Below, one piece after another: positions 1 to 64,000 of a stretch of DNA of 64,000 bases. The stretch's first letter is position 1. Each line of letters starts with the position of its first letter. Both the position numbers and the translations under genes were made by a program. Origin of the DNA: Celeribacter litoreus. Lineage in GTDB: Bacteria; Pseudomonadota; Alphaproteobacteria; Rhodobacterales; Rhodobacteraceae. A model generated the notes under the pieces. It worked only from the letters and a program-made list of their open reading frames with translations. It was not told the origin of the DNA and did no database searches. The stretch is taken from assembly GCF_020165855.1 (NCBI RefSeq), contig NZ_JAIUFY010000013.1, forward strand, positions 124,001 through 188,000, in the 5' to 3' direction.

Positions 1-2
1 TT

Positions 3-296
3 TTCCCGCAAGGCACGCGCGTCGCGCCGGGAGCTAGCCTTCCTTATAAGATCGGTTCCGGTGTTCTCTATGAGCAAACGGGACAGGATATTGTGCCTGC
101 AGCGACCAATGTTGGCGTCTTTTGGCCGCGCCACGGGGTCTACCGCAAGCCGGGTTTGGCGGTCGTGGAATTCCTCCCGCGCATCAAGGCGGGCAAAGAG
201 ATCAAGCCGATGATGGCAGAGCTTGAAGAGGCCGTCGAAACTGCGTCCGATAAGCTGATGCTTGAGGCCGGGTTTGAGTTACCCGCAAAGGACTGA
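3..296 (+). CDS. plsC: 1-acyl-sn-glycerol-3-phosphate acyltransferase, C-terminal part (PlsC-like)
   Basis: Only the last 97 codons are present; the gene begins before the window in frame 3. PlsC acyltransferases add the second acyl chain to lysophosphatidate at the inner membrane. The fragment opens with FPQGTR, matching the family block FPEGTR with Gln for Glu. The hydrophobic stretch VPAATNVGVFWPR then matches the family block around VPVA-N-G-FWPR. It ends in a TGA followed by a strong hairpin terminator shared with convergent accA. The fold family is clear; the exact acyl acceptor rests on family resemblance, and the missing N-terminus with the HX4D catalytic motif cannot be checked. Confidence 0.85.
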   Translation, partial: FPQGTRVAPGASLPYKIGSGVLYEQTGQDIVPAATNVGVFWPRHGVYRKPGLAVVEFLPRIKAGKEIKPMMAELEEAVETASDKLMLEAGFELPAKD

Positions 297-321
297 CCTA
301 GTTCACACCCCTAGAAATGAG

Positions 322-350
322 AAAGGCCACGCTGATGATGCGTGGCCTTT
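322..350 (+). terminator. Rho-independent terminator between plsC and accA
   Basis: Eleven-base arms AAAGGCCACGC (322-332) and GCGTGGCCTTT (340-350) enclose a 7-nt loop and run into TTTTGC on the plus strand. It lies between the convergent plsC and accA stops and may work in both directions. Confidence 0.8.
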
Positions 351-376
351 TGCATTGAATGTGCTGCGGATAGGGA

Positions 377-1339
377 TCAGGCCGCGAGACCTTTGGACCC
401 CATGTCGAGGAACTTCTTGCGACGGTCCTGTAGAACTTGTGCCGGCTCTTGCTTGAGCAGGGGGGTGAGCATCGCCTGAATGGCTTTCCCGACAGCGGTG
501 ATCGCAGCGTCAGCATCGCGTTGGGCGCCTCCGAGCGGTTCCGGGATGATCTGATCGATCACACCGAGTTTATGCAGGTCCTGAGCAGTGAGGCGAAGCG
601 CTTCTGCGGCTTCGCGCATTTTCTCTGCGTCTTTCCAAAGGATCGAGGCACAGCCTTCCGGCGAGATAACAGAGTAGACCGAATGTTCAAGCATCGCGAT
701 CTTATTGGCAGAGGCGAACGCGACGGCGCCGCCAGAGCCACCTTCACCAATGATGACAGAGATCATCGGAACCTTCAGGTTCAGACATTTCTCGGTGGAG
801 CGCGCGATGGCCTCAGACTGTCCGCGTTCTTCGGCACCTTTGCCCGGATATGCGCCCGGCGTGTCGACGAGTGCGATCACTGGCAGACCGAAACGGTCCG
901 CGATATCCATGAGACGGATGGCCTTGCGGTAGCCTTCAGGACGCGCCATGCCGAAGTTGCGTGCGATACGCGAGGTCGTGTCATGGCCTTTTTCCTGACC
1001 GATCACGACGACGGGCTGGCCATTGAAACGTGCCAGACCCCCCATCACAGCATGGTCGTCCGCAAAGTTACGGTCGCCTGCGAGCGGGGTGTATTCGGTG
1101 AACAGCGCCTCAATGTAGTCTTTGCAGTGAGGGCGCTCAGGGTGACGCGCCACCTGACATTTGCGCCACGGCGTCAGACCTTTGTAGAGGTCCTTAAGAA
1201 TGTCAGCTGCTTTCTTGTCGAGGGCGGCTGCCTCTTTCTCGACATCCATTTCCTCGCTTGAGCGCGCGAGCGCCCGAAGCTCTTCGGCTTTGCCTTCGAT
1301 CTCCGCGAGCGGTTTTTCGAATTCGAGATAGTGGGTCAT
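377..1339 (-). CDS. accA: Acetyl-CoA carboxylase carboxyltransferase subunit alpha
   Basis: AccA pairs with AccD to move the carboxyl group from biotin to acetyl-CoA, giving malonyl-CoA for fatty acid synthesis. The product is 320 aa, the usual family length, starting [10 protein letters not shown]. An N-terminal coiled coil rich in Glu and Arg (about residues 10-55) is followed by the crotonase-like carboxyltransferase domain with the Gly-rich [11 protein letters not shown] block. The start at 1339 was chosen because a GGAGAC ribosome-binding site lies just upstream and the conserved sequence begins there; an in-frame ATG 14 codons earlier has no such support. It stands alone, converging on plsC. 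Confidence 0.95.
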
Positions 1340-1519
1340 GAATGTCTCCGGCACTGGTCTTGGACCCGTATATGGATGCATGGAACGGCAAATGCAATGC
1401 GAGAGCGTTAAAGTGCAGCCCTGACACAGTTCGCGCGCGTCCCGCGGCTGAGAAATTCAGCGCCTGTGACAGGGCCTGCCTCTCCGAGATGCCTGACTTG
1501 GAGCTGACTTAAATAAGAA

Positions 1520-1545
1520 GCGCCCCGGAAATAAATCCGGGGCGC
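1520..1545 (-). terminator. Terminator of mcl1
   Basis: Perfect 10-bp arms GCGCCCCGGA/TCCGGGGCGC around a 6-nt loop lie 44 bp past the mcl1 stop. On the minus strand the stem is followed by the T-rich run TTCTTATTT. Confidence 0.8.
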
Positions 1546-1588
1546 AATTACCTCAACGGTTGGCTCCTCCCTTCCAACCGGAGGCAAA

Positions 1589-2551
1589 TCAGCTGTTGGA
1601 CGCGATCAGCTCGGCCTGAGCCACGATCACTTCCGCTTGTTTGATGGATGCTATGTCGACGAGGCGACCTTTGTAAACAGTTGCGCCTTCTCCATTCGCT
1701 TTTGCCTGCTCCATAGCCGCGAGAATCTCGCGTGCTTCGGTCACGGCTTCCTCGGACGGAGTAAAGACTTCGTTTGCGAGAGCAATCTGTTTCGGGTGGA
1801 TCGCCCACTTGCCGACCATGCCGAGTGTCGCAGAGCGACGGGCCTGCGCGCGGTAGCCTTCATCATCGGAAAAATCGCCGAAAGGTCCGTCGACTGGCAG
1901 AATTCCGTGCGTGCGGCAGGCGGCCACAATTGCGGCCTGCGCCCAGTGCCACGGATCGGAATAGTGACGGGTGTCGCCATGCAGCATGTAGTAGTTTTCC
2001 TGTGTGCCGCCGATGCCCGTCGTTTGCATCCCCATGGAGGCCGCGAAATCGGCTGCGCCGAGGCTCATTGCGACGAGGCGCGGGGAGCTTTTGGCGATCT
2101 CTTCCACGTGGGCAATGCCAGCAGCCGATTCGATGATGACTTCGAAATCGACTTTCTTGGTGCGGCCCTTCGCGGCTTCGATTGCGGTGACCAGAGCGTC
2201 GACAGCATAGATGTCCTCCGCACAGCCCACTTTCGGGATCATGATCTGATCGAGGCGCTCACCGGCCTGCTCCAGAAGGTCGACAACATCGCGATACCAA
2301 TACGGCGTATCGAGCGAGTTGATCCGCACCGCTAGCGTCTTTTTACCCCAGTCGATGGTGTTGATCGCTTCGATGATATTCGCGCGCGCTGCGTCTTTGT
2401 CAGAAGGGGCGACCGAGTCCTCGAGGTCGAGGTTGATCACATCCGCCGCGGATGCCGCCATTTTCGGAAAAAGTTTGGTGTTCGAGCCGGGGCCGAACAG
2501 TTGGCAACGGTTCGGGCGGTCTACGGGGGCGGGTTGAAGGCGGAAGGACAT
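1589..2551 (-). CDS. mcl1: L-malyl-CoA/beta-methylmalyl-CoA lyase
   Basis: Mcl1 splits beta-methylmalyl-CoA to glyoxylate and propionyl-CoA, and condenses or cleaves malyl-CoA, in the ethylmalonyl-CoA pathway by which many Rhodobacteraceae assimilate acetate. The 320-aa product has the CitE/HpcH TIM-barrel features: INLDLEDSVAP (metal/CoA region), EVIIESAAGI with the metal-binding Glu, and GAADFAASMGM. The whole sequence, opening MSFRLQPAPVDRPNRCQLFG, matches the Rhodobacter Mcl1 type as I recall it. An AGGAGGAG site precedes the ATG. It diverges from the D-amino-acid module and has its own terminator. The ethylmalonyl-CoA role is inferred from the family; no other pathway gene is in the window. 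Confidence 0.92.
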   Translation of the reverse strand: MSFRLQPAPVDRPNRCQLFGPGSNTKLFPKMAASAADVINLDLEDSVAPSDKDAARANIIEAINTIDWGKKTLAVRINSLDTPYWYRDVVDLLEQAGERLDQIMIPKVGCAEDIYAVDALVTAIEAAKGRTKKVDFEVIIESAAGIAHVEEIAKSSPRLVAMSLGAADFAASMGMQTTGIGGTQENYYMLHGDTRHYSDPWHWAQAAIVAACRTHGILPVDGPFGDFSDDEGYRAQARRSATLGMVGKWAIHPKQIALANEVFTPSEEAVTEAREILAAMEQAKANGEGATVYKGRLVDIASIKQAEVIVAQAELIASNS

Positions 2552-2573
2552 CCAGACTCCTCCTGATAAGGAT

Positions 2574-2595
2574 GTTACGAATTTTTGTTCGTAAC
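2574..2595. repeat. Inverted repeat just upstream of mcl1
   Basis: GTTACGAA (2574-2581) and TTCGTAAC (2588-2595) form perfect 8-bp arms with a TTTTTG spacer, 23 bp before the mcl1 start codon. The spacing suits an operator for a dimeric regulator of mcl1; no regulator can be named. Confidence 0.5.
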
Positions 2596-2777
2596 CGATA
2601 TAATCTTGCGCAGTCTAATGCAATACTTGTTTCGCGCTTGCAGAAAGAGTGCACAGGGACCGAGGACGAGGCGTCCTGTGTCGCGGGGTCGCGTTTGCGT
2701 GGGGGACGACTCTTCTGAAGGCGATCTCCGAGATGGGTTGTGCGCGATCGTAGGGCTTAGTGTCCCGTGAAATTAAG

Positions 2778-2796
2778 GTTTGAAGAGTTTTCAAAC
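2778..2796. repeat. Inverted repeat GTTTGAA-N5-TTCAAAC
   Basis: Perfect 7-bp arms at 2778-2784 and 2790-2796 with a 5-nt spacer lie in the AT-rich centre of the control region. This is an operator candidate for the D-amino-acid operon. Confidence 0.45.
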
Positions 2797-2802
2797 TGAT
2801 TA

Positions 2803-2821
2803 AATTCGCATCATGTGAATT
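2803..2821. repeat. 19-bp near-palindrome upstream of dgcN
   Basis: AATTCGCATCATGTGAATT is symmetrical about position 2812 except for one base pair (G2808/T2816). Such a compact palindrome is typical of binding sites for GntR- or LacI-type dimers. It abuts the hairpin at 2822-2855. Confidence 0.5.
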
Positions 2822-2855
2822 TTTCTCCCGATAATACGCCATAAATCGGGAGAAA
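2822..2855 (+). repeat. 11-bp hairpin upstream of dgcN
   Basis: TTTCTCCCGAT (2822-2832) pairs perfectly with ATCGGGAGAAA (2845-2855) around a 12-nt loop, about 100 nt before the dgcN start. No T-run follows, so it looks like a leader structure or operator more than a terminator. Confidence 0.5.
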
Positions 2856-2957
2856 TTGCCATCACGTCAGTATCTGTGACATGAAATGCGGAGCACCTTG
2901 CGGCGAATCTCGATCAGACTGTGGGAAATTATCCCTTCTGACAGATGGAATGCTGCC

Positions 2958-3959
2958 ATGATCGAGACACCGTACCTGCTCTTCCTCGGAGACGCCCCTG
3001 ACCAACTCGCCGCCAAAGTGGCGCAAGGCATCAAGGATTGGCGCCCCGAATATGCACTGGGCCAATACCGCATGGAAGGCTGTAAGGCCGACATGAAGCT
3101 GCCCGACATGGACCTCAAAGCGGCCAAAGAAGCGGGTGCGAAGACCCTCGTCATCGGCGTTGCCAACCGCGGCGGCATCATTTCTCCGGCTTGGAAGAAG
3201 GTTCTGGTTGAAGCGCTCGAAGAGGGGTTTGACCTCGCCTCTGGCTTGCACAATCTGCTGCGCGACGAGGAAGACCTTGCTGCCGTCGCCAAAGCGTGCG
3301 GTCGCCAGCTGCACGACGTGCGCGTTCCTTCCGTCAAATATCCCATCGCGAACGGTGTGAAACGGACCGGCAAGCGCTGTCTCGCGGTTGGCACCGATTG
3401 CTCGGTCGGGAAAATGTACACCGCGCTCGCGATGGACAAATCCATGCGCGCCAAAGGGATGAAATCCACGTTCCGCGCCACGGGCCAGACCGGTATTCTG
3501 ATCACTGGTGACGGTGTGCCGCTCGATGCAGTTGTCGCCGACTTTATGGCCGGCTCCATCGAATACCTCACGCCGGACAACGATCCGGATCACTGGGATC
3601 TGATCGAAGGTCAGGGCAGCCTGTTCCACGTGTCTTATTCCGGTGTGACAATGGCCCTCGTGCATGGTGGTCAGCCTGATGCGCTGATTCTCTGCCACGA
3701 GCCGACCCGTGAGCACATGCGCGGCCTTCCGGGCTACAGCCTGCCGAGCCTCGAAGCGCTCCGTGACACCGCTCTGACCCTCGCAAAGGTCGCAAACCCG
3801 GATTGTCAGGTCGTCGGCATCTCCGTGAACACGCAGCACATGTCCGAGGACGAGGCGATTGCCTACCTCGGCAAAGTAGAGGCCGAAATGGGCCTTCCTG
3901 CTGTCGACCCGTTCCGTCAGGGTGCGGATCGTCTGGCTGATGCGCTCGCCGAGCTGTAA
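2958..3959 (+). CDS. dgcN: DUF1611 N-acetyltransferase, D-glutamate N-acetyltransferase DgcN type
   Basis: Proteins of this family include DgcN, reported in marine proteobacteria to acetylate D-glutamate with acetyl-CoA as the first step of D-Glu breakdown. The 333-aa product has the DUF1611 P-loop-like block GTDCSVGKMYT (G145-K152) after an N-terminal Rossmann-like domain. The start at 2958 is the first ATG in front of the conserved MIETPYLLFLG; 24 upstream in-frame codons look non-coding. It is followed 23 bp later by an N-acetyl-D-Glu racemase-like epimerase and then by a D-amino-acid transaminase, which supports the specific assignment. The DgcN label is inference from family plus context. 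Confidence 0.8.
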   Translation: MIETPYLLFLGDAPDQLAAKVAQGIKDWRPEYALGQYRMEGCKADMKLPDMDLKAAKEAGAKTLVIGVANRGGIISPAWKKVLVEALEEGFDLASGLHNLLRDEEDLAAVAKACGRQLHDVRVPSVKYPIANGVKRTGKRCLAVGTDCSVGKMYTALAMDKSMRAKGMKSTFRATGQTGILITGDGVPLDAVVADFMAGSIEYLTPDNDPDHWDLIEGQGSLFHVSYSGVTMALVHGGQPDALILCHEPTREHMRGLPGYSLPSLEALRDTALTLAKVANPDCQVVGISVNTQHMSEDEAIAYLGKVEAEMGLPAVDPFRQGADRLADALAEL

Positions 3960-3982
3960 TACAGACGGCGACGGAGGACCTG

Positions 3983-4948
3983 ATGAAACTGAGCGTCACA
4001 CAAGAGAGCTTTCGCCTCGCGGAAGTGTTCACCATTTCCCGTGGATCGCGCACTGAGGCAAAGGTCGTCACTGTCCGAGTTTCGGATGGCGACTACCAGG
4101 GCTGGGGCGAATGCGTCCCATATGCCCGCTACGGAGAGAGCCTCGAAAGTGTGACGGCTGAGATTGAAGCTCTGCCCGCTGGCATCACGCGGGCGGAGTT
4201 GCAGGATGCGCTTGCGCCGGGTGCGGCGCGCAATGCGGTGGATTGTGCGCTTTGGGATATTGAGGCGAAGAAAGCCGGAAAACGTGTTTGGGAGATGCTT
4301 GATCTCCCCGCGCCGATCCCGATGATCACGGCCTACACGCTCTCCTTGGCGTCGCCCGAGGAGATGCAGGCATCGGCTGCGAAACACGCGCATCGTCCGC
4401 TTCTCAAAATCAAACTGGGCACCCCCGACGATATGGCGCGGCTAGAAGCCGTCCGTCGCGGCGCGCCGCAATCGAAAATTATCGTGGATGCGAATGAGGG
4501 TTGGTCCGCAGAGGTCTACGCAGACCTCGCGCCGCATTTGGTGCGGCTTGGCGTGCAGCTTGTGGAGCAACCCTTGCCGGCGGGGCAGGATGACATGTTG
4601 GCGGAGATTGAGAGACCCCTTCCGGTCTGCGCCGACGAATCCTGTCACGACCGTGCAAGTCTTCCCGATCTTGTGGGCAAATATGATGTGATCAACATCA
4701 AGCTCGATAAGACCGGAGGCCTTACCGAAGCGCTCGAATTGCGCAAAGCGGCGCGGGCAGAAGGGTATGGCATCATGGTCGGCTGTATGGTTGGGACCTC
4801 TCTCGCGATGGCCCCTGCCACAATCGTGGCGCAAGGCGCACGTGTTGTGGACCTTGACGGACCTTTGCTTTTGGCCGAAGACCGTGACGAACCGCTGAAA
4901 TTCGACGCAGACGGGGTCCATCCCCCTGCGCGCGCCCTCTGGGGCTGA
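3983..4948 (+). CDS. dgcA: Enolase-superfamily dipeptide epimerase, N-acetyl-D-glutamate racemase DgcA type
   Basis: Members of this branch (L-Ala-D/L-Glu epimerase group) epimerise a glutamyl alpha-carbon. The marine DgcA enzymes turn N-acetyl-D-Glu into N-acetyl-L-Glu. The 321-aa product has the muconate-lactonizing fold residues: the KxK pair K142/K144, metal ligands D169 (VDANEGW), E195 and D218 (CADES), and K240 in NIKLDKTGG. A GGAGG site precedes the ATG. Its place directly after the dgcN-like gene argues for the N-acetyl-D-Glu role, though muropeptide Ala-Glu epimerisation remains the alternative. Confidence 0.85.
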   Translation: MKLSVTQESFRLAEVFTISRGSRTEAKVVTVRVSDGDYQGWGECVPYARYGESLESVTAEIEALPAGITRAELQDALAPGAARNAVDCALWDIEAKKAGKRVWEMLDLPAPIPMITAYTLSLASPEEMQASAAKHAHRPLLKIKLGTPDDMARLEAVRRGAPQSKIIVDANEGWSAEVYADLAPHLVRLGVQLVEQPLPAGQDDMLAEIERPLPVCADESCHDRASLPDLVGKYDVINIKLDKTGGLTEALELRKAARAEGYGIMVGCMVGTSLAMAPATIVAQGARVVDLDGPLLLAEDRDEPLKFDADGVHPPARALWG

Positions 4949-4967
4949 AGTCACTAAGGAGATCAAG

Positions 4968-5828
4968 ATGACTCGCACCGTCTATGTAAATGGCGAATAC
5001 CTGCCGGAAACCGAGGCCAAAGTTTCGATTTTTGACCGTGGCTTCCTGATGGCGGATGCGGTTTACGAAGTGACCTCTGTCCTCGGCGGCAAACTCATCG
5101 ATTTCCAAGGCCACACCGCCCGTCTGCAACGCTCCCTCGACGAACTTCAGATGGTGTCTCCTGTGACCATGGAAGAGCTGCTCGAAATCCATCACCAACT
5201 CATCGAGAAAAACGATCTCGAAGAGGGCGGCATCTACCTCCAGATCACGCGCGGAGCTGGTCCGGATCGTGACTTTGTTTGGCCGGATCCGGAAGAGGTC
5301 AAAGGCGGCATCGTTCTCTTTACCTTTGCGAAGAAACTGACCGAAGGTGCGAACCTCGACAACGGGATCAAGGTTATCTCTCAGGAGGACCTGCGCTGGG
5401 GGCGTCGCGACATCAAGACCACCCAGCTTCTCTATCCGTCCTTTGCCAAGATGCAGGCGAAGAAAGCGGGCGCTGCTGATGCATGGCTCGTTGAAGATGG
5501 TTTTGTGACCGAGGGCTCCGCGAACAACGCCTACATCGTCAAAGACGGTGTGATCATCACGCGTCAGCTTTCCAATGACATCCTGCATGGCATCACCCGC
5601 GCTGCGATCCTGAAGTTTGCGGCAGAAGCCCAGATGAAAGTCGAAGAGCGTCCGTTCACCATCGCAGAGGCCCAAGAGGCCGACGAAGCGTTTGTGACCT
5701 CCGCTACGGGCTTTAGCCAGCCGGTCGTCGAGATCGACGGCGTTGCAATCGGTGACGGCAAACCGGGTCCGGTGGCCAAGCGTCTGCGCGAGATTTACAT
5801 CGCAGAAATGCCGAAGACCGCGCTCTAA
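4968..5828 (+). CDS. dat: D-amino-acid transaminase (class IV PLP enzyme)
   Basis: This enzyme exchanges amino groups between D-amino acids and 2-oxo acids, typically D-Ala plus 2-oxoglutarate to pyruvate plus D-Glu. The 286-aa product fits the family length. It shows the class IV hallmarks FDRGF near the N-terminus, the PLP lysine K150 in DIKTTQLL, and E182 in TEGSANN. A GGAGATCAAG site precedes the start. It lies 20 bp after the epimerase gene, so it is most likely in the same transcript, where it would feed D-Glu to the upstream pair. Branched-chain aminotransferase and aminodeoxychorismate lyase are related, but the D-alanine transaminase pattern fits best. Confidence 0.87.
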   Translation: MTRTVYVNGEYLPETEAKVSIFDRGFLMADAVYEVTSVLGGKLIDFQGHTARLQRSLDELQMVSPVTMEELLEIHHQLIEKNDLEEGGIYLQITRGAGPDRDFVWPDPEEVKGGIVLFTFAKKLTEGANLDNGIKVISQEDLRWGRRDIKTTQLLYPSFAKMQAKKAGAADAWLVEDGFVTEGSANNAYIVKDGVIITRQLSNDILHGITRAAILKFAAEAQMKVEERPFTIAEAQEADEAFVTSATGFSQPVVEIDGVAIGDGKPGPVAKRLREIYIAEMPKTAL

Positions 5829-5840
5829 TCGGAACATTTC

Positions 5841-5879
5841 GCCCCTTTCCGCGTTTGCTTAGTCAAACCGGAGAGGGGC
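5841..5879 (+). promoter_or_regulatory. Hairpin burying the ribosome-binding site of the AI-2E-family gene
   Basis: GCCCCTTTCCG (5841-5851) pairs with CGGAGAGGGGC (5869-5879) over 11 bp with one G-U pair. A second stem GTTTG/CAAAC (5853-5857, 5864-5868) stacks inside with a 6-nt loop and one bulged base. The right arm is the GGAGAGG ribosome-binding site of the gene starting at 5884. No T-run follows, so translational control is more likely than termination. Confidence 0.55.
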
Positions 5880-5883
5880 AATC

Positions 5884-7083
5884 ATGACAATGCGCGAGGT
5901 GGAGAAGACTCCGGACGTTGAGCCGTCTCCCCGACATTCCCATCCTCTAAGAATGCCGATGTGGGGAATATTCCTCGCGCTGATCGTTGCGGGCCTGTCC
6001 TATGCACGGGCTTTCTTCATGCCGGTCGTCTTGGCCGTTCTTCTCGCACTCGTCTTTTCACCGCTGCGTCGTTCGTTGGAGAGGATCGGGATACCGACAT
6101 CCCTCTCGGCGTTCGCGCTCGTGTTTTCACTCATGCTCGGGGTTTTAACTGTGACGGCCTCCGTTGCGGTGCCTGCGAGCGAATGGATATCGGACGCGCC
6201 TCAGATTCTTCGCAAAGTTGAACTCCGTCTGTCAGAGCTAAAGCCCGTCACGGATACGATTTCGAAAATCAATGACGGGATCGATAAGGTGATGGACGGT
6301 GGGCCGGTAGCCACAGATCCGCGTCAGCAACCCGCAGTGTCGACCGGCGCCACTGCCCCCGATGCCTCAAAAAGCCAAGTGGTCGTTCAGGAGAACACGC
6401 CGCAGAGCTACATCATGCAGGTCGTTGCCTCGACGCCTGCGGTCTTGGCACAATTCGTCTTCACCATGATCCTGCTGTTTTTCCTGCTCGCCTCGGGGGA
6501 TTTGTTCCTCGAAAAGAGCGTTCAGGTCGCGCCGACGCGTGTCGAAAAGGCGCGCGTGGTGCGGATCATTTTCGAAACGGAGCGGCGGCTGTCGCGCTAC
6601 CTTCTCACGATCACTCTGATCAATCTCGGTCTCGGCATCAGTATCGGGATTGCGATGTGGGCCTTTGGAATGCCGAGCCCGCTTCTCTTCGCGGTCATCG
6701 GCTTTCTGTTCAACTACGTACCGTATGTGGGCGCGATGGTGGGTGTTGCGATTGCCTTTGCTGTCGGGATCGTCTCTCTCGATCTCGGAACGGCGACTAT
6801 CGTTGCCGCTGTGTATTTCACGCTCACGTCAATTGAAGGTCAGATCGTGACGCCGTGGCTCGTCGGGCGCAATCTGCGGATCAACACAGTGGTCGTTTTT
6901 GTGGCCGTGATGTTCTGGGCGTGGCTGTGGTCCGTCGTCGGAATGCTGATCGCGCTTCCGCTCCTCGTGACCCTACGCGCCTTCAGTGAGAATATCCCCG
7001 CGCTGAAGTCCTTCGCGGCTTTCCTCTCCGATGCGAGAGGCGCAGACCTCAAGCCCTATTCGGAAAGCCGCGAGAGTGGGTGA
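5884..7083 (+). CDS. AI-2E family (PerM-like) inner-membrane transporter
   Basis: The AI-2E/PerM family comprises inner-membrane proteins with about eight helices; members have been linked to autoinducer-2 export and to Na+/H+ exchange, so the substrate cannot be read from sequence. The 399-aa product has a paired helix set at about residues 25-105, a long soluble insert (about 105-170) rich in polar residues, and further helices to residue 375, including the conserved region FNYVPYVGA. The stop at 7083 abuts the stop of the convergent DUF1244 gene. Its ribosome-binding site lies inside a stable predicted hairpin. Confidence 0.85.
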   Translation: MTMREVEKTPDVEPSPRHSHPLRMPMWGIFLALIVAGLSYARAFFMPVVLAVLLALVFSPLRRSLERIGIPTSLSAFALVFSLMLGVLTVTASVAVPASEWISDAPQILRKVELRLSELKPVTDTISKINDGIDKVMDGGPVATDPRQQPAVSTGATAPDASKSQVVVQENTPQSYIMQVVASTPAVLAQFVFTMILLFFLLASGDLFLEKSVQVAPTRVEKARVVRIIFETERRLSRYLLTITLINLGLGISIGIAMWAFGMPSPLLFAVIGFLFNYVPYVGAMVGVAIAFAVGIVSLDLGTATIVAAVYFTLTSIEGQIVTPWLVGRNLRINTVVVFVAVMFWAWLWSVVGMLIALPLLVTLRAFSENIPALKSFAAFLSDARGADLKPYSESRESG

Positions 7084-7407
7084 TCACTCCTTTTTGCCGA
7101 CATTCTCGGCAAAGGCTTTCTCGAAGGCGACCTGTTTCTCGGGGCTCGCCTCGGTCTGGCTCTGCGCTTTCCACTCATCGTAGGGCATACCGTAGAAGAG
7201 TTCGCGTGCCTCTTCCTTGCTCATCTCGATGCCGCGCTCGTTTGCGGCTTCTTGCACCCAGCGGGAGAGGCAGTTGCGGCAGAACCCGGTGAGGTTCATC
7301 ATGTCGATATTCTGCACATCCGTGCGCTTTTCCATGAGATGTTCGCGCAGCGTGCGAAACGCGGCTGCTTCGAGCTCGATCATGGTTTGCGGGTCGATCT
7401 TGTGCAT
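7084..7407 (-). CDS. DUF1244 family protein
   Basis: This 107-aa protein belongs to the small alphaproteobacterial/gammaproteobacterial DUF1244 family of unknown function. The conserved block NLTGFCRNCLSRW with a Cys-X2-Cys pair lies at about residues 38-50, and the acidic segment ARELFYGMPYDEWK follows. It is the last gene of a tight minus-strand set with the isomerase and formylglutamase genes, being 3 bp from the former. No signal peptide or membrane segment is visible. Confidence 0.85.
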   Translation of the reverse strand: MHKIDPQTMIELEAAAFRTLREHLMEKRTDVQNIDMMNLTGFCRNCLSRWVQEAANERGIEMSKEEARELFYGMPYDEWKAQSQTEASPEKQVAFEKAFAENVGKKE

Positions 7408-7410
7408 CTC

Positions 7411-7755
7411 TTATCCTCTCACGCGTTTGGTATAGGCGGCGGGGTTCATGTCCCGGGCATCGACCGAGAGCGACCCTACGGTCGGCATATGGGTGTTCAT
7501 TGTGGTCAGCACAATCTCCGTGAGCCGCGCTTTGGTCTCATCGTCGCGGCCAGCATAGAGATAAAAGGTCACATGCGCGAACGTCTGGGGTTCGGTCCCG
7601 ATCCGCCAATAGGGCACGGGGGCGGCGTGGACCTTGAGTGCCGCAGGCGAGATTTCCGGATCCTGGATCAGCGCCTCAAACAGCGCGTCGCAGATCGCCT
7701 GCATGTCATGGGTGTCTTGCAATCCGTCAGAGAATTCGAGCGCGATGCGGGGCAT
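7411..7755 (-). CDS. 5-carboxymethyl-2-hydroxymuconate isomerase family protein
   Basis: CHMI-type enzymes of the tautomerase/MIF superfamily ketonise 5-carboxymethyl-2-hydroxymuconate in homoprotocatechuate breakdown, using an N-terminal proline. The 114-aa product starts MPRIALEFSDG, so Pro2 is available after Met removal; this decides the start at 7755 rather than an upstream in-frame codon. The start is 2 bp from the stop of the formylglutamase gene, indicating one transcript. No other homoprotocatechuate genes are nearby, so the actual substrate is uncertain. Confidence 0.78.
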   Translation of the reverse strand: MPRIALEFSDGLQDTHDMQAICDALFEALIQDPEISPAALKVHAAPVPYWRIGTEPQTFAHVTFYLYAGRDDETKARLTEIVLTTMNTHMPTVGSLSVDARDMNPAAYTKRVRG

Positions 7756-7756
7756 G

Positions 7757-8527
7757 TCAAAGTCCTGTGGCGTCGAGGGTTTGTGTGAGGATGGGCGCGA
7801 GAAGAGCGGCCCAGTGCTCTTGTTGGTCGGGCGTTTCAATCAGGTCGGAGCGGAGTTCGATCAGGACGTTGAGACGTCCGTGCCGGAGTGCGTGCGTGTC
7901 GATCGCATCGCCCGGCAAGTGTCCGTCGTAAGGTTCATTGTCGCCGATGCAGAGCCGCTCGCCGAGTTTTTCGGCCTCGTGCTGCAATGTGTCGGAGAGC
8001 TTTAGGGCGTCGATGAGGGGGGCTGTCAGGCGTTTGTCATAAGCCGACAGGATGCCAATCTGCCACGGCCTGCGCGGCCGTCCGCGTAACTGTGGTGTAA
8101 AGCTGTGGACAGAGCAAATGACAGTATCATCTCGCCGGGCGCAGAGGGCTTCGTAGGCTTGGTGATAGGGGCGATGGAACAGGTCGAGGCGACGCTCGGC
8201 CTCTGCGTCATCGGCGTGACGGTTGGCCGGAATAATCGTGCCATCGTAGAGCTTCATCACGAGGGTCGGGTCTTGTTCGCCGCGGTTCGGGTCAATGACG
8301 AGGCGTGAGAAATCCGTATGGATCATCGGGCTGTCGAGGTGGCGCGACAGAGCGCGGCTCACGCCGAGGGCTCCGACATCATAGGCGATATGGCGGTTCA
8401 TATCTTCTGGCGCGATGCCGAGATCAGGGCCGATCTCCGGCGGCACGCGATTGGTCGCGTGATCGCATGTGATGAGCCAGCGTCCGGGCCGTGCGCTGCC
8501 AATTGTTTGAAAAGGAGCAATGTTCAT
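7757..8527 (-). CDS. N-formylglutamate amidohydrolase
   Basis: This family hydrolyses N-formyl-L-glutamate to formate and glutamate, usually in histidine breakdown. The 256-aa product has the conserved blocks WLITCDHATNRVP near residue 20, DVGA, DFSRLVIDPNR, and CSVHSFTP. The start MNIAPFQTIG at 8527 has an AAAGGTGA ribosome-binding site; codons further upstream look non-coding. It leads a three-gene minus-strand operon and diverges from pyk. No hut genes are adjacent, so a role outside histidine use is possible. Confidence 0.85.
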   Translation of the reverse strand: MNIAPFQTIGSARPGRWLITCDHATNRVPPEIGPDLGIAPEDMNRHIAYDVGALGVSRALSRHLDSPMIHTDFSRLVIDPNRGEQDPTLVMKLYDGTIIPANRHADDAEAERRLDLFHRPYHQAYEALCARRDDTVICSVHSFTPQLRGRPRRPWQIGILSAYDKRLTAPLIDALKLSDTLQHEAEKLGERLCIGDNEPYDGHLPGDAIDTHALRHGRLNVLIELRSDLIETPDQQEHWAALLAPILTQTLDATGL

Positions 8528-8663
8528 TTTTGCGTCACCTTTGCGTGTCATCCCCCAATTACGCGCTTTCTTGTCAAAGGGCCAGTTGCGGCGTGAGGCA
8601 TATTGCGCCATAGAGAGGGTGGCCCACCGCGAAAATTTAACGACCGAAAGGAAGTAAGGCTGT

Positions 8664-10112
8664 ATGAGACGCCTTCGGAATGTGAAAATCGTGGCCACAC
8701 TGGGCCCCGCATCTAATGATTATGATACTGTCCGCGCGCTTGTTGAAGCTGGCGCAGACGTATTCCGCCTGAACATGAGCCATGGTGAGCACGACGAAAT
8801 CCGCGTCCGCCATGCGATGATCCGAAAGATTGAAACCGATCTCGGTCGCCCGATTGCAATTCTCGCCGACCTTCAGGGGCCGAAGTTGCGTGTGGGCAAA
8901 TTCGGGTCCGGTGCGCATGATCTGGAAGAGGGCGACAAATTCCGCCTCGATCTGGACGACAAGCTTGGCGATGGTGAACGCGTTCAACTTCCACACCCGG
9001 AAATTTTCGCAGCGCTCAAGCCCGGCGCAAACCTGCTCGTCAACGACGGTAAAATCCGCCTCAAGGTCGAAGACTGCGGCGAAGACTACGCCAACTGTGT
9101 CGTCACCGTCGGCGGAACGATTTCCGACCGTAAAGGTGTGAACGTGCCTGACGTGGTTCTGCCGCTCGACGCACTTTCTCCGAAAGACCTCAAAGACCTC
9201 GAATTCGTCTGTGAACTGGGTGTTGACTGGCTCGCGCTGTCGTTCGTTCAGCGTCCGGAAGATGTGCTGAAGGCGAAGGAATTGGCAAAAGGCCGTGCGA
9301 GCGTTCTGGCAAAGATTGAAAAGCCGTCTGCGGTCGAAAGCTTCGACGACATTCTTGCTGTGTCCGACGGGATCATGGTGGCCCGTGGCGACCTCGGTGT
9401 CGAGCTGCCGGTGCAGGCCGTTCCGCCGATTCAGAAACGTCTGACGCGCAAGTGTCGTAACGCCGCAAAGCCGGTGATCGTTGCGACGCAGATGCTCGAG
9501 TCCATGATCGAAAGCCCGATGCCGACCCGCGCAGAGGTCTCCGACGTTGCGACCGCCATCTATGAAGGCGCTGACGCGATCATGCTGTCCGCTGAATCTG
9601 CGGCTGGTAACTACCCCATCGAAGCTGTGACCACGATGAATAACGTCGCGGTCGAAGTGGAGAGCGATCAGGTCTATCGCGACGTTCTCGATGCATCGCG
9701 CGCAGGGATCGCAAAGCAAACCGTGGCCGACGCTATCGTGTCCGCAGCGCGCGAAATCGCTGAAACGACCGACGTGAAGGCGATCGTGTGTTACTCCGAA
9801 TCCGGCACGACCGCTGCGCTCACCGCGCGTGAACGCCCGCATGTTCCGATCATCGCCATGACCTCGCGCCGCAACACCGCGCGCAAGCTCTGCCTATACT
9901 GGGGTATGCACTGCGTCATGACCGGTGAAGTGGAGCGCTTCAAAATGGCCGTGGTCAATGCGGCCCGTGCTGCGCGTACCTCCGGTTTTGCGACTGAAGA
10001 GGACAAGATCGTCGTGACCGCCGGTATTCCGTTCAATCAGGCCGGTTCTACGAACATCTTGCGCGTTGCGCCCTGTGAGGAACGCTTGATCTTCAACACC
10101 GACCCTGAATAA
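8664..10112 (+). CDS. pyk: Pyruvate kinase
   Basis: Pyruvate kinase makes pyruvate and ATP from phosphoenolpyruvate. The 482-aa product has the N-terminal MRRLRNVKIVATLGPAS, the catalytic lysine block LAKIEKPSA, the metal-binding IMVARGDLGVE, and ATQMLESM. The C-terminal domain includes CYSESGTTA. AAAGGAAG precedes the ATG. It begins a plus-strand run that continues with a small membrane protein and ribosomal protein genes. Confidence 0.97.
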   Translation: MRRLRNVKIVATLGPASNDYDTVRALVEAGADVFRLNMSHGEHDEIRVRHAMIRKIETDLGRPIAILADLQGPKLRVGKFGSGAHDLEEGDKFRLDLDDKLGDGERVQLPHPEIFAALKPGANLLVNDGKIRLKVEDCGEDYANCVVTVGGTISDRKGVNVPDVVLPLDALSPKDLKDLEFVCELGVDWLALSFVQRPEDVLKAKELAKGRASVLAKIEKPSAVESFDDILAVSDGIMVARGDLGVELPVQAVPPIQKRLTRKCRNAAKPVIVATQMLESMIESPMPTRAEVSDVATAIYEGADAIMLSAESAAGNYPIEAVTTMNNVAVEVESDQVYRDVLDASRAGIAKQTVADAIVSAAREIAETTDVKAIVCYSESGTTAALTARERPHVPIIAMTSRRNTARKLCLYWGMHCVMTGEVERFKMAVVNAARAARTSGFATEEDKIVVTAGIPFNQAGSTNILRVAPCEERLIFNTDPE

Positions 10113-10144
10113 TTGCCGGAACCTCGGCGATTCAGGTACTGGTG

Positions 10145-10366
10145 ATGTACACCGATTTCATATTGGTTCTCGGGAGCGTGCTGATCTTACTCGCGCTCCC
10201 GTCTGCTGTTCGGGCCTATTCCGAAGACCAGTTCCCGCGCTTTGCTGCGGGGATGTTTGTGGTCGGAGGGGTGCTTGTGACGTCGGCGTATGTCCTGCAT
10301 CCGGACGGATATCGCCTCTCTGACGTACCGCTCGCGCTTGTTCGCGTTTTGGGGCGTATTTTTTAA
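10145..10366 (+). CDS. Small membrane protein of unknown function
   Basis: This 73-aa protein has two predicted membrane helices (about residues 4-22 and 33-53), MYTDFILVLGSVLILLALPS being the first, and a short basic C-terminus. It lies 32 bp after pyk and may be co-transcribed. An in-frame GTG lies one codon before the ATG. I do not recognise a named family, though a small protein in this place fits what I recall of Rhodobacteraceae genomes. The codon usage matches its neighbours, which supports a real gene. Confidence 0.6.
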   Translation: MYTDFILVLGSVLILLALPSAVRAYSEDQFPRFAAGMFVVGGVLVTSAYVLHPDGYRLSDVPLALVRVLGRIF

Positions 10367-10385
10367 AGATTCCCCCGCCCGACAC

Positions 10386-10414
10386 TTGTCAAACTTAGGT
10401 TTTGCGCGTAATGG
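10386..10414 (+). promoter_or_regulatory. Candidate promoter of rpmI-rplT
   Basis: TTGTCA (10386-10391), a 17-bp spacer and TAATGG (10409-10414) lie about 75 bp before rpmI. The -35 box is good and the -10 box weak. The assignment is by eye only. Confidence 0.35.
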
Positions 10415-10490
10415 AGCGCGCTCATGGGGCGCTTCCGGCGGTATGGCATGCCGAGTCGCGCGATAAACCATCGAAACAAAGGAGATGGAA

Positions 10491-10691
10491 ATGCCTAAGA
10501 TGAAGACGAAGTCGAGCGCCAAAAAGCGCTTTAAAATGACCGCCTCTGGCAAGGTCAAAGCAGGTCAGGCCGGCAAACGCCACGGCATGATCAAACGCAC
10601 CACGAAATTTATCCGTGACGCACGTGGCACGACCACGCTCTCCGCACCTGATGCGAAGATCGTGAAGTCCTACATGCCCTACAACCGCTAA
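10491..10691 (+). CDS. rpmI: Ribosomal protein bL35
   Basis: The 66-aa basic protein begins [15 protein letters not shown] and ends KSYMPYNR, the standard bL35 form. The ATG at 10491 has AAAGGAG 6 nt upstream; an in-frame ATG two codons earlier sits inside the ribosome-binding site and is rejected. It is followed by rplT 16 bp later. Confidence 0.97.
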
Positions 10692-10707
10692 TTAGGGAGA
10701 GAGACAC

Positions 10708-11070
10708 ATGTCCCGCACCAAAGGTGGTACCGTTACCCACGCCCGTCACAAGAAAGTTCTGAAGGCCGCTAAAGGTTACTACGGCGCCCGTTCCCGGAAC
10801 TTCCGCACCGCTACTCAGGCCGTCGACAAGGCCAACCAGTACGCTACGCGTGACCGTAAACAGCGCAAGCGCAACTTCCGCGCACTCTGGATCCAGCGTA
10901 TTAACGCTGCTGTCCGTTCGCACGACGAAGCGCTGACATACTCCAAATTCATCAACGGCCTGTCCCTGGCTGGCATCGAAGTGGACCGTAAGGTTCTCGC
11001 CGATCTCGCCATCCACGAGCCGGACGCATTTGGTGCCATCGTCGAAAAGGCGAAGGCCGCGCTCGCGTAA
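10708..11070 (+). CDS. rplT: Ribosomal protein bL20
   Basis: The 120-aa product has the basic N-terminal extension ([20 protein letters not shown]) and the globular RNA-binding C-terminal half of bL20, needed for 50S assembly. A GGGAGAG site precedes the ATG. A terminator follows 31 bp after the stop, before pheS. Confidence 0.97.
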
Positions 11071-11101
11071 GCTCTCTTACTGCTAGAGAACATGCATTTT
11101 T

Positions 11102-11135
11102 GAAGCCGCGGACCTCATAGGGGTCTCGCGGCTTC
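11102..11135 (+). terminator. Terminator of rpmI-rplT
   Basis: GAAGCCGCG (11102-11110) pairs with CGCGGCTTC (11127-11135), extended inward by GACC/GGTC across one bulge, and TTGTCTTTT follows. It separates the ribosomal genes from pheST. Confidence 0.8.
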
Positions 11136-11204
11136 TTGTCTTTTGGGCCTCTCGTGTTACCAAGCGGGGGAAACGCCGACAGGCTAGAAACAAGAGGGAT
11201 CGGG

Positions 11205-12275
11205 ATGGACGATCTGAAGAACAAATACCTCACCGCCATTCTCGCGGCGGGTGATGAAGCCACGCTCGAAGACATCCGTCTTCAGGCCGTGGGCAAAAAG
11301 GGCGAAGTGGCGCTCAAGATGCGCGAACTGGGCAAGATGAGCCCGGAAGAGCGTCAGGTCATGGGACCGAAACTCAACGCTCTGAAAGACGAGATCAACT
11401 CTGCGCTGGCCGCCAAAAAGATCGCGCTCGAAGACGCCGCTCTGGATGCGCGTCTGGCGGAAGAGTGGCTCGACGTGACCCTGCCGGGTCGTCAGCGTCC
11501 GCAGGGCACCATTCACCCGATCTCCCGCGTTTCCGAAGAGATTTACGCGATCTTCGCCGATCTGGGCTTTGCCGTCGCAGAAGGCCCGCAGATCGAAGAC
11601 GATTTCCACAACTTCGACGCGCTCAACATCGCGCCGAACCACCCGGCCCGCCAAGAACACGACACGTTCTACATGGCCCGAGCCGAAGGTGACGAGCGTG
11701 CGCCGCACGTCCTGCGCACCCACACCTCGCCGGTGCAGATCCGGTCCATGCTCAAACAGGGCGCGCCGATCCGCATCATCGCGCCGGGCCGCGTATATCG
11801 CTCCGACTACGACCAGACCCACACGCCAATGTTCCACCAAGTCGAAGGCATGGCCATCGACAAGGACATCTCCATGGCGAACCTCAAATGGGTCCTCGAA
11901 GAGTTCTACACCGCCTTCTTCGGCACCAAGGTCAAAACCCGCTTCCGCGCCTCCCACTTTCCCTTCACGGAACCGTCCGCCGAGGTGGATGTGCAGTGCA
12001 AATGGGAAAACGGCACCGTGACCGTGGGCGAGGGCGACGATTGGCTGGAAGTTCTCGGTTCCGGCATGATGCACCCCAAAGTCCTGACCGCCGGCGGCAT
12101 CGACCCGAAAGAATGGCAAGGCTTTGCCTTCGGCATGGGGATCGACCGTCTCGCAATGCTGAAATACGGCATCCCCGACCTCCGCGCCTTCTTTGACAGC
12201 GACCTGCGCTGGCTGCGTCACTACGGCTTTAGCGCTCTGGGCACGCCAACGCTGGCTGGCGGGATTCACGGATAA
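11205..12275 (+). CDS. pheS: Phenylalanine-tRNA ligase alpha subunit
   Basis: PheS is the catalytic chain of the (alpha-beta)2 enzyme that charges tRNA-Phe. The 356-aa product has an N-terminal coiled coil (to about residue 85) that binds tRNA. The class II catalytic domain carries motif 2 [12 protein letters not shown] and motif 3 [12 protein letters not shown]. The start MDDLKNKYL at 11205 has AAGAGGGA upstream; 23 upstream in-frame codons belong to the leader. pheT follows 15 bp later. Confidence 0.96.
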
Positions 12276-12290
12276 GCAGGAGATAGACAC

Positions 12291-14684
12291 ATGAAATTCA
12301 CACTCTCCTGGCTCAAAGAGCATCTGGAAACCGAGGCGAGCCTCGATGACATCCTTTACGCGCTGACCGATCTCGGGCTTGAGGTCGAGGGCGTTGAGAA
12401 CCCGGCTGACAAGCTTAAGGGTTTCAAACTCGTCAAGGTCAAAGAGGCCGAGAAACACCCCGATGCCGACAAGCTTCGGGTGTGTCAGGTCGAGACCGAC
12501 GAGGGCATGACCCAGATCGTCTGCGGCGCGCCGAATGCGCGGGCGGGCATCACCGCCGTGCTCGCGAAACCCGGCATGTATATTCCGGGCCTCGATATCA
12601 CCATTTCCGTCGGCAAGATCCGCGGCGTTGAGAGCCACGGCATGATGGCCTCCGAGCGTGAGCTGGAGCTGTCCGACGAGCACAACGGTATTATCGAGCT
12701 GGAAGACGGTGAGATCGGCATGGAGTTCGCCGACTGGCTCGCGAAGCACGATCCGGCGAAGGTTGATCCGGTCATCGAGATTGCAATCACGCCGAACCGT
12801 CCCGACGCGCTTGGTGTCCACGGCATCGCCCGCGACCTCGCGGCGCGGGGTCTCGGGACGCTGAAACCGCTCAAAGTCGAAACGGTCGACGCCAAGTTCC
12901 CGAACCCGATTTCTGTCGAGATCACCGAAGAGGCGAAAGACGGCTGCTATGTCTTCGCTGGCCGTCTGATCAAAGGCGTGAAGAACGGCCCCTCGCCGAA
13001 ATGGCTGCAGGATCGTCTCACCGCCATCGGTCTGCGCCCGATTTCGATCCTCGTCGATGTGACCAACTTCTTCACCTACGACCGCAACCGTCCGCTGCAC
13101 GTGTTCGACGCGGCGACGGTCGAGGGCGGTCTGGTGATCGACCGCGCGAAAGGTGGCGAAGAGCTGCTCGCGCTTGACGAGAAGGTCTACAACATGCCCG
13201 AAGGCGCGATGTGCATCTTCTCCGGCGGCAAGGTCGAGAGCATCGGCGGCATCATGGGTGGCGAGGAAACCGGCTGTTCTGACGACACCGTGGATGTGTT
13301 CGTTGAGGCCGCTGTCTGGAACGTGCTCGACATCGCCAAAGGTGGCCGCGCGCTGAAGATCAATTCTGACGCCCGCTACCGCAACGAGCGCGGCATTGAT
13401 CCGGCCTACAACATGCAGGCCCTCGACGATGCGACCGCGATGATCCTCGAGCTTTGCGGCGGTGAAGCGTCCGAGGCCGTCGTTGCTGGCGAAGTGCCGG
13501 ATGTGTCCCGCGCCTATCACCTCGACACCGACCGCGTGCAGAGCCTCGTCGGCATGACCATTCCGGCCGAGCGTCAGGTTGCGATCCTCGAAAGCCTTGG
13601 CTTTGTGATGGACGGTGACATGGCGCAGGTGCCGAGCTGGCGTCCGGACGTTCTTGGCGAAGCTGACCTCGTGGAAGAAGTTGCCCGCGTTGAGAGCCTT
13701 ACGCACCTCGAGCCGAAACCGATGGCGCGTCCGTCCGGTGTGGCCAAGCAAATCCTGACCCCGATGCAGGTGCGCGAATCCGCTGCGCGTCATCAGGCGG
13801 CAGGTCTCGGTTACAACGAATGCGTGACCTACAGCTTTATTGATAAGGCCTCGGCTGAGCTGTTCGGTGGCGGGTCCCTCGCGACGCAGTTGGAGAACCC
13901 GATTTCGTCCGAGATGAGCCACATGCGCCCTGACTTGCTTCCGGGCCTGCTGGCCGCTGCCACGCGCAACCAGGCGCGCGGTTTCGCTGATTTGTCGCTT
14001 TTTGAGTGTGGTCCTGCGTTCTTTGGCGGTGAGCCGGGTGAGCAGCGCGCGCAAATCTCCGGTCTGCGCGTTGGTGCAACGGGTGCGAAAGACGTGCACG
14101 GCGAACGCCGCGCGGTGGACCTCTATGACGCGAAGGCGGATGCAGAGGCTGTTCTGGCTGCCATCGGCGCACCAGCGAAGGCGCAAATCCTGCGCGATTG
14201 CTCGCCGTGGTTCCATCCGGGCCGTTCGGGCAAAATCTGCCTTGGTCCGAAGAAGGTGCTCGCAGAATTCGGTGAGCTTCACCCGAAGGTGCTCAAAGCT
14301 CTGGGCGTGAAGGGGACGGCTGTCGCCTTTACCGTCTATCTCGAAGAAGCGCCGATGCCGAAGTCGCAAAAGATCGCGCGCTCTGCGTTCTTCACCAATG
14401 ACCTTCAGGCGGTCGAACGTGACTTTGCGTTCGTCGTCGATAAAGACGTCAAGGCGCTTGATCTCGTGAACGCGGCTGGTGGGGCGGATAAAGCGCTCAT
14501 CGAAGACGTGCGTGTGTTCGACGAATTCATCGGCGGGTCGCTCGGCGAAGACAAGAAATCTCTCGCGATCACCGTGCGCATCCAGCCGACTGACAAGACG
14601 CTCAAGGAGAAAGACCTTGAAGAGTTGTCGCAGAAAATCATTGCCAAGGTCGAAAAGGCCACCGGCGGTGTTCTGCGTGGCTGA
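12291..14684 (+). CDS. pheT: Phenylalanine-tRNA ligase beta subunit
   Basis: The 797-aa beta chain has the usual domain order: the OB-fold tRNA-binding domain (about 40-150), the B3/B4 editing domain (about 210-380), the B5 domain (about 400-475), the catalytic-like core, and the FDX-ACB anticodon-binding domain at the C-terminus (about 705-797). GGAGATAG precedes the ATG. It forms an operon with pheS and ends in a terminator before ytoQ. Confidence 0.96.
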   Translation: MKFTLSWLKEHLETEASLDDILYALTDLGLEVEGVENPADKLKGFKLVKVKEAEKHPDADKLRVCQVETDEGMTQIVCGAPNARAGITAVLAKPGMYIPGLDITISVGKIRGVESHGMMASERELELSDEHNGIIELEDGEIGMEFADWLAKHDPAKVDPVIEIAITPNRPDALGVHGIARDLAARGLGTLKPLKVETVDAKFPNPISVEITEEAKDGCYVFAGRLIKGVKNGPSPKWLQDRLTAIGLRPISILVDVTNFFTYDRNRPLHVFDAATVEGGLVIDRAKGGEELLALDEKVYNMPEGAMCIFSGGKVESIGGIMGGEETGCSDDTVDVFVEAAVWNVLDIAKGGRALKINSDARYRNERGIDPAYNMQALDDATAMILELCGGEASEAVVAGEVPDVSRAYHLDTDRVQSLVGMTIPAERQVAILESLGFVMDGDMAQVPSWRPDVLGEADLVEEVARVESLTHLEPKPMARPSGVAKQILTPMQVRESAARHQAAGLGYNECVTYSFIDKASAELFGGGSLATQLENPISSEMSHMRPDLLPGLLAAATRNQARGFADLSLFECGPAFFGGEPGEQRAQISGLRVGATGAKDVHGERRAVDLYDAKADAEAVLAAIGAPAKAQILRDCSPWFHPGRSGKICLGPKKVLAEFGELHPKVLKALGVKGTAVAFTVYLEEAPMPKSQKIARSAFFTNDLQAVERDFAFVVDKDVKALDLVNAAGGADKALIEDVRVFDEFIGGSLGEDKKSLAITVRIQPTDKTLKEKDLEELSQKIIAKVEKATGGVLRG

Positions 14685-14714
14685 GCGCACTATTTGAGTA
14701 TTTGAACCAAGAAG

Positions 14715-14735
14715 AAGGGGGCCGTGCGCCTCCTT
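14715..14735 (+). terminator. Terminator of pheST
   Basis: AAGGGGGC (14715-14722) pairs with GCCTCCTT (14728-14735), with one G-U pair and a 5-nt loop, and a T-run follows. It lies 30 bp after the pheT stop. Confidence 0.75.
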
Positions 14736-14758
14736 TTTCACGTCTGAAGGAGATTGAT

Positions 14759-15202
14759 ATGAAAGTTTACCTGTCCGGAGAAATCCACACTGATTGGCGC
14801 GATCAGATCGTTGAGGGGGCTAAGGGGCTTGATGTCGAATTTTCGTCGCCCGTGACGGATCATGCGGCGTCTGATGACTGTGGCGTCACGATCATGGGCG
14901 CGGAGGACAACAAGTTCTGGCATGACCACAAGGGTGCCAAGTTGAATGCGATCCGCACGCGCACCGCGATTGAGGCGGCGGATGTTGTCGTCGTGCGGTT
15001 TGGCGAGAAATACAAACAGTGGAACGCGGCGTTTGATGCGGGCTATGCGGCGGCATTGGGTAAAGCCCTCATTGTGATGCATGGCGCGGATCATCAGCAT
15101 GCGTTGAAAGAGGTCGATGCGGCGGCGCTCGCGGTGACGGAAACGCCGGAGCAGGTTGTTCAAATCCTTGCCTACGTTCTTAAAGGGGAATTGCCGGCAT
15201 GA
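14759..15202 (+). CDS. ytoQ: YtoQ family protein
   Basis: The 147-aa product begins MKVYLSGEIHTDWRDQI, the signature of the YtoQ family, which is related to nucleoside 2-deoxyribosyltransferases; its function is unknown. The start at 14759 has GAAGGAG upstream and is set just after the pheT terminator. The stop overlaps the start of the hemerythrin-like gene by 4 bp (ATGA), so the two are probably translated together. Confidence 0.85.
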   Translation: MKVYLSGEIHTDWRDQIVEGAKGLDVEFSSPVTDHAASDDCGVTIMGAEDNKFWHDHKGAKLNAIRTRTAIEAADVVVVRFGEKYKQWNAAFDAGYAAALGKALIVMHGADHQHALKEVDAAALAVTETPEQVVQILAYVLKGELPA

Positions 15203-15786
15203 GTGGTCTCGGTCCGTGGCAGTCTGTGACGGAGGCTCTGGGGGCGCTTCATGAGGCGGAGCGGCCGAAAGCACCGAAGCTTGAAGACGCGACAGATATG
15301 GATCGGCGTCAGGGGCGTATGCTCGCCGAGATTCACAAGATGCACCTGTCCGAGTTGGCGATGACACGGCGGTTGCTCACACAGATTGAGACGGGTGGGG
15401 CAGAGCCAGGTGCCTTGCGTGAGGCGCTTGATGAGATGGCGATGACACGCAACTTTCGGGCGTTTGGCAACCTCTGCGGGCGAAGCTGTCAGATTATCAA
15501 CGGCCACCATAACATCGAAGAATACGACACTTTTGTGCGGGTCGAAGCGGGGGGGCATGCGGGGATCAATGCGGTGGTTACAAAGCTACGTGCAGAGCAC
15601 AAGGTGATCCATGCGCTGATCGAGCATCTCTATTCGGCAGCAGTCGATCTGGTCCAAGACCCGACGGAAGAGCACTACAGAATGGCGGTCGAGAAGTTCG
15701 AGCAATTCGAAGCCGTCGTGAAATCCCACTTTGGCTATGAAGAGGTGGAGCTTGAAGAGGCGCTTGGCCTCTTCAACGCGTTGTAA
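15199..15786 (+). CDS. Hemerythrin-like (HHE) domain protein
   Basis: The 195-aa product carries a four-helix hemerythrin-type metal site: H103/H104 and E107 in GHHNIEEY, H134/H138 in EHKVIHALIEHL, and H177/E181 in HFGYEEVE. Such domains bind a di-iron centre and serve in oxygen or nitric oxide sensing, iron handling or repair. The first 50 residues are a charged helical extension. It is translationally coupled to ytoQ and converges on a GST gene 5 bp away. Confidence 0.82.
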   Translation: MSGLGPWQSVTEALGALHEAERPKAPKLEDATDMDRRQGRMLAEIHKMHLSELAMTRRLLTQIETGGAEPGALREALDEMAMTRNFRAFGNLCGRSCQIINGHHNIEEYDTFVRVEAGGHAGINAVVTKLRAEHKVIHALIEHLYSAAVDLVQDPTEEHYRMAVEKFEQFEAVVKSHFGYEEVELEEALGLFNAL

Positions 15787-15791
15787 CGTGC

Positions 15792-16514
15792 TTATTCCGG
15801 CCGCGGCGGAATGTTTTTCGCCTTTGCAACGGCCGGACGGGCATAAAAGCGTTCGACGTATGCAGGCACATTCTTGAGGTCATGATAGCCTGTGACCTCA
15901 AGGGCCTTGTAGAAAGCGAGCCCATTCAGCCACGGAGCAATCGCCATGTCGGCGATCGAGTAGTCGCCCATGATCCAGTCGCGCCCCTCAAGGCGTTGTT
16001 CTAGGACGTTCAGAAGGCGCTTTGCTTCCGCGATATAGCGATCGCGTGCGGTCGGGTCCTCCATCTTTGCACCGGCAAAGGCGTAGAAGAAGCCAAGCTG
16101 GCCGAACATCGGCCCAAGACCGCCCATCTGAAACATGAGCCACTGGATCGTCTCGTAGCGGGTTTTCGGGTCTTTAGAGAGAAACGTACCCGTTTTTTCA
16201 GCCAGATAGATCAGGATCGCACCGGACTCGAACAATTCGATCTGCTGGCCATCAGGGCCGTTGGGGTCGATGATCGCGGGGATTTTGTTGTTCGGGTTGA
16301 GCGCAAGGAATTCGGGGCTTTTCACGTCTGCATCGGCGAGGGTCACGAGGTGGGCCTCGTAGTCCAAACCCATCTCTTCGAGTGCGACCGAGACTTTTAC
16401 GCCGTTCGGTGTCGGGAACGAGTAAAGCTGTAACTTCTGCGGGTCCTGTGCGGGCCAGCGTTCAGTGATCGGGTGAGAGAGTTCATTGAACGGGTGGGAG
16501 AGTTCATTCGGCAT
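15792..16514 (-). CDS. Glutathione S-transferase, YghU/YfcG-like
   Basis: The 240-aa product has an N-terminal thioredoxin fold with LYSFPTPNGVKVSVALEE and NPNNKIPAI, and the ESGAILIYLAEK glutathione-binding block. The helical C-terminal domain has the N-capping motif SIADMAIAPW. This resembles nu-class enzymes YghU and YfcG, which act as disulfide-bond reductases. The start at 16514 has AGGAAA upstream. Residues 3-15 hold an exact duplication, NELSHP-F-NELSHP, copied from a 21-bp DNA repeat. It diverges from mscL. Confidence 0.85.
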   Translation of the reverse strand: MPNELSHPFNELSHPITERWPAQDPQKLQLYSFPTPNGVKVSVALEEMGLDYEAHLVTLADADVKSPEFLALNPNNKIPAIIDPNGPDGQQIELFESGAILIYLAEKTGTFLSKDPKTRYETIQWLMFQMGGLGPMFGQLGFFYAFAGAKMEDPTARDRYIAEAKRLLNVLEQRLEGRDWIMGDYSIADMAIAPWLNGLAFYKALEVTGYHDLKNVPAYVERFYARPAVAKAKNIPPRPE

Positions 16515-16671
16515 CGGGTTTCCTGCGGCAATATTTCGAGAATTCCCCTTACAGGTATGGATTTTCCGATAGAAAAAAACACTCAGGTATGTGCATCGAT
16601 GCCGTAGGCTGTGTGCAGGTGGAGAGCCTCCGTCTTTCGAGGCGCAATCGGACAAAACTGGGATTTTGGAT

Positions 16672-17112
16672 ATGTTAAAAGAATTCAAGGCGTTTATCGC
16701 CAAGGGCAACGTCATGGACATGGCGGTCGGGATCATCGTCGGCGCGGCCTTTACGGCCATTGTAAAGTCGATGGTTGCGGACCTAATCAATCCGATCATC
16801 GGGATTTTCACGGGTGGTCTCGATTTCACGAACCGCTTTATCGTGATTTCTGGAGACGTCGCGCGTGGCACCTCGCTTGAGGCGGCGCGGGAAGCAGGGG
16901 CCTCCATCTTCGCCTACGGATCGTTCCTCATGGCTGTGATCAACTTCCTGATCATCGCTGCCGTTGTCTTCATGCTTGTGAAGTTTGTGAACAAGGTCAA
17001 AGATGCCGCGATTGCGGAGGAAGAGGCAGCGCCTGCGCCAGAAGAACCCAAAGGGCCGACAGAACTGGAGGTTCTGCTGGAAATTCGAGACGCTCTGAAG
17101 AAAGAGGCGTGA
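16672..17112 (+). CDS. mscL: Large-conductance mechanosensitive channel
   Basis: MscL opens on membrane tension to save cells from osmotic downshock. The 146-aa product has the conserved N-terminus [22 protein letters not shown]1 ([20 protein letters not shown]), a periplasmic loop with GGLDF, TM2 (about 80-105) and a C-terminal helix. The Ala/Glu/Pro-rich linker before that helix is unremarkable. A 12-bp hairpin terminator follows. Confidence 0.95.
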
Positions 17113-17120
17113 CACCCAAA

Positions 17121-17156
17121 AAAGATGGCTCGCTGCAGGCGCAACGAGCCATCTTT
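17121..17156 (+). terminator. Terminator of mscL
   Basis: Perfect 12-bp arms AAAGATGGCTCG (17121-17132) and CGAGCCATCTTT (17145-17156) lie 8 bp past the mscL stop. The T-run is short. Confidence 0.7.
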
Positions 17157-17284
17157 GTGGCCGGAGCCACGAGGGACACACAATCATTGAACGCACAGGG
17201 CATTTCTTTCCGTCGCGGTTTCTGGACATTTTTGAGAATTGAAAGAAGAGTGCGCCATCGGGGACTTTTACGGGAGAACTGAGC

Positions 17285-17746
17285 GTGGAAATCAAATTGG
17301 ACGAAACAGATCGCCGCATTTTACGGATTTTGCAGCGGCGCGGTCGGATTTCGAACGCTGATCTTGCGCAAGAAGCTAATGTGTCGAGTTCCGCGTGCCA
17401 TCGACGTGTTCAGCGGCTCGAAACCGAGGGTGTGATCCGCGATTATGTTGCGCTGCTCGACCCGCGCACACTCGATCGTCGTTCGACGGTTTTCGTTGAA
17501 GTCACGCTGACCAGTCAGGCTGATGAAATTCTCGCGGCCTTCGAGAAGGCCGTGCGGAAGGTGCCGGACGTGCTCGAATGTCATCTCATGGCGGGGAAAG
17601 CTGACTATATTCTCAAGGTCGTCGCGGCGGACACGGACCACTTTGCGGAGCTGCATCGCCAGCTCGTGAGGTTGCCTGGAGTTCAGACGATGCAATCGTC
17701 GTTTGCGATGCGCACCGTCTTCAAAACCACGGCTCTGCCCGTCTAA
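17285..17746 (+). CDS. Lrp/AsnC family transcriptional regulator
   Basis: The 153-aa product has the N-terminal helix-turn-helix (IDLAQEANVSSSACHRRVQRL-type region, about residues 20-42) and the RAM ligand-binding domain at the C-terminus. The start is GTG with GGGAGAA upstream; the sequence opens with the standard LDETDRRILRILQRRGR. Family members respond to amino acids. It stands between mscL and an AcoR-like regulator, so its target cannot be inferred from position. Confidence 0.9.
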   Translation: MEIKLDETDRRILRILQRRGRISNADLAQEANVSSSACHRRVQRLETEGVIRDYVALLDPRTLDRRSTVFVEVTLTSQADEILAAFEKAVRKVPDVLECHLMAGKADYILKVVAADTDHFAELHRQLVRLPGVQTMQSSFAMRTVFKTTALPV

Positions 17747-17838
17747 CGCATTGCGCATTGCGACAAAGGTCGTAGTTTGGGTGCCGACCGATGCTGTGCT
17801 AGGTTTTTCTGGTCCGACTTTGGGAGGAGGCGGCAAAC

Positions 17839-18798
17839 ATGTCACGCATAACACACGCAGATCACGTCATTTCAGCTGTCGAATCGGGGACAGTAGGAAC
17901 TCGCCTTACAGCGAGCTGGAGACGTTCGCTCAAAAAACATGGGCTCGACCCGTTTAAATCACATTCGGTGCGGCGCTTTTCCGACGTGGAAATTCGCGCC
18001 CGCCGCGAACGGCTTGGCTCGTTCATGGAACTCGCATCGCCGAAACTCGATCAACTGTTCCAGATGGTCGGAAACACCGGGTGTTCGGTCTTGATGACCG
18101 ACCGCGACGGTGTCGTTCTCGACCAGCGCTCGAAAGATGCCGACACGGATACATTCCAGAGCTGGGGTCTCTGTAGCGGTGCGGTTTGGTCCGAGGAGCA
18201 AGAGGGCACCAACGGCATTGGAACCTGTCTCGCGGAAGAACGTCAGGTCACCATTCATCGCGACGAGCACTTCTTGCCACGCAATACGCTCATGTCCTGT
18301 ATGGATGCGCCGATTTTCGGGCCGGATGGCAAGTTGATTGCGGCGCTCGATGTCTCGTCCTGCCGCGCAGATCAGACTGAGGCCTACGCGCGCCTGATTC
18401 AGGGTGTCGTGGCGCAGACCGCGAAACAGATCGAGATTGATACTTTCCGCGCGGCTTTTCCGAAGGCACGCATCATCACAGCGCCCGAAGATCGCCCGGA
18501 GGGCGCGGTGCTTTTGGCGGTGGATCAGGACGATCTGGTGATCGGGGCAACCCGTGCTGCGCGCCGTGCCTACGGGCTTGGGCCGACTGTGTCCTTTGAC
18601 CCGATGCCGGCCTCCGACATCCTTGGCCGCGACTCGACAGAATCGGCTCTCGAACGTGCGGAGCGTGCGGCCCTCAAGCGGGCGATTGCACGGGCTGGCG
18701 GCAACATGTCTGCGGCTGCCAGAGAGCTCGGAATTGGTCGCGCAACCCTCTATCGCCGTATGAAACGCCTCGGAATCGGGGAGTACGGAGAAAACTGA
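17839..18798 (+). CDS. AcoR-like regulator with GAF and Fis-type HTH but no AAA+ domain
   Basis: The 319-aa product has an AcoR-type N-terminal region with a GAF-like sensor (about residues 60-205, including GTNGIGTCLAEER) and a C-terminal Fis/HTH_8 helix-turn-helix (about 275-315: AGGNMSAAARELGIGRATLYRRM). The central AAA+ domain that lets full-length AcoR act on sigma-54 polymerase is absent; I see no GAFTGA or Walker motifs. It probably controls the downstream aldehyde dehydrogenase gene, whose leader begins with a palindrome at this gene's stop codon. The sensed molecule may be acetaldehyde or a related compound; that is inference. Confidence 0.85.
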   Translation: MSRITHADHVISAVESGTVGTRLTASWRRSLKKHGLDPFKSHSVRRFSDVEIRARRERLGSFMELASPKLDQLFQMVGNTGCSVLMTDRDGVVLDQRSKDADTDTFQSWGLCSGAVWSEEQEGTNGIGTCLAEERQVTIHRDEHFLPRNTLMSCMDAPIFGPDGKLIAALDVSSCRADQTEAYARLIQGVVAQTAKQIEIDTFRAAFPKARIITAPEDRPEGAVLLAVDQDDLVIGATRAARRAYGLGPTVSFDPMPASDILGRDSTESALERAERAALKRAIARAGGNMSAAARELGIGRATLYRRMKRLGIGEYGEN

Positions 18799-18824
18799 GA
18801 CACATCTGTCTCACCCCTGAGACA
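18796..18824 (+). promoter_or_regulatory. Candidate operator: TGAGACA-N4-TGTCTCA plus a third half-site
   Basis: TGAGACA (18796-18802) and TGTCTCA (18807-18813) are perfect inverted 7-mers; another TGAGACA lies at 18818-18824. The first base is the T of the regulator's stop codon. The site lies about 110-140 bp before the aldehyde dehydrogenase start, a usual place for an activator site. No sigma-54 -24/-12 box is visible. Confidence 0.55.
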
Positions 18825-18934
18825 TTGCCGCGGTGCGGCGTTTGTTCTCGGGGGTGACGCAGGCAGGGAACAACGTTCATCCTCTTTGCATACACTGACG
18901 TCGAGGAGCGTCAGGCCAACCGAGGAGGAAATAC

Positions 18935-20455
18935 ATGAACGTTCAAGCTGACGCACAGGCGAAATACGCCTCGCCATTCAAGCAGCGCTACGACAACTTT
19001 ATTGGCGGCAAACCGACCCCGCCGGTAAACGGCCGCTACTTTGACAACATCACGCCGATCACCGGTGAGAAAGTTTGCGAAGTCGCCCGTTCCGACGCTG
19101 CCGACATCGAACTCGCACTGGACGCTGCACACGCTGCGAAAGCGGCTTGGGGTGCAACCTCTGCTGCCGAGCGCTCCAACATCCTGCTGAAAATCGCAGA
19201 CCGCATCGACGAGAACCTCGAGCACATCGCAACCGCAGAGACCTGGGACAACGGTAAGCCGATCCGTGAAACGATGGCTGCTGACATTCCGCTGTCCTCC
19301 GACCACTTCCGCTACTTCGCAGGCGTTCTGCGTGGTCAAGAAGGCACCATGTCCGAAATCGATGCGGACACCGTTGCTTACCACTTCCACGAGCCGCTCG
19401 GCGTTGTGGGCCAGATCATTCCGTGGAACTTCTCCGTTCTCATGGCGGCTTGGAAACTCGCACCGGCTCTGGCTGCAGGTAACTGTGTTGTCCTGAAACC
19501 GGCCGAGCAGACCCCTGCTGCAATCATGGTGATGATGGAGCACATCGCAGACCTTCTGCCCGCAGGTGTTCTGAACATCGTGAACGGCTACGGTGCCGAA
19601 GTGGGCGCGCCGCTCGCACGGTCCTCGCGCATCGCGAAAATCGCATTCACCGGCTCGACCCAAACCGGCCGCATGATCATGCAATACGCCACCGAGAACC
19701 TCATTCCGGTGACGCTCGAGCTCGGCGGCAAGTCCCCGAACATCTTCTTCTCCGACGTGATGGCTGAAGACGATGCATTCCTCGACAAAGCAGTCGAAGG
19801 CTTCGTGCTCTTCGCCTTCAACCAAGGTGAGGTTTGCACCTGCCCGTCGCGTGCTCTGATCCAGGAAGACATCTACGATGAGTTCATCAAGCGTGCGATT
19901 GCCCGCGTTGAAGCCATCGTTCGTGGCGACCCGCGTGACATGGCAACCATGGTTGGCGCTCAGGCTTCTCAGGAACAGCATGACAAAATCATGTCCTACC
20001 TGCAGATCGGTCGTGACGAAGGCGCAGAAGTGCTCACCGGCGGTGACGAAGAGCATCTCGGCGGCGACCTTGAGAACGGCTTCTACATCAAGCCGACCAT
20101 CCTCAAAGGTCACAACAAGATGCGCGTCTTCCAGGAAGAAATCTTTGGCCCGGTTGTGTCCGTCACGACCTTCAAAGACGAAGCCGAAGCTCTCGAGATC
20201 GCAAACGACACCATGTACGGCCTCGGCGCCGGTGTCTGGTCCCGTGACGCAAACCGCTGCTACCGCTTTGGTCGCGCCATCGAAGCAGGCCGTGTGTGGG
20301 TGAACAACTACCACGCTTACCCGGCTCACGCTGCCTTTGGCGGTTACAAGCAGTCCGGTATCGGTCGCGAAACTCACAAGATGATGCTGGACCACTACCA
20401 GCAGACCAAGAACATCTTGATGAGCTACAACCCGAACAAGTTGGGCTTCTTCTAA
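18935..20455 (+). CDS. Aldehyde dehydrogenase (acetaldehyde/AldB-ExaC type)
   Basis: NAD(P)-dependent oxidation of an aldehyde, probably acetaldehyde, to the acid. The 506-aa product has the family blocks [29 protein letters not shown] and the catalytic Cys301 in [21 protein letters not shown] precedes the ATG. The 506-aa length, the AcoR-like regulator upstream and the DUF779 gene downstream match AldB/ExaC-type acetaldehyde dehydrogenase loci. The bases are strongly biased to preferred C/G-ending codons, as in highly expressed genes. Confidence 0.92.
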
Positions 20456-20470
20456 GTCCTCCTTGTCCCC

Positions 20471-20520
20471 CTGCGGGATCTGTGCCTCCTCCCCCTCTTC
20501 TGCAGTCACAGATCCCGCAG
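20471..20520 (+). repeat. 14-bp perfect hairpin between aldehyde dehydrogenase and DUF779 genes
   Basis: CTGCGGGATCTGTG (20471-20484) pairs perfectly with CACAGATCCCGCAG (20507-20520) around a 22-nt pyrimidine-rich loop. No T-run follows; the DUF779 ribosome-binding site begins about 10 nt later. It probably sets mRNA stability or partial attenuation inside the operon. Confidence 0.6.
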
Positions 20521-20541
20521 CCCTTATCGAAAGGCCGGACC

Positions 20542-20913
20542 ATGACCATCGACCGCGTGATCGCCACCGAAGCAGCAAAAGAGCTCTTGGCCGAGATCGT
20601 CGCCGATCATGGTCCGGTCATTTTTGTTCAATCGGGCGGCTGCTGTGATGGCTCCTCTCCGATGTGTTTCAAAGATGGCGACTACATGATCGGCTCACGT
20701 GACGTGAAGCTGGGCGAGATCGAAGGCGCGCCGGTCTACATTTCCGAATCCCTGTTCGAGATCTGGCGAAACAGCCAGATGATCCTCGACGCAGGCAAAG
20801 GCCACGGGGCCGGCTTCTCCCTCGATACAGGCCGCGGAAAATGCTTCCTCTCCAAAGCGCGTGTGTTCACGGATGAGGAATATGAGGCGCTAAAAGCCGT
20901 CGAAAGCGCTTAA
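20542..20913 (+). CDS. DUF779 family protein
   Basis: The 123-aa product is a DUF779 protein, a family of unknown function often encoded next to acetaldehyde dehydrogenases. It has a Cys cluster FVQSGGCCDGSSPMC at about residues 28-42 that could bind metal, and a later conserved block GFSLDTGRGKCF. The start at 20542 has an AAAGG site. It lies 86 bp after the dehydrogenase, separated by a strong hairpin. A role in supporting the dehydrogenase is inferred only from linkage. Confidence 0.85.
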   Translation: MTIDRVIATEAAKELLAEIVADHGPVIFVQSGGCCDGSSPMCFKDGDYMIGSRDVKLGEIEGAPVYISESLFEIWRNSQMILDAGKGHGAGFSLDTGRGKCFLSKARVFTDEEYEALKAVESA

Positions 20914-21030
20914 TCGTCTCGCGATTGTCACAGATTCTGACTCTTTCCGCTTTCATTAGACATAACGCATCAAACCCGTTAAAGGGGGCAACTTGAGCGC
21001 CCGTTGGCGCCCCCTGATTGGATTCCCGTG

Positions 21031-22989
21031 ATGCTAAAGCCCCTCTCCGACGCGCTCGCCGAGCGTGGATATGAAACTCTGACCGATGTGCAGACCGCTG
21101 TCACCGCGCCCGAACTCGTGGACGCGGATTTGCTCGTGTCTGCGCAGACAGGGTCCGGCAAGACCGTGGGCTTCGGCCTCGCGATCGCGCCGACACTGTT
21201 GGGTGAGGCAGAGCATTTCGACCGGGCCGAGGCACCGCTGTCGCTCGTCATTGCGCCGACGCGGGAACTCGCGATGCAGGTCGCTCGCGAGTTGGGCTGG
21301 CTCTACGGCAAAGCAGGCGCGCGCATCGCGACCTGTATTGGCGGGATGGATGCCCGCAACGAACGCCGTGCCCTCGAACGCGGTGCGCATATCGTTGTCG
21401 GGACGCCCGGTCGTCTGCGCGACCACATCACGCGTGGGGCTCTCGATCTGACCGCGATCCGTGCGATTGTTCTCGATGAAGCGGACGAGATGCTCGATCT
21501 CGGCTTCCGCGAAGATCTCGAATTCATGCTCGGCGAAGCACCGGAAGAGCGCCGCACGCTGCTCTTCTCTGCGACGGTGTCGAAATCTATCGCGCAGATT
21601 GCTCAAACCTATCAGCGCGACGCCGTCCGGATTTCCACGATTTCCGAAAAGGCTCAGCACACCGACATCTCCTATCAGGTGATCCAGTGCGCGCCGCGTG
21701 ACTCCGAGCACGCGATCATCAACATGCTGCGCTACCACGATGCGGAAACCGCGATCGTGTTTGCGAACACCCGTGCCGCTGTTGCACGTCTGACCGCGCG
21801 TTTCTCCAACCGCGGCTTCTCTGTCGTCAGCCTCTCCGGTGAGCTGTCTCAGGACGAACGCTCCCACGCGCTCCAAGCGCTTCGTGATGGTCGTGCGCGT
21901 GTCTGCGTTGCGACCGACGTCGCTGCGCGCGGGATCGACCTGCCCAAACTTGACCTCGTGATCCACGCGGATCTGCCGACCAACACCGAAGGTCTGTTGC
22001 ACCGATCCGGCCGGACGGGTCGTGCAGGTCGCAAAGGGATTTCCGCGCTTATCGCGCCGGACAACATCTCGAAAAAGGCGATGCGCCTTCTGCGCTGGGC
22101 GAAGATTGAAGCAGAATGGACCTATGCACCGACGGCTGAAGACATTCTGGAGCTCGACGAAAAACGTCTGATGGACGACCCGGCGTGGCAGGAAGAAATC
22201 ACCGACGGTGAAAAGGCGTTCGCGGCCAAGATGCTCGAAACCTACAGTGCGGAGCAAATCGCTGCTGCCTGTCTGCGTCTGTACCGTGCGGGCCTTTCCG
22301 CCCCCGAGGAACTGAACGCCCACACCGCTCAGCGCCCACAAGATCCGCGTGCTGCGTTCGGTCCGTCGAAATGGGTGTCCCTGTCCGTCGGGCGTCAGCA
22401 GAATGCGGAACCGCGCTGGCTTTTGCCGCTGCTGTGCCGTGCTGGCGGGTTGGAAAAGGCCCAGATCGGTAAGATTCGCATGGAGGACACGGAGACCTTC
22501 GTGGAATTGCAGGAGTCTGCAGCCGGCGGGTTCATTGACCGGATCGGCAACGGCGGTGTTCTTGAGGACGACATCACAGTGACCGCGCTTGAGGGCGCAC
22601 CGGCATTCTCCAAAGAGCGCCGTAGCCCTGCGGGTCGTCCGCAGAAATCCGGTCCGAAGGGTAAGCGGAATTTTGACAAGCCGCGCGGCAATACGTCGTC
22701 GGCGGAATATCTGGAAGAGCGCGAGAAGCCGTCGTTCGACAAGAAGCCGGCCGGTAAAAAGCCTTACGAGAAGAAACCCTACGAGAAGAAGCCCCGCAAA
22801 GAGCGGGACGACGCGACGCACGCACCAGCAAAGCCGCGCAAACCGCGCCACGGTGCAGAGGGTGGAAAGCCAAAAGCGAAATACGACAAGCCAGGCAAGC
22901 CTGGTGGGAAATTCGCGAAAAAGCCGCACCGCAAAGGCGGCAAGCCTCCGCAAAAGGGCGGCGACGCGACACCGCGCCGTAAGGGATAA
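21031..22989 (+). CDS. DEAD-box RNA helicase, DbpA-like, with basic C-terminal tail
   Basis: The 652-aa product has all helicase motifs: AQTGSGKT (I), PTRELA (Ia), DEAD (II), SAT (III), and HRSGRTGRAGR (VI). After the core there is a linker, a DbpA-type RNA-binding domain (about 450-530), and a roughly 110-residue Lys/Arg/Pro/Gly-rich tail with the repeated unit KKPYE. It probably acts in ribosome assembly or RNA turnover. The start is uncertain: ATG at 21031 opens the conserved sequence, while a TTG at 21004 would add nine residues. A terminator shared with rpsU follows. Confidence 0.88.
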   Translation: MLKPLSDALAERGYETLTDVQTAVTAPELVDADLLVSAQTGSGKTVGFGLAIAPTLLGEAEHFDRAEAPLSLVIAPTRELAMQVARELGWLYGKAGARIATCIGGMDARNERRALERGAHIVVGTPGRLRDHITRGALDLTAIRAIVLDEADEMLDLGFREDLEFMLGEAPEERRTLLFSATVSKSIAQIAQTYQRDAVRISTISEKAQHTDISYQVIQCAPRDSEHAIINMLRYHDAETAIVFANTRAAVARLTARFSNRGFSVVSLSGELSQDERSHALQALRDGRARVCVATDVAARGIDLPKLDLVIHADLPTNTEGLLHRSGRTGRAGRKGISALIAPDNISKKAMRLLRWAKIEAEWTYAPTAEDILELDEKRLMDDPAWQEEITDGEKAFAAKMLETYSAEQIAAACLRLYRAGLSAPEELNAHTAQRPQDPRAAFGPSKWVSLSVGRQQNAEPRWLLPLLCRAGGLEKAQIGKIRMEDTETFVELQESAAGGFIDRIGNGGVLEDDITVTALEGAPAFSKERRSPAGRPQKSGPKGKRNFDKPRGNTSSAEYLEEREKPSFDKKPAGKKPYEKKPYEKKPRKERDDATHAPAKPRKPRHGAEGGKPKAKYDKPGKPGGKFAKKPHRKGGKPPQKGGDATPRRKG

Positions 22990-23025
22990 CTCCACGCACC
23001 AAATAAAATCTGAATTCCAAAAACA

Positions 23026-23055
23026 AACCCCCGGAGGCCTGAGCTTCCGGGGGTT
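23026..23055. terminator. Bidirectional terminator between helicase and rpsU
   Basis: AACCCCCGGA (23026-23035) pairs with TCCGGGGGTT (23046-23055). A-rich sequence lies on the left and T-rich on the right, so it can serve both convergent genes. Confidence 0.8.
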
Positions 23056-23097
23056 GTATTTTCTTTGTCCCGTGAGGGACCGCTCGAAACGTCGCTC

Positions 23098-23304
23098 TTA
23101 GAGCATACCTTCGCGCTGAGCTTTTTTACGAGCCAGCTTGCGAGCACGACGGACGGCCTCGGCCTTCTCGCGCGCTTTCTTCACGGACGGCTTCTCGAAA
23201 TGTTGCTTGAGCTTCATTTCACGGAAAACGCCTTCACGTTGAAGTTTTTTCTTCAGAGCACGGAGTGCCTGATCGACGTTGTTATCACGAACGCTAACCT
23301 GCAT
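23098..23304 (-). CDS. rpsU: Ribosomal protein bS21
   Basis: The 68-aa basic protein starts [20 protein letters not shown] and has the long helical Lys/Arg-rich C-terminal part of bS21, used in translation initiation. The AAGGTGGTGA region upstream serves as ribosome-binding site. It diverges from the COQ9-like gene. Confidence 0.96.
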
Positions 23305-23417
23305 GTGGTGTCACCACCTTCCTAAGTTAGATTTGCAAGAGATTGCAGGAAGTGGCCATATAGCAAAGCCAAGCTACCTTGTCTACTATGCCCCGAGACC
23401 CGAAAGAGGACAAAGAG

Positions 23418-24122
23418 ATGCCAACCACCGCTTATCCTGATCCGACGCTCGAAAAGCTGCTCGATGCCGCCCTGATTCACGTGGTTTTCGACGGTTGGGG
23501 GCCTGAAACTTTCAAGGCGGCTGTCGCTGATTCGGATGTTTCCGAAGGTTTGGCGCGAGTTGCCGCGCCGCGTGGGTCGCTCGATCTGGCGGCTGCCTAT
23601 CACAAGCGCGGCGATCGCGAGATGGTCAAAACCCTTTCCGAGACAGACCTTTCCGAGATGCGGTTTCGGGACCGGATCGCCTATGCTGTCTGGCTTCGTT
23701 TGCAGAGCGTGGATCGCGAAGTGGTCCGTCGCGGCATGTCGCTTTTCTCTCTGCCGCACACGGCTGCTGAGGGCACGCGCCTCGTTTGGGAAACGGCAGA
23801 CGCGATATGGACGGCGCTCGGAGACACATCTGATGATGTAAACTGGTACACAAAACGCGCGACGCTCTCCGGCGTGTTTGCGTCCACGGTTCTGTTCTGG
23901 CTCGGTGACGATAGCGAAGGCTTTGTTGACACCAAAGCGTTCCTTGATCGCCGGATTGACGATGTTATGCAGATCGAAAAAGCCAAAGCGACGGTGCGCG
24001 AGAACAAGGCGCTCTCCGCGATGTTTGCCTTGCCAAATGCGGTTCTTTCGATGGTGAAAGCGCCCGCGGGCGCGCTCCGTGACGATGTGCCGGGAACGCA
24101 GTCCGAAGAGACAACATCATGA
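23418..24122 (+). CDS. COQ9 family protein (ubiquinone synthesis)
   Basis: COQ9 proteins have a TetR-like fold and aid late ubiquinone synthesis by presenting lipid substrates to hydroxylase. The 234-aa product has the N-terminal helical block KLLDAALIHVVFDGWG, the segment GDREMVKTL, and a hydrophobic helix near the C-terminus. The start at 23418 is preferred because AGAGGA lies 7 nt upstream; an ATG ten codons earlier (23388) has no ribosome-binding site. The stop overlaps the oxidoreductase start by 4 bp. Confidence 0.85.
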   Translation: MPTTAYPDPTLEKLLDAALIHVVFDGWGPETFKAAVADSDVSEGLARVAAPRGSLDLAAAYHKRGDREMVKTLSETDLSEMRFRDRIAYAVWLRLQSVDREVVRRGMSLFSLPHTAAEGTRLVWETADAIWTALGDTSDDVNWYTKRATLSGVFASTVLFWLGDDSEGFVDTKAFLDRRIDDVMQIEKAKATVRENKALSAMFALPNAVLSMVKAPAGALRDDVPGTQSEETTS

Positions 24123-25105
24123 GCCTCCCAACAGAGATGCGCGCGATTGAGATTTCGACGCCCGGCGGTCCGGAAGTTCTGAAACCCTGCACGCGCCCTG
24201 TGCCGCAACCCAAAGCCGATGAGATCGTGATCAAAGTAGCTTATGCGGGTGTGAACCGACCCGACGCGCTACAGCGTGCTGGTCTCTACAATCCGCCGCC
24301 AGATGCGTCCGATTTACCGGGGCTGGAAGCGTCCGGTGAAGTGGTTGCTGTTGGTGCCGCTGTGTCTGACTGGGTTGTCGGTGATGAGGTCTGTGCTTTG
24401 CTGCCGGGTGGTGGCTATGCGGAATATGTCGCGACGCCTGCGGCTCATGCTTTGCCGATTCCGATGGGGTTGTCGCTAAAAGAGGCTGCCTGTCTGCCGG
24501 AAACGTTCTTCACTGTATGGACCAATGTGTTTGATCGTGGCGGTCTTGAGGCCGGTGAGCGTTTTCTTGTTCACGGTGGTTCCTCGGGTATCGGCACGAC
24601 TGCCATTCAGTTGGCGCGCTCGTTCGGCGCCCGCGTGTTTGCGACTGCAGGCAGCGCGGAGAAGTGCGACGCCTGTCTGAAGCTCGGGGCAGAACGCGCG
24701 ATCAATTATCGCGAAGAGGATTTTGTGGAAGTCCTTAAAGGCGAGGGTGGCGCGAATCTCATTCTCGATATGGTTGGTGGCGATTACATCCCGCGCAACA
24801 TTCGTGCTTTGGCGATGGAGGGTCGTCTCGTGAACATCGCGTTCCTGCAAGGCTCCAAGGCTGAGCTGAATTTCGCGCAGATCATGATGCGACGCCTGAC
24901 GGTGACGGGTTCGACGCTCCGACCGCAATCGGACGCGTCGAAGGCCAAGATTGCGGAGGCCCTTCTGGCGCGCGTCTGGCCCCTCATCGAATCCGGTCAA
25001 GTCGGCCCGATCATGGATAGTGAGTTTGCCTTGGAGGATGCGGCCAAAGCGCATGCCTATCTGGAGACCAACGCGCATATCGGGAAGATCGTCTTGAAGG
25101 TCTAA
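24119..25105 (+). CDS. Zeta-crystallin-type NAD(P)H quinone oxidoreductase
   Basis: A 328-aa medium-chain reductase of the QOR branch, without the zinc ligands of alcohol dehydrogenases. It has GVNRPDALQRAG near the N-terminus, the dinucleotide motif VHGGSSGIGTTAIQLA, and the later block NIAFLQGSKAELN. Its 4-bp overlap (ATGA) with the COQ9-like gene shows translational coupling, which suits a quinone-related role. It converges on the RNase T2-like gene. Confidence 0.87.
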   Translation: MSLPTEMRAIEISTPGGPEVLKPCTRPVPQPKADEIVIKVAYAGVNRPDALQRAGLYNPPPDASDLPGLEASGEVVAVGAAVSDWVVGDEVCALLPGGGYAEYVATPAAHALPIPMGLSLKEAACLPETFFTVWTNVFDRGGLEAGERFLVHGGSSGIGTTAIQLARSFGARVFATAGSAEKCDACLKLGAERAINYREEDFVEVLKGEGGANLILDMVGGDYIPRNIRALAMEGRLVNIAFLQGSKAELNFAQIMMRRLTVTGSTLRPQSDASKAKIAEALLARVWPLIESGQVGPIMDSEFALEDAAKAHAYLETNAHIGKIVLKV

Positions 25106-25109
25106 GGTC

Positions 25110-25754
25110 TTAGGGATCAATCGCCTCAAAAAGGGCGTCGTCTAGCGTGCAATCTCTGATCACGTCCGCTCCGCATTCACGCGGCTCCAAGTCGCGCGTC
25201 AGGCAGATGCGCACTTCCTGAATGCGATAGTCCTTGCAGGTGACAGTGATCTCGTCTGGATCAAGCCCCTCATTTTCTTTGAGAAATGCCTCTTCGACGA
25301 TGGAGGCCGGCAGCTTCACATCCTGTGTCAGGTTCCGAAAGACCAGCGGACGTGTAACGGAGTCATATGCGTCTCGCGCGGTGTCGAGGTATTCCTGCGC
25401 AGGAAGTCCCGAGCACCGACCGTGTTTCTTCCACTGATACCACGCGGCGCCATCTGTCCCCATAATGTCTTCCATCGCAGCGGTTTGGCGCTTTGACGGG
25501 TCCGTCTGAGAGGTATGGCAATAGGCGGGCCAGCCGGTTTCATACTGCGGCCACAGGCCGTGGAGCACCCAGCCGAGAGGGCGGTCACATTGCGGAGAAT
25601 TGCGTGCGTCACCTTCTAGCGCACACCACGTCGGGGACCATGAGAGAGCGAGGACATAGTAGTCAAAATCGCCCGCCGGCTCGCCATCTGCCCAAGCAGC
25701 GCTGGTCGAAATGGACATGGCGCACGTCAAAGCAGTCACGATCCGTTTACGCAT
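25110..25754 (-). CDS. Exported ribonuclease T2 family protein
   Basis: RNase T2 enzymes cut single-stranded RNA through 2',3'-cyclic phosphates, in the periplasm in bacteria. The 214-aa product starts with a signal peptide (MRKRIVTALTCAMSISTSAAWA) and has eight or so cysteines for disulfides. CAS I is VLHGLWPQ with H65. CAS II reads YQWKKHGRC with H111, but the usual Glu is Gln107. The start at 25754 has GAGGGAAG upstream. The altered Glu may lower or change activity, so the enzyme call is by family. Confidence 0.85.
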   Translation of the reverse strand: MRKRIVTALTCAMSISTSAAWADGEPAGDFDYYVLALSWSPTWCALEGDARNSPQCDRPLGWVLHGLWPQYETGWPAYCHTSQTDPSKRQTAAMEDIMGTDGAAWYQWKKHGRCSGLPAQEYLDTARDAYDSVTRPLVFRNLTQDVKLPASIVEEAFLKENEGLDPDEITVTCKDYRIQEVRICLTRDLEPRECGADVIRDCTLDDALFEAIDP

Positions 25755-25896
25755 TTTCTCTTCCCTCTTTTGCTTTTCGGCACTATACAACCCTCAAGTT
25801 CCCCGACAACGAGAACCATTCCCAGACGGGGATAGCCCTTTCAGGCGACGGAGAAGTTGTATCCGGGGAAGAGCCGAATTTTAAGGAGTGTGACCC

Positions 25897-26634
25897 ATGG
25901 CAAAACCGATCATGGCAAAAGCCACCGCCGTCTGGCTGGTTGATAACACCACGTTGAGCTTCAAACAGATCGCCGATTTCTGCGGCCTGCACGAGCTTGA
26001 AGTTCAAGGCATCGCTGACGGTGATGTTGCTGGCGGTGTGCGCGGGTTTGACCCCATTGCGAACAACCAGCTGACGGCAGATGAGATCAAAGCTGGTGAG
26101 GACAACCCGCTTCACCGTCTGAAACTCAAATTCAACGCTGCTGCGACCGGCGAAGAAAAGCGTCGCGGCCCGCGTTACACTCCGCTGTCCAAGCGTCAGG
26201 ATCGTCCGAACTCGATCCTGTGGCTCGTGAAGTTCCACCCGGAGCTGACCGACGGCCAGATCGCGAAACTCGTGGGCACCACGAAGCCGACGATCCAGTC
26301 GATCCGCGAGCGCACGCACTGGAACATCGCAAACATGCAGCCGATCGATCCGGTTGCTCTCGGCCTGTGTAAGCAGTCCGAACTCGACGCAGCCGTTCAA
26401 AAAGCCGCGAAGAACCGCGAAGCCGGCATGACCGACGACGAGCGCCGCAAGCTCCTCTCCACCGAGGATTCTCTGGCTGCCGAAGCAGAGCCGAAAATCC
26501 CGACGGCGATCTCCGGTCTCGAAGCCTTCTCCCTCTCCGGTTCGGATGACGAAGAAGAAAAAGACGAGAGCGTTCCGGATGCGGACAGCTTCTTCAACCT
26601 GCCTGATAACGGGGACGACGAAGACGAGGATTGA
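25897..26634 (+). CDS. trcR: TrcR (DUF1013) transcription-associated protein
   Basis: The 245-aa product opens MAKPIMAKATAVWLVDNTTL and matches DUF1013, an alphaproteobacterial family whose Caulobacter member TrcR was described as tracking with RNA polymerase and affecting the cell cycle. Helix-turn-helix-like segments are visible (SFKQIADFCGLHELEVQGI and LTDGQIAKLVGTTKPTIQSI). The C-terminal 50 residues are strongly acidic. AAGGAGTG precedes the ATG. A strong terminator follows, marking the left border of the hydrogenase locus. Confidence 0.85.
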   Translation: MAKPIMAKATAVWLVDNTTLSFKQIADFCGLHELEVQGIADGDVAGGVRGFDPIANNQLTADEIKAGEDNPLHRLKLKFNAAATGEEKRRGPRYTPLSKRQDRPNSILWLVKFHPELTDGQIAKLVGTTKPTIQSIRERTHWNIANMQPIDPVALGLCKQSELDAAVQKAAKNREAGMTDDERRKLLSTEDSLAAEAEPKIPTAISGLEAFSLSGSDDEEEKDESVPDADSFFNLPDNGDDEDED

Positions 26635-26665
26635 TCCTCTCTCGTTCCATCAGGACCGCAATTTG

Positions 26666-26697
26666 AGACCCCTGCCGGAGAAATCGGGCGGGGGTCT
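26666..26697 (+). terminator. Terminator of trcR
   Basis: AGACCCC (26666-26672) and GGGGTCT (26691-26697) form the base of the stem, extended inward by TGCC/GGCG-type pairs, and TTTTTT follows. Confidence 0.85.
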
Positions 26698-26785
26698 TTT
26701 TTATCCACTTTGATGCGGCTCAAGGAGGGTGAAGGCGCGTCGGAGTAAGACGCAAGGCAAGTCACTACTTCACGGGGATTGATCG

Positions 26786-27088
26786 ATGTGCCTCGCCTAT
26801 CCAATGAAAGTCGTCTCGCGTGACGGCATAAACACCGCAACCTGTGAAAAGGATGGCGAGCTGCACTGCGTGGATACGACGTTCTTATCAGAGGTTCAGA
26901 TTGGTGATTGGGTCACGGTGCATCTCGGGATTGCGCGTGAGGTGATGACAGAGGCAGACGCCCGCCAAATCCTCGATGCGCTGCACGCGCTGGACATGGT
27001 CAAGCAGGGCGAAACGCAGGTCGATCATCTGTTTGCGGACCTCATCGGGCGGGAGCCGCCGCGGCCTCCGAGCGCCGACTCTGACTAA
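26786..27088 (+). CDS. hypC: [NiFe]-hydrogenase maturation chaperone HypC/HupF
   Basis: HypC-family chaperones carry the Fe(CN)2CO group with HypD and hold the hydrogenase large-subunit precursor. The 100-aa product begins MCLAYPMKV with the essential Cys2 exposed after Met removal. The beta-barrel core contains IGDWVTVHLGIA. The C-terminus has a 20-residue Pro/Glu/Asp-rich extension, more like HupF than short HypC. It stands 289 bp upstream of the structural operon in the same direction. No hypA, B, D, E or F gene is in the window. Confidence 0.92.
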   Translation: MCLAYPMKVVSRDGINTATCEKDGELHCVDTTFLSEVQIGDWVTVHLGIAREVMTEADARQILDALHALDMVKQGETQVDHLFADLIGREPPRPPSADSD

Positions 27089-27377
27089 ATTTATAGGCTT
27101 TGCGCATGAGATTTTGCGTCATGCGCATTAGGAAAGTTGGTTTCCGGTGTTGGTGTTTGGTTGGTAGGCGAGTTTTCGGTTTTTGGGCGGGCCGAGAGGC
27201 GCCATGTCGATCTGAATCTCTATTTTATTATTTAGTTTCAATGTTCTGAGCGATTAAGGCTGGGTTCTCAGGGTTCTTTGTGCAAGACATGACCACGTTT
27301 GTCCTAGCGCAAAGTTTTCGGACCTCGGATTAAAATATTCTCAGAATGTAATATTTGCGAAAGTCTGGGAGGCGAAC
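27089..27377 (+). promoter_or_regulatory. AT-rich leader of the hydrogenase operon
   Basis: This 289-bp spacer is clearly less GC-rich than its surroundings and has no credible gene. It holds a 9-bp hairpin at 27101-27127 (TGCGCATGA/TCATGCGCA) close to the hypC stop, a T-rich middle (27220-27245), and ATTCTCAGAAT (27337-27347), a perfect 11-bp palindrome flanked by AATATT motifs about 30 bp before hupD. I found no sigma-54 -24/-12 pair and no FNR box. Confidence 0.55.
27101..27127 (+). repeat. 9-bp inverted repeat after hypC
   Basis: TGCGCATGA and TCATGCGCA enclose a 9-nt loop 12 bp past the hypC stop. A terminator role is possible, but no T-run follows. Confidence 0.5.
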
Positions 27378-27890
27378 TTGGACACGGCAAAGCATTTGGG
27401 CCATCTGAACGTGCTCGTCATGGGTGTTGGAAACTCACTTTTGACGGACGAGGCGGTGGGTCCGCAGGCGATCAAACGGTTTCAAGAAGCCTACGGCGAA
27501 CTGCTAGGCGTCAGCCTGCTCGACGCAGGAACGCTCTCCTTCACCCTCGCCGATGAGATTGGCGCAGCAGATGCTTTGATTGTGTTCGATGCGGCGCGAC
27601 TGAATGCGACGGTGGGCAGCGTTCGGGTCCTTGAAGGCAAAGAGATGGACGACTTTGTCCGCTCCGGAAAGCTCACCGTGCATGAAGTCGGCCTGACAGA
27701 CCTTTTGGACATGGCGCGGATGACGGGAGACTTGCCCGCCCGTCGCGCCTTGGTCGCGATTGAGCCAGCGCATGTTGGATGGGGATTGGAACTCAGCCCC
27801 GCGGTTGAGGCCGCCATGCCCACGGCGATCCAGATGGCGCACGACGTTCTGAGCCGCTGGAACGCGGAATGTGTGGAGGCCGCGCAATGA
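27378..27890 (+). CDS. hupD: [NiFe]-hydrogenase maturation endopeptidase (HupD/HyaD family)
   Basis: This protease trims the C-terminus of the large subunit once nickel is in place. The 170-aa product has the family block LVMGVGNSLLTDEAVG (acidic residue for nickel sensing), DAGTLSF with the second Asp, and VHEVGLTDLL with the His ligand. The start is taken as TTG at 27378, with GGGAGG 5 nt before; the first ATG (27420) lies inside the conserved beta strand and would truncate it. The stop overlaps hupH by 4 bp. Confidence 0.88.
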   Translation: MDTAKHLGHLNVLVMGVGNSLLTDEAVGPQAIKRFQEAYGELLGVSLLDAGTLSFTLADEIGAADALIVFDAARLNATVGSVRVLEGKEMDDFVRSGKLTVHEVGLTDLLDMARMTGDLPARRALVAIEPAHVGWGLELSPAVEAAMPTAIQMAHDVLSRWNAECVEAAQ

Positions 27891-28303
27891 CCGATCTGAC
27901 ACTCAAAGACTTCATGCCGAAACCCGAAACGGGCAACGTCATCCTGCTCCTCAACGAAATTCGCCATGCCCTGCGTCATCTCGCAGAGACCGGAGAACCC
28001 ACGACGATTGATCTGAGCGGAATCCCGATGACCAAGGCGGAAACCGAAGAATTCGAAGCCGCACTCGGCACGGGCGAAGTGCACGCGGAGATCGACGCGG
28101 GCGGACCTTCTGAGGTCATTGAAACGAGCTTTGCCGGTGTCTGGCGCGTGATCCATCGCGCCTCCGAGGAAATGACCCTCGCCCGTTACATCGAGGTCAC
28201 CCGAATTCCCGAAATACTGGTCGCGCACCCGTCCGACATGCGCGCCGCACTGACCCGTCTCGAAGCCAGATTGGAACTTTCCAGCGAGGAGGAGGCCCTA
28301 TGA
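27887..28303 (+). CDS. hupH: Hydrogenase expression/formation protein with one HupH C-terminal domain
   Basis: The 138-aa product matches a single HupH_C-type domain (about residues 18-130), including ALRHLAETGEPTTIDL, FAGVWRVIHR and VTRIPEILVAHPSD. HupH of rhizobia is about twice this length and helps mature the hydrogenase, perhaps protecting the small subunit from oxygen. Here only one domain is present. It overlaps hupD upstream and hynS downstream by 4 bp each, so it would be made in step with the small subunit. Confidence 0.75.
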   Translation: MTDLTLKDFMPKPETGNVILLLNEIRHALRHLAETGEPTTIDLSGIPMTKAETEEFEAALGTGEVHAEIDAGGPSEVIETSFAGVWRVIHRASEEMTLARYIEVTRIPEILVAHPSDMRAALTRLEARLELSSEEEAL

Positions 28304-29400
28304 CAAAAACCGATTTAACCTTAGGGGATCGACTACAGGCGCGAGGTGTCTCGCGGCGGGCCTTCCTCAAATATTGCGCGACCACTGCTTCATTGCTCGC
28401 CCTGCCGCCAACCATGGTGCCGCACATTGCGAACGCCCTAGAAAGTCAACGGCGACCGTCGGTCATCTGGCTCTCCTTCCAGGAATGCACGGGCTGCTCT
28501 GAGTCGATCTTGCGATCCAATACGCCGTCGATTGAGAGCATGATCTTCGAGACCATCTCGCTCGACTACCACCACACGATCATGGCCGCCTCCGGCCATC
28601 AGGCCGAAGAAGCCCGCAAGATCGCGATGGAAGAGAATTGGGGCAACTACCTCGTGATCGTCGACGGCTCTGTGCCGACCGGCAACATGGGCTATTCCAC
28701 CACGGCGGGTGAGAGTAACATCGACACGCTCAAACACGTCGCCGAGGGCGCGGCCGCGATCGTTTGTATGGGCACCTGCTCCGCATTTGGTGGCATTCCT
28801 TATGCGAACCCGAACCCGACCGATGCGGTCGCCGTTTCTGACGTGATTAAGGACAAGCCCATCGTCAATGTTCCGGGCTGTCCGCCGATCCCCGCCGTTA
28901 TGACATCCGTTCTCGCGCATTACCTCGCCTTCGGTGAGTTGCCGGAGCTTGATCACCTGAACCGGCCCAAAGTTTTTTACGGTCAGAATATCCACGACCG
29001 CTGCTATCGCCGCCCATTCTATGAACGCGGACAGTTTGCAGAAAGCTTTGATGATGAGGGCGCCAAAAAAGGCTGGTGCCTCTACAAACTCGGTTGCAAA
29101 GGCCCGACGACCTACAACGCCTGCGCTGTTCTCAAATGGAACGAGGGCACGAGTTTCCCAATCGAAGCCGGTCACGGGTGCCTCGGCTGTTCCGAGCCGA
29201 ACTTCTGGGATGCGGGTAGCTTCTACAACCCGCTGTCCACGGCCACGCATCTCGATGCCGGAACCGTTGCTTTGGCCGGTGCTGTCGGCGTCGGCGTTGG
29301 CGCTGCGGCTGGTGCAGCCGCCCGCAGCCAGCAGAAGAAAATCAAAGCCGCACCCGCGAAAGCGTTCACCCCAACAAAAGCCGAGGAGGAGAGCCAATGA
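28300..29400 (+). CDS. hynS: [NiFe]-hydrogenase small subunit with Tat signal (Isp type)
   Basis: The small subunit holds three Fe-S clusters that pass electrons from the active site. The 366-aa product starts with a Tat signal (SRRAFLK at 18-24). The proximal cluster region is QECTGCSES with C63 and C66 and Gly65 between them, so the six-Cys cluster of oxygen-tolerant enzymes is not indicated. Later come CMGTCSAFGG, GCPP, HDRCYRR, LYKLGCKGPTTYNAC and GHGCLGCSEPNFW. The C-terminus has an Ala/Gly/Val-rich helix (about 325-342) that could anchor it. The order hynS-isp1-isp2-hynL is that of Thiocapsa-type Isp hydrogenases. Confidence 0.93.
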   Translation: MTKTDLTLGDRLQARGVSRRAFLKYCATTASLLALPPTMVPHIANALESQRRPSVIWLSFQECTGCSESILRSNTPSIESMIFETISLDYHHTIMAASGHQAEEARKIAMEENWGNYLVIVDGSVPTGNMGYSTTAGESNIDTLKHVAEGAAAIVCMGTCSAFGGIPYANPNPTDAVAVSDVIKDKPIVNVPGCPPIPAVMTSVLAHYLAFGELPELDHLNRPKVFYGQNIHDRCYRRPFYERGQFAESFDDEGAKKGWCLYKLGCKGPTTYNACAVLKWNEGTSFPIEAGHGCLGCSEPNFWDAGSFYNPLSTATHLDAGTVALAGAVGVGVGAAAGAAARSQQKKIKAAPAKAFTPTKAEEESQ

Positions 29401-30053
29401 CATTGCTCGAATTCGCGCGTGGCCCTGCGCTACAGTGGGCTGCTGTGATCTTTGTCATCGGGATGCTCTGGCGCACCTTGGGGCTGCTTTTGATGCTGCG
29501 CTCAAGACCTCTTTCGAAGGACCGTAAAAAGGGTCTGGCTGGCGCTGGCGTGAAAACGATGTTCTCGCGCTTCTTGCTCCCGAAAGTCTTCGCAAAGCGC
29601 GTTGGCTTCCAATACTTGCTTGGCTGGATTTGGCACGTTGGCTTCGTGTTGACGGTGTTCTTCTTCCAGGTCCATGTGATGTTCTTCAAAGGTCTCGTCG
29701 GCTTTGGCTGGCCCGCACTTCCGAACTCCGTCGTCCTTCCGGTTGCCGCCGTTTCGCTCGGCATTCTCGTGATCCTGCTCGTGCGCCGGATGACGAACCC
29801 GATGCTGCGCTACATCTCTAACTTTAACGATTATTCGAGCGTGATCGTCACGATCCTGCCGTTTGCGACAGGCTTCGCGACCTTCACCCACATCGGGGTC
29901 CTGCCCTACGAAACACTGCTCGCGCTGCACTTCCTGTCCGTCGCGCTGCTGCTCGTGTGGTTCCCGTTCTCGAAATTGTTCCATGTCATAACCGTGCTCC
30001 CGTCCCGCTATATTCTGGGAGTGAAATTCTGGCGTCGGGGGGTTGAAGCATGA
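29397..30053 (+). CDS. isp1: Isp1-type membrane cytochrome b subunit (NarI/DsrM-like)
   Basis: The 218-aa product has about five hydrophobic helices (around residues 12-32, 70-95, 105-127, 150-165, 172-190) and histidines suited to haem b (H80, H93, H165 and H179 region), resembling the gamma subunit of nitrate reductase. Isp1 would take electrons from Isp2 or the small subunit to the quinone pool. It is placed between the small and large hydrogenase genes with 4-bp overlaps at both ends. The helix bounds are read by eye. Confidence 0.82.
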   Translation: MTLLEFARGPALQWAAVIFVIGMLWRTLGLLLMLRSRPLSKDRKKGLAGAGVKTMFSRFLLPKVFAKRVGFQYLLGWIWHVGFVLTVFFFQVHVMFFKGLVGFGWPALPNSVVLPVAAVSLGILVILLVRRMTNPMLRYISNFNDYSSVIVTILPFATGFATFTHIGVLPYETLLALHFLSVALLLVWFPFSKLFHVITVLPSRYILGVKFWRRGVEA

Positions 30054-31435
30054 CCGAAGTCATCACCAAACAAGAACGCGAGGAAGCCTTTGCCATGTTC
30101 TACGGCATGGCGGCGAGTATCGGCGAATTGGCCGACCCTGCCCCTGAAATGACTGACGAGGAACGTGTCGAACGCGCCAAGGAGGTCTTCCTCAAAGGCA
30201 TCGACAATAACGTCGCGGTGCAGCTTGATGCATGCCTCCACTGCGGCGCGTGTGCGCAGGCTTGCCAGTTCTTCATCGGAACCGAAGACCCGAAATACAC
30301 GCCGATCCACAAACTCGATCTGCTGAAGAAGGTCTACAAACGCGAACTGAGCCCGCTGAGCTGGCTGCTCAAGCCATTCACACCGGATATCACAGTGGAA
30401 GACCTGCGGAACCAGGTGGAGCTTGTCTATGACAGCTGCACAATGTGCGGGCGCTGCAATATGGTTTGCCCGTCCGCGATCAACATCGGCGATCTTGTGT
30501 CGCTGAACCGCTCCGCGATGGCGGCGGCGGGTCTGGCTCCTGCCGAATTGCGTTACATGCGGGATGGTCAGGAGGCCGATGGCACGATCTTTGGGGCCGA
30601 CGAAGACCTGTTCATGTTCCGCATTCAGGACATTCAACAGAAGCTCGGTTTCGAGATCCCGCTGAATAAGAAGGGCGCGGATGTTCTTCTTATGACGTCC
30701 GGCCTCGATATTCACCTCTTCGCAGACGCGACGGGTGGGGCCATTGAGACTCTGCATCATATGGGCGTGGACTACACTCTCGCGACAGACGCATATGAGG
30801 GGGCGAACTTCGGGTCGTTGTCTGGGTATGACGCGACCAAGAAAAAGCTGACCAAGCACAGCACCGAAGCCATCGAAGCACTTGGCGTGAAAACCGTAAT
30901 CGTGCCGGAATGCGGTCACTCCTATCCGGCGCTACGTTTCGGCGCGGCGGAGGCCATGGGGCGTCCTGTCAATTTCGAGGTGATGACCGTGTCCGAATAC
31001 TTCGGGCGTGCCGTGATGGATGGTCGTCTGAAGCTCGAAAAGAAAAGCCACCCGAAACCGATTGCGCTGCATGATCCGTGCAAGGTTGGTCGTTGGGGCG
31101 GCGTGTTTGATGAGCCGCGCGAGATTCTCAAGGCCTGCGGATATGACCTGCACGAAACTGAATCCAACCGTCAGTATAACTTCTGCTGCGGCGGCGGTGC
31201 AGCGAACTTCCTGTTGCCGTCTGCCGACAAACTCAAACGCGTTGGCTACCGTGTGAAAATGGGCGAGATCGAAGCCGCTGGTGCCGAAGAGCTCGTCGTG
31301 TCCTGCGGATCCTGCCGGATGAATTTCGAAGTCGGCAAAGTCAAAGCAGGCGACTCTATTCCAGTCGAAAGCCTCGCCGCCATCATTGCAGCACACCTTC
31401 CGAAAAAAGAGACAGTCGAGGGAGATAAGGTATGA
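30050..31435 (+). CDS. isp2: Isp2-type iron-sulfur protein (HdrD/DsrK-like)
   Basis: The 461-aa product has two [4Fe-4S] motifs, CLHCGACAQAC (C62, C65, C68, C72) and CTMCGRCNMVC (C130, C133, C136, C140). Two C-terminal CCG-type domains follow; the second has HDPCKVGRWGG, NFCCGGG and SCGSCRMNF. This is the heterodisulfide-reductase HdrD/DsrK architecture of Isp2, thought to link the hydrogenase to Isp1 on the cytoplasmic side. It overlaps isp1 and hynL by 4 bp each. Confidence 0.87.
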   Translation: MTEVITKQEREEAFAMFYGMAASIGELADPAPEMTDEERVERAKEVFLKGIDNNVAVQLDACLHCGACAQACQFFIGTEDPKYTPIHKLDLLKKVYKRELSPLSWLLKPFTPDITVEDLRNQVELVYDSCTMCGRCNMVCPSAINIGDLVSLNRSAMAAAGLAPAELRYMRDGQEADGTIFGADEDLFMFRIQDIQQKLGFEIPLNKKGADVLLMTSGLDIHLFADATGGAIETLHHMGVDYTLATDAYEGANFGSLSGYDATKKKLTKHSTEAIEALGVKTVIVPECGHSYPALRFGAAEAMGRPVNFEVMTVSEYFGRAVMDGRLKLEKKSHPKPIALHDPCKVGRWGGVFDEPREILKACGYDLHETESNRQYNFCCGGGAANFLLPSADKLKRVGYRVKMGEIEAAGAEELVVSCGSCRMNFEVGKVKAGDSIPVESLAAIIAAHLPKKETVEGDKV

Positions 31436-33153
31436 GCGAACGTATCGTTGTCGATCCTATCACACGGATCGAAGGGCATTTGCGCATCGAGGCGCAGATG
31501 GACGGCGACAAAATCGCCTCCGCCTACTCCTCCGGGACTTCTGTGCGCGGGATCGAAGTTATCCTGAAGGGCCGCGACCCACGCGACGCTTGGGCCTTCG
31601 CGCAGCGGATTTGCGGGGTTTGCACATTGGTGCACGGCATGGCCTCTATTCGGTCTGTTGAGAATGCGCTGAACTATGAAATTCCGCAGAACGCGCAGAT
31701 CATTCGGAACCTGATGATCGCAGCACAGTTTGTGCATGACCACGTGATGCACTTCTACCACCTGCATGCGCTAGATTGGGTGGATGTGGTTTCCGCGCTT
31801 GATGCTGATCCGAAAGCAACTTCGGAACTGGCGCAGTCGATCTCCAAACATCCGATGTCCTCGCCCGGATATTTCGCCGATGTTAAGGCACAATTGAAGG
31901 GCTTTGTCGAAACCGGACAGATCGGGATTTTCGCGAATGGCTACTGGGGCCATCCGGGTTACAAACTGCCACCCGAAGCCAACCTCATGGCCGTCGCGCA
32001 CTATCTCGAAGCGCTCAAATGGCAGCGCGAAATTGCCAAGCTGCACGCGATCTTTGGCGGTAAAAACCCGCACCCGAACTTTGTCGTCGGCGGCGTTCCT
32101 TCGCCGATTGATCTGAATTCGGATAGCGCAATTAACGCTGAAAAGCTGCAAAAAGTCGCTGATATTATCAAAATGGCACGCGATTTTGTCGAAAATGTCT
32201 ACGTGCCGGATACTTTGGCCATCGGGTCTTTCTACAAAGACTGGGCGTTCAAAGGTGAGGGTCTCGGCAACTTCATGTCCTACGGTGAATTCCCCGCCGC
32301 AGGGTATGGCGATGCTTCGACTAATCTCGTTCCGGCAGGCGTGATCCTCGATCGTGATCTCTCGACCATCCACGACATCGACCTGAATGCGCCGGACCAG
32401 ATTGAAGAGTACGTGGCGCACTCTTGGTATGACTATGAAGGCGGGAAAGACAAAGGGCTTCACCCCTATGACGGTGAAACGGCCCTGAACTACACAGGTC
32501 CGCAGCCGCCTTACACACATCTCGATGTTGAGGGCGCCTATAGCTGGATCAAATCCCCGCGTTGGAAAGGGCATGCTGTCGAAGTCGGCCCGTTGTCCCG
32601 CGTCTTGATGATGTATGCCTCGGGTCATGAGCAGACGAAGGAGCTCGTCGATAGTTCGCTTCGGACGCTTGACCTTCCGGTTGAGGGGCTGTTCTCGACG
32701 CTCGGTCGGGTCGCGGCGCGGACGCTTGAAACCAAGGTCATCGTGGATGCGATGCAGGGTTGGTACGACGCCCTTATCGCGAACATCAAAGCGGGTGATA
32801 CCAAGACGTTCAACGAGACGCTTTGGGAACCGTCTAGCTGGCCGAAGAAGGCGCAAGGCGTTGGGTATATGGAAGCCCCGCGCGGCGGCCTCGGCCACTG
32901 GATCGTCATCGAAGATGGCAAGATTGCCAACTATCAGGCCGTGGTGCCGTCCACATGGAACGCCGGTCCGCGCGACGAAAAAGGCCAGTCTGGCGCTTAC
33001 GAAGCCGCGCTTCAGGACAACCACGTCATGGAAAATCCGGATCAGCCGCTCGAGATTTTGCGCACGATCCATAGTTTCGACCCATGCCTCGCCTGCGCTG
33101 TCCACGTGATGGACCCCGACGGCAAAGAGCGCCTGCAGGTCAAAGTCTCTTGA
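31432..33153 (+). CDS. hynL: [NiFe]-hydrogenase large subunit
   Basis: The catalytic subunit holds the Ni-Fe(CN)2CO centre. The 573-aa product has the N-terminal ligand motif RICGVC (C61, C64) and the C-terminal motif DPCLACAVH (C552, C555, H558). Fifteen residues follow His558 and should be removed by HupD. The rest matches group 1 uptake enzymes, starting MSERIVVDPITRIEGHLR. It has no signal of its own and would be exported with the Tat-bearing HynS. It is the last structural gene, 42 bp before the SCP-2-like gene. Confidence 0.95.
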   Translation: MSERIVVDPITRIEGHLRIEAQMDGDKIASAYSSGTSVRGIEVILKGRDPRDAWAFAQRICGVCTLVHGMASIRSVENALNYEIPQNAQIIRNLMIAAQFVHDHVMHFYHLHALDWVDVVSALDADPKATSELAQSISKHPMSSPGYFADVKAQLKGFVETGQIGIFANGYWGHPGYKLPPEANLMAVAHYLEALKWQREIAKLHAIFGGKNPHPNFVVGGVPSPIDLNSDSAINAEKLQKVADIIKMARDFVENVYVPDTLAIGSFYKDWAFKGEGLGNFMSYGEFPAAGYGDASTNLVPAGVILDRDLSTIHDIDLNAPDQIEEYVAHSWYDYEGGKDKGLHPYDGETALNYTGPQPPYTHLDVEGAYSWIKSPRWKGHAVEVGPLSRVLMMYASGHEQTKELVDSSLRTLDLPVEGLFSTLGRVAARTLETKVIVDAMQGWYDALIANIKAGDTKTFNETLWEPSSWPKKAQGVGYMEAPRGGLGHWIVIEDGKIANYQAVVPSTWNAGPRDEKGQSGAYEAALQDNHVMENPDQPLEILRTIHSFDPCLACAVHVMDPDGKERLQVKVS

Positions 33154-33195
33154 TCCGTGTCCTGCACGGGGCATGGAATTTGAAAGGAAGAAGAA

Positions 33196-33594
33196 ATGAG
33201 TGAACTTTTCTCATCAGAATGGATGGCCGGTTTCGCGAAAGAGTGGAATGCCGATCCTGCATTGAGCGGTGCTCTGGCGGAGATCGGGTTCAGCTCGACC
33301 ATCGCCTACGGGTTCGCCGGAGATGACACTCCGAAAGGCGTTCTCGTGGTCGAAAACGGTCAAGCCGTCTCCTCCGGCGATTATGACGGGCAGGAACTCA
33401 ACTGGGATATCCGTATGCCAGCCGCCAATTGGGATACATGGATGAAGAAACCGCCGAACATGATGACGCTCGGCGTGGCCTACACCACCGGTAAGCTGAA
33501 GTTCGTCGTTGGGGATTACTCCGCTATGATCAAAGACCCGCGCATGGCTGGACCCTTTATCAAGAGTTTTGCGGCTATGTCTAAGGTCGTCTGA
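33196..33594 (+). CDS. SCP-2 sterol-transfer-like small protein at the end of the hydrogenase operon
   Basis: The 132-aa product shows the SCP-2 fold pattern: MSELFSSEWMAGFAKEWNAD, a central strand pair KGVLVVENGQ, DWxx-type segment ELNWDIRMPAANWDTWM, and the end GKLKFVVGDYSAM. SCP-2 domains bind hydrophobic ligands. An AAGGAAGAAG site precedes the ATG. The gap of 42 bp to hynL and the terminator right after it place it in the hydrogenase transcript. Its role there is unknown; binding a lipid or quinone-like ligand is a guess. Confidence 0.72.
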   Translation: MSELFSSEWMAGFAKEWNADPALSGALAEIGFSSTIAYGFAGDDTPKGVLVVENGQAVSSGDYDGQELNWDIRMPAANWDTWMKKPPNMMTLGVAYTTGKLKFVVGDYSAMIKDPRMAGPFIKSFAAMSKVV

Positions 33595-33620
33595 CGGCCA
33601 AACAGAGCACTCTTGATAGG

Positions 33621-33653
33621 AAACGCCCCCCGGCACCCGGTTGGAGGGCGTTT
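33621..33653 (+). terminator. Terminator at the right end of the hydrogenase locus
   Basis: AAACGCCC (33621-33628) pairs with GGGCGTTT (33646-33653), extended inward by a few more pairs, and runs into TTC. It may also stop recR transcripts on the minus strand. Confidence 0.75.
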
Positions 33654-33658
33654 TCGAT

Positions 33659-34252
33659 TCATAGACGTTTGCGCGCCGTGAGTGCTGCGGTGATCGTCCC
33701 GTCGTCGAGGTAATCGAGTTCTCCGCCGACCGGCACACCCTGCGCGAGGGAACTCACTGTGCAGCGCTCGCCCAATTCGTCAGAGATGTAATGGGCTGTC
33801 GTCTGACCGTCCACGGTCGCACTGAGTGCAAGAATAACTTCGCGAATATCCTCGTCGCGAACCCGCTGAACTAAGGCAGGGATACGCAGATCCTCTGGTC
33901 CAATCCCGTCGAGCGCAGAGAGCGTCCCGCCCAAGACGTGGTAGCGGCCTTTGAACACCTGCGCGCGTTCCATGGCCCAGAGATCGGACACGTCTTCAAC
34001 GACGCAAATCTCGCCGGACGCCCGACGATCATCCGCGCAAATATCGCAGAGGTCGCCCGTGCCGATATTTCCGCAGCGGACGCATTCACGCGCATTGTCG
34101 GCCACTTGTTGCATGGCGGTCGCCAGTGGATGCATCAGGCGGCCACGTTTTTTGATGAGGTGCAGAACGGCGCGCCGCGCGGAGCGGGGCCCAAGCCCCG
34201 GCAACCGCGCCATGAGATCAATCAGATCTTCTATCTCTTGCCGACCGCTCAC
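33659..34252 (-). CDS. recR: Recombination protein RecR
   Basis: RecR works with RecO/RecF in loading RecA at gaps. The 197-aa product has the N-terminal helix-hairpin-helix ([11 protein letters not shown]), the zinc motif [16 protein letters not shown], and the Toprim domain with CVVEDVSDL and the Walker-like end [11 protein letters not shown]. The start is GTG at 34252 with TGAGG upstream. It follows ybaB by 8 bp in the common dnaX-ybaB-recR order. Confidence 0.96.
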
Positions 34253-34260
34253 GCGTTGCC

Positions 34261-34605
34261 TCAGAACGGCATTTTGAAGTCTGCCGGAAGGCCGAGCCCT
34301 TCGGTCAGAGCCTTCATTTCGCTTTCGGCTTTCTCAGAGGCTTTCGCTTGCGCATCTTTAATCGCGGCGAGGATCAGGTCTTCCACAACTTCCTTCTCGG
34401 ACGGCTGGAAGATCGACGGATCGATGTCGAGGCCAGTCAGCTGGCCTTTTGCCGTCGCTGTCGCTTTCACGAGGCCCGCGCCGGACTCACCGGTCACAGT
34501 CATCGTTTCGAGCTTTTCCTGCAGGTCAGCCATGTCTTGCTGCATCTGCTGCGCTTTTTTCATCATCCCGGCCATATCGCCGAGACCACCGAGGCCTTTG
34601 AACAT
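34261..34605 (-). CDS. ybaB: YbaB/EbfC family nucleoid-associated protein
   Basis: The 114-aa product starts [22 protein letters not shown] and has the long Met/Gln-rich helix and central beta strands of YbaB/EbfC, a dimeric DNA-binding protein. The start at 34605 has TAGGAG upstream; earlier in-frame codons overlap the end of dnaX and are unsupported. It lies between dnaX and recR, as in many bacteria. Confidence 0.94.
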
Positions 34606-34637
34606 TGTGGGTCTCCTAGAGTGTATTCGGGGATGGA

Positions 34638-36413
34638 TCAGTTCTCTTCGAACGGATCCCATTCATCTTCGACTTCCTGAAGCGCATCCGTTGCTGCGGC
34701 AGCGGCGATGGCTTCGGGTGTCCGGATTTCTGCAATTTTCGCACCTGGGAAGAGTTCGAATACCTTCGCAACCATCGGGTGCTGTTTGGCTTCTTCTTCC
34801 AGAGCGCGCTGAGCCGCGTCTTTGACCTCGCGGATTGTCGTTGTGCCCTTGGGCGCCTTCGCAATCGTCACGCCCCAGCGATGGCCGGTGAAGGCGTGGA
34901 GGCGGCTTTGCAGGCGCTGCGCGAGGTCCGCAGGCGCGTCACCAGCTGGCTCGAATTCGATGAAACCCGGTTTGTAAGCGGCGATGCGCATATGGGTTTC
35001 CATGTCGATCTTGAGCTTCATGTCGCGGTGTTCACCGACAAGATCGACAAGACTCTCGAATGACGTGAAGCGGGCAAGGGCCACATCAGGTGCTTGGGCG
35101 GGGGCCGCGGCTGCACCTCCAGCGGACATTGTCGGGGCATGAACCGGACCGCGCGAGGAGGGCATCTGGCCGCCCTGCGCAGAGACACTCTCACCGTTTC
35201 CAGCCGGAGCGCCACCACCCGCAGGTCCGGACGGCGGACGCGGCGGCGGGTTCTGTTCGTTGAGCTTGCGCACGAGATCTTCGGGCAGTGGCAGGTCGGC
35301 GACATGCGTCAAACGGATGACCGCCATCTCGGAGGCCATCATGGCGTTCGGCGCGGAAGAAACCTCTTCGATTGCCTTCAAGAGCATCTGCCACATGCGC
35401 GACAGCACCCGCATCGGCAAACGAACAGACATGTCCAAACCGCGGGCGCGCTCATCCGGACCAATGGTCGGGTCTTCGGCGGCGGCTGGTGTAATTTTGA
35501 TAACGGAGACCCAATGCGTGATTTCCGCAAGGTCGCGCAAAACGGCGAGAGGGTCGGCCCCATCGGCGTATTGTCCGCCGAGTTCTTCGAGCGCGCCAGC
35601 CGCATTTCCTGCCATGATCATATCAAACAGGTCGAGTACGCGCCCGCGATCTGCAAGGCCGAGCATCGCGCGGACCTGATCGACGGTCGTTTCGCCAGCA
35701 CCATGGGAAATCGCCTGATCAAGGAGCGAGAGCGCATCGCGAACGGAGCCTTCCGCCGCGCGTGTGATGAGCGCAAGGGCATCCTGAGCAACCTCAGAGC
35801 CTTCTTTCCCTGCAATCGACGACAGGTGGTTCATCATCACCTCTGGCTCAATCCGGCGGAGGTCAAAACGCTGACACCGGCTCAGAACTGTAACCGGCAC
35901 TTTGCGGATTTCGGTCGTTGCGAAGATGAATTTGACGTGGGCGGGCGGCTCTTCGAGGGTCTTCAACAGCGCGTTGAAGGCCGACGTCGAGAGCATGTGC
36001 ACCTCGTCGATGATGTAGATTTTGTAGCGGGCAGAGGCCGCGCGGTAGTGGACGGAATCGATGATCTCGCGGATGTCATTCACACCCGTGCGGGATGCAG
36101 CGTCCATTTCCATCACGTCGACGTGCCGGCCCTCTGTGATGGCGACGCAGTGTTCGCACTCACCACACGGTTCGGTCGTCGGTCCGCCGTTTCCGTCCGG
36201 TCCGATACAGTTCATGCCTTTGGCGATGATGCGCGCGGTCGTGGTTTTGCCGGTCCCGCGAATACCCGTCATGATGAACGCCTGCGCGATCCGGTCGGCA
36301 GCAAAGGCGTTCTTGAGCGTGCGGACCATGGAGTCCTGACCGATCAGATCGGCGAAAGTCTCCGGGCGGTATTTGCGCGCCAGAACCTTGTAGCCGGTGT
36401 TGGTGTCGGTCAT
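34638..36413 (-). CDS. dnaX: DNA polymerase III subunit gamma/tau
   Basis: The clamp-loader ATPase. The 591-aa product has Walker A GIRGTGKTT, the zinc-binding CGECEHC, DEVHMLS (Walker B) and SRC-type sensor ATVLSRCQRF. The AAA+ core ends at about residue 370. A Pro/Gly/Ala-rich linker (about 385-450) and a tau-specific C-terminal domain ending in an acidic DEWDPFEEN follow. I saw no clear slippery run for a frameshifted gamma form. It heads the dnaX-ybaB-recR set. Confidence 0.95.
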   Translation of the reverse strand: MTDTNTGYKVLARKYRPETFADLIGQDSMVRTLKNAFAADRIAQAFIMTGIRGTGKTTTARIIAKGMNCIGPDGNGGPTTEPCGECEHCVAITEGRHVDVMEMDAASRTGVNDIREIIDSVHYRAASARYKIYIIDEVHMLSTSAFNALLKTLEEPPAHVKFIFATTEIRKVPVTVLSRCQRFDLRRIEPEVMMNHLSSIAGKEGSEVAQDALALITRAAEGSVRDALSLLDQAISHGAGETTVDQVRAMLGLADRGRVLDLFDMIMAGNAAGALEELGGQYADGADPLAVLRDLAEITHWVSVIKITPAAAEDPTIGPDERARGLDMSVRLPMRVLSRMWQMLLKAIEEVSSAPNAMMASEMAVIRLTHVADLPLPEDLVRKLNEQNPPPRPPSGPAGGGAPAGNGESVSAQGGQMPSSRGPVHAPTMSAGGAAAAPAQAPDVALARFTSFESLVDLVGEHRDMKLKIDMETHMRIAAYKPGFIEFEPAGDAPADLAQRLQSRLHAFTGHRWGVTIAKAPKGTTTIREVKDAAQRALEEEAKQHPMVAKVFELFPGAKIAEIRTPEAIAAAAATDALQEVEDEWDPFEEN

Positions 36414-36448
36414 GTAGGTGCTCCCCTGCTTTGCGAGTTAAAGTAAGG

Positions 36449-36466
36449 GCGGGGGCCTGTCCCCGC
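36449..36466 (-). terminator. GC hairpin between rsgA and dnaX
   Basis: GCGGGG (36449-36454) and CCCCGC (36461-36466) enclose a 6-nt loop; on the minus strand CCTTACTTT follows. It is a weak terminator candidate that could reduce read-through from rsgA into dnaX. Confidence 0.35.
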
Positions 36467-36497
36467 AACCTCATTCGCAGTTCTGAGTTTGCTGGTC

Positions 36498-37541
36498 TTA
36501 CTGGTCGCGCTTGGCGCTTTTGACCTTCTTCACGGATTTCACCATTTTCGAGAATTTCCGCCCGCGTTCCCGCGCCTCTGCGATGCTCTCGGAATTACGT
36601 GCGTCTTCTTCCATAAGCTTGCGCCAGCGCTCCAACCGCTCTTCGTCGAGATCACCGGCCTTAATCGCCGCTGTGATGGCACAGCCGGGTTCGGAGCGGT
36701 GCTGACAGTCGGAAAACTTGCACATCGTGGCGAGGTCCGTGATGTCCTCGAAAAGTGTCGCGATGCCTTCAGACGCATCATGCAGAGCGAGTTCGCGCAT
36801 GCCAGGCGTGTCGATGAGCCAGCCACCCGCGTGCATGCGGTGCATGGAGCGGGACGTGGTGGTGTGACGCCCTTTCGCGTCGTCCTCACGAATGTCCCCG
36901 ACTTCGATGTCCTCACCCGTGAGGCCGCGCGCGATGGTCGATTTGCCGACACCGGAGGACCCGACGAGCGCGATGGTCTGCCCCAATCCGCAGTAGCTTT
37001 CGAGCCGTGCGATGTCGTCCGGCGACTTTGCGTTGATCAGGAGGACTTCGGCCCCGTCGTAGAGATCTTTCGCGCGGGCCTCATAGGCCTCTGCGGCCAT
37101 GTCCTCGGGTTTGTCCGCCTTGGTGATGACGATCACCGGAGTGGCCTCGGCCTCAATCGCGATGGCGAGATAGCGTTCGAGGCGGGCCTCGTTAAAGTCC
37201 TGATTGCAGGACGTGGTGATGAACAGCGTATCGATATTGGCGGCGATGAGTTGCGCCTGTGCGGCGAGACCGGCAGCCTTGCGCGAAATGACGGTCTTTC
37301 GGTCCAAGACGCGAATGATGCGCTCACCGTCCGTCAGCGCGAAATCACCTACGGCCATGTCAGTTGCGACGTGATCGCCCGTCAGAGCAATCTCGATCCG
37401 GTCCAAATTCGCATTCAGCGCCACGACAGAGCGGCGGCGCACTTCGGAAAGGCGAACGGGGGTCAGGGTTTCGGTCTCTACGAGATCGAGTTGGCCGTTG
37501 AAAAACTGGGACCAGCCCAGGTCGGTCAGGTTCGGGATCAT
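36498..37541 (-). CDS. rsgA: Ribosome small-subunit-dependent GTPase A
   Basis: RsgA checks late 30S assembly. The 347-aa product has an OB-fold N-domain, a circularly permuted GTPase (G4 TKAD before G1 GSSGVGKST and G3 DTPG), and a zinc domain CKFSDCQHRSEPGC. The end is a Lys-rich tail. The start at 37541 (MIPNLTDLGWSQFF) fits the conserved N-terminus, though its ribosome-binding site is weak; ATG 37589 is the alternative. The frame stays open further upstream, but that part runs through the SRP RNA gene and cannot be coding. Confidence 0.9.
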   Translation of the reverse strand: MIPNLTDLGWSQFFNGQLDLVETETLTPVRLSEVRRRSVVALNANLDRIEIALTGDHVATDMAVGDFALTDGERIIRVLDRKTVISRKAAGLAAQAQLIAANIDTLFITTSCNQDFNEARLERYLAIAIEAEATPVIVITKADKPEDMAAEAYEARAKDLYDGAEVLLINAKSPDDIARLESYCGLGQTIALVGSSGVGKSTIARGLTGEDIEVGDIREDDAKGRHTTTSRSMHRMHAGGWLIDTPGMRELALHDASEGIATLFEDITDLATMCKFSDCQHRSEPGCAITAAIKAGDLDEERLERWRKLMEEDARNSESIAEARERGRKFSKMVKSVKKVKSAKRDQ

Positions 37542-37646
37542 GTTGCCACGCGCTGCGAAAGTTTCATCTATATTGCCGCGCAAAGGCATAAGAACAAGGC
37601 CGAAAGGGGCCGAGTGTTCGAGTGTGACATTTAAGGGGGATGAGGT

Positions 37647-37740
37647 GAGAGGCTGGACAACGACCCAAGCGGGGCTCGTTACGGCTGCTTCCTTCCGGAC
37701 CTGACCGGGTTGGCGAGGCGCTCGCCCGCGCCAACCTCTC
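37647..37740 (-). ncRNA. ffs: Bacterial signal recognition particle RNA (4.5S, small type)
   Basis: The minus strand contains the invariant SRP RNA helix 8 core GGTCAGGTCCGGAAGGAAGC with its GGAA tetraloop. The ends GAGAGG and CCTCTC pair to close a hairpin of about 94 nt, the right size for the Ffh-binding small SRP RNA. A candidate promoter lies directly upstream and a weak GGCC hairpin with TTGTTCTT follows at about 37591-37611. It targets membrane proteins with Ffh. The exact ends are inferred from the closing stem. Confidence 0.93.
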
Positions 37741-37747
37741 AAGCCGT

Positions 37748-37776
37748 TACATAGTGGTCATATGCCGGATTCGCAA
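37748..37776 (-). promoter_or_regulatory. Candidate promoter of the SRP RNA gene
   Basis: On the minus strand TTGCGA (37771-37776), a 17-bp spacer and TATGTA (37748-37753) stand 7 nt before the predicted 5' end of the RNA. Spacing is ideal; box matches are moderate. Confidence 0.5.
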
Positions 37777-37823
37777 GAGGGCGCAGTGCCGTGTGTTTTC
37801 GGTGGGTGTGTGCCGGAAAAGAT

Positions 37824-37850
37824 GAAGGGGCACCGCTTGGGCACCCCTTC
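37824..37850 (-). terminator. Terminator of the ABC importer operon
   Basis: GAAGGGG (37824-37830) and CCCCTTC (37844-37850) form the stem; on the minus strand ATCTTTTCC follows. It lies 28 bp past the permease stop and shields the SRP RNA gene. Confidence 0.65.
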
Positions 37851-37877
37851 ACTCTGCTCGAAACTTTTGAGTGCGCT

Positions 37878-38642
37878 TTACCCCTGCGGACGTTCCGCCC
37901 AGCCTGCGAAGATTTTCTCAAGCCCAACGACGATGTAGTAGAGAAAGATGCCGAGGAACGCCAAAGCGATCAGAACGGCAAACATCAGCGGATAATCGGC
38001 GTTGATCTTGCCGCTATCGAACAGGTGTCCGAGACCGCGACCGTGCGGCTCTACAATCTCCATGAGGTTGGTCCCGATGAAGGCGAGCGTTACGGCAACC
38101 TTCAGTGCACCGAAGAACTCCGGAAGCGTTTTGGGGAGGGCGATTTTCCAGAAGATCGTCCATTTCGACGCCCCAAGAGAGCGCAAAATGTCGCGATACT
38201 CTGGCTCAAGCGTCGAGAGACCGATGGAGACCGCCACAGAGATCGGGAAGAACGAGATCATGAACGCGATCAACACCGTATTCAGGTTGTGTTGACCGAT
38301 CAGGATCAGGGCGAGCACCGGAACAACAGTGGCTTTCGGGATTGCGTTGAAGCCGACAAGCAGCGGATAGAGCGCATCGCGCATCGTCCGCGAAAAGCCC
38401 ATGACCATCCCGAGAAGCGTGCCGAAGATCACAGCAACCAACAGGCCCACGACCGTGCGCCAGAGCGTTTGCCAGCCGTATATGAGGAACAGATTCCAGT
38501 ATTTCGTGTAGGCCGGAAGAAGGTCGGACGGGGACGCCATTTTGTAGTTCGGCCACTGGTTTACCCAGACGATGAATTCCCAGAACGCGAGGAAGATGAT
38601 GATCGCGATGGTTGGCGTAGCGATTTTTTTCCAGTGTTTCAT
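37878..38642 (-). CDS. ABC transporter permease (SsuC/TauC-like)
   Basis: The 254-aa product has an N-terminal helix (about 9-28) and the BPD_transp_1 domain with about five more helices, including the ATPase-contact region DILRSLGASKWTIFWKIALP. Such permeases import nitrate, sulfonates, taurine or pyrimidine-like compounds. Its ATG overlaps the stop of the ATPase gene (ATGA), so the two are coupled. The substrate is not visible from sequence. Confidence 0.87.
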   Translation of the reverse strand: MKHWKKIATPTIAIIIFLAFWEFIVWVNQWPNYKMASPSDLLPAYTKYWNLFLIYGWQTLWRTVVGLLVAVIFGTLLGMVMGFSRTMRDALYPLLVGFNAIPKATVVPVLALILIGQHNLNTVLIAFMISFFPISVAVSIGLSTLEPEYRDILRSLGASKWTIFWKIALPKTLPEFFGALKVAVTLAFIGTNLMEIVEPHGRGLGHLFDSGKINADYPLMFAVLIALAFLGIFLYYIVVGLEKIFAGWAERPQG

Positions 38643-39436
38643 CACGCGGCCTCCTCATCCGGTGCGCGGCCTTGGGCGATTTCGATCTGATGGCGCAGGC
38701 GATGCAGGATATCGGTGGCTTCGGGCGTGTAGATGACTTCGAGGTCCGTGCGACCGCCAAGTTTCACGTTCTCGACATGCTGCGTGGTTGCGGGGCGACC
38801 GGAGAGCACGATCACCTCGTCGGCGAGATAGACGCTTTCACGTAGGTCGTGTGTGATCAGGACGCCTGTGAACGGTTCTTCTGCACGAAGGGCGTGCATG
38901 GTCTGCCAGAGGTCTTCTCGGGTGAAGGCATCGAGCGCGCCGAACGGTTCGTCCATGATGAGTACGTCAGGCTTGTGAACGATGGCGCGGCACAAGGAGG
39001 CCCGCTGGCGCATCCCGCCGGACAACTCGGACGGGCGTTTGTCCTCAAACCCCTCGAGACCCACGAGCGCGAGAAGTTCGCGACCGCGCTCTTCTTTCTG
39101 GGCCTTCGTCATTTTGTTCGGGACAATTTCGAGCGGCAAAAGCACGTTTTGCAGGATCGTGCGCCATTCGAGCATGACAGGGTTCTGGAAGGCCATTCCG
39201 ACCGTCGAGCGGGGAGAGGTCACTTTCTCGCCGTGGAGCCAGACTTCGCCCTCGTCAGGTTTCATGAGACCCGCGACCAGTTTCGTCAGCGTGGATTTTC
39301 CGCAGCCCGACGGGCCGACGACAGCACAGAAGTCGCCCTCGGGAACGGAAATGTTGAGGTTGTCGAGAACGGGCAAGGGTCCGTTTTCTGTTTTGTAGGC
39401 GTGGGTTACGCCTTTGATATCAATGAGGTTTGCCAT
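38642..39436 (-). CDS. ABC transporter ATP-binding protein (SsuB/TauB-like)
   Basis: The 264-aa ATPase has Walker A GPSGCGKST, the signature LSGGMRQRAS, Walker B LIMDEPFGALD, and the His switch ITHDLRES. The start MANLIDIKG at 39436 has AAAGGCGAAG upstream. It is the middle gene of a binding protein-ATPase-permease set. Sequence type (Gly-rich LVGLEGFEDKRPSELSGG) groups it with nitrate/sulfonate/taurine importers. Confidence 0.9.
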   Translation of the reverse strand: MANLIDIKGVTHAYKTENGPLPVLDNLNISVPEGDFCAVVGPSGCGKSTLTKLVAGLMKPDEGEVWLHGEKVTSPRSTVGMAFQNPVMLEWRTILQNVLLPLEIVPNKMTKAQKEERGRELLALVGLEGFEDKRPSELSGGMRQRASLCRAIVHKPDVLIMDEPFGALDAFTREDLWQTMHALRAEEPFTGVLITHDLRESVYLADEVIVLSGRPATTQHVENVKLGGRTDLEVIYTPEATDILHRLRHQIEIAQGRAPDEEAA

Positions 39437-39513
39437 GTCTTCGCCTTTCGCCCGCATGAAAACGGGCGCGAGCCTGTGTAGGTCCCGCGCCCGCTCGCAA
39501 TCTTTTCAGTCGA

Positions 39514-40521
39514 TTACTTCAGCATGCGCGCGTCAGCGGCCGGCAGGTAGTCTTCGGTGAAGTAGAGGCTTGCGTCAGGGTCTGCGTTGAATTCGTAGAC
39601 CATTTTCAGCTGCTCGAGGGAGCCGACGAAACGCTCTTCGTCGATGCCCCCCATGCCGTTTTCGGCGACGTAGTCAGTATAGACGTTGCCATCGATGGCG
39701 AGCTGAAGGCGACGGGTTTCCAGATCGAGGTCAGAAGCCGGGTTATACTTGATCATGTATTCCACAGCGGCTTTCGGGTCGGCGACTGCGTCTTTCCAGC
39801 CGGAAAGAACTGCGGACACGAAGCCTTTGACTGCATCAGGGTTTTCCGCTGCAAAGTCGGAGTTCACGATCAGAGCGTTGCCGTAGAGGTTCACGCCATA
39901 GTCGGACATCATGATGGTGGAGATGTCGTCCTCCGGCACGCCAAGGCGCACGAGGTTCAGATAAGACGAGAAGTTGAAGCCGGTGACAGCATCGACTTTG
40001 CCTTCTGCGAGCATCGGTTCACGGGTCGGGAAGCCGACCGGCTCGACGGTGATCGCTTCCATGTCGAGATCGTTCTCGGCGGCGAAGATCGGGAACTGTG
40101 CCCATGCGCCATCCGGCGGCGGAGCGCCGAGGACTTTGCCTTCGAGGTCTTTCGGAGCCTCAATGCCAAGCGATTTGCGGCCAACGACTGCAAATGCCGG
40201 AGCATCGTAGACCATCATCATGCCGATGACAGGTGCGCCCGGGTTCTGGTCAAGGAATTTCACCAGAGAGTTGATGTCAGCCATGCCGACCGGGAAAGCG
40301 CCCGTGGCTACTTTCGGGATCGCGTCGAGCGAACCTTGGCCTGCGGAGATTTCGACGGCGAGGTCTTGATCCGCGAAATAGCCTTTTTCAACGGCGGTAA
40401 AATACGGGGCGGCCGGGCCTTCGAATTTCCAGTCGAGGGCGAACGGCATCGCAGTCTCGGCATAGGCCGCGGTAGCGGTCAGTGCGAAGGCGGCGAAAGT
40501 TGTAATGGATTTGTTGAACAT
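39514..40521 (-). CDS. NMT1/SsuA-like periplasmic substrate-binding protein
   Basis: The 335-aa product has a signal peptide (to about residue 21, cut after AYA) and the NMT1/THI5 fold seen in binding proteins for sulfonates, nitrate or thiamine pyrimidines: LDWKFEGPAAPYFTAVEKGYF, GQGSLDAIPKVATG, and FNFSSYLNLVRLG. The start at 40521 has GGGGAG upstream. The upstream region has a minus-strand TTGACC (40615-40620) and the palindrome GTATAC (40596-40601). No TPP riboswitch pattern was seen, so a thiamine role has no support. Confidence 0.85.
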   Translation of the reverse strand: MFNKSITTFAAFALTATAAYAETAMPFALDWKFEGPAAPYFTAVEKGYFADQDLAVEISAGQGSLDAIPKVATGAFPVGMADINSLVKFLDQNPGAPVIGMMMVYDAPAFAVVGRKSLGIEAPKDLEGKVLGAPPPDGAWAQFPIFAAENDLDMEAITVEPVGFPTREPMLAEGKVDAVTGFNFSSYLNLVRLGVPEDDISTIMMSDYGVNLYGNALIVNSDFAAENPDAVKGFVSAVLSGWKDAVADPKAAVEYMIKYNPASDLDLETRRLQLAIDGNVYTDYVAENGMGGIDEERFVGSLEQLKMVYEFNADPDASLYFTEDYLPAADARMLK

Positions 40522-40740
40522 GAAGCTCCCCTGTTTCGTTCTTTGATAGAATGACCGTGAGAAGGGCGCCCCGCGAGTGCCCGTTTTACAATGTTGTATA
40601 CGATTTTTGTGGTCGGTCAAAAATTGAGCACATAATTCAAATTTGCCCAATTGGTAAACAAATTGAAATCGTGCGACGCGAGGATGCAGGAGTGTGGCGC
40701 CCCGCTTCGACTCACTTGCGCGAAACTTGTGCGCTCCGGG

Positions 40741-42729
40741 TCAGAGATGAAGCCTATAGAGTGTGAACCCGTCCGACGTTTCTCCAGCCTCTTCGAGAGT
40801 GAGACCTTCGAGTTGTGAGATGTGTTTCTTCGCGCCAGGTCCTGTCTGGAACAGGACGGTGGTGTCGCCAATCGGTGCAAGTGACCAGTTATTGTCTGCC
40901 GTCGGATTGATCGTGCCTTGCTCAATGATGTAGCGCACGAGGATGTCGCGGTTTGTATCGGGGCCTTCGAAGACAACAGTCGTCCCGTCCGCGCCGGGAA
41001 ACTGGCCGCCGCCACCAGCACGATAGTTGTTTGTCGCGATGATGAACTCCATGTCGTCCGTCACGGGAATGCCGTCATGGCAGAGATCGATAATGCGCGT
41101 AGCGGATGGGTCCAAAAGCTCTCCATATCGTCCGAAGCGGGACGGCTGGGTCACATCGATCCGGTAGGTCACTCCATCGACCACGTCGAAATCATAGGAG
41201 GGAAAGATCGGATTGAGCAGCAGGGCGTCGGTCGCGCCCGACGGAATCTGGTTGAAGAGCCCCGCTGACCGCTCAAGCCAGCCTTTGAGTTGCGCGCCGT
41301 TGATCCGAAGTGCGCGGATGGTGTTCGGATAGAGGTAGAGGTCGGCGACGTTCTTGATCGCGATATCGCCCGCTGGCACGTCCGTGTAATGGAGCCGACC
41401 ACCGAGCCCGCCGGATTTGAACGGAGCCGCAGAGGAAAGGATCGGAAGGCCCTCGTGCTCTGTGCCCTGCATCATCTCTTGCACATACAGAATTTGCGCA
41501 TTGGCAACGATCTGCACAGAGGGATCGTCGGCGACCAAGGCGAAGTAGGAATGAAGAGGCGCGGACGTCTTTCCGACTGGCCGCCGTACATAGGCGAGCG
41601 TTTCCTCGTGGACGTCCCGCACGGAGTCGAGGACGTTGGTTACACTCTTCACGAGGGGTGTGATGGAGTGATCAGGGTTAGTCTGGCTGATAGGGCGTGC
41701 CTCGACGGAGGCCTCCTGCACGCGCCAACTCTCTCCGTCTTTTTCGAGCAGGAGATCAATGACCCCGAGGTGGGAACCCCAGTGCCCTGCCATAGTCGCC
41801 GGCTTTCCGTGAATCAGCCCATTTTCTGCGTCGATCCCGTCGCGACCCTCGAAGTCCGGCGAGGGGAACACACCATGTGTGTGACCGGTGAGCACGACGT
41901 CGATCCCGTCAATGCCCGCAAGCGGGACCGCCGCGTTTTCCATGCCTGTGGTGTGTTCTGTTGGCCCGATACCAGAGTGGTTGAGGGCAATAATGAGGTC
42001 TGCGCCCTTCGCTTTCATTTCGGGAACGTAGGCGCGGGCAGTCTCGATAATGTCGCGTGCGACGACCTTTCCTTCGAGGATTTTACGGTCCCACATCATA
42101 ATTTGCGGCGGCAGGAACCCGATCAACCCGATCTTGAGCGTCTGCGTCGCGCCGGTTCCGTCGATTATCTCTTGATCGATGAGAACATAGGGGGGCAGGA
42201 GCGTTGCGTCGTCGAGAGGGTTCTCTTGCTTGTCGACAATCGCATTTGAGCAGACGATCGGGAAATTCGCACCAGCGACGGTATTTAGCAGGAACTCCAT
42301 GCCATAGTTGAACTCATGGTTGCCGAGGGTTCCAGCATCAAAGCCGATCGTGTTCATCGCGGTGATCATAGGGTGTTCGAGCGAATTACTCATGCCGCGT
42401 TCATAGGCGATATAGTCGCCCATGGGATTGCCTTGAAGGAAGTCTCCGTTGTCATAAAGCACGGAGTTGCGCGCCTCGGAACGTGCTGTTTCGATCAGCG
42501 AGGCCGTGCGCGCCAATCCAAAGGCGTTCACGGGTTGGTCGGCATAGTAGTCATACGGAAAAATGTGGACGTGGAGGTCCGTCGTTTCCAACACGCGTAG
42601 GTGCGCTTCGTTGTTACGTGCCTGTTCCGAAAATTTGTGAAGCGATGTCAAAACGGGCCCCGTTGTATCTTGTGCGGTATCGTCCACGTCGCGCGATGGA
42701 TTTGGCGCTAAAATGAACAAGGTTTTCAT
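40741..42729 (-). CDS. 5'-nucleotidase / 2',3'-cyclic-nucleotide phosphodiesterase family protein without signal peptide
   Basis: The 662-aa product has the metallophosphatase domain (ETTDLHVHI, GNHEFNYG, GHTHGVF) and the C-terminal 5'-nucleotidase domain with NNYRAGGGGQFPG, the CpdB layout. CpdB proteins are normally periplasmic, but this one opens MKTLFILAPNPSRDVDDTAQ with no clear signal peptide, and the upstream in-frame codons look non-coding. A cytoplasmic or otherwise localised enzyme is possible. It follows nothing on its strand and diverges from nudC, which also handles nucleotides. Confidence 0.87.
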   Translation of the reverse strand: MKTLFILAPNPSRDVDDTAQDTTGPVLTSLHKFSEQARNNEAHLRVLETTDLHVHIFPYDYYADQPVNAFGLARTASLIETARSEARNSVLYDNGDFLQGNPMGDYIAYERGMSNSLEHPMITAMNTIGFDAGTLGNHEFNYGMEFLLNTVAGANFPIVCSNAIVDKQENPLDDATLLPPYVLIDQEIIDGTGATQTLKIGLIGFLPPQIMMWDRKILEGKVVARDIIETARAYVPEMKAKGADLIIALNHSGIGPTEHTTGMENAAVPLAGIDGIDVVLTGHTHGVFPSPDFEGRDGIDAENGLIHGKPATMAGHWGSHLGVIDLLLEKDGESWRVQEASVEARPISQTNPDHSITPLVKSVTNVLDSVRDVHEETLAYVRRPVGKTSAPLHSYFALVADDPSVQIVANAQILYVQEMMQGTEHEGLPILSSAAPFKSGGLGGRLHYTDVPAGDIAIKNVADLYLYPNTIRALRINGAQLKGWLERSAGLFNQIPSGATDALLLNPIFPSYDFDVVDGVTYRIDVTQPSRFGRYGELLDPSATRIIDLCHDGIPVTDDMEFIIATNNYRAGGGGQFPGADGTTVVFEGPDTNRDILVRYIIEQGTINPTADNNWSLAPIGDTTVLFQTGPGAKKHISQLEGLTLEEAGETSDGFTLYRLHL

Positions 42730-42886
42730 GTAGTTCAATTCCAAACGCAGAATATCTGGGATCGCGGCGCGATGCTGTTCCGTGTCGCGAAACCTTGTCG
42801 CAGATTGGCAACAACTCGGGGCGTCGCGTTGCTCAGAGGTCGAGAAGCACTGTTGGCTTCGCAGAGAACTCTGCCTAACTGCTCCC

Positions 42887-43822
42887 ATGAAAAACGAAGC
42901 GGTGGCTCTCGGAGCCGGAACACTGAACAGGGCGGCGCATCTACGTACCAAGACAGAGACCCTCGCGGCGGACACTTCCGCGCGTTGGCTTCCCCTGTGG
43001 CGCGGGCGCGTTCCTGTCTCTGAACACGGTGATTTGCAGTTTGGCTCGGCGCCGCCTGAAATCGCTGACGACTCTATCTTTTTGGGTCTTTTGCCTGACG
43101 GCGCTCCGGTTCTCGCGCATGATGTGAGTGCTTTGGAGCCGTTGGGCGATGAGGCAGAGGCACTGTCATCCTGGTCGACAGCTGCCGTGCACTGTGATGG
43201 ACTGCCAGACCACGCATTCCATGACCTTCGCGCGGTAATGACGACGCTTTCCCCGCTTGAGGCTGAGATCGCCGCCACGGCGCGGGGGCTGTTAGAGTGG
43301 CACCGGAATCACGGCTTCTGCGCGCGCTGCGGAGCGCAAAGCCAGATGTCAGAGGGTGGCTGGCGGCGGGATTGCGGAGCGTGCGGAGGTCAACATTTCC
43401 CACGCACCGATCCGGTTGTCATTATGCTTGTGACACACGGGAATGATGTCCTCGTCGGGCGGAACGCGGAATGGCCGACCGGATTTTTCTCGATCCTTGC
43501 GGGGTTTGTCGAACCGGGGGAGCCGCTTGAGGCCGCTGTCCGTAGGGAAGTGTTCGAAGAGGCTGGCGTCAGGGTCGGCGAGGTCGAGTATGTCGCCTCT
43601 CAGCCATGGCCGTTTCCGGCGTCTCTCATGCTCGGGTTCCGGGCAAAGGCCCTGACCCGAGAGATCATCATTGACCCGACCGAGATCGAAGAGGCGCGGT
43701 GGGTGAGTCGAGAAGAAATGATGCAAATTTTTGCAGGCGAGCATCCTGAAGTGTCTGCGCCGAGAAAAGGCGCCCTTGCGCATTTCCTGATGCGCAAATG
43801 GCTTGAAGATCACCGCGCATAA
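42887..43822 (+). CDS. nudC: NAD+ diphosphatase NudC (Nudix)
   Basis: NudC splits NAD(H) to NMN(H) and AMP and removes NAD caps from RNA in other bacteria. The 311-aa product has an N-terminal domain, the zinc ribbon CARCGAQ...CGACGG, the Nudix box GFVEPGEPLEAAVRREVFEEAG, and the NudC marker SQPWPFPAS. The ATG at 42887 has only a poor ribosome-binding site. It stands 42 bp before the SRPBCC gene. Confidence 0.92.
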   Translation: MKNEAVALGAGTLNRAAHLRTKTETLAADTSARWLPLWRGRVPVSEHGDLQFGSAPPEIADDSIFLGLLPDGAPVLAHDVSALEPLGDEAEALSSWSTAAVHCDGLPDHAFHDLRAVMTTLSPLEAEIAATARGLLEWHRNHGFCARCGAQSQMSEGGWRRDCGACGGQHFPRTDPVVIMLVTHGNDVLVGRNAEWPTGFFSILAGFVEPGEPLEAAVRREVFEEAGVRVGEVEYVASQPWPFPASLMLGFRAKALTREIIIDPTEIEEARWVSREEMMQIFAGEHPEVSAPRKGALAHFLMRKWLEDHRA

Positions 43823-43864
43823 CCGAAAAAGATACTGAAACGTGAACCGAAGAGTGGCCCAAGC

Positions 43865-44338
43865 ATGAAGTTTTCGACTCGCAAAGATATTGAAGCTCCG
43901 GCTGAGTACGTTTTCGCGCAGATCACGGATTTCGATGCGTTTGAACGTCAGGCAATGCGGCGTGGCGTTGAATTAACTCGCAAATCGCCCGCTCAGGCGC
44001 GCGGTGTGGGCGCCTCTTGGGTCCTCAAAGTTCCGTTTCGGGGTAAAGTGCGGGATATGACGGCCGAGATTACGGAAATGGATGCGCCGAACGTCCTCAA
44101 AGGTCTCGCGGTGTCCGGTGGTCTGAATATGGAAATGACTGCGGAGCTCGTTCCCCTGTCACCCCGTAGAACGCGCCTGACCTTTGGATATGACGTGCGT
44201 CCGAAGAGCCTCACCGCGCGGATTCTCGTCCAGTCGGTGAAATTCGCCAAAGGCACGTTACAAAAACGATTCGAAAAACGGGTCGCGACATACTGCCAGC
44301 AGGTGAGCGATCAGTATGCTGACTCGGTTAAAGTCTGA
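43865..44338 (+). CDS. SRPBCC (START-like) family protein
   Basis: The 157-aa product starts MKFSTRKDIEAPAEYVFAQITDFDAFE and ends in the long C-terminal helix FEKRVATYCQQVSDQYADS, as in the polyketide-cyclase/START-like superfamily that binds hydrophobic ligands. No specific ligand can be read. It may share a transcript with nudC. Its stop abuts that of pheA on the other strand. Confidence 0.8.
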   Translation: MKFSTRKDIEAPAEYVFAQITDFDAFERQAMRRGVELTRKSPAQARGVGASWVLKVPFRGKVRDMTAEITEMDAPNVLKGLAVSGGLNMEMTAELVPLSPRRTRLTFGYDVRPKSLTARILVQSVKFAKGTLQKRFEKRVATYCQQVSDQYADSVKV

Positions 44339-45169
44339 TCAGTTCCGACGCGGGTCAGCCGGATAGACGCCGAGGATTTCGACCATCTCGGTGAAATAGC
44401 GCAATTCGTCGAGCGCAAGACGCACATTCGGGTCGTCCGGGTGCCCCTCGATATCCGCATAGAACTGCGTTGCAGTGAAAACGCCGTCGACCATGTAGCT
44501 TTCGAGCTTGGTCATGTTGACGCCATTTGTCGCAAAGCCACCCATCGCCTTGTATAGCGCAGCGGGAATGTTGCGGACGCGGAACATGAAGGCAGTGACC
44601 ATCTTCTCTGCACGACGGCTATGGTCCGGTTCGCGGGACATAATCAGAAAGCGGGTCGTGTTGAGTTTGTGATCCTCGATGTGACGGGCGAGGACGTCCA
44701 ATCCGAAAATCTCGCCAGCCAGCTCAGAAGCGAAAGCACCGATAGATTCGTTGCCCTCTTCCTTCACCGACCGCGCAGCGGCGGCGTTATCGGACCAATT
44801 GAAGGTGCGCAGACCATGCTCTTTTACGAAACCGCGGGCCTGTCCGAGAAGAACGGACATCGCGCGGACGTCCTTGATGTCTTCGATTTTGGTGCCGGGC
44901 AACCCGAGTAGGTTCACATGCACGCGGACGAAGGTTTCATCGATGATATGGAGACCGGAATCAGGCAGCAGGTGATAGACGTCTTGCACACGACCGTAGG
45001 TCGAATTCTCGACGGCGATCATCCCGAGATCAGCCGCGCCGGAGCGCACAGCCTCCATCGCATCTTCAAAAGTCGGGCAGGGAAGCGGCTCGTAATCAGG
45101 GCGCGCCTCTGCACAAGCTTGGTGGGAATAGGAGCCCGGCTCCCCCTGAAATGCGATGCGAGAGGTCAT
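44339..45169 (-). CDS. pheA: Prephenate dehydratase
   Basis: It converts prephenate to phenylpyruvate for phenylalanine synthesis. The 276-aa monofunctional form has the catalytic domain (RIAFQGEPGSYSHQAC, NTTRFLIMSRE) and a C-terminal ACT domain (from about residue 192) for Phe feedback, with the ES-type site ESYMVDGVF. No chorismate mutase domain is fused. It diverges from cycM. Confidence 0.94.
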   Translation of the reverse strand: MTSRIAFQGEPGSYSHQACAEARPDYEPLPCPTFEDAMEAVRSGAADLGMIAVENSTYGRVQDVYHLLPDSGLHIIDETFVRVHVNLLGLPGTKIEDIKDVRAMSVLLGQARGFVKEHGLRTFNWSDNAAAARSVKEEGNESIGAFASELAGEIFGLDVLARHIEDHKLNTTRFLIMSREPDHSRRAEKMVTAFMFRVRNIPAALYKAMGGFATNGVNMTKLESYMVDGVFTATQFYADIEGHPDDPNVRLALDELRYFTEMVEILGVYPADPRRN

Positions 45170-45291
45170 TTTCTTGCCCTGTTGCCAAATTGTTTTGCGC
45201 TAACCTTGCTTGCGGACGGTGTTACACCTTGAAATGAATCATGGGAAGCGGGTAGTAAGCGCGCGACGAACCTATATGAACGGAACGCGAT

Positions 45292-45810
45292 ATGTTCAAC
45301 ACTATGACCCTTGTTAAGATCGTGGGCGGCGTTTGCGGCACCTTCTTGATCTTCCTTTTCGCTAATTGGGCTGGCTCTGCAATTTACGCTATGGACGCAA
45401 CTGGCCATGATGGCGAGCATGCTCAGGCCTACGTCATCGCCACCGGTGATGAAGACGTCGTAGAAGAAGAAGTCATCGAAATCAGCTTCGACGAACTGCT
45501 CGCGTCTGCCGATGCAGGTAAAGGCGAACGTGTCTTCAACAAATGTAAAGCCTGCCACAAAGTTGACGGCTCCAACGGCACCGGCCCGCACCTCGATGGT
45601 GTGTTCGACCGCGCAGTCGCTTCTGTCGATGGCTTCGCTTACTCCGATGCAATGGTTGCTCATGGCGGCGCATGGGACGCTGAAGCACTCAACATCTTCC
45701 TTGAGAATCCGAAAGCTGTTGTTCCGGGCACCAAAATGTCCTTCGCAGGTCTCGGCAAAATCGAGGACCGCGCTGATCTGGTTGCTTACCTGCAGTCGAT
45801 CTCCGGCTGA
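45292..45810 (+). CDS. cycM: Membrane-anchored cytochrome c (CycM/c552 type)
   Basis: The 172-aa product has an uncleaved N-terminal helix (about residues 8-33) as anchor, an acidic linker (EDVVEEEVIE), and a class I cytochrome c domain with haem site CKACHK and axial Met in GTKMSFAG. CycM carries electrons between the bc1 complex and cytochrome oxidase. GGAACG precedes the ATG. A 12-bp terminator follows. Strong codon bias suggests high expression. Confidence 0.92.
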   Translation: MFNTMTLVKIVGGVCGTFLIFLFANWAGSAIYAMDATGHDGEHAQAYVIATGDEDVVEEEVIEISFDELLASADAGKGERVFNKCKACHKVDGSNGTGPHLDGVFDRAVASVDGFAYSDAMVAHGGAWDAEALNIFLENPKAVVPGTKMSFAGLGKIEDRADLVAYLQSISG

Positions 45811-45850
45811 TCGCGATATATTTCCTGCCTCTTCGGCAGTTTGAAATTCG

Positions 45851-45882
45851 GAAACCCTGTCCGCTCCGGTGGACAGGGTTTC
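45851..45882 (+). terminator. Terminator of cycM
   Basis: Perfect 12-bp arms GAAACCCTGTCC (45851-45862) and GGACAGGGTTTC (45871-45882) are followed by TTTT. Confidence 0.9.
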
Positions 45883-46023
45883 TTTTTGGGCTAACACTCC
45901 TCTCGTGCCTGACTGCTCACGGAAATTCGACTGCATGTTGCTTGCATGTGTGACCGTCGTCCCATTACCGTCATGAAACAGCGGCACTGTGCCAACGGTT
46001 TGAACCAACCTGAGAGGTCAAAG

Positions 46024-47895
46024 ATGATTCAAAAATCCGTTTACCGTGTATTCGCACCGGTTTTTGCATGCGTTTCAGTGCTTGCGGGGGCGGCGACAGC
46101 GGAAGACGCCGAGATCATCACCTCCACATGGTATTCCGAATGGAATGAGGCAAAATATGCCGAGCCTTTCGATCATCTCGATTATGTGAACCCGGACGCT
46201 CCGAAGGGCGGCTCGATGTCTCTCGGCACGGTCGGCACATTCGACAGTATGAACCCCTATTCGACGCTCTCCGGAACGCCTGCGGCTTTGTCGACAGTCA
46301 TGTACGAGCGTTTGATGGTCAGCACTGACGATGAGTTCAAATCCGTCAGCTATTGCCTGATTTGCGAGACCATTGAGTATCCTGAAAGCAAGGATTGGGT
46401 GATCTTCAACCTGCGCGACGACGTGACCTTCTCGGACGGAACGCCGATGACGGCCGAGGATGTGGCATTCACCCACAACAAATTCATTGCAGAGGGAACG
46501 CCGTCCTGGAGGGCGGGCGTCTCTGCGATGATCGAAAAAGTCGAAGCTCTCGATGAGCACACCGTCAAATTCACCTTCATGCCCGACATCCCTCGCAATG
46601 GCCTGATCGAACAGGCGGGCGCGACACTCGTGATGAAAAAGGCTTGGTATGAAGAGACTGGTCATCGCCTCGACGAGAAACGCTATGAAATCTCTCCGGG
46701 CACCGGGCCCTATATGTTTGCGGGATATGATGCGGGGCAATGGGTCGAATACACGCGCAACCCGGACTACTGGGGCGAAGACCACCCGCTCAACGTGGGG
46801 CGCAACAACCTTGATACCATCCGCGTTGTCTACTTCGGCGACACAGTTGCCGCGTTCGAAGCCTTCAAGGCTGGAGACATTACTTTCCGGCAGGAGCGGT
46901 CCTCGCTCCAGTGGGCGACCGGTTATGATTTCCCGGCCCTCGAAAAAAGTTGGGTGAAGAAGGACGAGTTGCACAACGGCGCTTTGCCTGCGGCGCTCGG
47001 GTTCCTTTTCAACCTACGTCGCGAGAAATTCCAGGATCGCAATGTCCGCCTCGCACTCGGTCTGATGTATAACTTCACATGGACGAACGAGACGCTCCAA
47101 TACGGTCTGTTCACCCAACGTGTCAGCAACTGGCAAGCGCCAGGCCTCATGGCCGAGGGCTTGCCCGAAGGCGCCGAGCTTGCCGTGCTCGAAGGGGTGA
47201 AAGCGGATCTTCCAGACGCGATTTTCACCGAAGAGGCGTTCATGCCGCACACCTCCGGAGAACGCTCGCTCGACCGACGCAACATGCGCCAAGCCATCGC
47301 CCTCCTGGAGGAAGCTGGCTACACGCCGGGTGACGATGGAATGATGCGCAATGCCGCAGGGGAGACACTCGATGTCGAGTTCCTGCATTACAGCCCGTCT
47401 TGGGACCGGATCATCAAGCCCTACGTCGAAAACCTGACCGCGCTCGGGGTGAATGCGCGCTACAACCGTATCGACCCGAACCAGTATCAGGCCCGCACTC
47501 AGAGCTTTGACTACGACATGCTTTACGATGGCTATTCGAACGGGTTTGAGGAAGGGTCCGGTTTCTTGCAGAAATACGGGTGTGAGGACGTCGATGACAT
47601 CTTCAACCCAGCTGGCTACTGCAATCCTGCCATCGACAAGATTGGTGAGGAACTGATGAAGGTCGAAAGCTACGAGGATCTCACGGCCCACGTCCGCGCC
47701 GCCGACCGTATCATGCGCTATGACTATTTTATTGTGCCTGCACATATGAACGATACCCATTGGGTCGCCTACTACGACATGTACGAGCACCCGTCCGAGG
47801 ATAAAATGCCGCCTCTGGCTCTGGGACAGCTGGACTTCTGGTGGGTGAATGCCGAGAAGGAAGCTGCGCTGCGTGAAGCGGGCGCCCTGAAATAA
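46024..47895 (+). CDS. yejA: Family 5 extracellular solute-binding protein (YejA-like)
   Basis: The 623-aa product has a signal peptide (cut near residue 26 after ATA) and the SBP_bac_5 fold, with LDYVNPDAPKGG near the start as in YejA, FSDGTPMTAEDVAFT, and RHQ-type central blocks. YejABEF imports peptides and microcin C in E. coli. GAGAGGTCAAAG precedes the ATG at 46024; an earlier in-frame ATG would place a non-hydrophobic stretch before the signal. It is the first of four genes. Confidence 0.9.
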   Translation: MIQKSVYRVFAPVFACVSVLAGAATAEDAEIITSTWYSEWNEAKYAEPFDHLDYVNPDAPKGGSMSLGTVGTFDSMNPYSTLSGTPAALSTVMYERLMVSTDDEFKSVSYCLICETIEYPESKDWVIFNLRDDVTFSDGTPMTAEDVAFTHNKFIAEGTPSWRAGVSAMIEKVEALDEHTVKFTFMPDIPRNGLIEQAGATLVMKKAWYEETGHRLDEKRYEISPGTGPYMFAGYDAGQWVEYTRNPDYWGEDHPLNVGRNNLDTIRVVYFGDTVAAFEAFKAGDITFRQERSSLQWATGYDFPALEKSWVKKDELHNGALPAALGFLFNLRREKFQDRNVRLALGLMYNFTWTNETLQYGLFTQRVSNWQAPGLMAEGLPEGAELAVLEGVKADLPDAIFTEEAFMPHTSGERSLDRRNMRQAIALLEEAGYTPGDDGMMRNAAGETLDVEFLHYSPSWDRIIKPYVENLTALGVNARYNRIDPNQYQARTQSFDYDMLYDGYSNGFEEGSGFLQKYGCEDVDDIFNPAGYCNPAIDKIGEELMKVESYEDLTAHVRAADRIMRYDYFIVPAHMNDTHWVAYYDMYEHPSEDKMPPLALGQLDFWWVNAEKEAALREAGALK

Positions 47896-47919
47896 GAACA
47901 ATAAAGAGCAGGACGGGTC

Positions 47920-49032
47920 ATGGGAGCCTATATTCTCCGGCGCTTGCTACTCATTATTCCGACGCTGGTCGGGATCATGGTGGTGAACTTTGCGTTGACG
48001 CAATTCGTTCCGGGTGGGCCGGTGGAACAGGTCCTCGCGAACCTTCAAGGCGAAGGCGATGTGTTCGAGAACATCACCGGCGGCCAAGGCGATATCGACA
48101 TTTCGATCGACGGTCAGGCCGCCAGCAACGCGACCAATACGTATGAAAGTGACTACGTCGGCGCGCGTGGACTTCCGCCGGAGTTCATCGAGGATCTGGA
48201 GCGCCAGTTTGGCCTCGACAAGCCGCCGCTAGAGCGTTTCCTCTCAATGATGTGGAACTACATGCGGTTCGATTTTGGGGAGAGTTACTTCAAATCGGAA
48301 CGTGTGCTCGACATGGTCTGGGACAAACTGCCGGTGTCGATCTCGCTCGGCCTCTGGGCGACGCTGATTTCTTATATGATCTCCATCCCGCTTGGCATCC
48401 GCAAAGCGGTGCGCGACGGGTCGAGCTTTGATACCTGGACTTCAGGCATCATCATCGCCGCCTATGCGATTCCGGGCTTTCTCTTTGCGATCATGTTGCT
48501 CGTGCTTTTCGCGGGCGGGTCGTATTTCCAGATTTTCCCGCTGCGCGGTCTCACCTCGCCAAACTGGGATGAATTGAGCATTCTGGGCAAGATCGGGGAC
48601 TATTTCTGGCACATCACGCTGCCGGTCGTCGCCTCCGTGATCTCGTCCTTCGCGACTCTGACTTTGCTGACCAAGAACTCGTTCCTCGATGAAATCCGCA
48701 AACAGTATGTGGTTACCGCGAAGGCCAAAGGCCTCTCTGAGTCCCGCGTGCTTTACGGTCACGTGTTCCGCAACGCGATGCTGATCGTGATCGCAGGTTT
48801 CCCGAGCCTCTTCATCGGTGTGTTCTTTGGTGGATCGGTCATCATCGAGACGCTCTTCTCACTCGATGGATTGGGACGCATGGGCTATCAGGCCGCACTT
48901 GAGCGCGATTATCCCGTGATTTTCGGCACGCTCTTCTTCTTTGGCCTCATTGGCCTCGTCGTCGGCATCCTGTCCGACTTGATGTATGTGTTTGTTGACC
49001 CGCGCATTGATTTTGAACGGAGGGACACATGA
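47920..49032 (+). CDS. yejB: Peptide ABC transporter permease (YejB-like)
   Basis: The 370-aa permease has the first helix at [20 protein letters not shown], a long periplasmic loop (about 35-130) typical of YejB, and then five helices with the ATPase-contact block [31 protein letters not shown] precedes the start, 24 bp after yejA. It overlaps yejE by 4 bp. Confidence 0.92.
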
Positions 49033-50135
49033 AGATCTCCGAGCTGAACCGCAGACGTTGGCGGAATTTCAAATCGAACCGCCGCGCCTTTTGGTCGCTG
49101 ATCATCTTTTCGATCCTGTTTGGGCTGTCTCTGTTTGCCGAGTTCCTCGCGAACGACAAACCGATCCTCGTGCAGTATCGGGGCAGCTACTACATGCCAA
49201 TCTTCAAGTTCTATCCCGAGACTGAGTTCGGCGGGGATTTCAGGACAGAAGCGGTCTATCGCTATCCGGAGGTTCAATGCCTCGTCGCGACCGGCGGGAT
49301 GAACATCTGCTTCGACGATCCGGAGGGGTACCTCGAAGACGCCAAGGATGGTGTCGTTGAGGGGGAGCAGGTCGAGAAGGGCTGGATGATCTGGCCGCCC
49401 ATTCGCTACTCGTTCAACACGCAGGTTGAGGGTCCGGGTGCGGCACCTTCGCCGCCGACGTCGCAGAACTGGCTCGGCACGGATGACACCAAACGCGATG
49501 TGGTCGCGCGCGTGATCTACGGTTTCCGCTTGTCCGTCTTCTTCACCTTGATCGTCTCCGTCGCGGCTTCGCTCATCGGGATTGTAGCCGGCGCGATCCA
49601 AGGCTTCTTTGGCGGGCGCACCGACCTCATCTTCCAGCGTGTGCTGGAGATTTGGGGCGCGATGCCGTCGCTCTACGTGATCATCATTCTATTCGCCATT
49701 CTCGGGCGAAGTTTCTGGCTCCTTGTCTTTGTCACGATCCTCTTCGGCTGGACCGCGCTGGTTGGCGTGGTTCGGGCAGAATTCCTGCGGGCGCGGAACT
49801 TTGAATACATCCGTGCGGCCCGTGCGCTCGGTGTGTCGAACTGGGTCATCATGTTCCGCCATATGCTTCCGAACGCGATGGTGGCGACCCTGACGATGCT
49901 GCCCTTCATCGTGACGGGGAACATCGGGACGCTCGCGTCGCTCGACTTCCTCGGCTTCGGTCTGCCATCGAGCTATCCGTCGCTGGGTGAATTGACGCTT
50001 CAGGCCAAACAGAACCTTCAGGCCCCGTGGCTCGGCTTCACGGCCTTCTTCACCTACGCCATCATGCTATCGCTCCTCGTCTTCGTGTTCGAAGGCGTCC
50101 GCGACGCATTTGATCCGAGAAAGACCTTCCGATGA
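49029..50135 (+). CDS. yejE: Peptide ABC transporter permease (YejE-like)
   Basis: The 368-aa product starts [21 protein letters not shown] with an OppC-type N-terminal helix, a long periplasmic insert (about 40-150) rich in acidic residues, and a permease domain with [24 protein letters not shown]. It is somewhat longer than E. coli YejE. It overlaps both neighbours by 4 bp. Confidence 0.92.
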
Positions 50136-51739
50136 GCCTCCTAGAATACAAAGACCTGCGGATCGGGTTCCGTCAGGACGGCGGCGTGGTCGAGGCCGTC
50201 AAAGGCGTCTCCTTCAAGATCGAGAAGGGGGAGACAGTTGCGCTCGTGGGTGAATCCGGGTCCGGCAAGTCGGTCACGGCGCTCTCCTCTGTGAACCTTT
50301 TGGCCGACACTGCTGTGATCGAGGGATCGGTCACATATGAAGGGCAGGAACTGGTCGGTGCCTCCGAGAAGACCCTGCAAAAGCTGCGTGGCAACGATAT
50401 CAGCTTCATCTTCCAAGAGCCGATGACCTCGCTTAACCCACTCCACACGCTCGAAAAACAACTCGCCGAAGTGATGCTGTTGCACCAAGGGCTCACGGGA
50501 GAGCAGGCGCGGGCGCGGATTATCGAGCTGTTGGATCAGGTCGGCATCCATGATCCGGAGAGCCGCCTCAAGGACTATCCCCACCAGCTTTCCGGTGGCC
50601 AGCGTCAGCGTGTCATGATCGCGATGGCGCTCGCGAATGAGCCTGAGTTGCTCATCGCGGACGAGCCGACAACGGCGCTGGACGTGACCATTCAGGCGCA
50701 GATTCTCGAACTCTTGGCTGAACTGAAATCGCGTCTCGGGATGTCGATGCTTTTCATCACGCACGACCTCAATATCGTCCGGAAATTCGCGGACCGAGTC
50801 TGCGTGATGAAGGACGGGGAAATCGTTGAGACTGGCGTAACGAGCGAGATTTTCGACAATCCACAGCATCCGTATACACAAATGCTCTTGGCCGCTGAGG
50901 CGACGGGGCGACCGAACCCTGTGCCCGAAGACGCGCAAATCGTTGCAGAGACGAAAGATCTCCGCATTTGGTTTCCGATCCAACGGGGCCTCCTGCGTAA
51001 AACCGTGGGTCATGTGAAGGCCGTGAACGCCGCAACATTCTCGGTGCGAGAGGGGGAGACCGTCGGCATCGTCGGTGAGTCCGGTTCTGGGAAAACCACC
51101 CTCGCGCTCGCAATGATGCGCCTGATTTCCTCCCAGGGGCCGGTGGTCGTGCTGGGGAATGATATTCAGGGCTGGTCCAACAAGAAGCTGCGCCCGATGC
51201 GGGCCGACATGCAGATCGTGTTTCAGGACCCTTATGGATCGCTCTCGCCGCGGATGACCGTGGAGCAGATCATCTCCGAAGGTCTCGGCGTCCATCAGGT
51301 CGAAGGATATGCCTCCAAAGAGCAGGCTGTAATCGACATCATGCGCGAAGTGGGCCTCGATCCTGAAACGCGGCACCGCTACCCGCACGAGTTTTCAGGT
51401 GGTCAGCGGCAGCGGATTGCGATCGCACGGGCGATGATCCTGCGGCCTCGTCTCTTGGTGCTCGATGAACCAACATCGGCGCTCGATATGACGGTGCAGG
51501 TTCAGATCGTGGAGTTGTTGCGCAAGCTTCAGGTGAGCCACAAGCTCGCGTATCTCTTCATCTCTCACGATCTGCGCGTCGTGCGCGCCCTGAGCCACAA
51601 GGTTCTTGTGATGAAGCGCGGCGATGTCGTGGAGATGGGGACGGCGGATGAAGTTTTCGAGGCCCCCAAAGAAGACTACACGCGCGCGCTCATCAGTGCT
51701 GCGCTCGACCTCGAAGTCAAAGAAGGCGCCGGAGTTTAA
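50132..51739 (+). CDS. yejF: Peptide ABC transporter ATPase, two domains fused (YejF-like)
   Basis: The 535-aa product carries two ATPase domains. The first has GESGSGKSVT, LSGGQRQRVMIA and LLIADEPTTALD; the second has GESGSGKTTLA, FSGGQRQRIAIA and LLVLDEPTSALD. The fusion is characteristic of YejF. It completes the yejABEF set, and its stop codon lies inside a hairpin that probably ends the transcript. Confidence 0.94.
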   Translation: MSLLEYKDLRIGFRQDGGVVEAVKGVSFKIEKGETVALVGESGSGKSVTALSSVNLLADTAVIEGSVTYEGQELVGASEKTLQKLRGNDISFIFQEPMTSLNPLHTLEKQLAEVMLLHQGLTGEQARARIIELLDQVGIHDPESRLKDYPHQLSGGQRQRVMIAMALANEPELLIADEPTTALDVTIQAQILELLAELKSRLGMSMLFITHDLNIVRKFADRVCVMKDGEIVETGVTSEIFDNPQHPYTQMLLAAEATGRPNPVPEDAQIVAETKDLRIWFPIQRGLLRKTVGHVKAVNAATFSVREGETVGIVGESGSGKTTLALAMMRLISSQGPVVVLGNDIQGWSNKKLRPMRADMQIVFQDPYGSLSPRMTVEQIISEGLGVHQVEGYASKEQAVIDIMREVGLDPETRHRYPHEFSGGQRQRIAIARAMILRPRLLVLDEPTSALDMTVQVQIVELLRKLQVSHKLAYLFISHDLRVVRALSHKVLVMKRGDVVEMGTADEVFEAPKEDYTRALISAALDLEVKEGAGV

Positions 51740-51752
51740 CCCGACGCCTTCT
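51721..51752. terminator. Hairpin spanning the yejF stop codon
   Basis: AGAAGGCG (51721-51728) pairs with CGCCTTCT (51745-51752), with CGG/CCG further in. The TAA stop of yejF is in the loop. T-rich sequence follows only on the minus strand, so it may mainly end the convergent dacA-like transcript. Confidence 0.55.
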
Positions 51753-51775
51753 CAAAATTCCGATTACACTGTTGA

Positions 51776-53329
51776 TCAGGTTGGCCCGAGTGTCTCGCAA
51801 TCCGTGCCGCGCGCATCGAGACGGCGGCATGTCAGTGCGGCCATATCTTCCGTTAGGCCGAGGAAATTCGCGTCGTAACCCTTGTTCGTCTTCACGACTT
51901 TCCGGAGTGCGCCGTCGAGCATTTCGACTTCCGTCAGAGCCGTTTTCAAGAGCGCCTTACGGGCTTCGTATTCGCTCGTGTAGGTACCAATGTTGACGCC
52001 GTAGTAGCGGCTGCCAGACGTGGAAATGCGGGTCACGACTTCGGGTGCGGTGGCCGCCGTCGCAGGCGGTGGCGTCGTGGCGGACGGAGTGACTTGGAGT
52101 GAGGCCAGCTGCACTTGTTCCGGCCGTGGCGTTGGGGCGATGGCCGGGATAGCCGCGGGCTTGGCGCGTGCCGTCTCCGCGAGAATCGTGCTTGCCTCAA
52201 GTGTTGCGGCCTGCGCTGCGGTCAGGAGCAACGCCTCTTCCTCCGCTTGGGCAAGGGCGTCCATCACATCAGATGACGCCGCGAGAAGCAGTTCTTCCTC
52301 TGCAGGTTCCAGCTCTGGCGCAGGGCGCAGTTTTGGAATCCGGCTTTTCTCCATGTTGATAGAGACCCGAATGATTTTCGATGCAACGTCCGGCGCATCC
52401 TGATTGCCTGCGACCATAATGGCCCCGTTGCTCGATTTTCCGAGATAGGGCGGCACTGCAGGTTTGACTGTTTTGACGTTCGTTGGCGCGCGTTTGAAGC
52501 CGAGGTCCATGAGTTCAACCACCTTCGCGTTACGGGAGACCGTCGAGCGACCCCCCAAAACTGTCGTGATGATGCGCTCATTCCCATGGCGCGCAGAAGC
52601 CGTCAGGTTGTAGCCCGCTGCGGAGGTAAAGCCCGTCTTGATGCCATCTGCTCCAGGATAGGAGTTCAGAAAGCGGATGTTGGTGTGGCTCACCGTGCGA
52701 ACACCGGCGTCGGCGGTCTTGCGCGAGAAGATGTTGTAGTAGTCTGGGTAGTCGTAAAAGACATGGCGCCCGAGAACGGTCATGTCCCGCGCAGTCGAAA
52801 GGTGTCCGGCTTCGGTCAAACCGTTCGCGTTCTTGAAGGTCGTGCGGGACATTCCCATCGCTTTTGCTGTCCGATTCATCCGGCGTGCAAATGCGGCCTC
52901 CGAGCCTTCAATCGCTTCACCGATCGCTGTGGCTGCGTCGTTGGCAGACTTCACGGCAGCCGCGCGGATCAGGTAGCGGAGTTTGATTTGTTGCCCTGCT
53001 TTCAGCCCGAGTTTTGAGGGCGGCTCAGATGCGGCATTGCGGGACACAGTGACCAAGGTGTCGAGCGTAATCTCACCGTGTTCGACAGCTTCGAACGCGA
53101 TGTAGAGAGTCATCATCTTGGTCAGGGAAGCGGGGTGGAGGCGCGTATCTGCGTTGGTGGCGTGGAGGACTTTGCCGTTGCGGGCGTCCATAACCAGCGC
53201 GGCGTATTCAGCCGCCGCCGCGCGTATGGCCGAGGTCGCCAGCATCGCCAAAGCGATCAGTAGAACTAGGAATCCATGTCGGAAAACGGCACGCGGCACG
53301 GACCGCGCCTGCACGTTGCTCATCATCAT
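51776..53329 (-). CDS. D-alanyl-D-alanine carboxypeptidase with C-terminal SPOR-like region
   Basis: This penicillin-binding protein trims pentapeptide side chains of peptidoglycan. The 517-aa product has a signal peptide (to about residue 40), then SLTK (active Ser), SAN and KTG, the three motifs of class C-type low-mass PBPs. A long Ala/Glu-rich and Pro/Thr-rich linker (about 330-440) leads to a SPOR-like domain (about 440-515), which binds denuded glycan at the septum. Three consecutive ATGs are possible; the first has GAGG upstream at good spacing. Confidence 0.9.
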   Translation of the reverse strand: MMMSNVQARSVPRAVFRHGFLVLLIALAMLATSAIRAAAAEYAALVMDARNGKVLHATNADTRLHPASLTKMMTLYIAFEAVEHGEITLDTLVTVSRNAASEPPSKLGLKAGQQIKLRYLIRAAAVKSANDAATAIGEAIEGSEAAFARRMNRTAKAMGMSRTTFKNANGLTEAGHLSTARDMTVLGRHVFYDYPDYYNIFSRKTADAGVRTVSHTNIRFLNSYPGADGIKTGFTSAAGYNLTASARHGNERIITTVLGGRSTVSRNAKVVELMDLGFKRAPTNVKTVKPAVPPYLGKSSNGAIMVAGNQDAPDVASKIIRVSINMEKSRIPKLRPAPELEPAEEELLLAASSDVMDALAQAEEEALLLTAAQAATLEASTILAETARAKPAAIPAIAPTPRPEQVQLASLQVTPSATTPPPATAATAPEVVTRISTSGSRYYGVNIGTYTSEYEARKALLKTALTEVEMLDGALRKVVKTNKGYDANFLGLTEDMAALTCRRLDARGTDCETLGPT

Positions 53330-53518
53330 AACTCTGCCTCAACCTGCCGGATCATTTCGCCCAGCTTTAATTGGGAACACGCTAACACAGGCGGCCGTTT
53401 CAGAAAACAGCCAATTTTCAAGGGTTTCCAGAGGGTGCAGAGATGCAACGCCATATCTGGTGGCCAAGGCCGGGTTGGCTACCACATATTTGAGGGACGT
53501 GCGCTCGCGATATTTCAG

Positions 53519-54223
53519 TTACCGAGAGATGGAGTAGATCAAATCCGGAAGGACGGTGATAGACGGCAATTCGCGAAACCGTGGATGGTCTGTTGGTGGT
53601 TCAGCGTGTTCGATTTCCCACGTGTAATTGTGAGGCACATAAACGCCCCATGCGCCGGCCTCAATTGGCGGAATCACGTCAGATTTCATAGAGTTGCCGA
53701 CCATCATCGCCTCGGATGGAGTGATGCCGTGGCGCGCGAAAATTTCTGCGTAAACCGGCTGTGTCTTCGCGGACACGACCTCTACGCCGTCGAACAGATC
53801 GCCAAGTCCCGATTGTGCAAGCTTGCGCTCCTGGTCGAGGAGATCGCCTTTCGTGACCATCAGGATGTCAAAATCCTGTGCGAGCGTTTTGATCGTCGTT
53901 TCCACCCCGTCTAAGAGATGGATGGGATGCCGCAACATATCCTGCCCCGCGGCGATTAATTCTGAGATGACGGAGGCGGACACGCGCTCTTCTGTGACCT
54001 CGATTGCGGTTTCGATCATCGTCAGGACGAAGCCCTTAATGCCGAACCCATAGTGCCCGAGATTGCGCCGCTCCGCCTCCAAGAGACGTCCCGAGAGATG
54101 ATCCGGATCCGTGAAATCCTTGAGCAGGTCGGCGAATCGCTCTTGGGTCATTCGAAAGAATTGTTCGTTTTCCCAAAGGGTATCGTCGGCATCAAAGGCG
54201 ATTGTTGTGAGTTTATCGGTCAT
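53519..54223 (-). CDS. HAD-superfamily hydrolase
   Basis: The 234-aa product has the HAD motifs [11 protein letters not shown] (nucleophile Asp), VTKGD (motif II) and [17 protein letters not shown] (motif IV). The cap is a four-helix insert, as in phosphoglycolate-phosphatase-like enzymes. Substrate unknown. It diverges from clpS and is 189 bp upstream of the carboxypeptidase gene on the same strand. Confidence 0.85.
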
Positions 54224-54339
54224 ATGATCGGCGCTCCTTTGCGCCTTTGGGCATAACGCTCTTTATTCGGTGGCAAAAGGGGCTATATAAACGCTCCAAC
54301 TTCCTGAACCGCGACATAGAATATTTGGAGAGTTTGAGA

Positions 54340-54687
54340 GTGACCTTGGCGCCTCAACTTATGGCAGACAACGACGACGGCTCGAATGATGATGGTGATG
54401 TCGGTCTCGCGCTCAAAACGCGCCCGAAGACCAAACGTCCGCCGCTCTACAAAGTCATGCTGCTCAATGACGACTACACGCCGATGGAATTCGTCGTGCT
54501 CGTTCTCGAACGCTTTTTCGGCATTGGTCACGGTCAAGCGACTGAAATCATGCTGACCGTCCACAAAAAAGGTCTCGCGGTCGTCGGGGTTTTCCCGTTC
54601 GAGATTGCGGAAACCAAGGTGCATCAGGTGATGGACTTCTCGCGTCGTCATCAGCATCCGCTGCAATGCACGATGGAAAAGGAATAG
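54340..54687 (+). CDS. clpS: ClpS, adaptor for ClpAP
   Basis: ClpS delivers N-degron proteins to ClpAP. The 115-aa product has a disordered acidic N-terminus, then [24 protein letters not shown], the binding-pocket region, and [20 protein letters not shown]. The start is taken as GTG at 54340 because GGAGAG lies 7 nt before; ATG at 54361 has no site but would also give a normal protein. clpA is not adjacent. Confidence 0.9.
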
Positions 54688-54705
54688 GCGTTTCGCCTTT
54701 TCACG

Positions 54706-55689
54706 ATGCTCGCCGCGCGTCTTCCCTTACTTCTTGAACCGCTGACCGCTGACACGCGGGTGGTGATTTATCGCCCGCGCGCGGAGGACGTGTTTCCCGA
54801 TGTTCTTTCGGGCGTGAAAGTGCAGATTGTGCAGGGTTTCAAGCCCGACGCCGATGCGTTTTCTGCGCGTGGGTTCGAGGTCGTGACCAACGCGCAGGCC
54901 GAGTTCGATCTCGCTATCGTCGCTGTCCCGCGTTCGAAACTCGAGGCGCGCGCACTGATCGCAGATGCGGCTTCGCGGGCCAAACGGGTGATCGTCGATG
55001 GCCAAAAGACGGATGGTATCGACAGCCTTATCAAAGACATCAATAAACGCGCCTCATCGCCCCAGTCCGTGTCCAAAGCACACGGCAAGGCGATTGCTTT
55101 CTCGGATGGAGATTTTTCTGATTGGGCGGATCCGGGGCCGCTGCATCTGATCGACGGGTTCGTGACGCGTTTGGGTGTGTTCTCTGTCGACCGCGTTGAT
55201 CAGGCGTCGAAGCTGTTGGTTGAGGCGCTGCCGGAAAAACTGCCGGCAAAGGTTGCCGATCTCGGGGCTGGTTGGGGCTATCTTTCCCGCGCGATTTTGG
55301 CGCGTGAGGGCGTTCGGGAGTTGCACGTAGTCGAGGCCGAAGCAGCGGCCCTCGCGTGTGCCAAAGAGAACCTCGATGATCCGCGGGCGCAGTTCCATTG
55401 GGAAGATGCGACCCGATTTTCGCCTACGACCCGCTTGGATGCAGTGATCATGAATCCCCCGTTCCACACGGCGCGTGCGGCTGATCCGTCGCTCGGGCAG
55501 GCATTTATCGCCAATGCCGCGCGTATTCTCGCGCCGCATGGTGAATTGTGGCTCGTGGCGAACAAACAGCTGCCATATGAGGCGACACTCGCTGCGCATT
55601 TTGGCAGCTATGATCAGTTAGCAATCACTGGCGGTTTCAAATTGCTTCACGCCGCGAAACCCCTTCGCAGATCCGGCCCGAGTGCCTAG
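54706..55689 (+). CDS. rsmC: RsmC-like rRNA guanine-N2 methyltransferase
   Basis: The 327-aa product has an N-terminal inactive methyltransferase-like half and a C-terminal catalytic half with the SAM motif VADLGAGWGYLSRAI and the N2-guanine marker NPPFH (MNPPFHTARA). RsmC methylates G1207 of 16S rRNA. It lies 18 bp after clpS and may be co-transcribed. The specific rRNA base is inferred from the family. Confidence 0.87.
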   Translation: MLAARLPLLLEPLTADTRVVIYRPRAEDVFPDVLSGVKVQIVQGFKPDADAFSARGFEVVTNAQAEFDLAIVAVPRSKLEARALIADAASRAKRVIVDGQKTDGIDSLIKDINKRASSPQSVSKAHGKAIAFSDGDFSDWADPGPLHLIDGFVTRLGVFSVDRVDQASKLLVEALPEKLPAKVADLGAGWGYLSRAILAREGVRELHVVEAEAAALACAKENLDDPRAQFHWEDATRFSPTTRLDAVIMNPPFHTARAADPSLGQAFIANAARILAPHGELWLVANKQLPYEATLAAHFGSYDQLAITGGFKLLHAAKPLRRSGPSA

Positions 55690-55722
55690 GGTAGGCGCAA
55701 GTCAATCAGGGAGACACCCGCT

Positions 55723-56535
55723 ATGAGTTTTTCGATCGAGGGCAAAACCGCCATCGTGACCGGAGCTGCCAACGGAGTTGGCCTCGCTGTTGCACGCCAT
55801 TTTCTGGCGCAAGGCGCCAACGTGATGTGCGCCGACATGGATGAGGCAAGCCTGAGTGAGCAATATGGTGAAGAGGCTGAGGCGGAAGATGCGCGCATCG
55901 CCTATTTCGCGGGGGATCTGCGGCAAAAGCTCACGGTGGCGAACCTTCTCTCGGCTACCATAGATGCGTTTGATGGTGTCGATATTCTGGTCAATGCATC
56001 CCGTCAGGTTGCTATGAGCGAGCCGCTCTCCGAGTTGGAGGACAATGTGTCCGACCTCATGGACCAAAACCTGATGACCGCGCTGAGACTGACCCAGCAA
56101 GTCTCTAAATGGTGGATCAAGCAGGGTGAGAAATCCGAAGACTCTGAGGACGTAATGGGGTCCATCGTAAACCTGTCCTCGATTGCGGCCCGACGCTGCC
56201 AGCCCGAATTGTTGGCCTTCTCGATTTCATCGGCTGCCGTCGATCAGATGACGCGCGCAATGGCCGTCGCCTTGGCACCGCACCGAATTCGTGTGAATGC
56301 GGTCGCCTTTGGCTCTGTCATGAGCCGCTCCCTGAAAGACATGCTCGCGGATAATCCGGACTATCGGTCCGAGATTATTGCCAAGACGCCAATGGGGCGT
56401 GTTGCATCCGCCTCAGAGGTCGCTGAAACGGTGCAATATCTCGTGTCCGACTGCTCCGGTTTTATGACTGGTCAGATCCTGACCGTCGATGGCGGGCGCA
56501 CGCTCGTTGATCCGGTGCATGCGCCAACGCACTGA
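55723..56535 (+). CDS. SDR-family protein lacking the catalytic Tyr-Lys pair
   Basis: The 270-aa product has a normal Rossmann start (TGAANGVGLAVARHF) and the Ser-bearing strand IVNLSSIA. Where short-chain dehydrogenases have YxxxK, it reads AFSISSAAVDQ, so Tyr is Phe and Lys is Ser. The DNA is clear (ttc tcg att tca tcg). Catalysis by the usual route would fail. It may bind NAD(P) without reducing, or act in another way. An AGGGAGAC site precedes the ATG. It lies before the convergent lipoprotein gene. Confidence 0.85.
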   Translation: MSFSIEGKTAIVTGAANGVGLAVARHFLAQGANVMCADMDEASLSEQYGEEAEAEDARIAYFAGDLRQKLTVANLLSATIDAFDGVDILVNASRQVAMSEPLSELEDNVSDLMDQNLMTALRLTQQVSKWWIKQGEKSEDSEDVMGSIVNLSSIAARRCQPELLAFSISSAAVDQMTRAMAVALAPHRIRVNAVAFGSVMSRSLKDMLADNPDYRSEIIAKTPMGRVASASEVAETVQYLVSDCSGFMTGQILTVDGGRTLVDPVHAPTH

Positions 56536-56538
56536 TCC

Positions 56539-56913
56539 TCATTCGGGATACTCGATCTTGCAGGCTTCGATTCCGGCGCTCGCCTGAACCGATAGTTGCG
56601 CCTCTTTCGCCTTTAGAGCGGCAAGTTTCGCGGCTTCGCCGTCAAGATCGATGGATTTCGGAACGAGGCGAGTTTCGAAGTCCGGGACGCGACAGTATTG
56701 CGGCGCACCATTTACGTCATATCCACAAATTTCGGTGTCGTATTCGAGGAACTGTCGTTCTTCGAGAGCGTAGCCACGCGCGATATTGCCCTCTGCTTCC
56801 GCGATGAAGCTCTGCACCTGCCGGAGGTCTTTTGTGGCTCGTGAAATGCACATTTGCTGTTCGGAGCAGGCCGCCAGCAGCGGCAGAACAGCGAGCGGGA
56901 TAAACCAGCGCAT
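56539..56913 (-). CDS. Small lipoprotein of unknown function
   Basis: The 124-aa product has a lipoprotein signal MRWFIPLAVLPLLAAC with the lipobox LAAC (Cys16). Three further Cys (in MCISR, EICGYD and QYCRVP regions) and one near the end could form disulfides. The Ala-rich segment at 90-115 is probably helical. I do not recognise a family. It diverges from hemF, with the palindrome GACATATGTC (56932-56941) between them. Confidence 0.7.
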   Translation of the reverse strand: MRWFIPLAVLPLLAACSEQQMCISRATKDLRQVQSFIAEAEGNIARGYALEERQFLEYDTEICGYDVNGAPQYCRVPDFETRLVPKSIDLDGEAAKLAALKAKEAQLSVQASAGIEACKIEYPE

Positions 56914-57034
56914 TGGGAACTCCTTCTCTGAGACATATGTCAGGATAGCAATTTCTGAAGGTGATGTAAGGTCGCTTGCCGTCGCAGGGGCCTAGCTGTT
57001 ACCAGTGGTCCGGCTGAGGCAAGGAGAGATCGCA

Positions 57035-57928
57035 ATGACCGATGAAATGAAGTCAGAAAAAGAACGGGCCAGCAGCTGGTTCCGTCAACTGCGCAATGAC
57101 ATCGTTGCGGCTTTTGAGGCCTTGGAAGACACCCAGACGACCGGACCGTTCGCCGAAGAGCCCGCCGGGCGTTTCGAAGTGACCGAAACCAAGCGCACCT
57201 CTGATGACGGATCGGATGCTGGCGGCGGGCTTATGTCTGTCATGCGCGGTGGTCGGGTATTCGAGAAGGTTGGCGTCAACGTCTCGACGGTTTACGGCAA
57301 ACTCGGTGAACGGGCGCAGATGGCGATGGCTGCGCGTAAGGGCCTGCCGGGCATGAAAGAAGATCCGCGCTTTTGGGCAGCTGGGATTTCGCTCGTGGCG
57401 CACATGCAAAACCCGCACACCCCTGCCGTTCACATGAATACACGCATGTTCTGGACCCCGCACGGATGGTGGTTCGGCGGCGGCTCTGATCTCAATCCTT
57501 GCATCGAATATAAAGAGGATACGGCCCAGTTTCATGCGGTTCAGAAAGAACACTGTGACCGTCACGATCTCGCGTATTACCCGCGTTTCAAGGAATGGGC
57601 TGACGAGTATTTCTTTGTCCCGCACCGCGGTAGAGCACGCGGCGTGGGTGGCATCTTTTTTGATGATCACAACACTGGCGACTGGGAAAAGGATTTTGCT
57701 TTTACCCAAGACGTTGGCCGCGCCTTCCTGCCTGCTTTCCTCGGCGTGACGGAAAAACGCCGCGATACCCCGTGGACTGAGGCCGACAAAGACGCGCAGC
57801 TCGTCCACCGTGGCCTCTATGCCGAGTACAACCTCGTTTATGACCGCGGGACCAAGTTCGGCCTTGAAACCGGTCATGACGCCAATGCGGTTTTGATGTC
57901 TTTGCCGCCGATGGCGAAGTGGGTCTGA
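57035..57928 (+). CDS. hemF: Oxygen-dependent coproporphyrinogen III oxidase
   Basis: HemF makes protoporphyrinogen IX from coproporphyrinogen III using O2. The 297-aa product has the conserved NTRMFWTPHGWWFGGGSDLNP, FFVPHRGRARGVGGIFFDD and the end YNLVYDRGTKFGL. The start at 57035 has AAGGAGAG upstream. The window also holds hemN, the oxygen-free counterpart, so both routes are available. Confidence 0.96.
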   Translation: MTDEMKSEKERASSWFRQLRNDIVAAFEALEDTQTTGPFAEEPAGRFEVTETKRTSDDGSDAGGGLMSVMRGGRVFEKVGVNVSTVYGKLGERAQMAMAARKGLPGMKEDPRFWAAGISLVAHMQNPHTPAVHMNTRMFWTPHGWWFGGGSDLNPCIEYKEDTAQFHAVQKEHCDRHDLAYYPRFKEWADEYFFVPHRGRARGVGGIFFDDHNTGDWEKDFAFTQDVGRAFLPAFLGVTEKRRDTPWTEADKDAQLVHRGLYAEYNLVYDRGTKFGLETGHDANAVLMSLPPMAKWV

Positions 57929-57934
57929 CCCTCC

Positions 57935-58543
57935 GTGTTCGGTGACGGGCTCTGGGCCTTCATCCTAGCCAGCTTCGCCATTGAGGCGACGCCCGGACCG
58001 AACATGGCCTACCTTATCGTGCTCGCGGCAACCGAAGGACGCCGTGCCGGATACGCCGCTGTTGCGGGTGTAGCGCTTGGTCTGCTTATTGTCGGACTTT
58101 TGTCGGCCCTTGGTCTGGCAGCTTTGATCTCTGCCTCCCCCGTCCTGTTCCAAGCGTTGCGTTGGGCCGGAGTGGTTTATCTTCTGTGGCTCGCCTATGA
58201 CGCGTGGCGTCCGGAGAGGCCCGAGGAGAATGCGTTTAGGAGCAAGAACGCCCGCTATTTCCGGCGCGGATTGATCGTGAACCTCCTGAATCCGAAGGCA
58301 GCGGTGTTCTACATCGCCATGCTGCCGCAGTTCGTGTCGAGAGAGGCGGCCATTCTCACGCAGACGATCACGCTATCTCTGGTCTATGTGGCCGTTGCAA
58401 CGGTGGTGCACGCCTCGCTCGTGACGCTCGCGGATATGGCGCATGGCACGCTCACCGATCCCGTCCGTCGCAAGATCGTGCGCCGTGCGATGGCGTGCAC
58501 GTTGGTCGCCATCGCTGCTTGGTTCGCGTTCGAAACAGCCTGA
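57935..58543 (+). CDS. LysE/RhtB-type translocator
   Basis: The 202-aa product has about six membrane helices and the LysE family start IEATPGPNMAYLI and the block GLIVNLLNPKAAVFYIAMLPQFV. Family members export amino acids or similar solutes. The start is GTG at 57935, 6 bp after the hemF stop, so it is in hemF's transcript. It converges on hemE directly (stop to stop). Confidence 0.87.
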   Translation: MFGDGLWAFILASFAIEATPGPNMAYLIVLAATEGRRAGYAAVAGVALGLLIVGLLSALGLAALISASPVLFQALRWAGVVYLLWLAYDAWRPERPEENAFRSKNARYFRRGLIVNLLNPKAAVFYIAMLPQFVSREAAILTQTITLSLVYVAVATVVHASLVTLADMAHGTLTDPVRRKIVRRAMACTLVAIAAWFAFETA

Positions 58544-59578
58544 TCAGGCGTTTTCGCGGAGGGTCTCGATCATCAGGCTGACGTTGTCCGGATCAGCATC
58601 CGGCGTAATCCCGTGGCCGAGGTTGAAGATGTGCGGCCCCTTGGAGAACGCATCGCGCACGTGGCGCACTTCGTCGATCAGAGCCTGTCCACCCGTCACC
58701 ATGTGCGAGGAGGCGAGGTTGCCCTGCACGCAGCCGTCGACCTGAACATTCGCGGCGCCCCATTCCGGCGTCACGGAATTGTCTAGCGCAACGCAGTCCA
58801 CGCCGGTCTTCTTGTGGAAGCCGATATAGCCGTCACCGGCTTCACGCGGGAAACCGATGACCGGAATGCCCGGGTGACGATCTTTGAGGGCGGCTGTGAT
58901 CTTGCGCGCGGGTTCGACGGCGTATTTCTCAAACGCTTCACCCTTGAGGCTGCCGGCCCAGCTATCGAAGATTTTGACGACTTCTGCGCCCGCTTTGATT
59001 TGCTCGTCGAGGTATTCGATCGTGCCCTCGGTCAGAAGGTTGATGACCTTCTCGAAAAGCGCGTTGTTGTTCTCGCGCATGGCGTGGGCAGGGCCTTGGT
59101 CCTTCGTGCCGCGACCGGCCAGCATGTAGGTCGCCACGGTCCACGGCGCACCTGCAAAGCCGATCAGCGTCGTTTCCTTGGGCAACTCACGGGAGAGAAT
59201 GCGCACGGTTTCATAGATCGGCGCCAAGGTCTCGTGGATGTCGTCTTTGCCTTTCAGAGCATTGAAATCCGCGTCCGTGTCGATGGTCGACAGACGCGGA
59301 CCTTCGCCCGTCACAAACCAGAGATCAGACCCGAGCGCCTGAGGCAGCAGGAGAATGTCGGCGAAGAGGATCGCGGCATCGAACCCGTAGCGGCGGATCG
59401 GCTGCAATGTCACTTCGGCGGCGAGATCGGAATTATAGCAGAGCGACAGGAAATCGCCGGCTTCGGCGCGGGTCGCGCGATATTCCGGCAGATAGCGACC
59501 GGCCTGACGCATCATCCAGATCGGGGGCACTTTTTGGGTCTCGCCCTTGAGCGCCTTGAGGATCGTCTTTTCGGTCAT
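58544..59578 (-). CDS. hemE: Uroporphyrinogen decarboxylase
   Basis: HemE removes four carboxyl groups from uroporphyrinogen III. The 344-aa product has the signature [31 protein letters not shown], and [13 protein letters not shown] near the end. The start at 59578 has GGAGATTGGT upstream; the ATG four codons before lies within the ribosome-binding region. It diverges from hemC with 112 bp between. Confidence 0.96.
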
Positions 59579-59690
59579 ACCAATCTCCATATTCGTGTCC
59601 GCTGTTGGTCCCTTTCCCGCGCGCTTTTGTCAAGGCTATCGCGCGTTTTCCGTGCTTGTCAGGCGGATGCGTCGGAGGTAAGCCTGCCTC

Positions 59691-60635
59691 ATGACTTTGA
59701 CGCTTCCGACCCCCGCTTCACCGCTGAAAATCGGCACCCGTGGCTCGCCTCTCGCGCTCGCGCAGGCAGAAGAGACCCGTGCGCGTCTGATGGAGGCGTT
59801 TGATCTGCCGCTTGAGGCATTTCGGATTGTCACGGTTTCGACGCGTGGTGATCGCGTTCAGGATCGGTCCCTGCGAGAACTCGGCGGAAAAGGGCTCTTT
59901 TCCAAAGAGATCGAAGATCGTCTTTTGTCTGGCGAAGTGGATATTGCGGTTCATTCGACGAAAGATATGTCCGTGTATCAGCCGGATGGATTGATCCTCG
60001 ACACCTTCCTACCGCGCGAAAATCCGTTTGATGCGTTCATCACGCTGGATGGGAAGCCACTCTCAGAATTGCCTCTGGGTGCTGTGGTCGGGTCGTCTTC
60101 TTTGCGTCGTAAAGCGCAGTTGTTGAACAAGCGGCCTGATCTCCAAGTGATTGAATTCCGTGGATCCGTTCAGACGCGTCTGCAAAAGCTAGAAAACAAG
60201 GTAGCCGATGCGACCTTCCTCGCGATGGCAGGGTTGAACCGGCTTGGCTATGACGATGTGCCGCGTCAGGCGGTGACCGCAGAAGAAATGCTGCCTGCCG
60301 TCGCGCAGGGGGTGATTTCTATCGAACGTCGTGTGAGTGATGCGGACGTGGCAGAGATGCTCAGCGCGCTTCACCACGACACCACGGGTCAGGCGATGGA
60401 ATGTGAACGCGCGTTCCTGACCAAACTCGACGGGTCTTGTCAGACGCCGATTGCGGGTCTCGCTGAGATCGACGGCGGCACGGTGCGCCTGCGCGGTGAG
60501 ATACTTCGCACGGATGGCTCCGAGAGCCTCGTCGATGACATGTCCGGACCGGTTGAAGATGCGGCGGAGATTGGCGTCGAGATGGCGACCAAACTCCTTG
60601 AGCGCGCGGGCGAAGGCTTCTTCGACTGGAAATAA
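59691..60635 (+). CDS. hemC: Porphobilinogen deaminase
   Basis: HemC joins four porphobilinogens to hydroxymethylbilane. The 314-aa product has IGTRGSPLALAQAEETR, VHSTKDM, SSSLRRKAQLL and the dipyrromethane Cys in LDGSCQTPIAG. GGAGG precedes the ATG at a longer spacing. It converges on the GlcD-like gene 3 bp away. Confidence 0.96.
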   Translation: MTLTLPTPASPLKIGTRGSPLALAQAEETRARLMEAFDLPLEAFRIVTVSTRGDRVQDRSLRELGGKGLFSKEIEDRLLSGEVDIAVHSTKDMSVYQPDGLILDTFLPRENPFDAFITLDGKPLSELPLGAVVGSSSLRRKAQLLNKRPDLQVIEFRGSVQTRLQKLENKVADATFLAMAGLNRLGYDDVPRQAVTAEEMLPAVAQGVISIERRVSDADVAEMLSALHHDTTGQAMECERAFLTKLDGSCQTPIAGLAEIDGGTVRLRGEILRTDGSESLVDDMSGPVEDAAEIGVEMATKLLERAGEGFFDWK

Positions 60636-60638
60636 CGC

Positions 60639-62033
60639 TTAGGGCAGCGTTTTGCCGGGGTTGAGAATGCCTTTCGGATCGAAGGCCGCCTTGATCGCGC
60701 GCATCATGTCGAGCGCGACGGGGTCTTTGCGGCGTTCCATTGAACTCAGTTTCGATAGGCCAATGCCGTGTTCGGCGGAGAACGAGCCGCCCATCTCGCG
60801 CACGATGTCCTCGACCGCTTCCATGACGGGTTCAGCCATTTCTTGAGTGCTCGGGTAGACGGTGTAATGGATATTACCGTCGCCGAGGTGTGCAACGGGG
60901 CAGGTCGCGAAACCCGGGTCGAGGTCGCCCAAGATTTTGTCCGCACGCGCGAGGAATTCTTCGACCTGATCGAGCGGTAGGCACAGGTCATTGATCACGA
61001 CCGGTTTGATCGCGACAGAGATTTCGGCGGCGGCTTCGCGGATGTCCCACATCAGACGGCGCTGCGTTTCCGATTGGGCAAGCGCTGCGTCGGTGACGAG
61101 ACCTTCTTCGAACAGAGCGGCGAGGCTTTCTTCGAGATGCGTCACGAGAGGAAGCTGGCCATCCTCGTCCGGCGTGCAGTCATAGGGAACCGTTGAGCCG
61201 ATTTCGAGAAAGACGGTGTGGTCCTGATCATGACCGAGCGGCGGGGTCAGGTCGGCGCGGAACTTCTTGAGATTCGTCATATAGGCGCGCGGCATGTATT
61301 CAAACGCCTCGACCATCCCGCCGGTGCGGGTTTGAAGCGTGTTCAGGAGCTTCAGTGCGCCTGAGAGACTTGGGACCGTCACCATCGCAGTCGCATAGGC
61401 GCGCGGGGCAGGGGTGAGTTTGAGTGCAGCGGCAGTGATAACGCCGAGCGTGCCTTCGGAGCCAATCATCAGATCGCGCAGGTCATAGCCGGAGTTGTCT
61501 TTGTGAAGCTGGCTCATCAAATCGAGCACGCGCCCGTCCGCGAGAACGACTTCCAGTCCGAGGCAAAGATCACGCGTGTTGCCGTAGCGCAGGACGTTAG
61601 ACCCGCCGGCATTCGTGGCGAGTGTGCCGCCGATTTGCGCGGAGCCCTTCGCGCCGAAATTCATTGGATAGCTCAGGTCGTACTCGGCAGCCGCCTCATG
61701 CAACGTTTGCAGGATGACACCCGCCTCGACGACGGCGACCCGTGCATCCGCTCGGATTTCGCGAATGGTGTTCATGCGCCCGAGGGACAGGATGAGCAGA
61801 CCCTCCGCAGCCGTAGCGCCGGTGAGGCCAGTGTTGCCGCCCTGCGGAACGACTGCCGTGCCAGTTTCTGAGCACAGCGCCAAAATCGCGGAGACCTCTT
61901 TTGTCGTGGACGGCCGCGCGACCGCAAGCGGCATCGTGGGGTATTTGCCGATCCAATCCTCACCGTAGGGACGTGCCTCCTCACCAGTCAGAACATGAGG
62001 GGTGATTTCTCGGAGGCGCGACAGAAAATCCAT
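60639..62033 (-). CDS. FAD-linked D-2-hydroxy acid dehydrogenase (GlcD/D2HGDH family)
   Basis: The 464-aa product has the FAD-binding PCMH-type domain (PQGGNTGLTGA, GGTLATNAGGSNVLRYG, GSEGTLGVIT) and the FAD-oxidase C-terminal domain with HLGDGNIHYTV and SAEHGIGLSK. Substrates in this family are D-lactate, glycolate or D-2-hydroxyglutarate; the C-terminal pattern is closest to D-2-hydroxyglutarate or D-lactate enzymes in my judgement. The start at 62033 has AAGGA upstream; 19 upstream in-frame codons are rejected. Confidence 0.87.
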   Translation of the reverse strand: MDFLSRLREITPHVLTGEEARPYGEDWIGKYPTMPLAVARPSTTKEVSAILALCSETGTAVVPQGGNTGLTGATAAEGLLILSLGRMNTIREIRADARVAVVEAGVILQTLHEAAAEYDLSYPMNFGAKGSAQIGGTLATNAGGSNVLRYGNTRDLCLGLEVVLADGRVLDLMSQLHKDNSGYDLRDLMIGSEGTLGVITAAALKLTPAPRAYATAMVTVPSLSGALKLLNTLQTRTGGMVEAFEYMPRAYMTNLKKFRADLTPPLGHDQDHTVFLEIGSTVPYDCTPDEDGQLPLVTHLEESLAALFEEGLVTDAALAQSETQRRLMWDIREAAAEISVAIKPVVINDLCLPLDQVEEFLARADKILGDLDPGFATCPVAHLGDGNIHYTVYPSTQEMAEPVMEAVEDIVREMGGSFSAEHGIGLSKLSSMERRKDPVALDMMRAIKAAFDPKGILNPGKTLP

Positions 62034-62105
62034 GGGAGGTCCTTGTTCGATGGGCAATGAGGGTGTCGGGTAATTTTCCATGAATGGCAAGCCGCAATAA
62101 TAAGT

Positions 62106-62130
62106 CGCCCCGCGCGATAGGCGCGGGGCG
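62106..62130 (-). terminator. Terminator of hemN
   Basis: Perfect 10-bp arms CGCCCCGCGC (62106-62115) and GCGCGGGGCG (62121-62130) enclose a 5-nt loop. On the minus strand ACTTATTATT follows. Confidence 0.75.
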
Positions 62131-62173
62131 TGTACCCGGGGGGGTAAACGGGTCCGTCCGGCGTGCGGGCGGG

Positions 62174-63529
62174 TTACACAGCAGAAGAGTGCTGTGCTTG
62201 TGTCATGTCATAGGCGTCGAAGTGGCGTGCGATCATGCGTGTCAGCGGCTTTGCCTCTTCGCGGATCACGATGCGTTCCGACGAGATGTCGAGCATGTCG
62301 GGGAACGCAGCCTGCGCTTCAGTCGCGAAGGCGTCGAAGGCCTCTTGCGAGAGATCAAAGCGTTCCGCCAGTTCGTCGGCTTCGACGCGGAAGTCGCACA
62401 TCAGGGCTTCGATAATCCGGCCACGCAGATGGTCCTCTTCGGTGAACACGTGCCCTTTCGCAATCGGGAGCTTTCCGGCGCGGACTGCGGCCTGATATTT
62501 GGACGTAGACGGCTCGTTCTGCGCAAAACCCTGCGGGTATTTCGCAATCGAGGAGGCACCGATGCCAACCATCGTCTGGCATTTGTCGTCGGTGTAGCCT
62601 TGGAAGTTGCGGCGCAGCTTCCCGGTGCGCAAGGCGACCTCAAGCCCGTCCCCCTTTTTGGCGAAGTGGTCGATGCCGATCTCGACGTAGTCGTCCCAGA
62701 CAAAGAGATCCCGCGCGACGTTGAACAGTTCGAGGCGCTCTTCCGGTGTCGGGAGTTCGTCCGTCGGGATCATGTTCTGACGACGCGCCATCCAAGGGAC
62801 GTGCGCATAGCCGAACAGGGCCACACGGTCGGGAGACAGCGACAGGAGTTTCTGCACGCTCTCGGAAATCTTTTCGACGCTTTGACCCGGCAGCCCATAA
62901 AGGATGTCGGCGTTCAAGGAGCGGATACCGCGCGCGCGCAGACCTTCGACAGCGGCGAGCGTTGTCTCGTAGGATTGGATGCGGCCAATGGTTTCCTGAA
63001 TTTTTGGGTCGAAGTCCTGAACGCCGATCGAAGCGCGGTTCATTCCGGCCTCAGCCAGCGCATCGAGACGCGCATCGTCGATTTCGTTCGGATCGATTTC
63101 GACGGAGAATTCGTAATTGCCGGAGAACGGCGCAACGTCTGCAATCGCGGCGGACAGATCGCGGATCATACCGGCTTCCAAAAGGGTCGGCGTCCCGCCA
63201 CCCCAGTGCAAATGCCCGATTTCAATTCCCTCGGGGAGTTGCGTTTTTACGAGCTTTAATTCCGCCTTCAGGGTTTCGACATATGCTGCAACAGGGTCCG
63301 CTGTTGTCGTGCCTTGAGTCCGGCACGCGCAAAACCAACACAGGCGTCGGCAGAACGGGACGTGCACATATAGAGAGATCGGCTGCGACACGTTGAGGTA
63401 ATTCAGCCAATTCTGCACAGCAGTCTCATCGACGGCATTATTGAAGTGCGGTGCCGTCGGGTAACTTGTGTATCTGGGGACACGAGCATCAAAAAGCCCG
63501 AGCTTGCGGAGTTGCGTGTGTTTGTTCAT
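62174..63529 (-). CDS. hemN: Oxygen-independent coproporphyrinogen III oxidase
   Basis: HemN is a radical-SAM enzyme making protoporphyrinogen IX without oxygen. The 451-aa product has VPRYTSYPTAPHF near the start, and the cluster motif CRRLCWFCAC (C60, C64, C67, C69) that also carries HemN's fourth Cys. GGGTPT and IGVQDFD follow. The start at 63529 was chosen over a codon 12 upstream because the protein conserved region begins at MNKHTQLRK. It diverges from fnrL across an FNR box. Confidence 0.95.
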   Translation of the reverse strand: MNKHTQLRKLGLFDARVPRYTSYPTAPHFNNAVDETAVQNWLNYLNVSQPISLYVHVPFCRRLCWFCACRTQGTTTADPVAAYVETLKAELKLVKTQLPEGIEIGHLHWGGGTPTLLEAGMIRDLSAAIADVAPFSGNYEFSVEIDPNEIDDARLDALAEAGMNRASIGVQDFDPKIQETIGRIQSYETTLAAVEGLRARGIRSLNADILYGLPGQSVEKISESVQKLLSLSPDRVALFGYAHVPWMARRQNMIPTDELPTPEERLELFNVARDLFVWDDYVEIGIDHFAKKGDGLEVALRTGKLRRNFQGYTDDKCQTMVGIGASSIAKYPQGFAQNEPSTSKYQAAVRAGKLPIAKGHVFTEEDHLRGRIIEALMCDFRVEADELAERFDLSQEAFDAFATEAQAAFPDMLDISSERIVIREEAKPLTRMIARHFDAYDMTQAQHSSAV

Positions 63530-63564
63530 AGCGTTACGCTCTAGCGAACCAATGGTCTGGTGCA

Positions 63565-63578
63565 TTGACCCAGATCAA
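63565..63578. promoter_or_regulatory. FNR box between hemN and fnrL
   Basis: TTGACCCAGATCAA matches the FNR consensus TTGAT-N4-ATCAA with one change (C for T). It lies 36 bp before the hemN start and 18 bp before the fnrL start. FnrL probably activates hemN under low oxygen and adjusts its own synthesis. Confidence 0.85.
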
Positions 63579-63595
63579 GAAAAGCGAGCACGCGC

Positions 63596-64000
63596 ATGAA
63601 CGGTATTGTTTTCGATCATAAAGAATGTGGGTCCTGTCCGATTCGACATCGCGCAGTTTGTGCGCGCTGTGACGCAGATGAACTCGAAGAACTCGATTCT
63701 ATTAAATACTACCGTTCTTACGAAGCCGGTCAGCCGATCGTATGGTCGGGAGATCGCATGGATTTTGTCGCCTCGGTTGTAACCGGCGTGGCCTCTCTCA
63801 GCCAAGCGATGGAAGATGGACGGACGCAGATGGTCGGTCTGCTGTTGCCATCCGATTTTCTGGGTCGTCCGGGACGTGATGCGGCGCCTTACGATGTGGT
63901 TGCCGTGTCGAACCTGACGCTCTGCTGTTTCCGCAGAAAACCGTTCGAACAGATGATGATCCGCACGCCGCACATCGGTCAGCGACTTCTCGAGATGACA
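63596..64000 (+). CDS. fnrL: FNR-type oxygen-responsive regulator FnrL, N-terminal part
   Basis: The first 135 codons are present; the gene runs past the window. The N-terminus MNGIVFDHKECGSCPIRHRAVC holds Cys residues C11, C14, C22 and C25 suited to an oxygen-sensitive [4Fe-4S] cluster, followed by the CRP-type cyclic-nucleotide-binding fold (FLGRPGRDAAPYDVVA). The DNA-binding helix-turn-helix is beyond the edge. Its place beside hemN with an FNR box is the typical Rhodobacteraceae arrangement. Confidence 0.93.
   Translation, partial: MNGIVFDHKECGSCPIRHRAVCARCDADELEELDSIKYYRSYEAGQPIVWSGDRMDFVASVVTGVASLSQAMEDGRTQMVGLLLPSDFLGRPGRDAAPYDVVAVSNLTLCCFRRKPFEQMMIRTPHIGQRLLEMT

Follow-up and report, generated by a model that had tools for sequence, protein, structure and literature searches.

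Between trcR and recR, in the 64,000-nucleotide stretch of Celeribacter litoreus DNA analyzed here (the window), lies an eight-gene locus that likely encodes a working, portable, Hyp-dependent variant of the Isp-type [NiFe]-hydrogenases into which a carrier of a hydrophobic ligand has been recruited, the activity and the ligand being what we infer from its genes and their context. In gene content and clade, the locus is a predicted complete operon of the Isp (group 1e-like) type that belongs to a distinct sub-branch, and comparison across genomes suggests that the gene string is kept together as a portable cassette, at different sites in different genomes. The features of the locus, in window positions, are as follows.

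25897–26634, + strand: trcR, left flank (PF06242, 212 bits)
26665–26703, + strand: terminator-like hairpin and T-run between trcR and hypC (RNA fold of 26665–26698, −27.5 kcal/mol, z −4.9, 0/200 shuffles as good)
26786–27088, + strand: hypC/hupF, HypC-family chaperone (HupF_HypC PF01455, 71 bits; TIGR00074 above cut-off)
27299–27314, + strand: 16-bp box TTGTCCTAGCGCAAAG (TTG-N8-CAA type), possible regulator site (alignment of hypC-hupD gaps)
27378–27890, + strand: hupD/hynD, large-subunit endopeptidase of the HycI/HupD type, TTG start (PF01750, 77 bits; TIGR00072 above cut-off)
27887–28303, + strand: hupH, assembly factor, HupH_C (PF04809, 96.6 bits)
28300–29400, + strand: hynS, small subunit (TIGR00391, 450 bits; Tat TIGR01409, 21 bits; top-scoring solved chain 3myr_A)
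29397–30053, + strand: isp1, membrane cytochrome-b-like anchor, variant class, TmcC/HmcE-like (NF045723 (TmcC), 88.8 bits, below cut-off; tree)
30050–31435, + strand: isp2, two [4Fe-4S] motifs and CCG domain, variant class, DsrK/TmcB/HmcF-like (PF13183, PF02754; NF045796 (DsrK), 200.9 bits, below cut-off)
31432–33153, + strand: hynL, large subunit, NiFeSe_Hases (PF00374, 794 bits)
33196–33594, + strand: gene for an SCP2-fold protein of 132 aa (AF2 model and Foldseek)
33619–33655, + strand: terminator-like hairpin with T-rich 3′ arm, 3′ of the SCP2 gene (RNA fold −23.7 kcal/mol, z −4.1, 0/200 shuffles as good)
33659–34252, − strand: recR, right flank (TIGR00615, 207.6 bits)

All eight genes lie on the + strand between trcR and recR, just as the earlier note had read them, with Pfam and NCBIfam matches for every one but the SCP2-fold gene, and the five successive 4-bp overlaps it had counted from hupD to hynL are all ATGA. 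Such overlaps join 9 of the 44 same-strand neighbor pairs in the window, and five of the nine fall within the hydrogenase locus. All five recur in the gene coordinates of the cassette of a genus relative (G003), and an in-frame start codon is present at the 4-bp position of all five junctions in a Hydrogenophaga MAG and of four of the five in Thioclava pacifica, both Sinirhodobacter species and a Sphingomonadales MAG. All cassette frames are open, and the catalytic and processing motifs that were looked for are intact. As for the terminators suggested at both borders, the hairpins stand, each beating 200 of 200 shuffles on the + strand, but a generic terminator scan lists neither; the one at 33619–33655 is unremarkable when read from the recR side (− strand, z −1.3, 21/200 shuffles as good). 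Consensus matches numbered 1 versus 2.4 expected for promoters, and 10 versus 7.1 expected for terminators, and were given no weight. Both an RNA element at the locus (26500–33800 matched no Rfam family at the gathering score) and defense-linked genes (no PADLOC match for the SCP2-fold protein, Isp1 or Isp2) were rejected.

The hynS-isp1-isp2-hynL order is, as had been proposed, that of the group 1e hydrogenase of Thiocapsa roseopersicina, whose HynL and HynS are 76% and 61% identical to those of the window. In a HynL tree, the window's protein sides with Thiocapsa HynL, split from nine HupL rows (support 100, starred); this was a quick tree with SH-aLRT support only, and assignment to group 1e rests on the Thiocapsa rows. 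HynL contains the motifs RICGVC and DPCLACAVH and a 15-residue C-terminal extension past His558, the residue up to which mature solved chains such as 3myr_B align. HynS has a Tat-type signal and, as read from its sequence, a hydrophobic C-terminal stretch. The O2-tolerant six-Cys membrane-bound hydrogenases are marked by a small subunit with CTCC at the proximal cluster; the window's HynS lacks this motif and reads ECTGC there (four-Cys type), and the HupS of the same genome has ECTCC. The HydDB description of group 1e, as cited in an excerpt of PMC7735108, is of sulfur-linked enzymes with bidirectional activity.

The likeness to Thiocapsa extends to gene order and HynL but not to Isp1 and Isp2, which are 35% and 31% identical to their Thiocapsa counterparts and sit on a different branch. 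In the Isp1 tree as in the Isp2 tree, the window falls outside a single clade (support 100, starred) of the 24 canonical rows, and we therefore call the window's proteins variant. At HynL identities of 75–80%, Isp2 identity averages 64% between other loci (112 pairs) versus 33% between SCP2-type and other loci (219 pairs), which places the cassette, by sequence, in a small sub-branch whose Isp2 is ~33%, versus ~75% for HynL, identical to other Isp loci. The window's Isp2 has a longer N-terminus, and its cluster-ligand cysteines, shared with Thiocapsa, align in 25 of 25 rows. The HynL proteins of seven compact cassettes, from all genomes in which the compact form was found, make up one group (support 99, starred), every member of which is accompanied by the SCP2 gene, and the SCP2-like family (~131 residues) has 32 invariant positions among 39 sequences. 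The split in Isp1 and Isp2, the drop in Isp2 identity and this constancy of the SCP2 gene all argue against the locus encoding an ordinary canonical Thiocapsa-type hydrogenase, with divergent Isp1/Isp2 and the SCP2 gene as functionally meaningless lineage noise, and we regard that alternative as unlikely, although gene order, the HynL identity of 75–76% to Thiocapsa and the conserved Fe-S ligands of Isp2 speak for it. An exchange of modules between HynL and Isp proteins (AU p 0.029 and 0.044) was not adopted; the result is only suggestive because the AU test was run with the tree already in view and with the long row L188 omitted.

The SCP2-fold gene is the most distinctive part of the locus, a point missed in the first reading, whose "SCP-2 gene" is indeed present but merits that name by fold only, not by sequence family. 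Neither the protein nor the relatives tried matched any Pfam or NCBIfam model at E ≤ 5, and an ordinary Pfam SCP2 identity was rejected given that the SCP2 models of these collections were among those without a match. The AF2 model that was kept has a mean pLDDT of 93.6 (67.8–80.3 for the other four of five), and Foldseek returned 17 PDB matches to it at E ≤ 0.001, the first 16 being chains of the sterol-carrier type or of UbiJ-SCP2 (2cx7, TMq 0.78; UbiJ-SCP2, E 9e-5 to 4e-4) and the 17th an alkylsulfatase. One of the first 16, 3cnu, is titled only AF_1534. No signal peptide is apparent by eye. Fold and context together suggest that the protein is probably a cytoplasmic carrier whose ligand would be hydrophobic, such as a quinone, a lipid or a sulfur species.

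Of the 80 Isp loci of the named collection, 74 gave no SCP2 match; 65 of these were read for at least 1 kb after hynL, and absence was not judged in the nine with less than 1 kb there. The enzyme type as such therefore does not need it. Only 2 of 385 genomes of the class, the window's own among them, contain the family. In same-phylum genomes and on cyanobacterial plasmids, proteins 54–65% identical to the window's are encoded in a pair with an RND efflux adaptor instead of a hydrogenase; indeed, SCP2 relatives precede an RND efflux adaptor gene in 29 of the 29 non-hydrogenase loci examined. The Pseudanabaena locus differs further in having a rhodanese and a flavoprotein whose SQR label reflects 82 bits versus a model cut-off of 525. 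In the SCP2 tree, the hydrogenase-linked proteins lie on one side of a branch (support 91/84, not starred) that includes one long row (L088). We found no paper in the open-licence PMC literature joining SCP-2 sterol with sulfide quinone, or SCP2 with HynL, and for SCP-2 sterol transfer with RND or sulfur the term was absent among the matches listed there.

It could be argued that, instead of carrying a ligand for the redox chain, the SCP2-fold protein helps HynS/HynL to mature or assemble: its gene closes an operon rich in assembly factors, and a related HynSL requires the helper Orf2, of function not known according to an excerpt of PMC3102683. However, the RND efflux genes beside all 29 non-hydrogenase relatives examined make it improbable that the protein began as a hydrogenase helper, and the gene is missing from most Isp loci, such that we consider a helper role somewhat unlikely and favor a ligand carrier.

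We confirmed that hypA, B, D, E and F are missing from the locus. Of the two outcomes given earlier, borrowed maturation genes or no maturation, the evidence favors an enzyme that could borrow them, in that a whole-genome check located HypA, B, C, D, E and F together in a hup/hyp cluster on contig C8. The accompanying check for nickel uptake gave no NicO transporter match in the genome; a HupE/UreJ protein is encoded on contig C9. The cassette HypC is 41% identical to the HupF and 31% identical to the HypC of the C8 cluster, and the cassette HupD is 31% identical to the C8 HupD. HypC paralogs such as HybG, and likewise the proteases, each work on the large subunit to which they belong (excerpt of PMC12134894), and maximal activity of a related HynSL in E. 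coli required HypCABDFE, HynD, HupH and Orf2 (excerpt of PMC3102683, which also reports the accessory genes of T. roseopersicina as scattered across the genome). The 19.7-kb Thiocapsa locus, unlike the window, has no match for SCP2, HypC or HupD. The cassette helpers (HypC, HupD, HupH) look specific to their own enzyme and the general Hyp factors appear to be taken from the C8 cluster, a use of resident proteins that we infer from the hyp genes present elsewhere in the genome. Outside the cassette, each of the seven compact-cassette genomes encodes a single HypD, on a contig other than the cassette's in six of them, and another full-length [NiFe] large subunit. The protease and HupH are carried by all seven cassettes and HypC by four; the lack of a HypC match in the other three counts against our reading, as does an extra hypA-hypB copy that adjoins the G003 cassette.

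The missing hypABDEF genes might also mark a stranded, non-functional import that this host cannot mature. We think this very unlikely in view of the full hyp set on C8, the open frames, and a HynL that is 90% identical in amino acids between this genome (G000) and G003 despite differing at 0.48 of fourfold sites, which implies purifying selection. Nor did G+C or synonymous divergence give any sign of the "recent island" that had been suggested, in the sense of newly arrived foreign DNA: G+C is 0.570 in the island and 0.564–0.597 in 44 same-size segments outside it, and fourfold-site differences between the two genomes are 0.39–0.76 for the cassette genes, the same measure being 0.40–0.64 in 18 hup/hyp genes and 0.43 in trcR. 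The proposed comparison of trcR-recR spacing gave 51–91 bp in 16 genus relatives, ~500 bp in two and 7,024 bp here (a 19th, G006, is outside this count, recR not having been found within 1.5 kb). In all 18 relatives trcR and recR are close together with no cassette between them, so among the genomes compared only this one has the insertion. Reading the ORF list by eye, we saw no integrase or transposase at the borders, and the window contains no tRNA genes.

Among relatives, the cassette of T. pacifica DSM 10166 has the eight genes in identical order, with HynL 87% and SCP2 83% identical, and shares the 16-bp box as well as a HypD and second large subunit elsewhere in the genome; it differs in genomic site and in Isp2 (72–73%). 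The cassettes of Sinirhodobacter ferrireducens and S. hankyongi share the hupD-to-SCP2 order, HynL at 82%, and the HypD and second large subunit elsewhere, but lack an adjacent HypC match and the box. Cassette neighbors, named by eye from predicted ORFs, differ by genome: hup is near in G003, and flagellar-type genes adjoin in Sinirhodobacter, ATP-synthase-like genes in T. pacifica and a mod-like ABC operon in the Hydrogenophaga MAG. The genus relatives closest by HupL (G015 and G016) have no cassette, so losses and transfers are both possible. Within the genus, the cassette accompanies HupL in 2 of 5 genomes versus 0 of 15, numbers too small to weigh alone.

The 16-bp box, which we take to resemble an FNR/CRP-family site, emerged from aligning the AT-rich hypC-hupD gaps of G000, G003 and T. 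pacifica. Among 190 loci, the exact sequence TTGTCNTARCGCAAAG is confined to these three cassettes, its exactness in the three gaps being by construction because the box was read from them; it is absent from the Sinirhodobacter, Hydrogenophaga and Sphingomonadales cassettes, and among 10 genomes the exact box occurs once in each of those three. A site common to the hup cluster was rejected: there is no match within 3 mismatches from hupU to hupL, and the four places that match with at most 1 mismatch across the whole genome are all outside the hup cluster. With the pattern reversed as a control, a genome had as many as 2 matches at 1 mismatch. One-mismatch copies in G000, G003, G005 and G007 precede a LysR-type gene, as read by eye.

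We propose that HynSL would be exported by Tat, handle H2 at the periplasmic side and swap electrons with the membrane via Isp1 (cytochrome b), and that Isp2, a DsrK-like Fe-S protein, may exchange electrons with a cytoplasmic partner. The cassette would supply the enzyme-recognizing factors, namely the HypC chaperone, the HupD protease and HupH, leaving out HypA, B, D, E and F to be drawn from the resident hup/hyp cluster. The SCP2-fold carrier would act in the cytoplasm, probably with a hydrophobic ligand of one of the kinds named above, and serve the Isp1/Isp2 end of the enzyme. Only tentatively, and as a doubtful extension, do we suggest that this carrier, once recruited from an RND-efflux context (apparently sulfide-linked in cyanobacteria), shuttles a hydrophobic redox partner, be it quinone, zero-valent sulfur or polysulfide, toward or away from Isp1-Isp2, in a cassette that is mobile between sites and genomes and needs resident Hyp proteins.

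Isp hydrogenases link H2 to sulfur or quinone chemistry via a poorly understood Isp1-Isp2 module, and a sub-branch in which the catalytic half is conserved, Isp2 differs and an SCP2-fold carrier has been added would open that coupling to testing. The cassette also offers a natural example of how some maturation factors move along with a hydrogenase and others may be borrowed, of use for host-to-host transfer, and it points to an SCP2-like family that lacks Pfam and NCBIfam matches and lies beside RND pumps in many genomes.

In the window, the eight genes that the earlier note had read between trcR and recR (hypC, hupD, hupH, hynS, isp1, isp2, hynL and an SCP2-fold gene; 26786–33594, + strand) do run in one direction at those positions, and their families matched expectation in Pfam and NCBIfam profile searches. 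A recount bore out the five junctions from hupD to hynL at which neighbors overlap by exactly 4 bp; such overlaps occur in 9 of the 44 same-strand neighbor pairs of the window, five of the nine being those of the cassette. By gene coordinates, all five are also present in G003, a genus relative that carries the cassette, and an in-frame start lies at the 4-bp position for all five junctions in the cassette of a Hydrogenophaga metagenome-assembled genome (MAG); the cassettes of Thioclava pacifica, both Sinirhodobacter species (S. ferrireducens and S. hankyongi) and a Sphingomonadales MAG have one at four of the five. Hairpins stand at both borders of the cassette, where the + strand fold beat 200 of 200 shuffles. 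HynL contains the motifs RICGVC and DPCLACAVH, and it carries a 15-residue C-terminal extension past His558, the residue at which alignments with mature solved chains end; the top-scoring solved enzyme for both HynS and HynL was 3myr. The window HynS has the motif ECTGC and the HupS of the same genome (G000) has ECTCC, from which we presume that G000 pairs an uptake hydrogenase of the O2-tolerant type with an Isp enzyme that is of the usual four-Cys kind. An excerpt of PMC7735108, citing HydDB, describes group 1e enzymes as bidirectional, O2-sensitive and tied to sulfur respiration. This Isp hydrogenase operon, which belongs to a variant branch, is real, intact and probably functional.

The gap between hypC and hupD is AT-rich (G+C 0.45) and holds, at 27299–27314, a 16-bp box, TTGTCNTARCGCAAAG, that is common to the gaps before hupD in G000, G003 and T. 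pacifica. Across ten genomes and 190 loci the exact box occurred once in each of these three genomes, and it was absent from the remaining cassettes. In G000, G003, G005 and G007, a version with one mismatch, TTGTGTTAGCGCAAAG, precedes what reads as a LysR-type gene (loci L201, L199, L200 and L196).

We placed HynL, Isp1 and Isp2 in quick trees that carry SH-aLRT support only. In line with the Isp-type call of the earlier note, HynL groups with Thiocapsa and other Isp HynL proteins, apart from nine HupL rows (support 100*), and seven compact cassettes form one group within the HynL tree (99*). The HynL of L088, an SCP2-type locus from a gammaproteobacterial MAG, stands apart from the other SCP2-type HynL proteins and groups with two other gammaproteobacterial ones. 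In the Isp2 and Isp1 trees, however, the eight SCP2-type loci form one group (support 100* and 92, respectively), and 24 canonical, Thiocapsa-type rows form a separate group (100* in each tree), such that the claimed likeness to Thiocapsa holds for gene order and HynL but does not extend to Isp1 and Isp2. Of 88 loci, 69 encode all four proteins at full length, and these entered a comparison of pairwise identities. Where HynL identity was 75–80%, 112 other-by-other pairs, taken from a random sample of 250, averaged 64% identity in Isp2, but 219 SCP2-type-by-other pairs averaged 33%, the SCP2 set being nine with the S. ferrireducens locus L074 and its duplicate L184 included. The cluster-ligand cysteines of Isp2 are retained in 25 aligned rows. 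At the level of sequence, the catalytic half is conserved and the electron-transfer half is from another branch; a test for swapping of HynL relative to the Isp module gave no more than a suggestive result. Isp loci from two other genera of the family (L186:2875–6249 in G603 and L039:10131–12556 in G026) have neighbors that, by eye, resemble the sulfur genes hdr, tusA, dsrE and dsrC.

The trcR gene was found in 19 of 19 genus relatives searched. In 18 of these recR lies close by, at a gap of 51–91 bp in 16 and of 491 and 509 bp in two (L060 and L061, from G010 and G011), as against 7,024 bp in G000; in the nineteenth, G006, a search within 1.5 kb found no recR. Among 20 genus members G003 alone shares this hydrogenase, at another site about 14 kb from hupL. 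There (L038:4802–6964, on contig C9 of G003), hupK and a second hypA–hypB pair come after the SCP2 gene; over 1.28 kb this pair shares 94% identity with the one in the hup cluster of that genome. In that cluster, according to gene calls, no hupK separates hupJ from hypA, whereas the cluster of G000 has one. The fourfold-site divergence of the cassette between G000 and G003 is similar to that of their hup/hyp genes and trcR. Its G+C content is 0.570 (44 outside segments: mean 0.582, range 0.564–0.597), the window contains no tRNA, and no recombinase was seen at the cassette borders in the ORF list. Of the recent island that had been suggested, the new insertion site stands, but composition and fourfold-site divergence do not mark the DNA as a fresh foreign arrival.

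The cassette lacks hypA, B, D, E and F, as the earlier note had observed in arguing that it must borrow maturation genes or be unable to mature. The G000 genome (3.66 Mb, 16 contigs, 99.6% complete) has four stretches matching PF00374, representing three genes of the [NiFe] large-subunit type: the window HynL, a full-length HupL and HupV. The latter two lie on contig C8 at about 987–1005 kb, in a cluster that gene calls order as hupUV-hypF-hupSLC-DFGHJK-hypAB-hupR-hypCDE. Pfam confirmed HypF, HypA, a CobW/HypB-type protein, HypC, HypD and AIRS-type HypE domains; the remaining hup names are our assumption from gene order, and Pfam gave no match for the presumed HupK. G000 has one HypD and, on contig C9, a candidate nickel permease of the HupE/UreJ type, but no match to NicO. 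With hypABDEF on C8 the cassette could be matured by borrowed proteins, and it probably depends on the resident Hyp proteins.

The same arrangement recurs in all seven genomes with a compact cassette (hupD, hupH, hynS, isp1, isp2, hynL and SCP2 in that order, without hypABDEF): G000, G003, T. pacifica, S. ferrireducens (G449, G696 and L074 counted as one), S. hankyongi and the Hydrogenophaga and Sphingomonadales MAGs. Each has a second full-length large subunit and exactly one HypD, which is on a contig other than that of the cassette in six and within the nearby hup cluster in G003. The eighth SCP2-type locus, L088, is rearranged and includes hyp genes, and PF00374 matches just once in its genome; at L088:8048–14471, hupD-hupH-hynL on one strand face hynS-isp1-isp2-SCP2 on the other. 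Within the same family, hyp genes also adjoin two canonical Isp loci (G466, by tblastn; G026, by gene calls that we read). A large subunit was detected at E ≤ 1e-100 in 39 of 295 family genomes, seven of the 39 being at least 68% identical to the window HynL. All seven cassettes encode the protease HupD and HupH, and four have a HypC-type chaperone match. The window HypC shares 41% identity with the resident HupF and 31% with the resident HypC, and for HupD the identity to the resident counterpart is 31%; this divergence fits reports, in the portion of PMC12134894 consulted, that HypC paralogues and endopeptidases recognize their cognate large subunit, although specificity can also come from HypA paralogues. 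According to extracts of PMC3102683, maximal activity of a related HynSL in E. coli required HypCABDFE, HynD, HupH and Orf2, accessory proteins are usually specific yet may serve close relatives, and those of Thiocapsa are scattered across the genome. In itself, then, borrowing has precedent, and its success here is not assured.

The distinctive component of the cassette is the SCP2-fold protein. This 132-residue protein had no Pfam or NCBIfam match, but the best AF2 model from seven sequences (mean pLDDT 93.6; the other four, 67.8–80.3) resembles Thermus SCP2 (2cx7, TMq 0.78) and UbiJ-SCP2. The gene is present at 6 of 80 HynL loci of the named collection, and 65 of the 74 loci without it have at least 1 kb past hynL. 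The profile matched 2 of 385 genomes of the class and 41 of 398 of the phylum, and a plasmid collection yielded three relatives, all cyanobacterial (54–59% identity). Across 39 sequences 32 positions are invariant, and the tree of these proteins places the eight that are linked to hydrogenases on one side of a branch with support 91/84, which is not starred. The literature searched contained nothing on a link between the SCP2 fold and these hydrogenases.

Outside hydrogenase operons 29 loci were examined (28 from the phylum search, L205–L232, and L156 of G380); ten more hits of the phylum search came with no locus. At all 29, an RND adaptor lies beside the SCP2 gene on the same strand, its alignment beginning 19–485 bp downstream; HlyD and ACR_tran domains were confirmed on examples of these RND genes. 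Family members with an RND periplasmic adaptor next to them are about 131 residues long. Of the two Pseudanabaena copies, one carries the annotation "SCP-2 sterol transfer family protein"; its neighborhood, shared by a Kovacikia copy (tblastn), is as follows.

L152:9280–17721, plasmid: ArsR regulators, an SQR-like flavoprotein (below cut-off), a rhodanese and an RND pump.

This gene run suggests a sulfide-responsive unit. The SCP2 gene is most simply explained if a carrier was recruited once into this branch of hydrogenases from an RND context. Since no export signal is apparent, the protein should act on the cytoplasmic side, where it would work with Isp2, and its ligand may be a quinone, a lipid or zero-valent sulfur.
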